From Nitrospira sp. (lineage in GTDB: Bacteria > Nitrospirota > Nitrospiria > Nitrospirales > Nitrospiraceae): DNA of 38,089 nt. Positions 1 through 38,089 of this stretch are shown piece after piece (position 1 is the stretch's first letter; every line of letters starts with the position of its first letter). The notes beneath the pieces were generated by a model. The model searched no databases, had not been told where the DNA came from, and was given only the letters and a program-made list of their open reading frames with translations. The translations under genes were made by a program, and so were the position numbers. The stretch lies in assembly GCA_029240595.1 (NCBI GenBank), contig JARDZZ010000005.1, positions 1 to 38,089 of the forward strand, written 5' to 3'.

Positions 1-839
1 CGCAGTTTTGTGTTGTCGATGACACTGCGAGCCTGCTCGCCCTTCTTGGCAGGGCCGTGAATCTCCTTGCAAACCGAGCCCGTATGCTGGACTAAGATCC
101 TAAAAAGATCATTGATGGACGTTTCGACGCCCGTACCGACGTTATATGTGCCCTGCGTTTCCTGACCCATCATGGCCAAATTGGCTTCAACGACGTCATC
201 GACGAAGACAAAATCGCGCGTTTGTCGTCCGTTTCCATTGATGACCGGTTGCTCATTGTTCAGCATCTTCTGTATGAATATGGCCACGACCCCTGCTTCT
301 CCCTCCGGATCCTGACGCGGCCCATACACATTGGCATACCGAAGGCTGACGGCTTGAAGCCCACTGACGCGCTGGAAGTACGAGAGGTACTGCTCGCCGC
401 ACAGTTTGCTCAAGCCGTAAGGCGATAACGGCTTCAGCACGTGAGTCTCGGGAGCAGGATACGTTTCCTGTTCACCGTAGATCGCTCCTCCCGAGGACGA
501 AAAAATGACTTTTCGCACACCGTGTTTGACCGCTTGCTGCAGAACATTCAACGTGCCGAGAATATTGACCTGCGCGTCGAACATAGGGTCTTCCACCGAC
601 TTGCGCACATCCATTTGTGCCGCCAAGTGCATGACGACGTTGGGCCGTTCGTTTCGAAACACCCGCTCCAGCCGCCAGCTTTGAATGTCCATCTTATATA
701 AACGGGCTGCACGATTGATGTTTCTGCGTTTTCCCGTTATCAGATTGTCGACAACGACCGCCTCATGTCCTTCCATGACAAGCCGATCGACCAGATGCGA
801 CCCAATGAACCCCGCACCGCCCGTTACTAACACCTTCAT
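1..839 (-). CDS. NAD-dependent epimerase/dehydratase, GalE-like (3' end outside window)
   Basis: Reading from the ATG at 839 gives about 279 residues before the window ends, so the C-terminus is missing. It is an extended short-chain dehydrogenase/reductase of the nucleotide-sugar epimerase group. The N-terminal Rossmann motif TGGAGFIGSHLVDRL binds NAD. A Ser-rich stretch (FSSSGGAIYGE) followed by SPYGLSKL supplies the YxxxK catalytic pair, and RYANVYGPRQ is the usual substrate-side motif. Family members interconvert UDP-sugars (for example UDP-glucose and UDP-galactose) in the cytoplasm for polysaccharide or LPS synthesis; the exact substrate cannot be read here. The start codon is 29 bp from the stop of tlyA, so the two may share a transcript. 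Confidence 0.9.
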   Translation of the reverse strand, partial: MKVLVTGGAGFIGSHLVDRLVMEGHEAVVVDNLITGKRRNINRAARLYKMDIQSWRLERVFRNERPNVVMHLAAQMDVRKSVEDPMFDAQVNILGTLNVLQQAVKHGVRKVIFSSSGGAIYGEQETYPAPETHVLKPLSPYGLSKLCGEQYLSYFQRVSGLQAVSLRYANVYGPRQDPEGEAGVVAIFIQKMLNNEQPVINGNGRQTRDFVFVDDVVEANLAMMGQETQGTYNVGTGVETSINDLFRILVQHTGSVCKEIHGPAKKGEQARSVIDNTKL

Positions 840-867
840 GCTTCCTCCCGTCCTTCGCGATCACCGC

Positions 868-1635
868 TTATGAAGACGCGATTATACCCCGACGCAGAAA
901 GCTGACAAGAATTTCCCGATTCCCTTTCCGGCCTTTCACCGGAGAATCGAATGTACCGGTATTGTGAAGTCCAAGCCCAGCGGCGCATTCAATCACCCGC
1001 TCCGTCACGGCGCGGCGCTGCGCGTCATCTCGTACAATGCCGCCAGCTCCAACCTGGCCTTTGCCGACCTCAAATTGCGGCTTGACGAGTGCGATGACAT
1101 GAGCATCTTCACACAACAAAGGCACGACACTCGGCAACACCAGCTTCAGCGAGATGAAGGATACGTCGATGACGGCAAGATCGATTGGTTCTGGTATAAG
1201 CGACCGGTCCATGTACCGGATATTCGTTCGCTCCAGTAAAATGACGCGGGAGTCCTGACGCAACTTCCAGTCGATAAGCCCATACCCGACATCCACCGCG
1301 TAGACTCGTTTTATCCCGCGTTGGAGGAGACAATCGGTAAATCCACCGGTGGAGCAACCGACGTCGAGTCCGACTCGTCCCCGTGAGTCGATCGAAAAGG
1401 CATCGAGAGCCGCCGCCAGTTTCTCCCCGGACCGGCTGACAAAAGGAGCAGGTCGTTCGATTTCAATGCGTGCGCCACGCGGCACCAGCCGTGCGGGCTT
1501 ATCGACTACCGTGCCATCGACCAGCACCCCTCCAGCGAGAATGGTCCTGACAGCGATCTCACGGCTCGTTGAAAGGCCCTGGCTGACCAGCAGACGATCC
1601 AACCGCTCTTTTGCAACGGGCGCTTTTGAGCTCAT
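868..1635 (-). CDS. tlyA: TlyA family rRNA (cytidine-2'-O)-methyltransferase
   Basis: The 255-residue protein has the two-part TlyA layout. An N-terminal S4 RNA-binding domain (about residues 10-65, RLDRLLVSQGLSTSREIA) is followed by an FtsJ/RrmJ-like Rossmann methyltransferase with the SAM motif GLDVGCSTGGFTDCLL and a VKPQFEVG motif near residue 190. The family 2'-O-methylates cytidines in rRNA; some members are also called haemolysins, but the methyltransferase fold is what the sequence shows. It starts 63 bp downstream of the xseB stop. In many bacteria tlyA follows xseA-xseB-ispA-dxs; here ispA and dxs are absent between xseB and tlyA. Confidence 0.92.
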   Translation of the reverse strand: MSSKAPVAKERLDRLLVSQGLSTSREIAVRTILAGGVLVDGTVVDKPARLVPRGARIEIERPAPFVSRSGEKLAAALDAFSIDSRGRVGLDVGCSTGGFTDCLLQRGIKRVYAVDVGYGLIDWKLRQDSRVILLERTNIRYMDRSLIPEPIDLAVIDVSFISLKLVLPSVVPLLCEDAHVIALVKPQFEVGKGQVGAGGIVRDDAQRRAVTERVIECAAGLGLHNTGTFDSPVKGRKGNREILVSFLRRGIIASS

Positions 1636-1698
1636 GAGATGTGAAGAGGGAATCGAAGCTCACAGGAGGGCACATGACTGAACGGGCGCACCTCGAAC

Positions 1699-1959
1699 TC
1701 AACAAGACGACTCGTCGGCGGATTCTTCGACTTCTTCGTCCGGTGAGAACGCATGAAGTCTTTTCTTGCCGTTTCTATCCTGGACGAGCACTTCCACTTT
1801 GCGTTCGGCATCCTCTAAGATCTTCAGACAGCTTTTGGAGAGACGAATGCCCTCCTCAAAAATCTTGAGGGATTCATCCAGGGGAAGATCCCCTTTTTCC
1901 AATTCGCCGACAATGGCTTCCAATCGCGCCATCGCCTGTTCGAACTTCACTCCGCCCAC
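1699..1959 (-). CDS. xseB: Exodeoxyribonuclease VII small subunit
   Basis: This is an 86-residue helical protein with the XseB pattern: FEQAMARLEAIVGELEKG, then PLDESLKIFEEGIRL and a C-terminal acidic tail. XseB binds XseA to form exonuclease VII, which degrades single-stranded DNA from both ends into short acid-soluble pieces. The start is taken as the GTG at 1959; a GTG at 1950 is an alternative that would remove three residues. It lies 56 bp downstream of xseA, in the same direction. Length is normal for the family (about 75-90 residues). Confidence 0.93.
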   Translation of the reverse strand: MGGVKFEQAMARLEAIVGELEKGDLPLDESLKIFEEGIRLSKSCLKILEDAERKVEVLVQDRNGKKRLHAFSPDEEVEESADESSC

Positions 1960-2015
1960 AATGATACCGTCCTCTCACCTTGTGAAGGCACATTATACCG
2001 GGCCCACCAGTGAAT

Positions 2016-3389
2016 TTACACCAGTGGATCGGGCACCACGCGCTTGACCGTACAGTCGAGCTCACCCTGTGCCAAGCGCGCCACGAGTTCTTCGTCCACT
2101 TCCGCATCCAGCGCGCTGCGAAGAATCGTGCCATCGCGGGCGCGCATGAGAATGCTGTATCCGCGCCCCAAAATTGCCAGCGGGCTCAGGTGTGTTAACT
2201 GCGCCGCTATCGCAGCGATCCGTCGTTTTCGTGCTTCGCTCAATACGAGGATTTGGCGTTCCAGACGGTGGACCAATGTTGGAATGAGCGAGAGGCCGCG
2301 CTTCACATAAAATATCGGATTGAGGCCGGCTAGTTCTCGTTGATGTTGACGGACCAGATCCCGACTCACCGCCACCCTCTCGCATACAAGCATTTTCAAA
2401 CGGCCGATGGTTCCGTCGGTCCGCTGCCACTCGCGCTGGATGCGCAGCTGGACTTGCGCAAGGCCGCTGATGTAGGCATCCAACCGCCGCTGCTCCAGCA
2501 CACAATACCTGGCCATCGCATGGCCGTTGCGCACCGTCAAAACCCGCAACCGCTCAACGACGTCAGCCAAAACGGGCACGACAGTCTCTGCAGCTGCAGA
2601 AGGGGTCGCCGCCCGGCGGTCGGCGGCGAAGTCGGTCAGCGTCACATCCGTCTCGTGTCCGACCGCAGAGACGATCGGGATACGAGAGGCAGCCACGGCG
2701 CGGACAACGACCTCTTCGTTGAAACTCCAGAGATCCTCCATGGAACCTCCACCCCGACCCACAATAATCACATCAGCCACAGCCTGTTCATTCAACAATG
2801 CCACCGCATCCGCGACGTGTTGACCAGCGCCTTCTCCCTGGACAGGCACCGGAACCAGAATGATATGGAGAATCGGCCACCGCCGATGGAGGACTGAGAG
2901 CATGTCCCGAATGGCCGCCCCGGTCGGTGAAGTCACGACCCCAATGGTGGACGGAAATGTCGGCAATGGTTTTTTCCTGGCTTCATCGAACAGGCCTTCA
3001 GCAGCGAGTCGCGCCTTGAGTTGCTCGAACGCCAACTGCAAGGCGCCGATGCCTTTCGGCTCAACCGTTTCCAGGACGATCTGATACTCTCCCCGTGGCT
3101 CGTAGACGGTCAGCCTGCCCCGGACGATGATGCACATGCCTTCTTGAAGCGTAAACTTGAGGCGTAAGGCACTGGATCGAAACAGCACCGCTCGGATCTG
3201 GCTGGATTCGTCCTTGAGCGTGCAATAGATGTGACCAGAACCCGGCATGCGAAGGTTCGACACTTCTCCTTCGAGCCAGACGTCCGAGAATTGGCCTTCG
3301 ACGGTGGTGCGGAGTAAGCCGGTGAGTTGGGAGACGGTCAGCACCGACTTTGAGGGGTGAAATAATGTCTGTTGCCTTGTGGCCGACAT
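2016..3389 (-). CDS. xseA: Exodeoxyribonuclease VII large subunit
   Basis: The 457-residue catalytic subunit of exonuclease VII. It has an N-terminal OB-fold (about residues 15-110: VSQLTGLLRTTVEGQFSDVW, then GHIYCTLKDESSQIRAVLF), the catalytic core with IGVVTSPTGAAIRDML and VGRGGGSMEDLWSFN, and HETDVTLTDFAADRRAATPS. A long coiled-coil region follows and the C-terminus carries SPLAILGRGYSI, the usual small-subunit-facing segment. The start ATG at 3389 lies one base after the stop of the upstream phosphodiesterase gene, so the two are almost certainly translationally coupled. Confidence 0.96.
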   Translation of the reverse strand: MSATRQQTLFHPSKSVLTVSQLTGLLRTTVEGQFSDVWLEGEVSNLRMPGSGHIYCTLKDESSQIRAVLFRSSALRLKFTLQEGMCIIVRGRLTVYEPRGEYQIVLETVEPKGIGALQLAFEQLKARLAAEGLFDEARKKPLPTFPSTIGVVTSPTGAAIRDMLSVLHRRWPILHIILVPVPVQGEGAGQHVADAVALLNEQAVADVIIVGRGGGSMEDLWSFNEEVVVRAVAASRIPIVSAVGHETDVTLTDFAADRRAATPSAAAETVVPVLADVVERLRVLTVRNGHAMARYCVLEQRRLDAYISGLAQVQLRIQREWQRTDGTIGRLKMLVCERVAVSRDLVRQHQRELAGLNPIFYVKRGLSLIPTLVHRLERQILVLSEARKRRIAAIAAQLTHLSPLAILGRGYSILMRARDGTILRSALDAEVDEELVARLAQGELDCTVKRVVPDPLV

Positions 3390-3390
3390 C

Positions 3391-4170
3391 CTAGTCAGTG
3401 AACCGGATCCGTTCGATTGACAGCGCCTTGCCGATGCGAGCGTCCAACTCGATCAACGCAGCGCAAAATACCGTGGGGCCTCCCGCAACCTCGAAGCGCC
3501 GGGGCATGCCCGTCAGAAATTTTTCGATGGCAAGCTCTTTCTTCACACCAATCACGCCATGCAGAGGCCCAGTCATGCCGATGTCGGTGAGATACGCGGT
3601 GCCTCTGGGAAGAATTTGCTCGTCTGCCGTTTGCACGTGGGTGTGGGTTCCGACCACCGCCGTCGCCTCCCCGTCGAGATAATGACCCATCGCCATTTTT
3701 TCCGAGGTGGCTTCCGCATGCATGTCCACGATCACTGCAGCTACCAGTTTCCTCAATCGCGACATCTCGCGCTTTGCGACCTGGAATGGGCAGTCGAGCG
3801 TGGGCATATACGCGCGCCCCATCAACTGTAAGACAGCGACTTCTTCACCACTCTTGGTTCGAATGACGACGCTGCCCTGCCCCGGCACGCCTTCGGGATA
3901 GTTGGCCGGTCGGAGCAGCCGCCGTTCGCGCGGGAAATAATCGAGGATCTCCTTCTTATCCCAGGCGTGATTGCCGGTCGTGATCGCGGACAGGCCGATG
4001 CCGAACAGTTCATCGGCCAGGTCTGGCGTGATCCCGAACCCGCCGGCGACGTTTTCCCCGTTACCAACGACCACATCAATCTGACGCTGAGATACCAAGC
4101 GCGGAACGGCCCGTGCAACCGCACGCCGCCCAGGCTCTCCCATGATGTCGCCAATGTACAAAACCTTCAT
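3391..4170 (-). CDS. ymdB: YmdB/TIGR00282-type metallophosphoesterase
   Basis: The 259-residue protein matches the YmdB family of calcineurin-like phosphoesterases, some of which hydrolyse 2',3'-cyclic nucleotides. Dinuclear metal ligands are visible in order: GDIMGEPGRRAV (Asp), NGENVAGGFGIT, TTGNHAWDKKE (Asn-His), a DMHAEATSEK motif (His) and VVGTHTHVQTAD (His-x-His). Its ATG overlaps the rny stop by four bases. rny-ymdB linkage is conserved widely and in Bacillus YmdB affects RNase Y-linked processes, so a role in RNA metabolism is likely, though the cellular substrate is not readable. Confidence 0.93.
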   Translation of the reverse strand: MKVLYIGDIMGEPGRRAVARAVPRLVSQRQIDVVVGNGENVAGGFGITPDLADELFGIGLSAITTGNHAWDKKEILDYFPRERRLLRPANYPEGVPGQGSVVIRTKSGEEVAVLQLMGRAYMPTLDCPFQVAKREMSRLRKLVAAVIVDMHAEATSEKMAMGHYLDGEATAVVGTHTHVQTADEQILPRGTAYLTDIGMTGPLHGVIGVKKELAIEKFLTGMPRRFEVAGGPTVFCAALIELDARIGKALSIERIRFTD

Positions 4171-5735
4171 TTGGCGTACTCGATGTACCGACTCTCGCGG
4201 ATGACGGTCACTTTGATTTGACCGGGATAAGTCAACTCCTGTTCGATTTTCTTGGCCAATTCCCTTGAAAGCTGAAAGGACTCACTATCCGTCACGTCCT
4301 CCTGCCGGACAATCACCCGGATTTCTCTTCCTGCCTGGATGGCGTAGGCCTTTTGAACGCCCTTCTGGGAGTGAGCAAGCGATTCCAATTTTTCCAGCCG
4401 CTTGACGTAAGATTCGAGCGCCTCACGCCTGGCACCCGGGCGGGCGGCCGACAACGCCTCAGCGGCAGCCACCAACACTGATTCCGGACAGATCGGCTCG
4501 ACCTGTTCGTGGTGCGCGGCAATGGCATTGACGATCTTCTCACTCTCGCCATATTTCTTTGCTATCTCCGCCCCGAGCATGGCGTGGGGCCCCTCTTCCT
4601 CGTGGCTTACGGCTTTCCCGATGTCATGCAGGAGCGCACCTCGCCTGGCCAGCCGTACGTCCAAACCGAGCTCGGAGGCCATGATCCCACAAATATAGGA
4701 AGCTTCACGAGCATGGTACAGATTGTTTTGTCCGTAACTGGTCCGGTATTTCAACCGGCCCAGGACTTTGATCAGCTCGGGATGAAAATCCGACAGGCCC
4801 AATTCGAAGATGATCTTCTCGGCTTCTTCGTACATCAGCTTGTCAATATCGACTTTCACCTTTTCGACGATCTCTTCGATCCGCGTCGGATGGATGCGTC
4901 CATCATGCATCAACCGTTCAAGCGAGACCTTGGCTATTTCACGTCGCAAGGGATCGAATCCTGAAATGATAACCGCCTCGGGCGTCTCATCGATAATCAG
5001 ATCGATGCCGGTCGCCGCCTCGATGGCTCGAATGTTGCGGCCTTCCCGGCCAATGATGCGTCCCTTCATGGCGTCGTTGGGGATGGGCACGACTGAAATC
5101 GTGGACTCAGAGACATAGTCCCGCACCACGCGCTGAATCGAAGTCGTGATGATTTCGCGTGCTTCCCTTTCGGCATTCTCCCTGGCTTCTTCCAATGTCC
5201 GTTTGGCAATGCCGGCCGCATCGAGACGCGCTTGACTTTCCATTTCCTGCAACAGATGTCTCTTGGCCTCGTCGGCGGTCATACCGGCCACACGCTCAAG
5301 CGCCTCGCGATGCTCTCTTTCGGCCTGGGCGCAGGCGGCTTCCTTTGCGATCAGCTTCTCTTCTTTCCTGATTAAATCCTGGTCCCGTTTTTGGCCGTCG
5401 GCCTCTCGCTTGTCCAGGGCGCTGATGCGCTTATCAATGGCTTCTTCACGTTGCACCAGGCGCTTCTCTGTCATGGACAGTTCGAGCAGCTTGGCCTTTT
5501 GCTCCTTCTCCAATTCCGCTTTTGACTGAAACACCAGATCTTTGGCTTCGAGCTTGGCTTCCTTGACGATGTTTTCAGCTTCGCGTTGCGCGTTTTGAAT
5601 GGTTTGACGCGCCTGGTCTGCTTCCTGAGCCCGTTTTGCGGTCACCGATGAACGGCGCACCAGTTCAAACAGACCCGCGCCGAGGAACGCTCCTACCAAT
5701 CCGACGAGTATGTACATCACAATCGAGGTGGACAT
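4167..5735 (-). CDS. rny: Ribonuclease Y
   Basis: The 522-residue endoribonuclease that initiates mRNA decay. An N-terminal membrane anchor (about residues 5-25, VMYILVGLVGAFLGAGLFEL) precedes a long charged coiled coil (about 35-190), a KH RNA-binding domain with GRIIGREGRNIRAIE near residue 230, and an HD phosphohydrolase domain with LLHDIGKAVSHE and a later AHHEQVEP. Length is typical (510-520). It would sit on the inner face of the cytoplasmic membrane. A purine-rich AAAGGGG lies about 7 bases upstream of the ATG. The 110 bp upstream lead into the 3' end of the candidate 6S RNA. Confidence 0.97.
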   Translation of the reverse strand: MSTSIVMYILVGLVGAFLGAGLFELVRRSSVTAKRAQEADQARQTIQNAQREAENIVKEAKLEAKDLVFQSKAELEKEQKAKLLELSMTEKRLVQREEAIDKRISALDKREADGQKRDQDLIRKEEKLIAKEAACAQAEREHREALERVAGMTADEAKRHLLQEMESQARLDAAGIAKRTLEEARENAEREAREIITTSIQRVVRDYVSESTISVVPIPNDAMKGRIIGREGRNIRAIEAATGIDLIIDETPEAVIISGFDPLRREIAKVSLERLMHDGRIHPTRIEEIVEKVKVDIDKLMYEEAEKIIFELGLSDFHPELIKVLGRLKYRTSYGQNNLYHAREASYICGIMASELGLDVRLARRGALLHDIGKAVSHEEEGPHAMLGAEIAKKYGESEKIVNAIAAHHEQVEPICPESVLVAAAEALSAARPGARREALESYVKRLEKLESLAHSQKGVQKAYAIQAGREIRVIVRQEDVTDSESFQLSRELAKKIEQELTYPGQIKVTVIRESRYIEYAK

Positions 5736-5841
5736 AGGACGGCCCCTTTCACGATTGAGGCGCCAGGCAGTCTCGCCTCACACAAGCTATGGTCGAGAAG
5801 GGTACAGGGAAGGCAGGAAAGAGACGAGTCAAACGATAGAC

Positions 5842-6052
5842 GCTAGACCGGACCGGCTACCCCGAGTCACGACTCCGCAAGGATGAACGTGGTGTTGGCA
5901 GAACGGAACGCGCCTGTTTCCATCCGGACACACTCCCATCCGCTCTGGGGTAACGGCTCACTCCTGTGAACCTCGAACGCACCAGACGGGGGGGTACTGA
6001 AATGGAAACTAGTGCCGGCCTACTCCGGCCCAAAGCCGGTTCAGTCGGCAGC
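5842..6052 (-). ncRNA. ssrS: Rod-shaped structured RNA, probable 6S RNA
   Basis: Seen directly: on the minus strand a closing stem pairs 6034-6046 with 5846-5858 (13 positions, one mismatch, one G-U), extended outward by three pairs (6050-6052 with 5842-5844). Inside, 6002-6009 pairs perfectly with 5916-5923 (8 bp), 5985-5990 pairs with 5935-5940 (6 bp, one G-U), and an apical 7-bp stem at 5955-5972 closes an AGGA loop. Between the closing stem and the upper arm is a large asymmetric bubble with a short hairpin on each side. A rod of about 200 nt with a central bubble between zapA and rny matches 6S RNA, which binds housekeeping RNA polymerase. The zapA-ssrS neighbourhood is established knowledge. 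No strong -10 was found, and I did not test covariation. Confidence 0.6.
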
Positions 6053-6309
6053 ACGTGCTCCACTAGCCTGTCCAATATGGCAGGCAGGGCTGATAGAAGA
6101 AGCACGAACCCTTGGAAAACGCTCCACTCTCTCAACGGGACCAGCATCGACAAACCCACATCCATTCTTTCCAGTGACGCAATCGGATCCCGGATTTTCT
6201 TACCGGTTGGCGGTTACCTCGTCCTCATCCCAATAAATAAACCTGCTTCCGCAAATACCACTACCACGGCACCACGATAGCAAAGGCCTTCCGGGCTTTG
6301 CAAGCGCAT
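6053..6309. other. Spacer between zapA and the structured RNA
   Basis: No convincing gene is seen in these 257 bp. A hairpin at 6280-6301, eight bases after the zapA stop, has a seven-pair stem with one bulge on the minus strand but no following U-run, so it may be an mRNA 3'-end stem rather than a terminator. The rest should contain the promoter of the RNA gene; a TTGGAC-like -35 appears on the minus strand about 17 bases before a poor -10. Confidence 0.35.
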
Positions 6310-6606
6310 TCATCGAAACAGCGAGGTGGGCACCTGCTCTTCGATGGACTCCATAAGGGACGTCATCCGGCGTTCGACATCCGCTTCCCCCTGGGCGCGT
6401 TTCTTTTCCGCTTCCAACAGTTGATGGGCCAGATTGAGAGCCGTAAGGACCGCAAGCCTCGACGGAGTCGTCGTATTCATGCCCTCTGCGAGCTGTCGCA
6501 TTTGCCCGTCCACGAACCCTGCCAGCCGGCGGATATAGGTCTCGTCCGCCTCTCCCTTGATGGAATAACGCTGGCCGTAGATTTCGACATCCGTCGTCTT
6601 AGTCAA
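6310..6606 (-). CDS. zapA: Cell division protein ZapA
   Basis: A 98-residue ZapA-type protein: the N-terminal VEIYGQRYSIKGEADETYI and the following helix RRLAGFVDGQMRQLAEG are the family signature, and the C-terminal half is a coiled coil (LAHQLLEAEKKRAQGEADVE). ZapA binds and bundles FtsZ at the division ring. I place the start at the TTG at 6606, preceded by GGAGG a few bases upstream; a longer reading would begin inside the zapB-like gene and has no family support. The start overlaps the end of the upstream coiled-coil gene by eight bases, indicating translational coupling. Confidence 0.9.
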   Translation of the reverse strand: MTKTTDVEIYGQRYSIKGEADETYIRRLAGFVDGQMRQLAEGMNTTTPSRLAVLTALNLAHQLLEAEKKRAQGEADVERRMTSLMESIEEQVPTSLFR

Positions 6607-6853
6607 AGGCCACCTCCTTGCGTTCTTCAAATGCCTCCAACAGCTCGACATCTCCGAGCACTTTTTCGACACGGGCTTTGATGTCCGAACGTTCTCGGGC
6701 CCACCGGCGATTGGAATCACTTTCGTCCGCTAAGCGCTGCCGAGTCGATCGCAAATCGTCCTCGAGGCCAGCATTTCGCTTTTTCAGCTCTTGTATCAAC
6801 TTGACCAAGTCTCTGATGCGTGTTTCAAGCGCATCCAAACGATCCAATGCCAT
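6599..6853 (-). CDS. ZapB-like coiled-coil cell division protein
   Basis: The 84-residue protein is almost entirely coiled coil: LDRLDALETRIRDLVKLIQE, KKRNAGLEDDLRSTRQRLAD and a final EKVLGDVELLEAFEE. Size, coiled-coil character and direct overlap with zapA point to a ZapB-like division factor, which in other bacteria connects ZapA at the Z-ring with further proteins. Coiled coils are easily matched by chance, so the call rests largely on the neighbour. The ATG at 6853 is the first gene of the zapB-zapA unit; the 74 bp upstream to the transglycosylase stop should hold its promoter. Confidence 0.75.
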   Translation of the reverse strand: MALDRLDALETRIRDLVKLIQELKKRNAGLEDDLRSTRQRLADESDSNRRWARERSDIKARVEKVLGDVELLEAFEERKEVAFD

Positions 6854-6927
6854 GTGCCTGTACCTACTTTGAAGCCACTACCGATTGTGGCGCACTATAG
6901 GAATTTACCCAGGGCTTGTCAACGCCT

Positions 6928-9159
6928 TCAGGATAGGCCGTTGAGCCGTACGTACTCCCGGTAACTGCGCAACACCCGTTTTACATACTGTCTGGTTTCC
7001 TGATACGGAATCAGCTCGACGAACTCGTCCTGGTTGTGACCGCGGTATTGCGCAATCCAGTTGCCGACCGCCAATGGACCCGCATTATACGAGGCCACGG
7101 TGTAGACGAGGTTTCCGGAAAACTGTTCCAGCAATTGCTCGACGTAGCGAACGCCGATACGAATATTGGTTTCTTGATCAAACAGGTCTTCACGCCCGAC
7201 GGCGGGAAGCCCCACTCGCTGGGCGACGTTATTCGCCGTGGCCGGCATGACTTGCATTAAGCCGATGGCGCCCACTCGCGAAACCGCCTTCACATCGTAT
7301 TGGCTTTCTTCACGGATGATGGCGGCAATCAGATAGGGGTCGACGCCTTTTGCGGCCTGTAATTTAATGGTGGGCAGCAGGCCGGTCGGATAGGCCACAT
7401 TCCAGAGTGAGGGAGCAAACGCGCCGCCAGTCCGCTCCAATTGATCGCGGAATCGGGCGCGGGCGAGTCGCAGGGCCTGGTGATAGGCACCGACCTCGTT
7501 CAACATGGTAGAGAGTGCGATCAAGACATCAGGATCGCGGCTATATCGATCGGTCAAGACGGCGACTTCATGAGCGGCATCCGCATCCAGTCCCAACGTC
7601 TTGAGTTCAATCGCCCGACGGTAGGCCGTGTGCTGTTCGATGTCGGCTCGTGTCACCGGGGGCCGGGCCGGATCACCGGTCTTGGCGGTGTCGGAAGAAA
7701 GCACCAGCGTTTCGATGGGGGCATCAGCAATAGGAGCGATGTTCAGCCGTTCTCTCGCCAATTGACAATAGTACGTGAACGGGTGCCGCTGACAGAGCTT
7801 GCGGTAGAAGTCCTGCGCTTCCAGTGGCTGATTGTTTAGTTCACCGGCTCGTCCTATCCAATAGAGCGCTTGGGGTGCGAATTCACTGTCATGTTGCTCG
7901 GCGAGCGCCCGTAAGCTCTCCCCCGCCTCGCGATATCGAGCGGTGCGATAATAGACCCACCCGACGCGCCATTGGCCCTCGGCCCGCTGGGCGGTGGGTT
8001 CGCCATGGTGTGCAACATGCACATATTTAGCAATCGCGTCGTCGAACTGCTTTTGATCTTCCAGCCACATGCCGGCAAATAACGTGATCTGGCCCTTTTG
8101 TTCGGCGGAGAGAGAGGATGAGGATATGGCCCGGGCCGCTTCCAAAAGCTTATCGCCTTGTCCTTGCCGCAAATAGACGCGCGCCAGCCACACCGCTGCC
8201 TCGCGCGACTCTGGTCCTCCCTCTTTTGTCAAGCCGCGGAACGTTTCACGCGCGTGATCGTAGAGCTTGAGTCGCACTTGTGCGATTCCCAACTTCAACT
8301 TGGCCTCGGCTCGTCGAGGCGAGTGCGGATCGGCCAAGAGAAATTTTTTCAGCTCTTCGATCGCCTCGGCGTGAAACGCCTGTCCCAAGAAGGCCTGGGC
8401 TCTGTTCAGCCGATCGACGGGCTGCACGGTCCACGTGTCACCGCCAAGATTCGACGTCAATAAGGTTTCCGCTTCCTTGGCTTCACGGGTGTAGGGAAAC
8501 CGAACCCATACCTGCTGCAGCAGCTCGCGCCCTTCGACGACATTGTTGTCCCGCAGGCGGCACGCGCCCCGTCGCAGATACGCCTGGGGTGCGCTGGCAT
8601 CCTTGTCGTTCATCACGACGGCTCTGCCGAACCAGGCGGTCGATTCGGCGCAAGCGGCCGCCTGATACCAGGCCTCACCCGTCTTATAGGCCGCCTTGCC
8701 CAGTATGTTGGAATCGGGCACTGCCATTGGAATGCTTTCCAACAACACCGCCGCCTCTTTGGCTTGTCCAAGATTCAACTGGGATTCAGCGATCCACACG
8801 CGGATGTAGTCATCCAGGACAGGAAAATCCCGCTGCGCACCGCGAAGAAATTGCATGGCTGAAGCGGGGTCACGCTCGATCAACAACACGCCCGACAGAA
8901 GCCCCGCCCGTTTCCCCCACAGGGTGCCAGAAAACCGATCCGCCAACTGTTGAAGCCGCTCGAGCTTGAGCGTGAGAACCTGTTCCTTGTTCATGACTTT
9001 CCCGAGCCGTTCTTTGGGGAATGCCGCTGCCTGAAAACACAGCTCAGGCTGCTCACAGGGGTCCGATTCACCTGGAAGAGCAGCCGAGCCGGCCGCTCCG
9101 TTAATCAGGAGCAGGAGGGCGCACGCACAGCACCTGACCAAAACAGCAACCACGACCAC
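6928..9159 (-). CDS. Soluble lytic murein transglycosylase (Slt type) with TPR-like repeats
   Basis: The 743-residue exported protein begins with a signal peptide (VLVRCCACALLLLINGAAGS). Residues about 60-560 are helical TPR-like repeats resembling the Slt70 superhelix. The C-terminal SLT domain contains the catalytic Glu in IIREESQYDVKAVSR, then GAIGLMQVMPATANNVAQRV and VASYNAGPLAVGNWI. It cleaves the MurNAc-GlcNAc bond in peptidoglycan, forming 1,6-anhydro ends, in the periplasm. The start is the GTG at 9159, preceded by a GAGGTG-like site; a GTG six bases downstream is also possible. Spacing of 74 bp to the zapB-like gene suggests a separate unit. The upstream region is shared with divergent rlmN. 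Confidence 0.93.
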   Translation of the reverse strand: MVVVAVLVRCCACALLLLINGAAGSAALPGESDPCEQPELCFQAAAFPKERLGKVMNKEQVLTLKLERLQQLADRFSGTLWGKRAGLLSGVLLIERDPASAMQFLRGAQRDFPVLDDYIRVWIAESQLNLGQAKEAAVLLESIPMAVPDSNILGKAAYKTGEAWYQAAACAESTAWFGRAVVMNDKDASAPQAYLRRGACRLRDNNVVEGRELLQQVWVRFPYTREAKEAETLLTSNLGGDTWTVQPVDRLNRAQAFLGQAFHAEAIEELKKFLLADPHSPRRAEAKLKLGIAQVRLKLYDHARETFRGLTKEGGPESREAAVWLARVYLRQGQGDKLLEAARAISSSSLSAEQKGQITLFAGMWLEDQKQFDDAIAKYVHVAHHGEPTAQRAEGQWRVGWVYYRTARYREAGESLRALAEQHDSEFAPQALYWIGRAGELNNQPLEAQDFYRKLCQRHPFTYYCQLARERLNIAPIADAPIETLVLSSDTAKTGDPARPPVTRADIEQHTAYRRAIELKTLGLDADAAHEVAVLTDRYSRDPDVLIALSTMLNEVGAYHQALRLARARFRDQLERTGGAFAPSLWNVAYPTGLLPTIKLQAAKGVDPYLIAAIIREESQYDVKAVSRVGAIGLMQVMPATANNVAQRVGLPAVGREDLFDQETNIRIGVRYVEQLLEQFSGNLVYTVASYNAGPLAVGNWIAQYRGHNQDEFVELIPYQETRQYVKRVLRSYREYVRLNGLS

Positions 9160-9274
9160 CTCATCACCAAGCCTGATGGCCCTACCATATATAACAGTGT
9201 CCTTCGATCCATGCCAGCAGAAGACATCCTGCGGATTGGTTGTTCAACTTTTTCTGCGTGTGTTAGGCTGCCCC

Positions 9275-10372
9275 ATGCGTGGCGTGAAGACGATGGCCCC
9301 ACCGACGACAATGAATCTGCTTACTCTCGACGAGTCCGAGACAGCTGCGCTCGTTGAGCGCCTGGGCTGGCCTGCCTATCGCACCGGCCAGATTCTTCGC
9401 TGGCTCTACCAACGGCGGGCACGGACGATCAGTCAAATGACCGACCTCAGTCAAGCGGACCGGGCGACGCTGGAACGCGAAGCGAGGATCGGACGATCGC
9501 TTGGATGCACGGTGTTCCGATCAGCAGATGGCACCAGAAAACTGATCTTGAAGCTGGAAGACGAACTCGAGGTGGAAGCTGTTCTGATCCCCGACGACGA
9601 GCGGCTGACGCTCTGTGTGTCCACGCAGGTTGGCTGCACCTTGGACTGCGGCTTCTGCCTGACGGGCACAATGGGGCTGAAGCGCAATCTGAGGGCGCAT
9701 GAGATCATTGAACAAGTTTTGACGGCTCACGATCACTTGGATCCCGGGGAACGCCTTTCGAACATGGTGTTCATGGGAATGGGTGAACCGTTGGCAAATC
9801 TCGCGGCGCTGTCCGAGGCGGTGTGCCGGCTGACGAATCCGAAATGGGGACTCGGCTGGTCGCCGCGGCGGATCACCGTCTCGACGGCGGGATTCGCCTC
9901 TAAATTACACCAAGTGGCCGCGCTTGGTGTGAATCTGGCGGTTTCGTTGAACGCCACGACCGAAGAGCAGCGCGCTCGGCTGATGCCGGCGGTTCATGGT
10001 ATCGCCTCACTCAAAACGCTGCTCTCTGCCTGCCGCCGTTATCCATTGCCTCGCCACCGACGGTTGACCTTCGAGTACGTGCTGCTGGCGGGCATTAATG
10101 ACGGAGAAGCCGATGCGAAGCGGCTGGTCACCTTGATCAAGGGCATCAACTGCAAGGTCAACCTCATTCCATTCAATCCATTTCCCGGCAGTCCGTTTCG
10201 TCGTCCCTCCGACCGACACATCCTCACGTTCCAATCAATTGTGCGACAGGCCGGCATGGACGTGTTCATTCGGAAAAGCCGGGGCCGGGATGTCCTGGGT
10301 GCATGCGGTCAACTGGGAAATCTCCCTCCGTCGTACGAACGAACCTTGACACAAATTGAATCTCATTGTTAG
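9275..10372 (+). CDS. rlmN: Dual-specificity RNA methyltransferase RlmN
   Basis: A radical-SAM enzyme that methylates C2 of an adenosine in 23S rRNA and in some tRNAs. The [4Fe-4S]-binding C-x3-C-x2-C is in STQVGCTLDCGFCLTG; the mechanism-based Cys near the C-terminus is in RDVLGACGQLG, and FMGMGEPLAN and VSLNATTEEQRARLMP are typical RlmN segments. The start is uncertain among ATGs at 9275, 9293 and 9311; all precede the conserved NLLTLDESE start region, and the longer reading from 9176 has no family support. With 9275 the length is 365 residues, within the family range. The stop is 30 bp from the next ATG. Confidence 0.94.
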   Translation: MRGVKTMAPPTTMNLLTLDESETAALVERLGWPAYRTGQILRWLYQRRARTISQMTDLSQADRATLEREARIGRSLGCTVFRSADGTRKLILKLEDELEVEAVLIPDDERLTLCVSTQVGCTLDCGFCLTGTMGLKRNLRAHEIIEQVLTAHDHLDPGERLSNMVFMGMGEPLANLAALSEAVCRLTNPKWGLGWSPRRITVSTAGFASKLHQVAALGVNLAVSLNATTEEQRARLMPAVHGIASLKTLLSACRRYPLPRHRRLTFEYVLLAGINDGEADAKRLVTLIKGINCKVNLIPFNPFPGSPFRRPSDRHILTFQSIVRQAGMDVFIRKSRGRDVLGACGQLGNLPPSYERTLTQIESHC

Positions 10373-10402
10373 CATGCATTGTTCCGTTTCTCACCACCGA
10401 CC

Positions 10403-11776
10403 ATGATCAGGCTGCGCTTCCCGCACATTCCCTTTTGGTTGCTCACCATCAGCGTTCTCGCAGTTTCCGTTCAAGCCGCCGCCGCAGAACCGCATGAGTC
10501 CCTCCTTTCGAACGGCATGAAAGTGCTGCTCGTCGAAATGCCCAAAGCTCCCGTCGCGACGGTTCAGGTTTGGTACAAGGTCGGGTCGCGCAATGAAGTG
10601 ATGGGGCGAGCCGGCCTCTCGCACATGCTCGAACACATGATGTTCAAAGGCACAGCGAAATATCCGAAAGGTTCATTCTCGCGTCTAATCCGCAAAAACG
10701 GGGGCATGGACAACGCATTCACCAGTCAGGATTTTACGGCCTATTTTGAGAATCTCGCTGCCGATCGCGTGCAGCTCGCCTTGGAAATGGAGGCCGACAG
10801 GATGCAAGGCCTCATTTTGGATCAGAATGAGCTCAAAACCGAGCGCGAAGTCGTCAAGGAAGAGCGTCGCCTGAGGACAGAAGACGATCCGCAGGGCGCG
10901 CTGGTCGAGGCGCTGTTTGCGCAGGCCTATCTCAGCCATCCCTACCACTGGCCCGTGATCGGCTGGTTCGGCGACTTGGACGCCATGACGCTCGACGATT
11001 TGCAGCGGCACTATGACACATACTACTCTCCAAACAATGCCACGCTGATTGTCGTCGGCGACATCAAAGCCGAGCAATTGCTGCCGACGATCAAACACCT
11101 ATTCGAGCCCATCCCCCGTGGCCCTGAGCCCAAACCGGTTGCGACCATGGAAGCCGAGCAGAAAGGCGAGCGCCGCTTTCTCCTCAAGCGTGAAGCACAA
11201 GTGCCGTTTGTGATGATGGGGTATCGCGTCCCCAACTACACCAGCGAGGACTCCTATGCGTTGGACGTCCTGGAATCGATTCTCTCGCACGGAAAGAGTT
11301 CGCGGCTGTATCAGAGCCTGGTATACGACCAGAAACTTTCGCTGGCCGTCGGGGCAGAGTACGGGTTGATGCAGACGGATCCCGGTCTCTTCTATTTCTA
11401 CGCGCTCGTGAGTCCGGGACAAAAGGTGGAGGTCGTCGAGGAGGCGCTGCACAAGGAGATCAAACGGCTGCAGTCTGAGGCTCCGACTGAGCAGGAATTG
11501 CAACGCGCGAAGAACCAAGTGGAAGCGGCCAGGATCTTTGAGCAGGACTCCAACTTCCGGCATGCCATGTTGCTCGGTCAGGCAGAGTCCGTCGGAGCAG
11601 GCTGGCGCAAGGTGGATCAGTTTCTAGAACGGATCCGAGCGGTCACAGCCAAGGATGTGCAGCGCGTCGCCGGACAGTATCTGCTCGAGGACTCCCGGAC
11701 GGTTGGCAGCTTGATTCCAGTCACACCCAAACCGGCCGAGCCGCCGACTGCCTCAGTCCAGCAGGGAAAGCCGTGA
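10403..11776 (+). CDS. M16 family zinc peptidase, catalytic partner
   Basis: The 457-residue protein (from the ATG at 10403) has a signal peptide (about residues 1-27, ending QAAAAEP). It carries the inverted zinc motif H-x-x-E-H in SHMLEHMMFKGTAKYP, with the further Glu ligand in the helix LKTEREVVKEERRL about 75 residues later. It is therefore the active member of an M16B pair, an envelope metallopeptidase with two M16 half-barrels (about 30-200 and 205-400). The next gene starts within its stop codon region (4-bp GTGA overlap) and lacks the motif, so a heterodimer is likely. A TTG at 10379 would extend the N-terminus by eight residues; neither start has a clear ribosome-binding site. Confidence 0.93.
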   Translation: MIRLRFPHIPFWLLTISVLAVSVQAAAAEPHESLLSNGMKVLLVEMPKAPVATVQVWYKVGSRNEVMGRAGLSHMLEHMMFKGTAKYPKGSFSRLIRKNGGMDNAFTSQDFTAYFENLAADRVQLALEMEADRMQGLILDQNELKTEREVVKEERRLRTEDDPQGALVEALFAQAYLSHPYHWPVIGWFGDLDAMTLDDLQRHYDTYYSPNNATLIVVGDIKAEQLLPTIKHLFEPIPRGPEPKPVATMEAEQKGERRFLLKREAQVPFVMMGYRVPNYTSEDSYALDVLESILSHGKSSRLYQSLVYDQKLSLAVGAEYGLMQTDPGLFYFYALVSPGQKVEVVEEALHKEIKRLQSEAPTEQELQRAKNQVEAARIFEQDSNFRHAMLLGQAESVGAGWRKVDQFLERIRAVTAKDVQRVAGQYLLEDSRTVGSLIPVTPKPAEPPTASVQQGKP

Positions 11777-13146
11777 TCAGGACACGCCTGCACCCGATGC
11801 TTCGCCGTGGGCTGCAATGGTGCCTTGGGACATCGGTATTAACTCTCGTCTTCGCGACGTTCCCGGTCTCACCGTCCGGCGCTGCCGAAATCGTTCCCAC
11901 AAAATTCGTCGCACCGAATGGCTTGACTGTCGTGGTATTGGAACAGCATTTCCTGCCCATCGTTGAAGTTCATGCATTGGTGAAAAGCGGATCGGCGCAG
12001 GACCCTCCCGAGAAAGCGGGCTTGGCCAATCTGGTGGCCAGTTTGCTTGATGAAGGCACGACCAGCCGCACCTCCAAGCAGCTTGCGGAGCAGATCGACT
12101 TTGTCGGCGGTGCGTTGGAGGTCAAGGCCGCTGAAGACTTTACGACCGCCTCCGTCCGAGTGCTGAAAAAAGATGTGGAGCTGGGATTCACATTGCTGGC
12201 CGATATTTTACAACACCCGGCATTTCTCAAGCCTGAGTTTGAACGCATCCGTTCACAGATTTTGGGCGAAATGGCGAGCGACAATGACGATCCTGGCCAC
12301 GTCGCAATGAAAGCCTTCAATCAACTGGTCTTTCATGGCCACCCCTATCGCTGGCCACTCAACGGAACCGAGGAGTCGCTGAACAAGATTACCCATGCCG
12401 ACGTCGTGGGATTCTACGCGCGTGAATACGCTCCAAGTCAGATGATTCTCACGATCGTGGGCGACGTGACGGCGGAACAGGTCACGGCATTCGTGCAGAC
12501 GCATTTCGGAGGGTGGAAAAAGGCCTCACAGCCCCCACGAAGCGCGAAGAGCGCTCCGCCGATCGAGAAAAAGACCGTGCAGCTGATTGAAAAGGACCTG
12601 ACTCAATCGAACGTCATTCTCGGCCATGGCGGGATCAGCCGGACGAATCCCGATTTTTATGCCGTAACGGTGATGAACTATATCCTGGGCGCCGGCGGGT
12701 TCTCCTCTCGGTTGATGGATTCCATACGGGACAAGCAAGGGCTGGTGTACGGCATCATGAGTCATTTCGATGCGCGGCTGATGCCCGGCTCCTTTTGGGT
12801 CAATTTTCAAACGCGCACTGAAGCCACAAACCAGGCGATCCAGGGGGTGCTTGCTGAAATGAAGAGTATCCGCGAAGCCCCGGTAACCGATCAGGAGCTC
12901 TCCGAGGCGAAATCCTTTTTGATCGGCAGCTTTCCACTGCGACTTGACTCCACGGCAAAGCTCGCCCAAGTATTGGCTCAAGTAGAATTTTACGGCCTGG
13001 GTTTTGAGTATTTCTCGCAATATCCTAAATGGATCGAGCGCGTGACGAAGGAAGACGTCCAACGGGTGGCGAAGCAGTACCTCTACCCCCAACGCTATGC
13101 GCTCGTGGTGGTCGGCAACGTGGCAAAGGCCAAGCTGAAGCAGTGA
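11773..13146 (+). CDS. M16 family peptidase-like protein, non-catalytic partner
   Basis: The 457-residue protein has a signal peptide (about residues 1-36, ending SPSGAAE) and an M16 fold. At the position of the zinc motif it reads AGLANLVASLLDEGTTSRT, so both His ligands are missing. The C-terminal half keeps the substrate-side features of M16 partner subunits, with GGFSSRLMDSIRDKQGLVYG and an R/Y-like segment (NFQTRTEAT). It starts with a GTG overlapping the previous stop. In mitochondrial processing peptidase and several bacterial pairs the inactive subunit helps bind substrate; the same is inferred here. Substrates are unknown. Confidence 0.92.
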   Translation: MIRTRLHPMLRRGLQWCLGTSVLTLVFATFPVSPSGAAEIVPTKFVAPNGLTVVVLEQHFLPIVEVHALVKSGSAQDPPEKAGLANLVASLLDEGTTSRTSKQLAEQIDFVGGALEVKAAEDFTTASVRVLKKDVELGFTLLADILQHPAFLKPEFERIRSQILGEMASDNDDPGHVAMKAFNQLVFHGHPYRWPLNGTEESLNKITHADVVGFYAREYAPSQMILTIVGDVTAEQVTAFVQTHFGGWKKASQPPRSAKSAPPIEKKTVQLIEKDLTQSNVILGHGGISRTNPDFYAVTVMNYILGAGGFSSRLMDSIRDKQGLVYGIMSHFDARLMPGSFWVNFQTRTEATNQAIQGVLAEMKSIREAPVTDQELSEAKSFLIGSFPLRLDSTAKLAQVLAQVEFYGLGFEYFSQYPKWIERVTKEDVQRVAKQYLYPQRYALVVVGNVAKAKLKQ

Positions 13147-13157
13147 AGGAACGCTCC

Positions 13158-13967
13158 ATGACCATGGACGCCTTAACCGATAAAGTTGAACGCCTCCGCC
13201 ACCTTGTCGCCGACATGCAGTCCGCCCTCATCGCCTTTTCCGGCGGCATCGACAGCACCCTTGTACTGAAAATCGCGCATGACGAACTGGGAGCACGCGC
13301 AGTCGGAGTCACGGCCGTCTCGCCGACCTATCCAGCCGCTGAGTTGGATGCCGCCACGCGTACCGCCCAAGAAATTGGCGCCGAGCATGCCATCGTCCAG
13401 ACGGATCAGTTGACGATTCCGGCCTTCGTACAAAACGATGGCGCACGCTGCTTTCATTGCAAGACCGATTTATATCAACTGATGGAGCGACTCCGGATCG
13501 CCCGCTCCATGCAGTGGGTGCTCGACGGAACCAACCTCGACGATTTGGGGGACGATCGCCCGGGCATTAAGGCAGCCCGGGAATGGAACGTGCGGAGCCC
13601 GCTCGTTGAAGCCGCCCTGACCAAAGCGGACGTCCGTGCGGCGGCGCATGAACTTGGTCTATCAAGCTGGGACAAGCCGGCCGCGGCCTGTCTGTCGTCG
13701 CGCATCCCACGAGGCATCCCCATCACGATGGAGAAACTGCGACGAGTCGAGGCAGCCGAAGCCGTCTTGCAGGAAGAAGGATTCAGCCACTTTCGGGTCA
13801 GGGACCATGGCGACATTGCTCGAATCGAAATGGCACCCGAGGAGTTCGCACGACTCAATCAGCCCGGCCGACGCTTAACAGTCAGTACCCGCCTGCGAGA
13901 GATCGGCTTTCGCTTCGTTTGTGTGGATTTGGAAGGATATCGACCCGGCGGGATCAGCTTGGCCTAG
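13158..13967 (+). CDS. larE: LarE family ATP-dependent sulfur transferase, three-cysteine type
   Basis: The 269-residue PP-loop protein has the ATP pyrophosphatase motif SGGIDSTLVLK near residue 28 and the LarE motif AAACLSSRIPRG near 175-186 with the sulfur-handling Cys178. LarE adenylates and thiolates a nicotinate-derived carboxylate to build the nickel-pincer cofactor of lactate racemase and related enzymes. This copy also has Cys98 and Cys101 in RCFHCKTDLY, absent from the Lactobacillus plantarum enzyme, giving three Cys that could hold an iron-sulfur cluster. The ATG at 13158 follows AAGGA by a few bases; a longer reading from 13029 overlaps the M16 gene and is rejected. No larA, larB or larC lies in the window. 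Confidence 0.88.
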   Translation: MTMDALTDKVERLRHLVADMQSALIAFSGGIDSTLVLKIAHDELGARAVGVTAVSPTYPAAELDAATRTAQEIGAEHAIVQTDQLTIPAFVQNDGARCFHCKTDLYQLMERLRIARSMQWVLDGTNLDDLGDDRPGIKAAREWNVRSPLVEAALTKADVRAAAHELGLSSWDKPAAACLSSRIPRGIPITMEKLRRVEAAEAVLQEEGFSHFRVRDHGDIARIEMAPEEFARLNQPGRRLTVSTRLREIGFRFVCVDLEGYRPGGISLA

Positions 13968-14036
13968 CGCCAAGAACATGGTTACACCACTTTCTGCCTC
14001 TAGGGAACGCGCGCCGGAGTTTTTGTGTCTGCCTGA

Positions 14037-14540
14037 TTAGTGCGACGACCTTGAAAGTGCGTCGAGCGCTTCGTCGGCCAAGCGTCGATGATCCGCGTCG
14101 GTCAGACTCCGCTGGACCACTTTTTCGGCGACCATGAGGGCAAGGTCGGTCGTCTGCGTGCGGATCTCCTGAATCGCCTTTCGGCGTTCATGGTCGATTT
14201 CGCGAGTCGCATCGCCTTTGATCCGCTCCGCCTCGGCCGTCAACCGCTGCTCATTTTCTTCCATGAGCCGCTGCGTCCGCTCCTTCGCCGCCGCCAGAAT
14301 TCCTTCGGCTTCCTTCGACGCCCCCGCGAGCCTCGTTTCGTATTCTTTTAGCCTGCGCTCCGCTTCCACGCGATGAGCTTCCGCTTCGTCCAGGCTGTTC
14401 TTGATTTTCTTCTCTCGCTCCTCAAGAACGCTTAAAATTCCGGGAAAGGCAAACTTATAGAGGACGAACAAGAGAATCGCGAACGACACCACTTCCCAAA
14501 AAATCAGGGAAGAGAAAAAATGCGATTCAAATTGCGGCAT
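14037..14540 (-). CDS. atpF: ATP synthase F0 subunit b
   Basis: The 167-residue protein has one N-terminal membrane helix (about residues 10-30, LIFWEVVSFAILLFVLYKFA) followed by a long charged coiled coil (EEREKKIKNSLDEAEAHRVE to about 150). This is the peripheral stalk of F-type ATP synthase, linking F0 to delta and the alpha3-beta3 head. Only one b gene is present, so it probably acts as a homodimer unless a b' gene lies elsewhere. It is the last gene of the minus-strand F0 cluster; atpH, atpA, atpG, atpD and atpC do not follow, and larE converges 69 bp away. A 152-bp structured spacer separates it from atpE. Confidence 0.95.
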   Translation of the reverse strand: MPQFESHFFSSLIFWEVVSFAILLFVLYKFAFPGILSVLEEREKKIKNSLDEAEAHRVEAERRLKEYETRLAGASKEAEGILAAAKERTQRLMEENEQRLTAEAERIKGDATREIDHERRKAIQEIRTQTTDLALMVAEKVVQRSLTDADHRRLADEALDALSRSSH

Positions 14541-14577
14541 ATCTCACGCTCACTTTGCTAAAGATTCAGTAAGACTC

Positions 14578-14680
14578 AAAACAGCTTTCCAACGACGCTG
14601 TAGTGTCGGGCGAACCAATAGGTTAGTCCGACCCGTCAGCGAGGACTGAACCTGCCAGCGAACGACGTCGGAAGCTGTTT
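14578..14680 (-). promoter_or_regulatory. Long hairpin in the atpE-atpF intercistronic spacer
   Basis: In the mRNA sense (minus strand) 14663-14680 pairs with 14579-14597: seven perfect pairs of GAAACAGC/GCTGTTTC type, then further GC-rich pairs with a bulge and two mismatches. The enclosed region contains a second hairpin at 14606-14632 (GTCGG/CCGAC outer, AACC/GGTT inner, AATA loop). The stem is not followed by a proper U-run, so it is not a plain terminator. A stem between c and b genes could lower downstream expression or protect the atpE message, matching the need for many c and few b subunits; this role is inferred. Confidence 0.55.
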
Positions 14681-14692
14681 CCTCAGCATCGG

Positions 14693-14923
14693 TTATTTGC
14701 GGAGGCCCATGATGATGAAGGCTATGACCAACCCGTATAGCGCGATGGCTTCCACCAGCGCGAATCCGATCCACATATACTTGCCGACCCGGCCTTCCGC
14801 TTCCGGCTGTCGTGCGACTGCCTCGATCATTTTTCCAAAGATATAGCCTATGCCAACGCCCGCCCCCGCAAACCCGGCGGCGGCAAGTCCCATCCCCAAA
14901 AGTGCTGCGGCTGCTGAATCCAT
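14693..14923 (-). CDS. atpE: ATP synthase F0 subunit c
   Basis: The 76-residue c-ring subunit has two membrane helices: LGMGLAAAGFAGAGVGIGYI and WIGFALVEAIALYGLVIAFI. The polar loop between contains ARQPEAEG, the conserved R-Q/N-P motif contacting the rotor stalk. The ion-carrying carboxylate is the Glu in ALVEAIALYG; the surrounding residues lack the ES/T pattern of Na+-binding rings, so H+ coupling is likely. The start is the ATG at 14923, preceded by GGAGGAG nine bases upstream; the longer reading from 14962 adds a charged leader not seen in c subunits. Downstream is the structured spacer before atpF. Confidence 0.96.
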   Translation of the reverse strand: MDSAAAALLGMGLAAAGFAGAGVGIGYIFGKMIEAVARQPEAEGRVGKYMWIGFALVEAIALYGLVIAFIIMGLRK

Positions 14924-15005
14924 CGTCTCGTACTCCTCCCTTGCTAAATACGTCCGTTGCAAACTGAGACTGCGTCGCTCCGCGCCCTTGGCGCGTCACC
15001 CCACG

Positions 15006-15755
15006 TTAGTGTGCATGCTCGTCGTGGCCATGCAAATGAAACGCATCGCCCAAATACACGCAGGTCAACACCGTGAATATGTAGGCTTGGATGAATGCGA
15101 TGCCGACTTCGAGACCGTTCATAGCGATCGTGAACGCGAAGGGCAACCATCCAATCAACACCCCTCCACTGACGGCTAATCCGAACAACACACCCAGGAT
15201 CACGTGTCCTGCCGTCATATTGGCAAACAACCGAACGGCAAGCGAGATGGGTCGAGCCAACTGGCTGATCAGTTCGATCGGGATCATCAAAGGCAGCAGC
15301 CAGCCCGGGGTACCTGGTGGCACGAGGATCCCAAAGAATTTCCCGCCATGCAACACGAAGCCCATCAGGAGGCTGAGTCCGTAGACCGTGCAGGCAAACA
15401 CTGCCGTCACGACAATCTGGCTGGTCACCGTATAGGAACCAGGAATCAATCCAATGAGGTTGCAAAACAAAATGAAAAGAAACAATGTGGCAATCAAAGG
15501 AAAGAACTTCATGCCCTCTTTTCCCATCGTGTCCAGAATTATGCCGCGAATAAAATCGACCAACATCTCGGCAAGGCTTTGCAGTTTGCCGGGCACGAGC
15601 CGGCGGGCAGACCCCGCCGTGACCATGAGGATGGAAATGAGGGCCACCACCACCCACATCATGATGACGGCTTTGTTGATGGAAATATCCAGGCCGCCAA
15701 GATTGATCGGAATATAGTTGTGCAGCTCAAACGGATGGAGAGGACTTTCTTCCAT
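15006..15755 (-). CDS. atpB: ATP synthase F0 subunit a
   Basis: The 249-residue subunit a has five or six hydrophobic segments and the conserved Arg helix in ELISQLARPISLAVRLFANM, the residue that faces the c-ring carboxylate during ion transfer. The segment GLEVGIAFIQAYIFTVLTCV is the final family helix. The C-terminus ends in a His-rich tail (FHLHGHDEHAH), a mild oddity that may simply be a lineage feature. It lies 26 bp downstream of atpZ and 82 bp upstream of atpE, so it belongs to the same minus-strand operon. Confidence 0.96.
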   Translation of the reverse strand: MEESPLHPFELHNYIPINLGGLDISINKAVIMMWVVVALISILMVTAGSARRLVPGKLQSLAEMLVDFIRGIILDTMGKEGMKFFPLIATLFLFILFCNLIGLIPGSYTVTSQIVVTAVFACTVYGLSLLMGFVLHGGKFFGILVPPGTPGWLLPLMIPIELISQLARPISLAVRLFANMTAGHVILGVLFGLAVSGGVLIGWLPFAFTIAMNGLEVGIAFIQAYIFTVLTCVYLGDAFHLHGHDEHAH

Positions 15756-15781
15756 GCACCCTTTCGCGATGCGTCAAGCGG

Positions 15782-16000
15782 TTACTGGGGCCACCGTTGC
15801 GCCATTCGATAAGCATTCCTCACGCCGGCCGCCGCACCCAAGATCAAGCCGAGAACGAGACCCCAGGGACCGGTCTCCAAGAGATAGGTATCGACGGCCC
15901 AGCCCAATCCGCCCCCCACAATCAGCGCAGCCAGCAGTTCCGTTCCGATCCGAACGGCCTGGCCGAGCCCCGCATAAAACGGATCCTGTGACTGGGGCAT
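15782..16000 (-). CDS. atpZ: AtpZ/AtpI-type ATP synthase accessory protein
   Basis: The 72-residue membrane protein has two helices: GTELLAALIVGGGLGWAVD and GPWGLVLGLILGAAAGVRNAY. This is the pattern of the short AtpZ/AtpI-related family encoded just before atpB, thought to aid c-ring assembly or Mg2+/Ca2+ handling. It is the first gene of the F0 cluster, with 26 bp to atpB. The region upstream (16001-16164) is shared with the divergent pabB-like gene and should contain promoters for both. Confidence 0.88.
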   Translation of the reverse strand: MPQSQDPFYAGLGQAVRIGTELLAALIVGGGLGWAVDTYLLETGPWGLVLGLILGAAAGVRNAYRMAQRWPQ

Positions 16001-16164
16001 GGTCGGTGACCCACTGAGGCGAGTGTCCTGAAATCAGGACTCTGCCGAATGGCGGGCCCGCAATTCAAGCAGAGTACTCGTGAACTTGTCAAGCTCCGGC
16101 TGCTGGGAAATCACCGAATCTGTGGGGTATAGTGAACTGCTCCTGCGTGAACCCGACTCCAACG

Positions 16165-17619
16165 ATGACCCGATTTTCGCAGCCTTCCTTCCTCCAAGGT
16201 GCCCCACGGCCGCTTGTCCTATCATTCAACGGTCGCGGTGAGAGTCCGTTCGACTTGTATCAAAAGGTCGCCTCCTCCACACAGCCCTCCTTTCTCTTGG
16301 AAAGCGGGAAAGGCGAGAACAGGCACTATTCATTTTTTGGCAGCCACCCGGCTTCTGTCATGCCACGACCCTCCCTCGCGACCGCATCATCATCGGACGA
16401 TCCTTTTTCATGGCTTCGGCACATCATCGCTTCGCCCGGCATCGAACGAACGCCCGATTTGCCACCGTTTTTCGGTGGAGCAGTCGGATGCTTCAGTTAT
16501 GATTTCGCACGCCGGCTGGAGTCCGTGCCGGCAGTCGCCGTTGACGATCTCTCACTCCCCGACATGCACTTCGCACTTTACGAGGTGGTCGCCGCGGTCG
16601 ATCATCGAACCAATCGGATCCAAGTTATCTTTTGTCCATCGCTCGATCGATTTCTCGGTGAAGCGCGCGACAAACTCTATCGTGAGGGACTCGACCGCCT
16701 TGCGGAATGGGAAGCCAGACTCACCGGCTCCGTGGCGACACCGCCTAGTCCGTTGGCGCTGACCACCGTCTCATTTGGTCCGCAACAGACGCAAGAGGCC
16801 TATCTCGATCGAGTGCGGCGCTGCCAAGAGTACATTGCCGCCGGAGATATCTACCAGGCCAACCTTTCCCATCGGTTCGGCATCGAGATCCCACAAGGCT
16901 ATCGATCGGGGGCTGCCCGTTTACACTACGAACAGGCGCTGTATCAAGAACTCCGCTCGGTGAATCCCTCTCCCTTTTCCGGCCTCCTGCGGTTCGGCGA
17001 TATGTCGCTGATCAGTTGCTCGCCGGAGCGCTTGGTCCGCCTCCAGGGTCGCCGTGCTGACACCAGACCCATCGCCGGCACCAGACCTCGTGGCTGTAAC
17101 TCCGATGACGACCGCCGTCTCGTCCGGGAGTTGCTCGCCAACGAAAAGGAACGGGCTGAGCACGTCATGTTGGTCGATCTCGAACGGAATGACCTCGGCC
17201 GTGTTTGCGAGATCGGCAGCGTGCAGGTCAATGAATTCATGGTGGTGGAGCAGTATTCACATGTCAGCCATATCGTCTCGAACGTACAGGGCACGCTGCG
17301 TCCCGGGGCGACGCCTTTCGATCTCATCAGCGCCACGTTCCCGGGCGGGACCATTACGGGCGTCCCGAAAATTCGTTGTATGGAGATCATTGAGGAACTC
17401 GAGCCCGTTCGTCGCGGACCCTATACAGGATCATTCGGCTATATCGGATGGAACGGGGATTTGGATTTAAACATCATTATCCGCACGCTTGTGATGACCG
17501 AAAAGCAGGGATATCTCCAAGTGGGGGCCGGTATCGTCGCCGACTCGGATCCCGCCAAGGAATATCAAGAGACCCTGCAGAAGGCGCAGGCATTTTTCAG
17601 CGCGGTCGGACGCCGCTGA
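16165..17619 (+). CDS. pabB: Chorismate-utilising synthase component I (PabB-like; TrpE not excluded)
   Basis: The 484-residue protein belongs to the anthranilate synthase component I / aminodeoxychorismate synthase component I family, with RPIAGTRPRG, AEHVMLVDLERNDLGRVC and the chorismate-binding FPGGTITGVPKIRCMEII. It converts chorismate and ammonia to aminodeoxychorismate (folate) or anthranilate (Trp). The overlapping aminotransferase-like gene downstream, which resembles aminodeoxychorismate lyase, favours PabB. Against this, the key motif is PIAGT, with the Ala usual in TrpE, rather than the Lys of E. coli PabB, and the N-terminus carries an LLES segment found in feedback-regulated TrpE. 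The ATG at 16165 is preferred to the GTG at 16132 because a TATAGT -10 at 16128-16133 would place the transcript start between them. Confidence 0.85.
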   Translation: MTRFSQPSFLQGAPRPLVLSFNGRGESPFDLYQKVASSTQPSFLLESGKGENRHYSFFGSHPASVMPRPSLATASSSDDPFSWLRHIIASPGIERTPDLPPFFGGAVGCFSYDFARRLESVPAVAVDDLSLPDMHFALYEVVAAVDHRTNRIQVIFCPSLDRFLGEARDKLYREGLDRLAEWEARLTGSVATPPSPLALTTVSFGPQQTQEAYLDRVRRCQEYIAAGDIYQANLSHRFGIEIPQGYRSGAARLHYEQALYQELRSVNPSPFSGLLRFGDMSLISCSPERLVRLQGRRADTRPIAGTRPRGCNSDDDRRLVRELLANEKERAEHVMLVDLERNDLGRVCEIGSVQVNEFMVVEQYSHVSHIVSNVQGTLRPGATPFDLISATFPGGTITGVPKIRCMEIIEELEPVRRGPYTGSFGYIGWNGDLDLNIIIRTLVMTEKQGYLQVGAGIVADSDPAKEYQETLQKAQAFFSAVGRR

Positions 17620-18494
17620 TGGGGTGGATTTACTTACATGACCGTTTCGTCAAGGAGGAGGAAGCGCTCGTCTCAGTATTCGACCATGGCTTTCTCTACG
17701 GTGACGGCGTCTATGAAACGATCCGCTCGTACGGTCACAAGATTTTCATGCGCGACCAGCACCTGGCTCGCTTGCGACGCTCGGCAGACGGCATTGGCCT
17801 GTCCATTCCGCAACTGAACTGGCCGTCAGTTCTCCATGAGGCGATGGCCCGGAACGGCGTGGGCGATGAACACACGGACGCGTATATTCGCGTGACGATC
17901 TCACGGGGGGTCGGCGAGATCGGTCTTGATCCGGCGCTCTGCCCCACTCCGACGATCGTGATCATGGCCAAACCGCTCAAACCGCTGCCACAGGATTGCT
18001 ATCGGACCGGCGTGAGCCTGATCGTGGCCAAGACCAGGCGAAATCTTCCAAGCGCGCTCGACCCACAAATCAAGGCCACGAATTTCCTGAACAACATCCA
18101 GGCGAAACGAGAAGCGCTCAACGCCGGGGCCTTTGACAGCGTGTTGCTCAATTGGGAATCTCACCTCACCGAGTGTACGGTCAGCAATCTGTTCTTCGTG
18201 CGATCCGGCCGGCTCTGCACCCCGGCTCTTTCCTGTGGCATTTTGGACGGCATTACACGAGGTGTCCTTCTGGGGTTGGCGCGTGAATCAGCGATTCCTG
18301 TCGAAGAAGGCCAATTTACCGTGGAGTCGCTTCAGACGGCCGAGGAGTGCTTTCTCAGCAACACGACGATGGAAGTCATGCCGGCCACGCAGCTGAATGG
18401 TCGGCCGATCGGGAACGGAACGCCCGGCCCACTGAGCAAACGGCTTCACCAAATTTTTGTCACTCACCGTGACAAATTTCTGGAGCCTGAGTAG
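17619..18494 (+). CDS. PLP-dependent class IV aminotransferase, possible aminodeoxychorismate lyase
   Basis: The 291-residue fold-type IV enzyme has an N-terminal VFDHGFLYGDGVYETIRSYG, the PLP Lys in DPQIKATNFLNNIQAK, ECTVSNLFFV for phosphate binding and FLSNTTMEVMPAT. The family includes branched-chain aminotransferase, D-amino-acid aminotransferase and PabC (4-amino-4-deoxychorismate lyase). Its ATG overlaps the stop of the PabB-like gene (ATGA), which supports a PabC role making p-aminobenzoate; the sequence alone does not exclude a branched-chain or D-amino-acid transaminase. Confidence 0.88.
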   Translation: MGWIYLHDRFVKEEEALVSVFDHGFLYGDGVYETIRSYGHKIFMRDQHLARLRRSADGIGLSIPQLNWPSVLHEAMARNGVGDEHTDAYIRVTISRGVGEIGLDPALCPTPTIVIMAKPLKPLPQDCYRTGVSLIVAKTRRNLPSALDPQIKATNFLNNIQAKREALNAGAFDSVLLNWESHLTECTVSNLFFVRSGRLCTPALSCGILDGITRGVLLGLARESAIPVEEGQFTVESLQTAEECFLSNTTMEVMPATQLNGRPIGNGTPGPLSKRLHQIFVTHRDKFLEPE

Positions 18495-18565
18495 CCTCTC
18501 CATCCGATCCTCTTGTTCTGCCTCTTGTTTCCTGCGCTGCCATGCGGCATGGGATCTGCATTTTC

Positions 18566-18593
18566 TTGACAGGCTGGAACAGACTGATATCGT
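18566..18593 (+). promoter_or_regulatory. Candidate sigma70-type promoter for the small lytic transglycosylase
   Basis: TTGACA at 18566-18571 is followed after 16 bp by TATCGT at 18588-18593. The expected start point (about 18600) is next to the ATG at 18601, so the message would be leaderless or nearly so; no ribosome-binding site is seen. The -35 is perfect and the -10 moderate. Confidence 0.4.
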
Positions 18594-18600
18594 TGGGACC

Positions 18601-19305
18601 ATGCCGATGACAGCAACACTGCGACGCATCACCAGCTTAATCCGATGCAGCTCCGGAATGCTCCTGACGGGGGTCATCGTTCTGTCGCCCCTCAACCCTG
18701 TCGGCTCACAGGCGGAAATCTACCAATATATAGGACCGAACGGTACGATCTCGCTTACTAACGTGCCCTCAGACGCTCGCTATCGGAAGCTCGACGTGGA
18801 ATCGGCCCGCTTTCACGCATTGCTTTCCGAACGCGAACTGGAGCCCGTCATCAAACGCCATTCGTCTCAACAGCAATTGCATCCGGCGCTGATCCGGGCA
18901 GTGATCAAGGCCGAGTCGAATTTCGACCCACGCGCCGTTTCCCGCGCCGGAGCCATCGGCCTTATGCAGCTCATGCCGCAGACCGCCGTGCGCCTCGACG
19001 TACGCGATATGTTTGATCCTGATGAGAACGTCGGGGGCGGTGCAAAATACTTGAGGCAGTTACTCGACCGCTTCCACGGAAATTTGCCTCTTGCCCTGGC
19101 GGCCTACAATGCGGGCGAGAACATCGTTGATCGTTATCAAGCCTTGCCGCCGATCGACGAAACGAGACAATACGTCCGCAAAGTCTTGCGCTATTACCGG
19201 ACCTTCCTCGTTCGCGACGGTGTCATCACCGAGCGTCCCGTCAGCCGGCACGCCCCTTCAACGCCAGCAGTAGCCCCCGCGACTTCCGTGGAGGCGTCCC
19301 GCTGA
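18601..19305 (+). CDS. Small lytic transglycosylase, SLT domain
   Basis: The 234-residue exported enzyme has a signal peptide (about residues 5-36, with LLTGVIVLSPLNPVGSQAE), a short DUF4124-like N-terminal segment (IYQYIGPNGTISLTNVP) and an SLT domain from about residue 85. The catalytic Glu is in AVIKAESNFDPRAVSR, followed by GAIGLMQLMPQTAVRL and LALAAYNAGENIVDRY. It is a peptidoglycan lytic transglycosylase of the periplasm, much smaller than the Slt-type enzyme at 6.9-9.2 kb. The C-terminal 30 residues are low complexity. Its last 65 bp overlap the 3' end of nadB on the other strand. The ATG at 18601 was chosen over an upstream reading that runs into the aminotransferase gene. Confidence 0.9.
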   Translation: MPMTATLRRITSLIRCSSGMLLTGVIVLSPLNPVGSQAEIYQYIGPNGTISLTNVPSDARYRKLDVESARFHALLSERELEPVIKRHSSQQQLHPALIRAVIKAESNFDPRAVSRAGAIGLMQLMPQTAVRLDVRDMFDPDENVGGGAKYLRQLLDRFHGNLPLALAAYNAGENIVDRYQALPPIDETRQYVRKVLRYYRTFLVRDGVITERPVSRHAPSTPAVAPATSVEASR

Positions 19306-20884
19306 TTCCCTCGCCCAGCGACAACCGACTGTGTTGTTGCCATCCCGGTCGCTTGGCCTGAGGAAAGTCCGACCGGTAATGGGCCCCCACGCTGTTTTCC
19401 CTCCATAGAGCAGCTTCCGCAATACACTGCGCAACCTGCACCATGTTTTTGACCTCCAGCGCCGTCCGCTGAGAAAACGGCTGTGCAACCAGTTGCGCCC
19501 AGCGGGACAGCTGCGCGCATGCCCGGATAAGCGATTCGCCGGAGCGGATCACCCCCACCTGACCCCACATCGTGCGCCGAAGTGAGCTGCGCAATTTTTC
19601 CACATCGTCAAGCGAACCATACTGTTCGTGCTTGAGAGCCGCTTCGTGCGTAGCCAGAGACGGAATTTCTTCACGGCCCGCATAGGCTACCGCCGCAGTA
19701 GCCGCCCGCGCGCCAAAGACCAGTCCTTCGAGTAATGAATTACTTGCCAGTCGGTTCGCCCCATGGACGCCGCTGCACGCCACTTCGCCCGCTGCAAACA
19801 ATCCCGGGACGGTCGTGGCGCCATTCAAGTCCGTCCATACGCCGCCCATCATGTAATGGGCGCTGGGAGACACGGGAATCCACTCCTCGGTAATGTCGAT
19901 GTCATAACGCAGGCATGTGGCGTAGATCGTCGGAAACCGACGCTTGACGAATTCGGCGCCAAGATGCGTGACGTCCAAGTACACGTGCCGGGCTTTTGTG
20001 GCGGCCATCTCGGCCCAGATTGCACGCGACACAATGTCACGGGGAGCAAGAGCTCCGAGCGGATGATACCGCGGCATGAAGATTTCGCCTTTGTTGTTTC
20101 GGAGTTGAGCCCCCTCTCCGCGCATGGCCTCGGACAATAGGAAGGGGGGGCTCGAGGGTAGGTACAACGCCGTGGGATGAAACTGCACGAACTCCATATC
20201 CTGCAGGACGGCGCCGGCTCGCAGCGCCATGGCGATGCCGTCTCCGGTGGCATTCGCAGGATTGGTAGTCCGGGCATAGAGCTGCCCCGCCCCACCCGTC
20301 GTCAGCACCACCGCTTTCGCCGGAAGTATGAATCGTCGACCCGAATGCTCATCGAACACGAGCGCCCCGCAGCAGCGCCCACTCTCCACAATCAGATCGA
20401 CCGTAAAGTGATAGTCCAGCCGTTGGATGCGCTTCTGCCGCATCGCCTCGGCGATCAGCACCCGGACCATTTCATTCCCGGTGGCATCGCCTCGGGCGCG
20501 CAAAATTCTGCTCCGGCTGTGCGCCGCCTCCCGGGCAAACGCAAATTTGCCGCCGGCTTTGTCGAACCTGGCTCCCCATTTGATCAACTCTTGGATGCGC
20601 TGCGGTCCCTCCCCGACCAAGACGCGCACGGCTTCCTTCCGGCACAGCCCGTGGCCGGCCTTGAGTGTATCGGTCAAATGGATCGCGACGTCATCTTCCT
20701 CGCTCAGCGCGACTGCAACGCCACCCTGCGCATGGATTGAACTGCTCTGGAGCGGATGCCCCTTCGTGATGACCACCACCTGGCCGTTCCGGCTCAGTTC
20801 GACCGCTGCCCGAAGACCGGCGACTCCGCTGCCGATGACGAGAAAATCCGCGGAGGGAAGGGAAGATAAACGATTGGCCGGCAT
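19241..20884 (-). CDS. nadB: L-aspartate oxidase
   Basis: The 547-residue flavoenzyme oxidises L-aspartate to iminoaspartate, the first step of de novo NAD synthesis, with fumarate or O2 as acceptor. FAD binding is shown by LVIGSGVAGLRAAVELS; SSSIHAQGGVAVAL, HYMMGGVWTDLNGAT and GVHGANRLASNSLLEGLVFG are family signatures of the fumarate reductase/succinate dehydrogenase flavoprotein group. The start is the ATG at 20884, which is three bases from the stop of the upstream lipoprotein gene; a longer reading from 21067 would lie inside that gene. nadA and nadC are not in the window. Confidence 0.95.
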   Translation of the reverse strand: MPANRLSSLPSADFLVIGSGVAGLRAAVELSRNGQVVVITKGHPLQSSSIHAQGGVAVALSEEDDVAIHLTDTLKAGHGLCRKEAVRVLVGEGPQRIQELIKWGARFDKAGGKFAFAREAAHSRSRILRARGDATGNEMVRVLIAEAMRQKRIQRLDYHFTVDLIVESGRCCGALVFDEHSGRRFILPAKAVVLTTGGAGQLYARTTNPANATGDGIAMALRAGAVLQDMEFVQFHPTALYLPSSPPFLLSEAMRGEGAQLRNNKGEIFMPRYHPLGALAPRDIVSRAIWAEMAATKARHVYLDVTHLGAEFVKRRFPTIYATCLRYDIDITEEWIPVSPSAHYMMGGVWTDLNGATTVPGLFAAGEVACSGVHGANRLASNSLLEGLVFGARAATAAVAYAGREEIPSLATHEAALKHEQYGSLDDVEKLRSSLRRTMWGQVGVIRSGESLIRACAQLSRWAQLVAQPFSQRTALEVKNMVQVAQCIAEAALWRENSVGAHYRSDFPQAKRPGWQQHSRLSLGEGISGTPPRKSRGLLLALKGRAG

Positions 20885-20886
20885 CA

Positions 20887-21390
20887 CTACTTCCGCCCAA
20901 CGCCGGGAGCCTGACCCGTCAAGGCTTGGCGTCTGTTCACTCCGAAGGGGATATCTCCTTGGATGCCGCTCAACAGCACAGATTTCGTACCCACCCATTG
21001 AAGGCGCGAATGACCGCGATGGCGGATCCCGGGATCCTCCGGGTCTTTTTTCCACAACCCTTGCCAATGCACGTAGACATCTATGTCGTCATTGTCGATC
21101 ATGATGCGCTCGACGTGAAAGTCCATGGCCATGTCGTGGAACAATTCAAAATCGGCTTCTGCCTCCTGCTGCAGCCGCTCCGTGGACTCTGTCGGCACCA
21201 CGAGCGCTGCGATGCCGGCACTATCCTTCTTCACGTACGCTACCCGAAGCGATTCGACCGCTTTATCGATACGAAGGTACCGCTCATGATCTTCGGGATA
21301 TTGCATCGTTTTCGAGCCGCAGCCCGTGCCGACCATCCACAGTACGAGGACGATCGCGAGCGCGCTTATTTGACGTCCCGAGGAGTGCAT
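20887..21390 (-). CDS. Hypothetical lipoprotein
   Basis: The 167-residue protein (from the ATG at 21390) has an N-terminal hydrophobic segment ALAIVLVLWMVGTGCGSK; the Cys after VGTG fits a lipid-attachment site although Gly at -3 is unusual. The rest is soluble and mixed helix/strand (YLRIDKAVESLRVAYVKKD, then IDNDDIDVYVHWQGLWKK), resembling small NTF2-like or nuclear-transport-like folds, but I do not recognise a family. The stop is two bases before nadB, so the genes are co-transcribed; nothing in the sequence ties it to NAD synthesis. Confidence 0.7.
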   Translation of the reverse strand: MHSSGRQISALAIVLVLWMVGTGCGSKTMQYPEDHERYLRIDKAVESLRVAYVKKDSAGIAALVVPTESTERLQQEAEADFELFHDMAMDFHVERIMIDNDDIDVYVHWQGLWKKDPEDPGIRHRGHSRLQWVGTKSVLLSGIQGDIPFGVNRRQALTGQAPGVGRK

Positions 21391-21399
21391 CGTGATTGC

Positions 21400-21429
21400 A
21401 GTATAGGAACGGCTCGTTGGACCGGTCAA
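21400..21429 (-). promoter_or_regulatory. Candidate sigma70 promoter for the lipoprotein-nadB unit
   Basis: On the minus strand TTGACC (21429-21424) and TATACT (21405-21400) are separated by 18 bp. The expected start is at about 21393, only a few bases before the ATG at 21390, so the mRNA would be essentially leaderless. Confidence 0.5.
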
Positions 21430-21467
21430 GCCAACCTGCTGCGTCATGCACACGACGTGTCGTTGCC

Positions 21468-21496
21468 TTGCAATTTCGGCCCAAAACTTCTAGACT
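21468..21496 (+). promoter_or_regulatory. Candidate sigma70 promoter for the mS38/bS22-like gene
   Basis: TTGCAA (21468-21473) and TAGACT (21491-21496) are spaced by 17 bp. Transcription would start near 21503, leaving room for the AGGGGAGA ribosome-binding site at 21506-21513 ahead of the ATG at 21520. Confidence 0.5.
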
Positions 21497-21519
21497 CACG
21501 CGCGTAGGGGAGACACCGT

Positions 21520-21615
21520 ATGGCCAGCGTGCTCAAAAAACGCCGCAAGAAGATGCGCAAACATAAGTACAAAAAGTTGCGCAGGCGTCAAAAGTTCTTG
21601 CGCCGTAAAAGCTAG
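21520..21615 (+). CDS. 31-residue AURKAIP1/COX24-domain (mS38/bS22-like) ribosomal protein
   Basis: The ATG at 21520 opens a 31-residue protein, MASVLKKRRKKMRKHKYKKL followed by a second run of Arg and Lys; over half the residues are basic. The KKRRKKMRKHKY core is the AURKAIP1/COX24 motif, shared with the mitochondrial small-subunit protein mS38 and the tiny bacterial ribosomal protein bS22 of mycobacteria. It is expected to lie in an rRNA groove of the ribosome. A good ribosome-binding site (AGGGGAGA, seven bases upstream) and a promoter-like sequence precede it. A standard gene finder with a length cutoff would miss it. Confidence 0.88.
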   Translation: MASVLKKRRKKMRKHKYKKLRRRQKFLRRKS

Positions 21616-21641
21616 TCTCACCGACATACGGAGGAGGGGCG

Positions 21642-21860
21642 GTGCCCGAAGGGAAGAAGGTTCGCATACGCGTCCGTACGGTGAACTGCGTGTATGTGGG
21701 TGATTTTCTGATTCCCCCCATGCGAAACCGCGTCTCGGATGCGATTAACGAGGAGCAACGGCTTTTCATTAGCCTGACCGACGTCGTCGTCAACGACAAG
21801 GATCGCTCGGATTTCGTTGCCATCAACAAGAATCTCATCGAGTCCATCGCCCAACTCTAG
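21642..21860 (+). CDS. Small conserved protein of unknown function (DUF6812-like)
   Basis: The 72-residue protein reads as a small beta-rich domain: VRIRVRTVNCVYVGDFLIPP, then RVSDAINEEQRLFISLTDV and a C-terminal helix. Similar short proteins occur near secretion or regulatory genes in related bacteria and are labelled DUF6812; I am moderately sure of that family and do not know the function. The start is a GTG at 21642 preceded by GGAGGAGGGG. It lies 26 bp after the mS38/bS22-like gene and is probably co-transcribed with it. Confidence 0.7.
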   Translation: MPEGKKVRIRVRTVNCVYVGDFLIPPMRNRVSDAINEEQRLFISLTDVVVNDKDRSDFVAINKNLIESIAQL

Positions 21861-21952
21861 GTCAGATCCTTCCTCATCCCTCCTGATTTATCCGAGTCGC
21901 AAGCTTTGAACCCTGCACTGGTTTTCCTTTCGGCCGTTCACTAAGATCTGAC
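21861..21952. repeat. Inverted 8-bp repeat in the spacer before the ABC exporter
   Basis: GTCAGATC at 21861-21868 and GATCTGAC at 21945-21952 are perfect inverted copies flanking the 76-bp spacer. The first copy starts right after the stop of the small conserved gene and the second lies four bases before the ABC transporter ATG. It could close a loop in the message or be coincidence. Confidence 0.3.
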
Positions 21953-21956
21953 GGTT

Positions 21957-23702
21957 ATGTCCACCTTCGCACGATTTCGGCCCTTTCTCACACCCTATCT
22001 GGGGCGCATGGTGCTTGCCACTGTGTTGGTCATGGCCGTGGCCGCCATCAATCTCGCCTTACTCCGTCTGGCGGGAGCGCTGTGGGATGTCATCACCGTT
22101 CAGCACGATGGTGCCAGGATGAACGAACTCATGCTCCTCTTCCTCAGCCTCGTGTTCCTGCAGGGATTCTGCTCCATGGGCCACAGTTATTTGACGGCAT
22201 CGGTCTCACAACGGATCGTCGCCGATTTTCGCCGGCACCTCTTCGCTCACCTGCAGACGCTCTCCGTCAGTTTTTTTGCCAGGCGGAGGACCGGCGAGCT
22301 TCTGTCACGGCTCATGAACGACGTCACGGTGATTCAATCGGTGGTGACGGAAACTCCAATCGACACAGCCAAACAGCTCGTGACATTCGTGGGCGGCATC
22401 ACCTTCCTGCTCGCGATGAATTGGCGCCTCTGTCTGTTGATTCTCGTCCTCCTGCCCTTGCTCGTCGTGGTGGCCAAGCTGTTCGGTCGCCGGCTTAAAT
22501 CGCTTTCCACCTCCATTCAAGATCAGACCGCCGCCCTGAGTACGCTTCTCGAAGAAGTCATCTCAGGCATCCGCATCGTCAAGTCCTTCGTCAAGACCCA
22601 GCGGGAAGAAGCACGCTTCGCGCAGCAGGTCGACACAACGCTCTCACTCACCATGCGGCGGGCCGGGATCATGGCGGTGTTCATTCCTGTCATCAGTCTG
22701 CTGACATTTTCCTCTGCGGCAGCCGTCTTATGGTACGGAGGACGTCAGGTGATCGATGGCACCGTCTCGCCTGGTGAGTTGTTCGCCTTCGTGTTATTTG
22801 CCGGTATTCTCATCGGGCCGTTCAGTTCCGCCGCACGTGTGTTTGCGCAAATTCGGGAAGCCCAGGGCGCGACCGAGCGCGTGTTTGAAATCCTGGATAC
22901 CAGGCCCGAGGTCCGGGATGATCCAAACGCCCTTGTGCTTCACACCGTATCGGGCCAACTCACCGCAGAACATGTGAGCTTTGCCTATGATCCACGCCGG
23001 GCGATATTGATCGATGTGTCGTTCGAAGCGAAACCTGGGGAATGTGTGGCAATTGTGGGTCCGACTGGCGCAGGCAAGACCACCCTGATGAATTTGATCC
23101 ATCGGTTTTATGATCCGACCGAAGGGCGCGTGACCATCGATGGAACAAGTCTCCGTGATGTCACGTTGGAGAGTTGGTATAGGCAAATCGCGCTGGTGCC
23201 GCAGGAGACCATCCTGTTTGGGGGGACGATTCTCGACAACATTCGGTATGGCAACGGTGACGCCGACGAAGAGGCCGTGAAGGAAGCCAGCCGGGCAGCC
23301 AATGCCCATGAGTTCATTATGGGCTTTCCCGATGGTTACCACACCGTTGTGGGAGAAAAGGGCATCAATATCTCTGGTGGACAACGCCAGCGTATCGCGA
23401 TTGCTCGAGCTCTACTCAAGAATCCGCGCATACTCCTGCTTGATGAGGCGACCTCAGCACTGGACAGCGAGTCCGAACGGCTAATCCAGGAAGCGCTCGA
23501 ACGGCTGATGAGGGGACGCACCACCTTCGTCATCGCCCACCGCTTGACCACCATTCACAGCGCCGATCGGATTCTGGTTTTGGACAAAGGCCGCCTTGTA
23601 GAAACGGGAACGCATGACGAGTTAATGGCTCGGCAGGGACTGTATTACTACCTCTACACGGTCCGTGTCGTTGAAGCTCCTTCGAAAACAGCCGGTGTCT
23701 AA
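21957..23702 (+). CDS. MsbA-like ABC exporter, fused permease and ATPase
   Basis: The 581-residue half-transporter has six membrane helices in residues 1-310 and an ATPase domain in 340-575: Walker A GPTGAGKTTLMNL, Q-loop IALVPQETILFGG, signature INISGGQRQRIAIARALL, Walker B ILLLDEATSALDSE and the His switch in FVIAHRLTT. It acts as a homodimer, exporting a lipid, lipid-linked sugar or drug across the inner membrane; MsbA flips lipid A. The substrate cannot be decided from sequence, but the fold and length fit MsbA. The glucosidase gene starts 21 bp downstream, so they may be co-transcribed. Confidence 0.92.
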   Translation: MSTFARFRPFLTPYLGRMVLATVLVMAVAAINLALLRLAGALWDVITVQHDGARMNELMLLFLSLVFLQGFCSMGHSYLTASVSQRIVADFRRHLFAHLQTLSVSFFARRRTGELLSRLMNDVTVIQSVVTETPIDTAKQLVTFVGGITFLLAMNWRLCLLILVLLPLLVVVAKLFGRRLKSLSTSIQDQTAALSTLLEEVISGIRIVKSFVKTQREEARFAQQVDTTLSLTMRRAGIMAVFIPVISLLTFSSAAAVLWYGGRQVIDGTVSPGELFAFVLFAGILIGPFSSAARVFAQIREAQGATERVFEILDTRPEVRDDPNALVLHTVSGQLTAEHVSFAYDPRRAILIDVSFEAKPGECVAIVGPTGAGKTTLMNLIHRFYDPTEGRVTIDGTSLRDVTLESWYRQIALVPQETILFGGTILDNIRYGNGDADEEAVKEASRAANAHEFIMGFPDGYHTVVGEKGINISGGQRQRIAIARALLKNPRILLLDEATSALDSESERLIQEALERLMRGRTTFVIAHRLTTIHSADRILVLDKGRLVETGTHDELMARQGLYYYLYTVRVVEAPSKTAGV

Positions 23703-23723
23703 TTAGTCGACTCGAGGACACAC

Positions 23724-26405
23724 ATGGCTTCACGACGACAGCCCACTGCCAAGGCACGCCCTCCAGTGACGGCGGAAGAGAAACGTCTTCAAGAAGATGC
23801 GCGCCGCGAACAACATTGGAAACGATGGGGACCCTATTTAAGCGAACGGGCGTGGGGAACTGTGCGTGAAGATTACAGTCCTTCCGGAACGGCCTGGGAA
23901 GCGTTTCCTCATGAGCACGCCCGCTCACGCGTCTACCGGTGGAACGAAGACGGTCTCGCCGGCCTGTGCGACCGTCACCAATACATATGCTTCGCGCTTG
24001 CGCTCTGGAACGGGCACGACCCAATCCTGAAAGAACGGCTCTTCGGTCTCACCGGCCATGAAGGCAACCACGGCGAGGACGTTAAGGAGTATTACTTTTA
24101 TCTGGATTCCACACCCACCCATTCGTACATGAAGTTTCTGTACAAGTACCCACAATCGACATTTCCCTATGAGCGGCTGGTTGAAGAGAATCGGCGCCGG
24201 AGCCGCCACGAGCCGGAATTTGAGCTGCACGAAAGCGGGTGCTTTGATGCCCAGCGCTATTTCGACGTCTTCGTCGAGTATGCCAAGGCATCGCCGGAAG
24301 ACATCTGCATCCGCGTAGAGGTGATTAATCGAGGTCCTGACACCGCAGAGCTCACCGTGCTGCCCACCATCTGGTACCGTAATACGTGGTCATGGGGCTC
24401 CGACATCAGACGTCCACGTTTCCAGGCAGGCGTGCCGATCGATGCCGCGAGCGTCATCGAAACCGTCCACGACTACTATGGAGTGCGGCGGCTGCTGTGC
24501 GACAGGCAGCCGCCGCTATTGTTCACGGAAAACGAGACGAACTCGAGACGCCTCTATGCGGACGATGAAGGACCACGGTATGCGAAGGACGCATTTCACG
24601 ACTATGTCGTCTGGGGCCTGAAAGCGGCTATCAACCCCGACCATATCGGCAGTAAAGCCGCGGCGCACTATGCCCTCACCGTAGCTGCTGGCGCCGCAGG
24701 CAGGATCAATCTCCGCTTTACGAATGATGCTCACGTCGCCGGCTTCACGCGACAAAATTTCGAAGAGGTCTTCGAGAGGCGGATTCAGGAAGCCGATGAA
24801 TTCTACGAGACGCTGGCTCCTCGCCGCCTTTCGAAAGACGCCCGCCGCGTCCAGCGACAGGCCTTCGCCGGCCTGCTCTTGAGCAAGCAGTATTATCACT
24901 ACGATGTCAGCCGGTGGCTCAAGGGCGATCCCATGGGACCCGAGCCTCCGCCAAACCGACTCCATGGCCGCAATGCCGACTGGACGCATCTCTACAACGC
25001 CGACGTCCTGTCCATGCCGGACAAGTGGGAGTACCCGTGGTACGCCGCATGGGACCTTGCATTCCATTGTATTCCGCTCGCGCTGGTCGATCCGACATTC
25101 GCCAAGGAACAGCTCATACTGATGCTGCGAGAGTGGTACATGCATCCCAATGGACAGATGCCCGCCTATGAATGGGCCTTGGGCGATGTGAACCCACCGG
25201 TGCATGCCTGGGCCGCGTGGCGGGTCTACAAGATCGAACAAAAACGCCGAGGCGTCGGGGACCGGGTGTTTCTCGAACGCGTCTTTCACAAACTCCTCTT
25301 GAATTTCACCTGGTGGGTCAATCGAAAGGACACGGAAGGTAAGAACATTTTTCAGGGCGGGTTTCTCGGCCTCGACAATATCGGCGTCTTTGATCGGAGC
25401 GCGCCGCTTCCCACCGGAGGGCGCCTCGAACAATCCGACGCCACGAGCTGGATGGGCATGTACTGCCTCAATATGCTGACCATGGCGCTGGAGCTCGCGC
25501 GTGAGAACCGAGCATACGAAGATGTGGCCAGCAAGTTCTTCGAGCATTTCGTGTACATCTGCCGCGCCGTGAACAACATCGGCGGTACACGCATCGAGTT
25601 GTGGGATGGTACCGACGGATTTTTTTATGACGTCCTGCATCTGCCGAACGGAGAGACGACCCACATGAAGGTCCGTTCCATGGTGGGACTGATACCGTTG
25701 TTCGCGGTGGAAACGCTCGATTCGACGCTCATCGACCGCCTCCCGCGGTTCAAACATCGGATGCAATGGTTCATCGAAAATCGGCCGGAATTCGCCCAGC
25801 ACGTGGAAACGCAGAGCTACGAGGGCGGCGTCAGGCGATTTCTCTCGCTTGTAAATCGCCATCGGCTGCGCTCCATCATGCGGTATCTGCTTGACGAGAA
25901 TGAGTTCCTTTCGCCTTATGGCATCCGCGCCCTCTCGCGGCACCATAGGGATCATCCGTATGTGCTCAACGTCATGGGACATGAGCACCGAGTCGATTAC
26001 GAGCCGGCAGAATCGAGCACTCCTCAGTTCGGCGGGAATTCCAACTGGCGCGGGCCGATCTGGTTTCCCGTCAACTATCTCTTGATCGAATCGCTACAGA
26101 AATTCCACTTTTTTCTGGGCGATCACTACAAGGTGGAATATCCGTTCGGGTCGGGACAGCAGGCCACCCTCTGGCAGGTGGCCGGAGAGCTCTCTCGGCG
26201 TTTGATCGACATTTTTCTTCGTAATGCCGAAGGGAAACGGCCGGTGTTCGGCGGAGCGCAAATGTTCCAGCAGGGTCCGCACTGGCAGGACCATCTGCTG
26301 TTTTATGAGTACTTTCACGGAGATAACGGAGCCGGGATCGGCGCCAGCCATCAGACCGGCTGGACGGGACTCGTCGCGAAGCTGATTCAGCAGTCGGGAA
26401 AGTGA
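23724..26405 (+). CDS. GH63-type glucosidase (MGH1-like domain)
   Basis: The 893-residue protein resembles the (alpha/alpha)6-barrel glucosidases of the GH63 group. Conserved parts are the N-terminal [20 protein letters not shown], the barrel segment [20 protein letters not shown] with the likely catalytic Asp, [20 protein letters not shown], and the C-terminal [20 protein letters not shown] with the partner Glu. No signal peptide is seen, so a cytoplasmic site is likely. Bacterial relatives act on glucosylglycerate, mannosylglycerate or short alpha-glucans; the substrate here is unknown. It has a GAGGACA ribosome-binding site and follows the ABC exporter by 21 bp. Confidence 0.88.
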
Positions 26406-26555
26406 GGCGGCAACAACACTCCCGAGCTTCTTCTTAGGAATTGTTTCCTTTACTTCTGGCCCATCCGGCGATACCCTTCGACGTCAGTTTTTGACCCCTG
26501 AAACCAGTGTGTTCGCAGAGACTGGAGCACCTCAAAATTCCATAAGGAGTTTGCC

Positions 26556-27347
26556 ATGCCACACATTCTCCTCGTCCTGGTCGCTCTTGCGACGCTCTCG
26601 ACCTGGCTGCCTGCGCAGGCAGCTCCAATGAATCGCCCGCAGGCGGAGTATTCGGCCGATGCCACGGTTGAAAATGAAGAAGGGTCAATGAAGCAGAAGA
26701 TATTCGTGACTCCGACCAAAGAACGTAAGGAAATGCTGACGGGTTCCGGCGAGGGGGCAGTTCAAATCTTTCGTTATGACAACAAAGTGATGTGGATGCT
26801 GATGCCGTCAGAAAACATGTACATGGAGTATTCGATCGGTGGAGGTCCTTCCAAGAGCAGTGATACGTCGCAATGGACGTACGAAGACACGGCAATGGGA
26901 GAAGAAACGCTGAACGGTGTCAGGGTGACGAAGTACAAGACCATCGCGACGAGCACGGATGGCAAAAAATTCGGCGGCTTTTCCTGGCGGACAAGAGAAG
27001 GCATCAACGTCAAACAGGATCTCCTGTACAAGGAAGGCAACGACAAGAAGCGGATGTTGACCGAACTCAGCAACCTCCAGATCGGCAGACAGGATCCGAG
27101 ACTCTTCGAGATTCCCGACGGGTTCACGAAATTCGACATGGGCGGCATGATGGGAATGATGGGACGCCAAGGGCAGTCCATGGGTCGTCCAGACGTCAGC
27201 GGGACACCCCCACCCAACACCCGGAGACCAGGCGCAAGACCAGAGGTCATGACGCCGCAAGAGATCCCAGCGCCAGAACCCGAAGCGCCGCCCGAATCAG
27301 GGGTGGACAAGGCCACCAATTTCATGAAGGGCTTGTTTGGTCACTAG
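26556..27347 (+). CDS. Exported LolA/DUF4412-like protein with Met-Gly and Pro-rich tail
   Basis: The 263-residue protein has a signal peptide (LVALATLSTWLPAQAAP). Residues 25-190 form a beta-rich domain like the LolA/outer-membrane-lipoprotein-sorting fold of the DUF4412 type (VENEEGSMKQKIFVTPTKER, NKVMWMLMPSENMYMEY, VTKYKTIATSTDGK). The tail is low complexity: a Met-Gly patch (MGGMMGMMGRQGQSMGRP) then Pro-rich sequence with APEPEAPPESG. AAGGAG precedes the ATG. The carboxypeptidase gene starts 11 bp later, suggesting a shared transcript. Function is unknown beyond a probable periplasmic role. Confidence 0.82.
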   Translation: MPHILLVLVALATLSTWLPAQAAPMNRPQAEYSADATVENEEGSMKQKIFVTPTKERKEMLTGSGEGAVQIFRYDNKVMWMLMPSENMYMEYSIGGGPSKSSDTSQWTYEDTAMGEETLNGVRVTKYKTIATSTDGKKFGGFSWRTREGINVKQDLLYKEGNDKKRMLTELSNLQIGRQDPRLFEIPDGFTKFDMGGMMGMMGRQGQSMGRPDVSGTPPPNTRRPGARPEVMTPQEIPAPEPEAPPESGVDKATNFMKGLFGH

Positions 27348-27358
27348 GGAACACCAGC

Positions 27359-28207
27359 ATGGACAGGTGGCTGTTCCGCAGGATGCTGTTGGTCATGTGC
27401 GCCATGATGGTCCAAGCGGTGTGGCCTGGTACTGGCCTGACGGAAGATTCTCTTTCGAATTCGCCAGCCCGGCCCATCGTCAAGGCATCCGCGCTGTATC
27501 TGGTCGAGCTCCAATCCGGACGCGTCCTGCTCGAAAAAAATGCGACTCGCCGGCTTCCACCTGCCAGTCTCACGAAAATCATGACGGCGCTGGTCGCATT
27601 GGAATCAGCGCCGCTCCAAGATGTGGTGAAGATCGACGGCCGCGCAATCGTTCATCATTCGGCCTACAAATTTCTCGCCGGGGAGGAGTTTCTCCTGCGT
27701 GATTTGGTGACGGCAATGCTCGTGGCGAGTGCGAATGACGCCTGCGAGGCAATAGCCTGGCACATTGGAGGAGACGACAAGCGGTTTGTCGCGAAGATGA
27801 ACGAGCGCGCCGGAACGCTGGGATTGAAGGACACCCATTTCGCGAACCCTTGCGGATTCGATGCGCCGGGGCACTATTCGACGGCGGCGGACCTTGCGAA
27901 ACTCAGCAAGCAGGCGCTGCAAGAGCCGATCTTCTCTATGATGGTACGGACACTGGTTCGCGACATCAGGACGGTCGATGGTGGACGTCAACTGGTACTC
28001 CACAGTACCAACGAACTGCTGAAGGACCCGGACGTGAACGGCGTGAAGACGGGCTACACGAGCAGAGCCGGGCGCTGCCTGATCGCCAGCATGTTCAAAG
28101 ACGGGCACCGCTTGCTGCTGGTAGGGCTGAATCTTATGGATCAGTGGGACCAAGCCTCCCGGCTCCTACGCTACGGCCAGGAGGTCCTTAGAGAGGCGAG
28201 TGGTTGA
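27359..28207 (+). CDS. D-alanyl-D-alanine carboxypeptidase (DacA family)
   Basis: The 282-residue serine peptidase of family S11 has a signal peptide (about residues 1-28) and the three penicillin-binding motifs: S-x-x-K as ASLTKIM, S-x-N as VASANDACE, and K-T-G as VKTGYTSRAG. It removes the terminal D-Ala from peptidoglycan pentapeptides in the periplasm. It ends soon after the catalytic domain and so lacks the C-terminal beta domain and membrane-anchoring helix of E. coli PBP5. The ATG at 27359 begins a signal peptide; the longer reading from 26873 overlaps the previous gene and is rejected. Confidence 0.93.
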   Translation: MDRWLFRRMLLVMCAMMVQAVWPGTGLTEDSLSNSPARPIVKASALYLVELQSGRVLLEKNATRRLPPASLTKIMTALVALESAPLQDVVKIDGRAIVHHSAYKFLAGEEFLLRDLVTAMLVASANDACEAIAWHIGGDDKRFVAKMNERAGTLGLKDTHFANPCGFDAPGHYSTAADLAKLSKQALQEPIFSMMVRTLVRDIRTVDGGRQLVLHSTNELLKDPDVNGVKTGYTSRAGRCLIASMFKDGHRLLLVGLNLMDQWDQASRLLRYGQEVLREASG

Positions 28208-28226
28208 ATTCTGGGCGGCGCGATGG

Positions 28227-29624
28227 CTACTGACGGCCCACGCGGTGCAGATAGGCGTCACGGAGGTTTTCCTGGGCGAGGACATAATTGGAGTCCAAGC
28301 GAGCGGCCATCCTAAACTCTTCGATGGCACTGTCCCAGTCGCCGTGCAGGGAATAGGCGTAGCCCAGATTGTTATGCGGTCGTGCTTTATTGGGAGACTT
28401 TCGGACCGCGTCTGACCAGAGCAGAAGCCGGTCTTGGTAGAGCAAGTTTCGCTGATAGGTGAAGAGACAGAGACCGGCCACCAAAACTGCCACCAGTAGG
28501 GACGAAGTGAACTGGACGAAAGCTGGCCGGCGGATGGTTGTCAGAACATGACGGATGAGATGCGAAGCCAGCGTAACGATCGCAAGTACGAATCCGATTG
28601 CCGGCAGGTACAGGTTGCGCTCACTCAACAGGTCGTTGCGGGGGATGAGACTCGTCGGCAGGAGCTGTATGAAGAACCAGCCCAGGCCGAAGGCGAGCAG
28701 CGGAACACGACTAGCCGAGAAGAAGGCTCCGGCCATTACAACGGAGAGCAGCAAGAGATCGAGCGGAAGCGGCCATTGTGTCAGGGAATGAATTATAGGG
28801 AGGTCGTGATCGAAGTTCTGGTTCCAGGGTGACAACAGTAGCAGCAGCGCATAAGCCGTGGCATGTAATTCGCTCAGGAGATGCTCCCGGAATGGTCGGA
28901 TTGTAAAACTGAATTCCGCTAGCGCCGGATAGCGAGGGTGGCTCCAGGCCCAGGCGGCGGCAAGAAACAAGACGATCCAGAACGCGAAATGATTGGAGAT
29001 CAGCGTGCCACGAAAGTCGGAGACTCGCTTCCCAGCGATCAGCCAGTCCCAGAGAAGGAGAATAAGCGGAAACGTCACCGCTGTTTCCTTGGACCCTATG
29101 GAAAGCAGGAACGAGACGACAGCTCCCGATAGGTATAGCCGGCGACAGCCATTCGATTCTTGTGCAGCTCGGAGATACAAATACAGCGCCAGCAGATAAA
29201 AGAACGTCATCAGCCCGGATGCCCGTCCGGAGATATAGGTCACCGTTTCAGTGGCGATCGGATGAATAAGGAAGAGCAGCACTGTCCACAATGGAATGGT
29301 GACTACCTTGTCCGACAGGACACTCGTAAGAATCCGGTAGAGGAGCAGACCGGATCCCAGATGCAGCAAGAGATTAAGTAGGTGGTAGCCGGCGGGGTGC
29401 AGTCCATACAGTGACCGATCAATAATAAATGTGGCATACAACACCGGCCGGACCATGTGATCGAGATGGCCGATGAACGTGTTGAGCGATTCAACATGGG
29501 CATTTTCCAGAATGGTTAACGAGTCGTCGTACTGGAAGTCGCCGTAGAAGGCCGAGAAGTAGCTGATCGCTATGACCGTGAACAGAATAAGAACTGTCGC
29601 CGATGGATTGATCTTACCGTTCAC
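28227..29624 (-). CDS. Multi-spanning membrane protein with C-terminal TPR, TMTC/glycosyltransferase-like
   Basis: The 465-residue protein has about ten hydrophobic segments and a C-terminal TPR unit (NLGYAYSLHGDWDSAIEEFR). The first loop contains FQYDDSLTILENAHV, a DD motif where GT-C glycosyltransferases and O-mannosyltransferase-like TMTC proteins carry acidic active-site residues, and later HPAGYHLLNLLLHLGSGLLL. It is probably an inner-membrane glycosyltransferase using a lipid-linked sugar, but substrate and acceptor are unknown. The start is a GTG at 29624 with no clear ribosome-binding site. It converges on the carboxypeptidase gene with a 19-bp gap. Confidence 0.8.
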   Translation of the reverse strand: MNGKINPSATVLILFTVIAISYFSAFYGDFQYDDSLTILENAHVESLNTFIGHLDHMVRPVLYATFIIDRSLYGLHPAGYHLLNLLLHLGSGLLLYRILTSVLSDKVVTIPLWTVLLFLIHPIATETVTYISGRASGLMTFFYLLALYLYLRAAQESNGCRRLYLSGAVVSFLLSIGSKETAVTFPLILLLWDWLIAGKRVSDFRGTLISNHFAFWIVLFLAAAWAWSHPRYPALAEFSFTIRPFREHLLSELHATAYALLLLLSPWNQNFDHDLPIIHSLTQWPLPLDLLLLSVVMAGAFFSASRVPLLAFGLGWFFIQLLPTSLIPRNDLLSERNLYLPAIGFVLAIVTLASHLIRHVLTTIRRPAFVQFTSSLLVAVLVAGLCLFTYQRNLLYQDRLLLWSDAVRKSPNKARPHNNLGYAYSLHGDWDSAIEEFRMAARLDSNYVLAQENLRDAYLHRVGRQ

Positions 29625-29633
29625 GGCTGTCGT

Positions 29634-29639
29634 TATACT
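29634..29639 (+). promoter_or_regulatory. Candidate -10 element in the short divergent spacer
   Basis: TATACT at 29634-29639 would start a plus-strand transcript near 29646, ahead of the GGGGG ribosome-binding site at 29661. Read on the other strand the same site gives TATAAC, a possible -10 for the TMTC-like gene. No convincing -35 at the right spacing was found for either. Confidence 0.3.
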
Positions 29640-29669
29640 GCATCACACACGGAGGGTATAGGGGGACAT

Positions 29670-29963
29670 ATGAACCTTGTACGGTTGGTCGGCTGTGGCG
29701 TCGTGCTATTAGGGGGCATGATCTGGCTTTCAACCGGTGTGCTGGCACAGGGAGACAAGTGCCAAAAGACGGTGGAGAGGCTAATCAATCAGGTTGAAGA
29801 ACCTCCAAACGAGGAAGTGAGCAAGTTCAGGAGTGAGTGCCCGACTGAAGATCGCAGCTACAAGGATCTGCAACGCTATAGGGACAGAGTGAAGGAGCAG
29901 CGTAGGCTCATTGCTGAAGCGGTCGACATTGTGAAAATGGCGGTCGATGGATTGACGAAATAG
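29670..29963 (+). CDS. Small exported protein of unknown function
   Basis: The 97-residue protein has a signal peptide (LVGCGVVLLGGMIWLSTGVLAQ). The mature part is a short helical protein with two Cys (DKCQKTVERL and FRSECPTED) about 28 residues apart that could form a disulfide, and a charged helix (YRDRVKEQRRLIAEAVDIV). I do not recognise a family. It has a strong GGGGGA ribosome-binding site and is the first of four closely spaced genes for exported proteins (gaps of 25, 23 and 41 bp). Confidence 0.7.
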   Translation: MNLVRLVGCGVVLLGGMIWLSTGVLAQGDKCQKTVERLINQVEEPPNEEVSKFRSECPTEDRSYKDLQRYRDRVKEQRRLIAEAVDIVKMAVDGLTK

Positions 29964-29988
29964 ACGCGTACTGGCCAGGAGGACATTC

Positions 29989-31203
29989 ATGAGGCAAGGT
30001 GTAATGTGTAGGGCTCTGCCGGCGATTGTTCTACTCGCGCTTTGGCTTGCCGGTTTCCCGAATGCGCTGCTCGCCGCGCCTGCCGGGGACGCATCCTCGC
30101 TCCGAAAGGAAACCGTGAAGAAATACTTCGCGAGCTGCCGGGGGACAGCCGCCAAAGACGCGGCATGCGACAGAACGAGGAAGGAAGCTGTAGGCATTCT
30201 GAAGGAGAGTTTGCTGACACTCGGCTCAACGGCCGACCGCGTGCATGTGCCTCTGATCTTAGGAATGTTCAAGAGCGAGGAAGTGGAACTCAGAATGGCT
30301 GCAGCCGATGCGGTCGGTATGATCGGGCCCGAAGACCAGGACGTGGAGGCGATCATCCCGGCGACCAACGATGCGGTGCCGGACGTCCGAGCGGCTGTTT
30401 CCAACATGATTGGTCGGGGGAAGGGAAAGGGCATTTCCTTGCTTGGGCAGCGCCTGCTGCCTCACCGCGCTGGACGCGCCGCCGAGACTCCCGTTGACGC
30501 CGCGAAATATTCGATGCCAGTGGCGCCGGACAGCGCCTATCTCTTCGATTCTAGCGATGCCGCAAAGGGTCGTCTCTCATACATGGCTAAGGGCAAGAGC
30601 GACCCTGCGCAATTCTATAGAGCCAAGGCTAAGAAAGGTCCATACAAATGGGAAGAGTTCCGCCAACAGTATCGCTATCAACTGCAGGATGATGAAGAGG
30701 CGCTTAATCAGGCACAAAAGTCGGCGGGAAAGCAGTTGGAGAACGAGAAGCCTCCGGACCCAACCAATGTACAAGCGTTCACCGAATACATGCAACGAAT
30801 CCAATCAGTGTCGATGCAAGGGAGTATGGGTAGGACCTTCTTCGATACCTATCAACACAATCTGTACGGCACACCTACCGTCTATGTGCTGGAGGAGAGG
30901 CAGATCGGTCAGCGCAGTTATCCGACCAGGTACGTTGTGGTCTATGAGGAGCTGGCGTTTAAACGGCCAGGATACCGGTTGGCCTGGACGACCGTGCCGG
31001 ACGAAGCCCTCAAGGCAGCTCAAGTCGCCTCACTGAAAGAGCAGAAGGAGGAAGAAGCGCACCAAGCGGCAAGCAAGAAAGCGGAAGAGGCTGCAAAAAA
31101 GCGCGAAGCCGAGTTGGATTCGCTGACCAAGAAGAAAGACGCGGGGGAGAAAAAGCAGTTCAAGAAAGGTCAGTCCGATCTGGAGAAAGAGCTCGGTTTT
31201 TGA
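29989..31203 (+). CDS. Exported HEAT-repeat-like protein with charged C-terminal coiled coil
   Basis: The 404-residue protein has a signal peptide (about residues 1-30, LPAIVLLALWLAGFPNALLA). Residues 75-160 look like two or three HEAT/armadillo-type helical pairs (VELRMAAADAVGMIGPED, VPDVRAAVSNMIG). A central region of unknown fold follows (KWEEFRQQYRYQLQDDEEA; YGTPTVYVLEERQIGQRSYP), and the last 60 residues are a Lys/Glu-rich helix (KKAEEAAKKREAELDSLTKK). Two Cys near residues 49 and 59 (ASCRGTAAKDAACDR) may pair. No catalytic motif is visible, so a scaffold or binding role in the envelope is a guess. Confidence 0.72.
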   Translation: MRQGVMCRALPAIVLLALWLAGFPNALLAAPAGDASSLRKETVKKYFASCRGTAAKDAACDRTRKEAVGILKESLLTLGSTADRVHVPLILGMFKSEEVELRMAAADAVGMIGPEDQDVEAIIPATNDAVPDVRAAVSNMIGRGKGKGISLLGQRLLPHRAGRAAETPVDAAKYSMPVAPDSAYLFDSSDAAKGRLSYMAKGKSDPAQFYRAKAKKGPYKWEEFRQQYRYQLQDDEEALNQAQKSAGKQLENEKPPDPTNVQAFTEYMQRIQSVSMQGSMGRTFFDTYQHNLYGTPTVYVLEERQIGQRSYPTRYVVVYEELAFKRPGYRLAWTTVPDEALKAAQVASLKEQKEEEAHQAASKKAEEAAKKREAELDSLTKKKDAGEKKQFKKGQSDLEKELGF

Positions 31204-31226
31204 GCCGAATCGAGCGGAGCGTGGTC

Positions 31227-31718
31227 ATGATTGACACATTCGGAACGGCGCTCGCAGTACCAGTAGCCTTCCTCCTCATGCTACTGGCGCCGGTCGTGAT
31301 AGAGGCGCAGAAATCCGGCTGATAGAGACGCCAAAGAGATCGCCGACTATATGCTGACAGAACCGGCGTTGGCGAAGTACAAGCAGGCGGTGCACAAACT
31401 GCAACCGCTGATAGCGCAATTGCCGCAAGATTGTGAACGCGAAAACGGCTCGACGTCTCTCAAAGACATGGCGACTCGCATGGACGCTATCCCCGGGGTC
31501 AAGTCGGCACTCAAGGCAGCGGGCATGACCTCGCGCGAGTATCTCGTGTTCACGTGGTCGGTGTTTCAGAGCGGCATGGCGGTTTTGGCAGTGCAGCAGC
31601 CAGGAGGCAAATTGCCGCCCGTGTGAAAATGGCAAACGTCAACTTTTATCGCGCGCATGAAGCCGAGCTGACAAAACTCGGCGAGCTGACCACACAGGCG
31701 GATTGCGATAATCGATGA
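31227..31718 (+). pseudogene. Exported protein gene with two compensating frameshifts
   Basis: Three consecutive reading pieces join into one protein. The first, from the ATG at 31227, encodes a signal peptide (VAFLLMLLAPVVIEAQ) and then hits TGA TAG at 31321. The sequence continues in the next frame (ADRDAKEIADYMLTEPALAK to about 31620), where it again meets a stop at 31624-31626. The original frame then resumes (VKMANVNFYRAHEAELTK) and ends at 31718. Start and end share a frame and the total length is divisible by three. This suggests paired indels, either real decay or sequence errors. The middle piece could be made alone from the ATG at 31351. Family unknown; it sits inside the exported-protein cluster. 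Confidence 0.6.
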
Positions 31719-31759
31719 TCGCGCGGACAGCTTCCTGGAATGACAAGGAGGATTGACCC

Positions 31760-32233
31760 ATGATGCGTCTACCAGCATACCTGATTATGATCCTGTCCAC
31801 GATGACGATTGTTGTTCCCGATGCTTGGTCACAAGGATTGTTAGACCGGCTATTCGATAAAACAACCGAAAGCGCGCAGCGCAAGGCTCAAGACCGGGTG
31901 AACCAGCGAATCGACCAGTCGATCGACAATGCCGTGAATAAGACGGAAGAGACGGTAAAATGTGTCGCGACCGATCCGGACTGCATCAAAAAGGCGAAAG
32001 ACGCCGGCAAGAAAGTTGAGACGGTTGAATCGCAGCCACGCTCATCCGTCGCCTCTGACACCATGAAATGTACGATCACGGACAGCGCCTGCATGAAGCA
32101 GGCAAAGCAGCTCGGCAAGAAAGTCGATCTCGTCGAGGAGGCGGATCTTGAGGTGTTGCGGTGCTCGGCGAGCGATGCGGATTGTTTGAAGCGCGCCAAA
32201 GCGGCAGGGAAGAAAGTGGAAATTACTGACTGA
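31760..32233 (+). CDS. Exported protein with a three-fold Cys-x6-Cys repeat
   Basis: The 157-residue protein has a signal peptide (about residues 1-25), a helical linker (RKAQDRVNQRIDQSIDNAVN) and three near-identical units of about 23 residues starting at Cys68, Cys104 and Cys135. Each has the pattern C-x3-D-x2-C-x-K-x-A-K-x2-G-K-K-V: units read CVATDPDCIKKAKDAGKKV, CTITDSACMKQAKQLGKKV and CSASDADCLKRAKAAGKKV. One disulfide per unit is likely in the periplasm; metal or ligand binding is possible but not shown. AAGGAGG lies eight bases upstream of the ATG. I do not recognise a named family. Confidence 0.78.
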   Translation: MMRLPAYLIMILSTMTIVVPDAWSQGLLDRLFDKTTESAQRKAQDRVNQRIDQSIDNAVNKTEETVKCVATDPDCIKKAKDAGKKVETVESQPRSSVASDTMKCTITDSACMKQAKQLGKKVDLVEEADLEVLRCSASDADCLKRAKAAGKKVEITD

Positions 32234-32238
32234 CTCAG

Positions 32239-32853
32239 TTACTGCGTTCCCGGCACCGATTTGCGGTTGGCTGTCCCTTGCAGGTCCATCTCGAGTACGA
32301 CCGGACCTTCCGCATTCTTCGGCTCCAATCGGACCGGCATCCGATCAACCATCAGCTTGATGAGCGGCACCGCGGCGATATACGGCGTCTTGTCTGAGCG
32401 ATTGGAGCCCAGCGTGATTCGTACGTGATGGGGCCGGTTCGCCGGCGTCACCTGCGCAATGAGCGCTTTCTCGATAAATCCCACCACCATGCCGCTCCCA
32501 TCGGCGAGTTTGTGAACCTCGTAGGCATTGGCAGCCGGAGCGCTCCGCTCCAGCATAAGGTCGGGACTTTGCGTCACCAGAGCCATGCCGAGTGGTTGCG
32601 GCGCAATGAACCCATAGCTTCCCGTCGGAGCTTGGGAAAACGGAACGCGGCTTGCTCCCAGTTCAGTCACGCCGTTCTTCCCTCGCAGCTGTTTGCGCAG
32701 GTCCGATTCGCTGCCGGCCGCTTCAATAACGACCACTGTCGGTGCCGACTTGACCATCGGCATCACTTCAGTCTTTCCCGCCCCGGTTGCCGCGATCGGT
32801 GACAGCGCCAGCCCAAGCACCCACGGCAAGGTCCATGTGAATATTGAGCGCAT
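32239..32853 (-). CDS. Exported protein of unknown function
   Basis: The 204-residue protein from the ATG at 32853 has a signal peptide (FTWTLPWVLGLALSPIAATG). The mature part seems beta-rich (TVVVIEAAGSESDLRKQLRG; YGFIAPQPLGMALVTQSPDL; VVGFIEKALIAQVTP), without catalytic or metal motifs that I recognise. GAGGG lies six bases before this ATG; an ATG at 32874 is the alternative, and the longer reading from 33162 overlaps the VOC gene spacer without support. Its stop is five bases from that of the Cys-repeat gene on the other strand. Confidence 0.65.
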   Translation of the reverse strand: MRSIFTWTLPWVLGLALSPIAATGAGKTEVMPMVKSAPTVVVIEAAGSESDLRKQLRGKNGVTELGASRVPFSQAPTGSYGFIAPQPLGMALVTQSPDLMLERSAPAANAYEVHKLADGSGMVVGFIEKALIAQVTPANRPHHVRITLGSNRSDKTPYIAAVPLIKLMVDRMPVRLEPKNAEGPVVLEMDLQGTANRKSVPGTQ

Positions 32854-32929
32854 CAGTATCCCTCGTCGCACCATAGAATAGAATCTCCAAGAGCAGCCGC
32901 AGGTTACTACATACCGGCTTGGGATGAAA

Positions 32930-33352
32930 TTACTCGGCCGGATACATGTCCGGATTCCACGCGACTTCCCACAGATGTCCGTCAGGATCTTGAAACGATC
33001 CGGTGTAACCACCCCAAAATGCTTCGTGAGGCGGATCGGTGATCGTTGCTCCGGCGCGGTGGGCTTGACCGATGACCGCATCGACTTCCGCTTTGCTGCC
33101 AACATTGTGTCCGAGAGAGAATTCGGTTGCGCTGCGCGGACCCAGCGAAACCTTGGCCTCATGGGCGAGATCCCTCCGGCCCCAGATCGCCAGTTTCTGG
33201 CCGTTCGTCAGGTCAAAGAAGGCGACGGCTCCGTGTTCATACTCAGTCCCGACGATTCCTCGAGTAGGAAAACCCAGCCCGTCCCGGTAGAACCGTAGTG
33301 AGCGGTCAAGATCGTCAACGCCGATTGTGATGATCGTTATACGCGGCTTCAT
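32930..33352 (-). CDS. VOC (glyoxalase/bleomycin resistance) superfamily protein
   Basis: The 140-residue protein has the paired beta-alpha-beta-beta-beta units of the VOC superfamily: ITIITIGVDDLDRSLRFYRD at the start, GAVAFFDLTNGQKLAIWGR, then FWGGYTGSFQDPDGHLWEVA at the end with the usual Asp-Pro-Asp-Gly-His-x-x-Glu metal region. Members include glyoxalase I, ring-cleaving dioxygenases and antibiotic-binding proteins; the specific activity is unknown. The ATG at 33352 is used because it begins the conserved strand. Confidence 0.9.
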   Translation of the reverse strand: MKPRITIITIGVDDLDRSLRFYRDGLGFPTRGIVGTEYEHGAVAFFDLTNGQKLAIWGRRDLAHEAKVSLGPRSATEFSLGHNVGSKAEVDAVIGQAHRAGATITDPPHEAFWGGYTGSFQDPDGHLWEVAWNPDMYPAE

Positions 33353-33468
33353 GCGGTCTTCCACCGGGCAGCTGTGGATAGGCTACGAGCCACTGCACGC
33401 GGTGTCAACGGATGATCCATCGCCATTCTGATGGTCGCCGAGAACCGTCCAGAGAATCCGCAGGAGGT

Positions 33469-34749
33469 TCAGCCGGTGCGGTGAGATCCTCGCGACTCCC
33501 GATGCGCCGGCTCCGGTTGTTCGAAGAGTAATCTCGCGCCCGGCTTGAAGGTGACGTAGTACCAGATCCATTCCGACATCACGCGGAAGCGGCTGCGAAC
33601 GCCGATGAGGAAAAAGATGTGCACAATGCACCAGAGCAGCCAGGCGAGGAGTCCTGAAACATGAAATCGGCCGATTTGTGCCACCGCCTTGGCCCTTCCG
33701 ATGGTCGCCAGCATCCCTCGGTCAGCATAGATAAATGGCGGGCGACTGCTAGGAGCCACACCCTCCTCGATCAACTGGGCGACATAACGGCCCTGCTGCA
33801 TCGCGACGGGAGCCAGCCCTGGCAATGCTTTTCCATCCTGCCCCCGACAATGAGCCGCATCGCCGATGACGAAGATCCACGGATCCCCAGGAACCGTCAG
33901 GTCCGGGTTGACCATCACCCGCCCCGCACCATCGTGGGCCGCCTTCAGCGTATCGAGGAGTCCAGAAGCTCGATTGCCCGCCGCCCAGATGATGCCGGCC
34001 GAAGGGACGAAGTCCTGCCCAATTTTCACACCCCCCTTGTCGACAGCGCTCACGAGACTGTTGAGCCGAATGGTCACTCCCATTCGAGACAAGGCCGCCG
34101 CGGCTTTGTCTGAAAGATCTGGACTGAAACCGGGTAAAATGCGCGGACCGCCCTCGACGAGTAGAACGCAGAGATCATCGAGCCGCAAGTTGGGAAAATC
34201 CGGGCCCATAGCCTTTCGTCCGATCTCTGCCAGCGCGCCCGCCAATTCCACGCCGGTGGGACCGCCGCCGACAATCACAAATGTGAGCGGTTCATGTTTA
34301 CCGGTAGAGGCGAGCCGGCGTTCCGCGTCTTCAAAGGCCGACAGCATGTGTTGGCGTAGCCGTACGGCATCGGTCATGGTCTTCAACCCTGGCGCAAATT
34401 CTTCCCATTCGTCGTGGCCAAAATAGGCATGACGCGAACCAGGCGCAACGATGAGGACGTCGAACGAGACGGGCGGGCTCTCACGCAAGCAGATCGAGCG
34501 ATCAGCGCGATCGATCGACAGCACTTCATCCATCATGACGCGGACGTTGCGTTGCGAGCGAAAAACGGTGCGCAATGGCCATGCAATATCACTCGGCGAC
34601 AAGGCAGCGGTCGCCACCTGATAGAGCAGCGGTTGGAACAGGTGATGATTCGTGCGGTCGATGAGCACGACGTCGGCCCGACGGAGTGATCGGGCGGCTG
34701 TGAGTCCGCCAAAGCCGCCTCCGATGATGACGATCCTCTTCTGATCCAT
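33469..34749 (-). CDS. ndh: Type II NADH dehydrogenase (NDH-2 family)
   Basis: The 426-residue flavoprotein has two dinucleotide folds: FAD-binding VIIGGGFGGLTAARSLRR at the N-terminus and NAD-binding VIVGGGPTGVELAGAL near residue 165, then VFVIGDAAHCRGQDGKALPG-type FAD contact (IFVIGDAAHC) near 295 and AVAMQQG-like APVAMQQGRYVAQLI. The C-terminus contains hydrophobic WLLWCIVHIFFLIGVRSRF, which would attach it to the membrane. It passes electrons from NADH to quinone without pumping ions. Its ATG lies 26 bp from the stop of the intradiol dioxygenase gene. Confidence 0.9.
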   Translation of the reverse strand: MDQKRIVIIGGGFGGLTAARSLRRADVVLIDRTNHHLFQPLLYQVATAALSPSDIAWPLRTVFRSQRNVRVMMDEVLSIDRADRSICLRESPPVSFDVLIVAPGSRHAYFGHDEWEEFAPGLKTMTDAVRLRQHMLSAFEDAERRLASTGKHEPLTFVIVGGGPTGVELAGALAEIGRKAMGPDFPNLRLDDLCVLLVEGGPRILPGFSPDLSDKAAAALSRMGVTIRLNSLVSAVDKGGVKIGQDFVPSAGIIWAAGNRASGLLDTLKAAHDGAGRVMVNPDLTVPGDPWIFVIGDAAHCRGQDGKALPGLAPVAMQQGRYVAQLIEEGVAPSSRPPFIYADRGMLATIGRAKAVAQIGRFHVSGLLAWLLWCIVHIFFLIGVRSRFRVMSEWIWYYVTFKPGARLLFEQPEPAHRESRGSHRTG

Positions 34750-34775
34750 TGTTGGAACTCAACGCAGGCGCCAGC

Positions 34776-35507
34776 TCAGGACGAGGGAAGCTGCAGGCCC
34801 AGGGAAAAGGTCGCACTGAAGCCCTCGGCCGCGGGCATAGGACTGAGCAGGAGCTGTTCTCCTCCGCGACGGAAAATGCGATCATCTTGGTTTCGACCGG
34901 CGCGAGATCCTTTCTCGGCATACGGCGGATCTGCAAAGACACGATCCGAGAGCGCGTCGTCAAAGTACATCTGAGTCGTGAGTTCGAAGCGCTGCTTCGT
35001 CTCTGGCGCCGTACGGACTTTGAGATGGATGTGCACAGTGCGGCCAGGATACCAGCCCGGATAAATGGTGAGAAACCGTGCTTCTCCTTGCGGATCCGAA
35101 ATCTGGTACCCGCGCAGAAACTTTTGTCCGATCGTAGAGAAGCCGGGATCCTGCACGTCTGAGTAGACACCCCGCGCATCGCAATGCCAGATATCGACCT
35201 GAGCACCGGGCAGTGGGTGGCATTGCCCCATCTCAACGCGGGAGAGCCTAACCGTTAATCCTAACGGGGTTCCGGATTTGACCTGGCCAGTCGTCGGATC
35301 AGAACGGATATCGGAGCGGTTTAAGCGCTCATCGACGAAATAGGGGCCTTCGGTCTGCTCCGGGCGAAACATGCAAGCAGGACTTGGTCCGCCGATCGCA
35401 CTGAGAGATACGGGGCTTCCGGCGATGACACAAGCCACACAACCACCCAACAACCGCAATGCATCACGGCGCGACAGGAGGCAGGCCATGGTCAGGTCAT
35501 CGGACAT
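34776..35507 (-). CDS. Intradiol ring-cleavage dioxygenase-like protein with twin-arginine leader
   Basis: The 243-residue protein begins with SRRDALRLLGGCVACVIAG, a twin-arginine-like or Sec export signal. The rest matches the catechol/protocatechuate dioxygenase fold: EQTEGPYFVDERLNRSDI, then QVDIWHCDARGVYSDV and IYPGWYPGRTVHIHLKV, which contain the Tyr, Tyr, His and His ligands of non-haem Fe(III). Members cleave catechols between the hydroxyls. The exported form is less usual than cytoplasmic enzymes; extracytoplasmic relatives exist and their substrates are poorly known. The ATG at 35507 was chosen over an upstream codon at 35573 because it starts just before the leader. Confidence 0.87.
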   Translation of the reverse strand: MSDDLTMACLLSRRDALRLLGGCVACVIAGSPVSLSAIGGPSPACMFRPEQTEGPYFVDERLNRSDIRSDPTTGQVKSGTPLGLTVRLSRVEMGQCHPLPGAQVDIWHCDARGVYSDVQDPGFSTIGQKFLRGYQISDPQGEARFLTIYPGWYPGRTVHIHLKVRTAPETKQRFELTTQMYFDDALSDRVFADPPYAEKGSRAGRNQDDRIFRRGGEQLLLSPMPAAEGFSATFSLGLQLPSS

Positions 35508-35785
35508 GATCCCCTCGACTCGACTCGAGCGATAAGGCCAACACAGGGTGGATGGATGCTGTCGATCCACCACCGAACCAAGTGTGAACAGATTGATGAG
35601 GCGCTTTCAAGGAATAAAGTCTGACTGTCTTGCCCGATCCAATCCGCTGGCGAACGAGGGGTCCGACCGAACTCCAGTTACAAGCAGGAAATTCAACCGC
35701 TTATACCCTGTAACCTTTTCGACGAGCGCCGCGACTAACGAACAGAAGAAAACAAGAGCTGCACCTTGGACCATAGGGCGGTGGT
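35508..35785. other. Divergent regulatory region before the ECF sigma gene
   Basis: No gene is seen in these 278 bp. An imperfect inverted repeat spans 35676-35714 (GTTAC...CAGG against CCTG...TAAC, interrupted by a small bulge). A GGAATAAAGT stretch near 35610 loosely resembles the GGAA part of ECF-type -35 elements, so the sigma factor may control its own operon; this is weak. Confidence 0.3.
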
Positions 35786-36457
35786 ATGATGAGCCACGTT
35801 GCGTTTGCCGTCGACATGCAGGCACTGCCCGGATGGCATCGGTCGATGACCGACGACTCGTTGCCTGTGGTCAAACCTAGACAAGACGAACGCGAGCTTC
35901 TCCGCCGCATCAGGCAAGGCGAGATCGAGCGCTATGCCGATCTGATCGACCTTCACCAACGCCATGTGATTCGTATCGTCGGGCGACGAGTGCCGTCGGA
36001 TCGAGTCGCGGAAATTGTCCATGATGTCTTCGTGAGAGCCTATGTCAATTTGGGTCAGTTTTCTGAATCGGTTCCATTCGATCATTGGTTGACAGGCATC
36101 GCGATCCGAACCTGTTACGACTTTTGGAGAGACCAAGCTCGCCATGCTGTGCCTGTCAGCTCCTTGACAGAAGAGCACCACCGCTGGATCGAGCAGACAC
36201 TTTCCGCACAGTCAGACGCACAGTTTCGGCGTCAGGCTGAAACCCGTGACGCGGCTGAAGTCTTGGAATGGGCGCTCCAGCAGCTCTCTCCGGAAAATCG
36301 TGCCGTCTTGACGCTGGTGCACCTCGACGGTTATTCGGTTCGTGAGGCCGCGCAGCTGCTCGGGTGGACCCTGGTCAACGTGAAAGTGAGAGCACATCGG
36401 GCCCGTCGGGCCCTGCGCAACCTTTTACGACACACCTCACCTAGGAGTGCGTCATGA
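35786..36457 (+). CDS. ECF-type RNA polymerase sigma factor
   Basis: The 223-residue protein (203 if the ATG at 35846 is used) has sigma-2 (YADLIDLHQRHVIRIVGRRV, VAEIVHDVFVRAYVNLGQF and FDHWLTGIAIRTCYDFWRDQ) and sigma-4 (ALQQLSPENRAVLTLVHLDG, YSVREAAQLLGWTLVNVKVR, AHRARRALRNLL) regions, and no sigma-1 or sigma-3. It directs RNA polymerase to a small regulon in response to an envelope signal. The next gene overlaps its stop by four bases and encodes a small membrane protein, the typical place for an anti-sigma factor. Order of the following genes resembles cnrH/cnrY/cnrX. Confidence 0.92.
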   Translation: MMSHVAFAVDMQALPGWHRSMTDDSLPVVKPRQDERELLRRIRQGEIERYADLIDLHQRHVIRIVGRRVPSDRVAEIVHDVFVRAYVNLGQFSESVPFDHWLTGIAIRTCYDFWRDQARHAVPVSSLTEEHHRWIEQTLSAQSDAQFRRQAETRDAAEVLEWALQQLSPENRAVLTLVHLDGYSVREAAQLLGWTLVNVKVRAHRARRALRNLLRHTSPRSAS

Positions 36458-36768
36458 ATCAGCATACTGACATTGACGTTCATAAACTCGAGCGTGCCCT
36501 CGTCGACAGCTATCGCTCACGGTCTGGTGCGTCCTATGAGGTCGACGTCACTCAGCAAGTCATGCGCGATGTCCGTCGACTGGATACTGAACGAGAGGGA
36601 TGGACGCCGCCGGCCATGCTGGATCAGTTGATCTGGCAAACGGCCACGCGTGCCGCGGCGGTCGTGCTGATCGCGGCCATGTTGACCGTCGGCTTGTTTC
36701 GGTTACAGTCGGACGGTCCGGCTCTCGTAGCCGAAGACTTCGAGCCGGCTCCGTTATTCGAAGAGTGA
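36454..36768 (+). CDS. Small single-span membrane protein, candidate anti-sigma factor
   Basis: The 104-residue protein has a soluble N-terminal part (about 1-62, LERALVDSYRSRSGASYEVD, VTQQVMRDVRRLDTE), one membrane helix (about 66-87, AAAVVLIAAMLTVGLFRL) and a short acidic tail. Its start overlaps the sigma stop (ATGA). Size, topology and position resemble CnrY, the approximately 95-residue membrane anti-sigma of Cupriavidus, and differ from zinc-binding anti-sigmas because it has no His-x3-Cys-x2-Cys motif. The sigma-binding role is inferred from position. Confidence 0.7.
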   Translation: MNQHTDIDVHKLERALVDSYRSRSGASYEVDVTQQVMRDVRRLDTEREGWTPPAMLDQLIWQTATRAAAVVLIAAMLTVGLFRLQSDGPALVAEDFEPAPLFEE

Positions 36769-36783
36769 TAGCGAGGAGGATCC

Positions 36784-37206
36784 ATGAGATCTCGACGCAA
36801 ATTATGGGCGGGCCTCATCATCCTGTTCGGCGCCGGAACGCTGACCGGGATTGTCGCGGGTTATGTGTATAGCCATACCGAACGGACTACCCGAAGCGAG
36901 CACGGACCTGCCGCTCATCACGAACGGATCATGAAACGCCTTACACAGGACCTGTCGCTGACCGAACAGCAACAGGCCGAGATCGAGCCAATCGTCACCC
37001 GGGCCCACGTGGCGGTTCTCGAGTTACGGTTTGCCCATCAAGCTGAAGTCGAACAGATCTTGGCCAAGGGAATGACGGAGATTAAGACGAAGCTGTCTGC
37101 GTCGCAGCAGCCAGGGTTGGACAAGCTGTATCAGGAATTGGAGCAGCGGTGGCAGGCCTCACGCCACTATCTGGCAACCCAGAAACAGACGCTGACATCG
37201 CAATAA
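36784..37206 (+). CDS. Periplasmic Spy/CpxP/CnrX-like sensor protein
   Basis: The 140-residue protein has a membrane-anchoring or signal segment (residues 7-29, LWAGLIILFGAGTLTGIVAG) and a helical periplasmic part with a Spy/CpxP-type LTxxQ motif (LSLTEQQQAEIEPIV) and a long hairpin to residue 135. It contains His31, His40, His45, His46, His75, His85 and His128, candidates for metal ligands; CnrX uses His pairs of this kind. It follows the small membrane protein by 15 bp and precedes the RND adaptor by 23 bp, so it is well placed to sense metal or envelope stress for the sigma module. A chaperone function like Spy is the alternative. Confidence 0.78.
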   Translation: MRSRRKLWAGLIILFGAGTLTGIVAGYVYSHTERTTRSEHGPAAHHERIMKRLTQDLSLTEQQQAEIEPIVTRAHVAVLELRFAHQAEVEQILAKGMTEIKTKLSASQQPGLDKLYQELEQRWQASRHYLATQKQTLTSQ

Positions 37207-37229
37207 TCTGAGGGAACTGGAAACAGACC

Positions 37230-38089
37230 ATGGCTGAATCGATGCACTTTGCGACCACCGTTAAGCGATGGGTGTTCGGGCTGGCCGCCGCCTGTTTGCT
37301 CGCCTTGGGGGGGTACGCACTGTTAGCTAAATCGGGCGAAGAACCATCCCGTGCCGGACAGATGCCCGGCCCCGCGCGCGCGATGCCGGTGCAGGTAGCC
37401 GCGGCACGCATCGGCGATATCGGCATTTATCTCAACGGGCTCGGCTCGGTCGCACCCTTGAACACCGTTAATGTGAAAAGCCGGGTGGATGGTCAGTTGA
37501 TGAAAGTGCTGTTTCAGGAAGGCCAACTCGTCAAAAGCGGCGACCTCTTGGCGCAGATTGATCCGCGGCCCTTCGAGGTGCAGTTAATCCAGGCCGAGGG
37601 CCAGATGGTGCGCGACCAGGCGCAGTTAAGAAATGCGCGTCTGGACTACGAACGATATAAGGGACTCTACGAACAGGGCTTTGTTCCGAAGCAACAGTTG
37701 GATACTCAGGAGGCCATCGTCCGTCAGTCGGAAGGCATCGTCAAAGCCGATCAGGGCCAAATCGACAACGCGAAGCTTCAGTTGGCCTATAGCCGCATCA
37801 CCGCTCCCATTAGCGGCCGCGTCGGCTTGCGGCAGGTCGATCCCGGCAATATGGTCCGCGCCAACGACACCAATGGCCTTCTCGTCATTACACAACTCAC
37901 ACCCATTGCGGTCATCTTTACGATTCCTGAGGATAGTCTGCCGGCAGTGCTCGAACGGCTCAACGCCGGTCAGCGTCTGACCGTAGACGCATTCGATCGT
38001 GAGCACAAGAAACAACTGGCCACCGGCACCCTGCTGACGGTCGACAACCAGATTGATCCCAATACAGGAACCGTGCGACTCAAAGCCGT
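37230..38089 (+). CDS. RND efflux periplasmic adaptor, MdtA-like (3' end outside window)
   Basis: About 286 residues are present. The N-terminus has a membrane anchor ([20 protein letters not shown]), then the lipoyl half-motif [20 protein letters not shown], the alpha-hairpin (about residues 105-175, [20 protein letters not shown]) and the second lipoyl half [20 protein letters not shown]. This is the membrane-fusion protein that links an RND pump to an outer-membrane channel. The sequence is closest in style to MdtA of multidrug pumps rather than to CzcB/CnrB of metal pumps, as far as can be judged by eye. The pump gene should lie just past the window edge. Confidence 0.92.

Follow-up and report, generated by a model that had tools for sequence, protein, structure and literature searches.

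Two features of CnrYXH bear on what follows: CnrY wraps its sigma factor with two helices (PMC7406223), and residue Met123 of CnrX is required for signalling (PMC7689651). Comparable arrangements have been described in other bacteria. In Phocaeicola vulgatus, the genes of the cirY/cirZ-spy operon are co-transcribed, the sigma factor activates its own operon, and induction of this Phocaeicola ECF/anti-sigma/spy operon has been reported during colitis (PMC13114119). In Azospirillum brasilense, the rpoE8 operon encodes a sigma factor, a hypothetical protein, and a 'periplasmic heavy metal sensor', and has been found to be upregulated (PMC12826043). Spy and MdtABC together form the core of the enterobacterial BaeSR envelope-stress regulon (PMC13209484, PMC3160322), and BaeSR responds to zinc and copper (PMC3160322).

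The locus described here lies at the end of a 38,089-nucleotide stretch of DNA from Nitrospira sp., which is referred to below as the window. Members of Nitrospira, some of them also comammox organisms, are key oxidisers of nitrite in wastewater and soil. A literature search found no paper on an ECF-controlled efflux system (ECF with RND) in Nitrospira, and searches on MdtABC together with ECF or with Nitrospira returned nothing that describes the present system. A preliminary description, made from the sequence, had likened the locus to a CnrH/CnrY/CnrX module joined to an MdtA-like adaptor. We consider it likely that the locus encodes a self-amplifying, CnrYXH-like trans-envelope switch that is dedicated to an MdtABC-type pump and answers to an envelope or toxicant signal.

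Organisation of the operon and type of the pump

Four open reading frames follow one another on the forward strand, in the order and with the spacing first described. The gene for the ECF sigma factor (35786..36457, +) encodes a product that exceeds the Pfam gathering scores for Sigma70_r2 and Sigma70_r4_2 and is conserved in the module loci. It is overlapped by 4 bases, according to the list of open reading frames, by the gene for a 104-residue single-span protein (36454..36768, +); a gap of 15 bases separates this from the gene for a 140-residue, membrane-anchored periplasmic protein (36784..37206, +), and a further 23 bases precede the 5′ part of mdtA (37230..38089, +), which runs off the contig end. 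These four genes form one tight operon. The sigma open reading frame comprises 223 codons if read from 35786 and 203 if read from 35846, and the latter start is the more likely, to judge from how the upstream sequence is conserved. The heptamer TATGATG at the annotated start (35783-35790) is conserved where the surrounding sequence is not, and may either belong to the start region or be a basal −10 box of the sigma-70 type. Divergent from the operon lie an intradiol-dioxygenase-like gene (34776-35573, −) and an NDH-2-like oxidoreductase gene (33469-34749, −), neither of which accompanies the module in the relatives retrieved.

The window corresponds to contig C222 in an assembly of 264 contigs and 2.76 Mb, and breaks off within the adaptor gene. 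The final 99 bases recur exactly at the end of contig C124 (L003), the sole other match in the genome, and shared contig-end sequence of this sort usually marks a junction in the assembly graph. Merged, the two contigs yield MdtA of 409 residues, MdtB of 1038 (L003:5058-8174, −), and MdtC of 1031 (L003:1966-5061, −), with each start overlapping the preceding stop by 4 bases. An assembly artefact as the source of the gene order was rejected, since this junction is found intact in relatives too.

With the pump completed beyond position 38089, it could be typed. The adaptor exceeds the Pfam gathering scores for HlyD_3 and HlyD_D23, and its MdtA-like character was borne out by the MdtA/MuxA equivalog model (436.9 bits against a cut-off of 391). 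MdtB likewise passes the MdtB/MuxB equivalog model (1590.5 against 1584). For MdtC, the MdtC equivalog is the best model, but the score of 1480 lies below the cut-off of 1774. Against the heavy-metal CusA/CzcA model, both pump proteins fall far below the cut-off (358-363 bits against 701), and the pump is therefore of the HAE/MdtABC type and not of the HME type.

Conservation of the module and its association with the pump

Of 246 genomes of the phylum, 39 contain relatives of the 140-residue protein and 20 contain relatives of the 104-residue protein recognised by sequence. In distant families, a single-span protein of 99-114 residues occupies the position between sigma factor and sensor, also at loci where sequence similarity no longer identifies it. 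The order sigma-small protein-sensor-mdtA-mdtB-mdtC is complete in 13 further loci and, of seven module loci retrieved afterwards, in five (a count that allows single genes without sequence recognition in L155 and L156); it is present in about 19 Nitrospira-family genomes. A genome scan with a closer sensor set returned 18 loci, whose named relatives are nearly all Nitrospira or Nitrospirae.

Among 78 genomes of the family, an orthologue of MdtB was found in 28, the sigma factor in 27, and both in 18 (Fisher p = 6e-5, with kinship ignored). In all 18 genomes with both, the sigma gene lies 2-3 kb upstream of the MdtB orthologue on the same strand. Because the order recurs in other genomes and co-location is complete, the arrangement is not a product of chance.

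Departures from this layout were also seen. In L066 (G200:C1), an MdtABC operon lacks the sigma and anti-sigma genes, and its sensor gene has no 5′ end and lies beside a transposase-like open reading frame. In another family of the class, L089:5223-11146 encodes, in the same order, an ECF sigma factor, an anti-sigma factor with a zinc motif of the HxxxCxxC type, and an LTXXQ-like anchored protein, followed by a different RND adaptor and pump; this is the same logic built of different parts.

A conserved promoter upstream of the module

Alignment of the upstream regions revealed the motif TGTAACC-N16-CG[AT]CT, which places a predicted ECF-type promoter, TGTAACC-N16-CGACT with GTAACC as −35 and CGACT as −10 element, at 35709..35736 (+) in the window on the strength of its conserved sequence and spacing at module loci. 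A search for GTAACC-N16-CG[AT]C with exact spacing found this promoter in 28 of 32 testable modules, either before the sigma gene or before an extra gene preceding it, and the flanking T on both sides, which lies outside the searched pattern, is present at all 28 sites. No promoter was recognisable with this pattern at L058; L083 and L084 carry GTAACT variants; the promoter region of L069 is cut by the contig end; and L089, which has a different anti-sigma factor, stands outside the 28. The promoter is also present in each of the seven module loci fetched later, and in none of seven orthologous MdtABC loci that lack the module.

A longer form, TGTAACCT-N15-CG[AT]CT, has a single site in the window's genome, that at 35709-35736, and therefore the circuit looks autoregulated and local. 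Across 17 genomes this form occurs once in most, with 26 matches in total against 10 for the reversed control. The promoter is probably recognised by the operon's own sigma factor, which most likely governs this operon and hardly anything more. At L062, L063, and L065, where no MdtABC genes adjoin the module, a second copy of the motif (GTAACC-N16-CGTC, with GTAACT in one) lies upstream of the sigma gene, faces the opposite way, and points to an open reading frame resembling a response-regulator receiver domain.

The sigma factor and its putative anti-sigma factor

In a comparison with PDB entries, the sigma factor is nearer to RpoE, SigW, and SigH than to CnrH. The 104-residue protein has no Pfam match above the gathering score, and its structural model, of modest confidence (mean pLDDT 70.5), contains helices at residues 3-23, 29-47, and 54-85. 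These are predicted to form two cytosolic helices and one transmembrane helix, followed by a disordered acidic periplasmic tail of only about 20 residues. The absence of the zinc motif of common anti-sigma factors, HxxxCxxC, is confirmed: the window's protein has no cysteine, and none of 24 family members contains CxxC. The window's protein matches neither of the CnrY models (NF033790 and PF17524), and one relative (L072) matches NF033790 below the cut-off. In addition, 9 of 24 family members weakly resemble a general anti-sigma model, with scores under its threshold, and a PDB profile search with the family reached CnrY at E = 1.7 only. By its build, its slot in the operon, and these sub-threshold matches, the protein is a probable class II (CnrY-type) anti-sigma factor, and its build fits that of a protein that would bind the sigma factor in the manner of CnrY.

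The periplasmic protein and the loss of the CnrX metal site

The 140-residue protein has no Pfam match above the gathering score (for PF07813, LTXXQ, 15.1 bits against 24.3), and it is modelled as an anchor helix with four further helices. In a family of 28 members searched at E 0.01, the Metal_resist (CnrX) model is matched by 11 and the LTXXQ (Spy) model by 10, and the family is thus split between the two and does not group firmly with Spy/CpxP. Comparison of the 28 relatives with nine relatives of CnrX by hhalign gave a probability of 92-95% over the whole length, and reversed, column-shuffled, and unrelated controls gave at most 1.6%. Once the membrane anchor was removed from the comparison, the probability fell to 36%. 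The link between the sensor family and the Spy-like family is of equal strength (36%), and therefore the periplasmic domain (residues 38-140) stands at much the same distance from each. Against single sequences from E. coli, hhalign returned 44% for Spy, 2% for CpxP, and 1% for ZraP, which gives no firm placement. A fold search with the model, by a method that handles short helical bundles poorly, returned generic helical bundles only, with no CnrX, Spy, or CpxP among them. Taken together, the family appears to be a distant relative of CnrX, with the homology resting partly on the anchor.

The metal ligands known from the CnrX structure, H42, H46, E63, H119, and M123, are invariant in all nine CnrX relatives, modules associated with copper genes included. 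In the 28-member family, none of the five is retained at the aligned columns, and no histidine, methionine, or cysteine at all is invariant. The label 'His-rich' was a generous one: the window's protein has seven histidines in 140 residues, and not one of them is invariant among the relatives. We accordingly rejected metal control by way of the CnrX ligands, and metal sensing by the CnrX site in this family appears very unlikely, because none of its ligands is kept. The most conserved candidate ligand is H75, found in 23 of 28 members, and another metal site is therefore possible; M50 is found in 20. The likeness to CnrX extends to an apparent distant homology but not to the metal ligands, and the protein is, by its build and position, a probable sensor. 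Among sphingomonad plasmids, the CnrYXH-like modules L092-L098 lie beside copC, copD, and multicopper oxidase genes and keep all five CnrX ligands.

A leading Spy-like gene and exchange of regulators

In many relatives (L054-L060, L073, L074, L153-L155, L158, and L159), the operon begins, after the promoter, with a gene for a secreted protein of some 180-220 residues; the products tested exceed the LTXXQ gathering score and lie below the cut-offs of the NCBIfam Spy and CpxP models. The window's operon has no such gene at this place, and the closest homologue in its genome sits on another contig.

At the orthologous MdtABC locus of L146 and L149-L152, the sigma module is replaced by a LysR gene, whose product scores above the cut-off of the CynR model, while L147 and L148 carry neither LysR nor the sigma module. 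On a tree of MdtA, the LysR label requires at least three changes, and the pump has therefore been rewired several times. A conserved gene for a secreted protein lies near the pump in both the sigma and the LysR arrangement.

A proposed circuit and its alternatives

At rest, the 104-residue protein would hold the ECF sigma factor at the membrane via its two cytosolic helices, assisted by the anchored 140-residue protein, which is expected to contact the short acidic periplasmic tail of the anti-sigma factor. A periplasmic signal would alter the sensor and cause the anti-sigma factor to release the sigma factor, which would then fire its own promoter to give more sigma factor, anti-sigma factor, sensor, and pump. 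Renewed inhibitor and efflux of the toxin would close the loop. The preliminary description had proposed a metal- or stress-sensing module for an MdtABC-like pump; the pump is as proposed, but the loss of the CnrX ligands leaves metal sensing unsupported. The most likely signal is stress to the envelope or an amphiphilic toxicant, and not a transition metal. The main argument for this is that many relatives pair a Spy-like gene with MdtABC, the pairing that forms the core of the BaeSR regulon and is under BaeSR control in E. coli.

The 140-residue protein might instead be solely an anchored response chaperone of the Spy/CpxP type, with the anti-sigma factor alone receiving the signal, for example through regulated proteolysis. 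The LTXXQ-type similarity of some family members and the additional Spy-like protein that relatives encode in this operon speak for it, but the short periplasmic tail of the anti-sigma factor offers little to a signal or a protease, and the sensor gene directly adjoins that of the anti-sigma factor in every case, even where no pump is present; we hold a purely chaperone role to be somewhat unlikely. It is also unlikely that the locus is a true metal-sensing module of the CnrYXH type with a relocated metal site (M50, H75, H85, M97, or the window's H45/H46), inducing MdtABC against metal-caused envelope stress. The homology to CnrX, the Metal_resist matches, the conservation of H75 and M50, the response of BaeSR itself to zinc and copper (PMC3160322), and the copper genes adjoining sphingomonad CnrYXH-like modules are all compatible with such a site, yet the complete loss of the CnrX ligands, the lack of any invariant histidine, methionine, or cysteine, and a pump that is not of the heavy-metal type argue against it.

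That sigma module and pump adjoin each other by mere coincidence, with the sigma factor controlling something else, is highly improbable. Modules without the pump (L061-L063, L065, L073-L077, and L153) and pumps without the module (L146-L152) do both exist, but the six genes are joined by gaps of 15-23 bases or overlaps of 4 bases behind one promoter, and all 18 family genomes with both parts have them together. The dedicated, self-amplifying switch is thus preferred. A more far-reaching proposal, which we advance tentatively and with some doubt, is that a CnrX-type fold relieved of metal sensing acts as the receptor that directly perceives damage to the envelope or amphiphilic toxicants and frees a dedicated ECF sigma factor that runs a Spy and MdtABC programme; this would give Nitrospira its own, independently wired equivalent of BaeSR, interchangeable with a LysR regulator at the pump locus.

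Comparison with known systems

What is new here is the combination of parts and the apparent loss of metal sensing, since each half has precedents: CnrYXH, cirYZ-spy (PMC13114119), and the gene order of Azospirillum rpoE8 (PMC12826043). The locus sets the circuit design of CnrYXH apart from metal sensing and provides a precise, testable promoter. It also presents one multidrug-type pump under interchangeable regulators (an ECF module, LysR, or neither), which is useful for asking which signal MdtABC-type pumps really answer to.

The E. coli arrangement BaeSR-mdtABCD-spy resembles the present one in placing a Spy-type chaperone and MdtABC under single envelope-stress control; however, a two-component system exerts that control where an ECF sigma module does so here, the regulators share no sequence relation, and spy and mdt are separate loci in E. 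coli. Two further operons are likened by description and not by sequence. The Phocaeicola cirY/cirZ-spy operon shares the ECF sigma factor, anti-sigma factor, and Spy-like protein, but belongs to the Bacteroidota and is followed by genes for a hydrolase and a LysM protein rather than by an efflux pump. The Azospirillum rpoE8 operon shares the order of sigma factor, small protein, and sensor, whereas no pump has been reported with it.

Closest in logic is the nickel/cobalt system CnrYXH of Cupriavidus metallidurans pMOL28, and the original likening to CnrH/CnrY/CnrX was apt as regards build and position. Both systems combine an ECF sigma factor, a small single-span anti-sigma factor without a zinc motif (a probable one here), and an anchored helical periplasmic sensor (here a probable one, with an apparent distant homology to CnrX) in a tight operon that continues into an RND pump. 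They differ in that the sigma gene comes first here, whereas the order is Y-X-H in pMOL28 and in the sphingomonad modules; the CnrX metal ligands are absent from the Nitrospira sensor; the Nitrospira sigma factor is not specifically CnrH-like; the pump is of the MdtABC type, in contrast to the HME-type CnrCBA; and a Spy-like gene leads the operon in relatives of the Nitrospira module. Judged by its ligands, the CnrY model, gene order, and pump, the Nitrospira module thus appears to be CnrYXH-like in logic and to stand outside that family.
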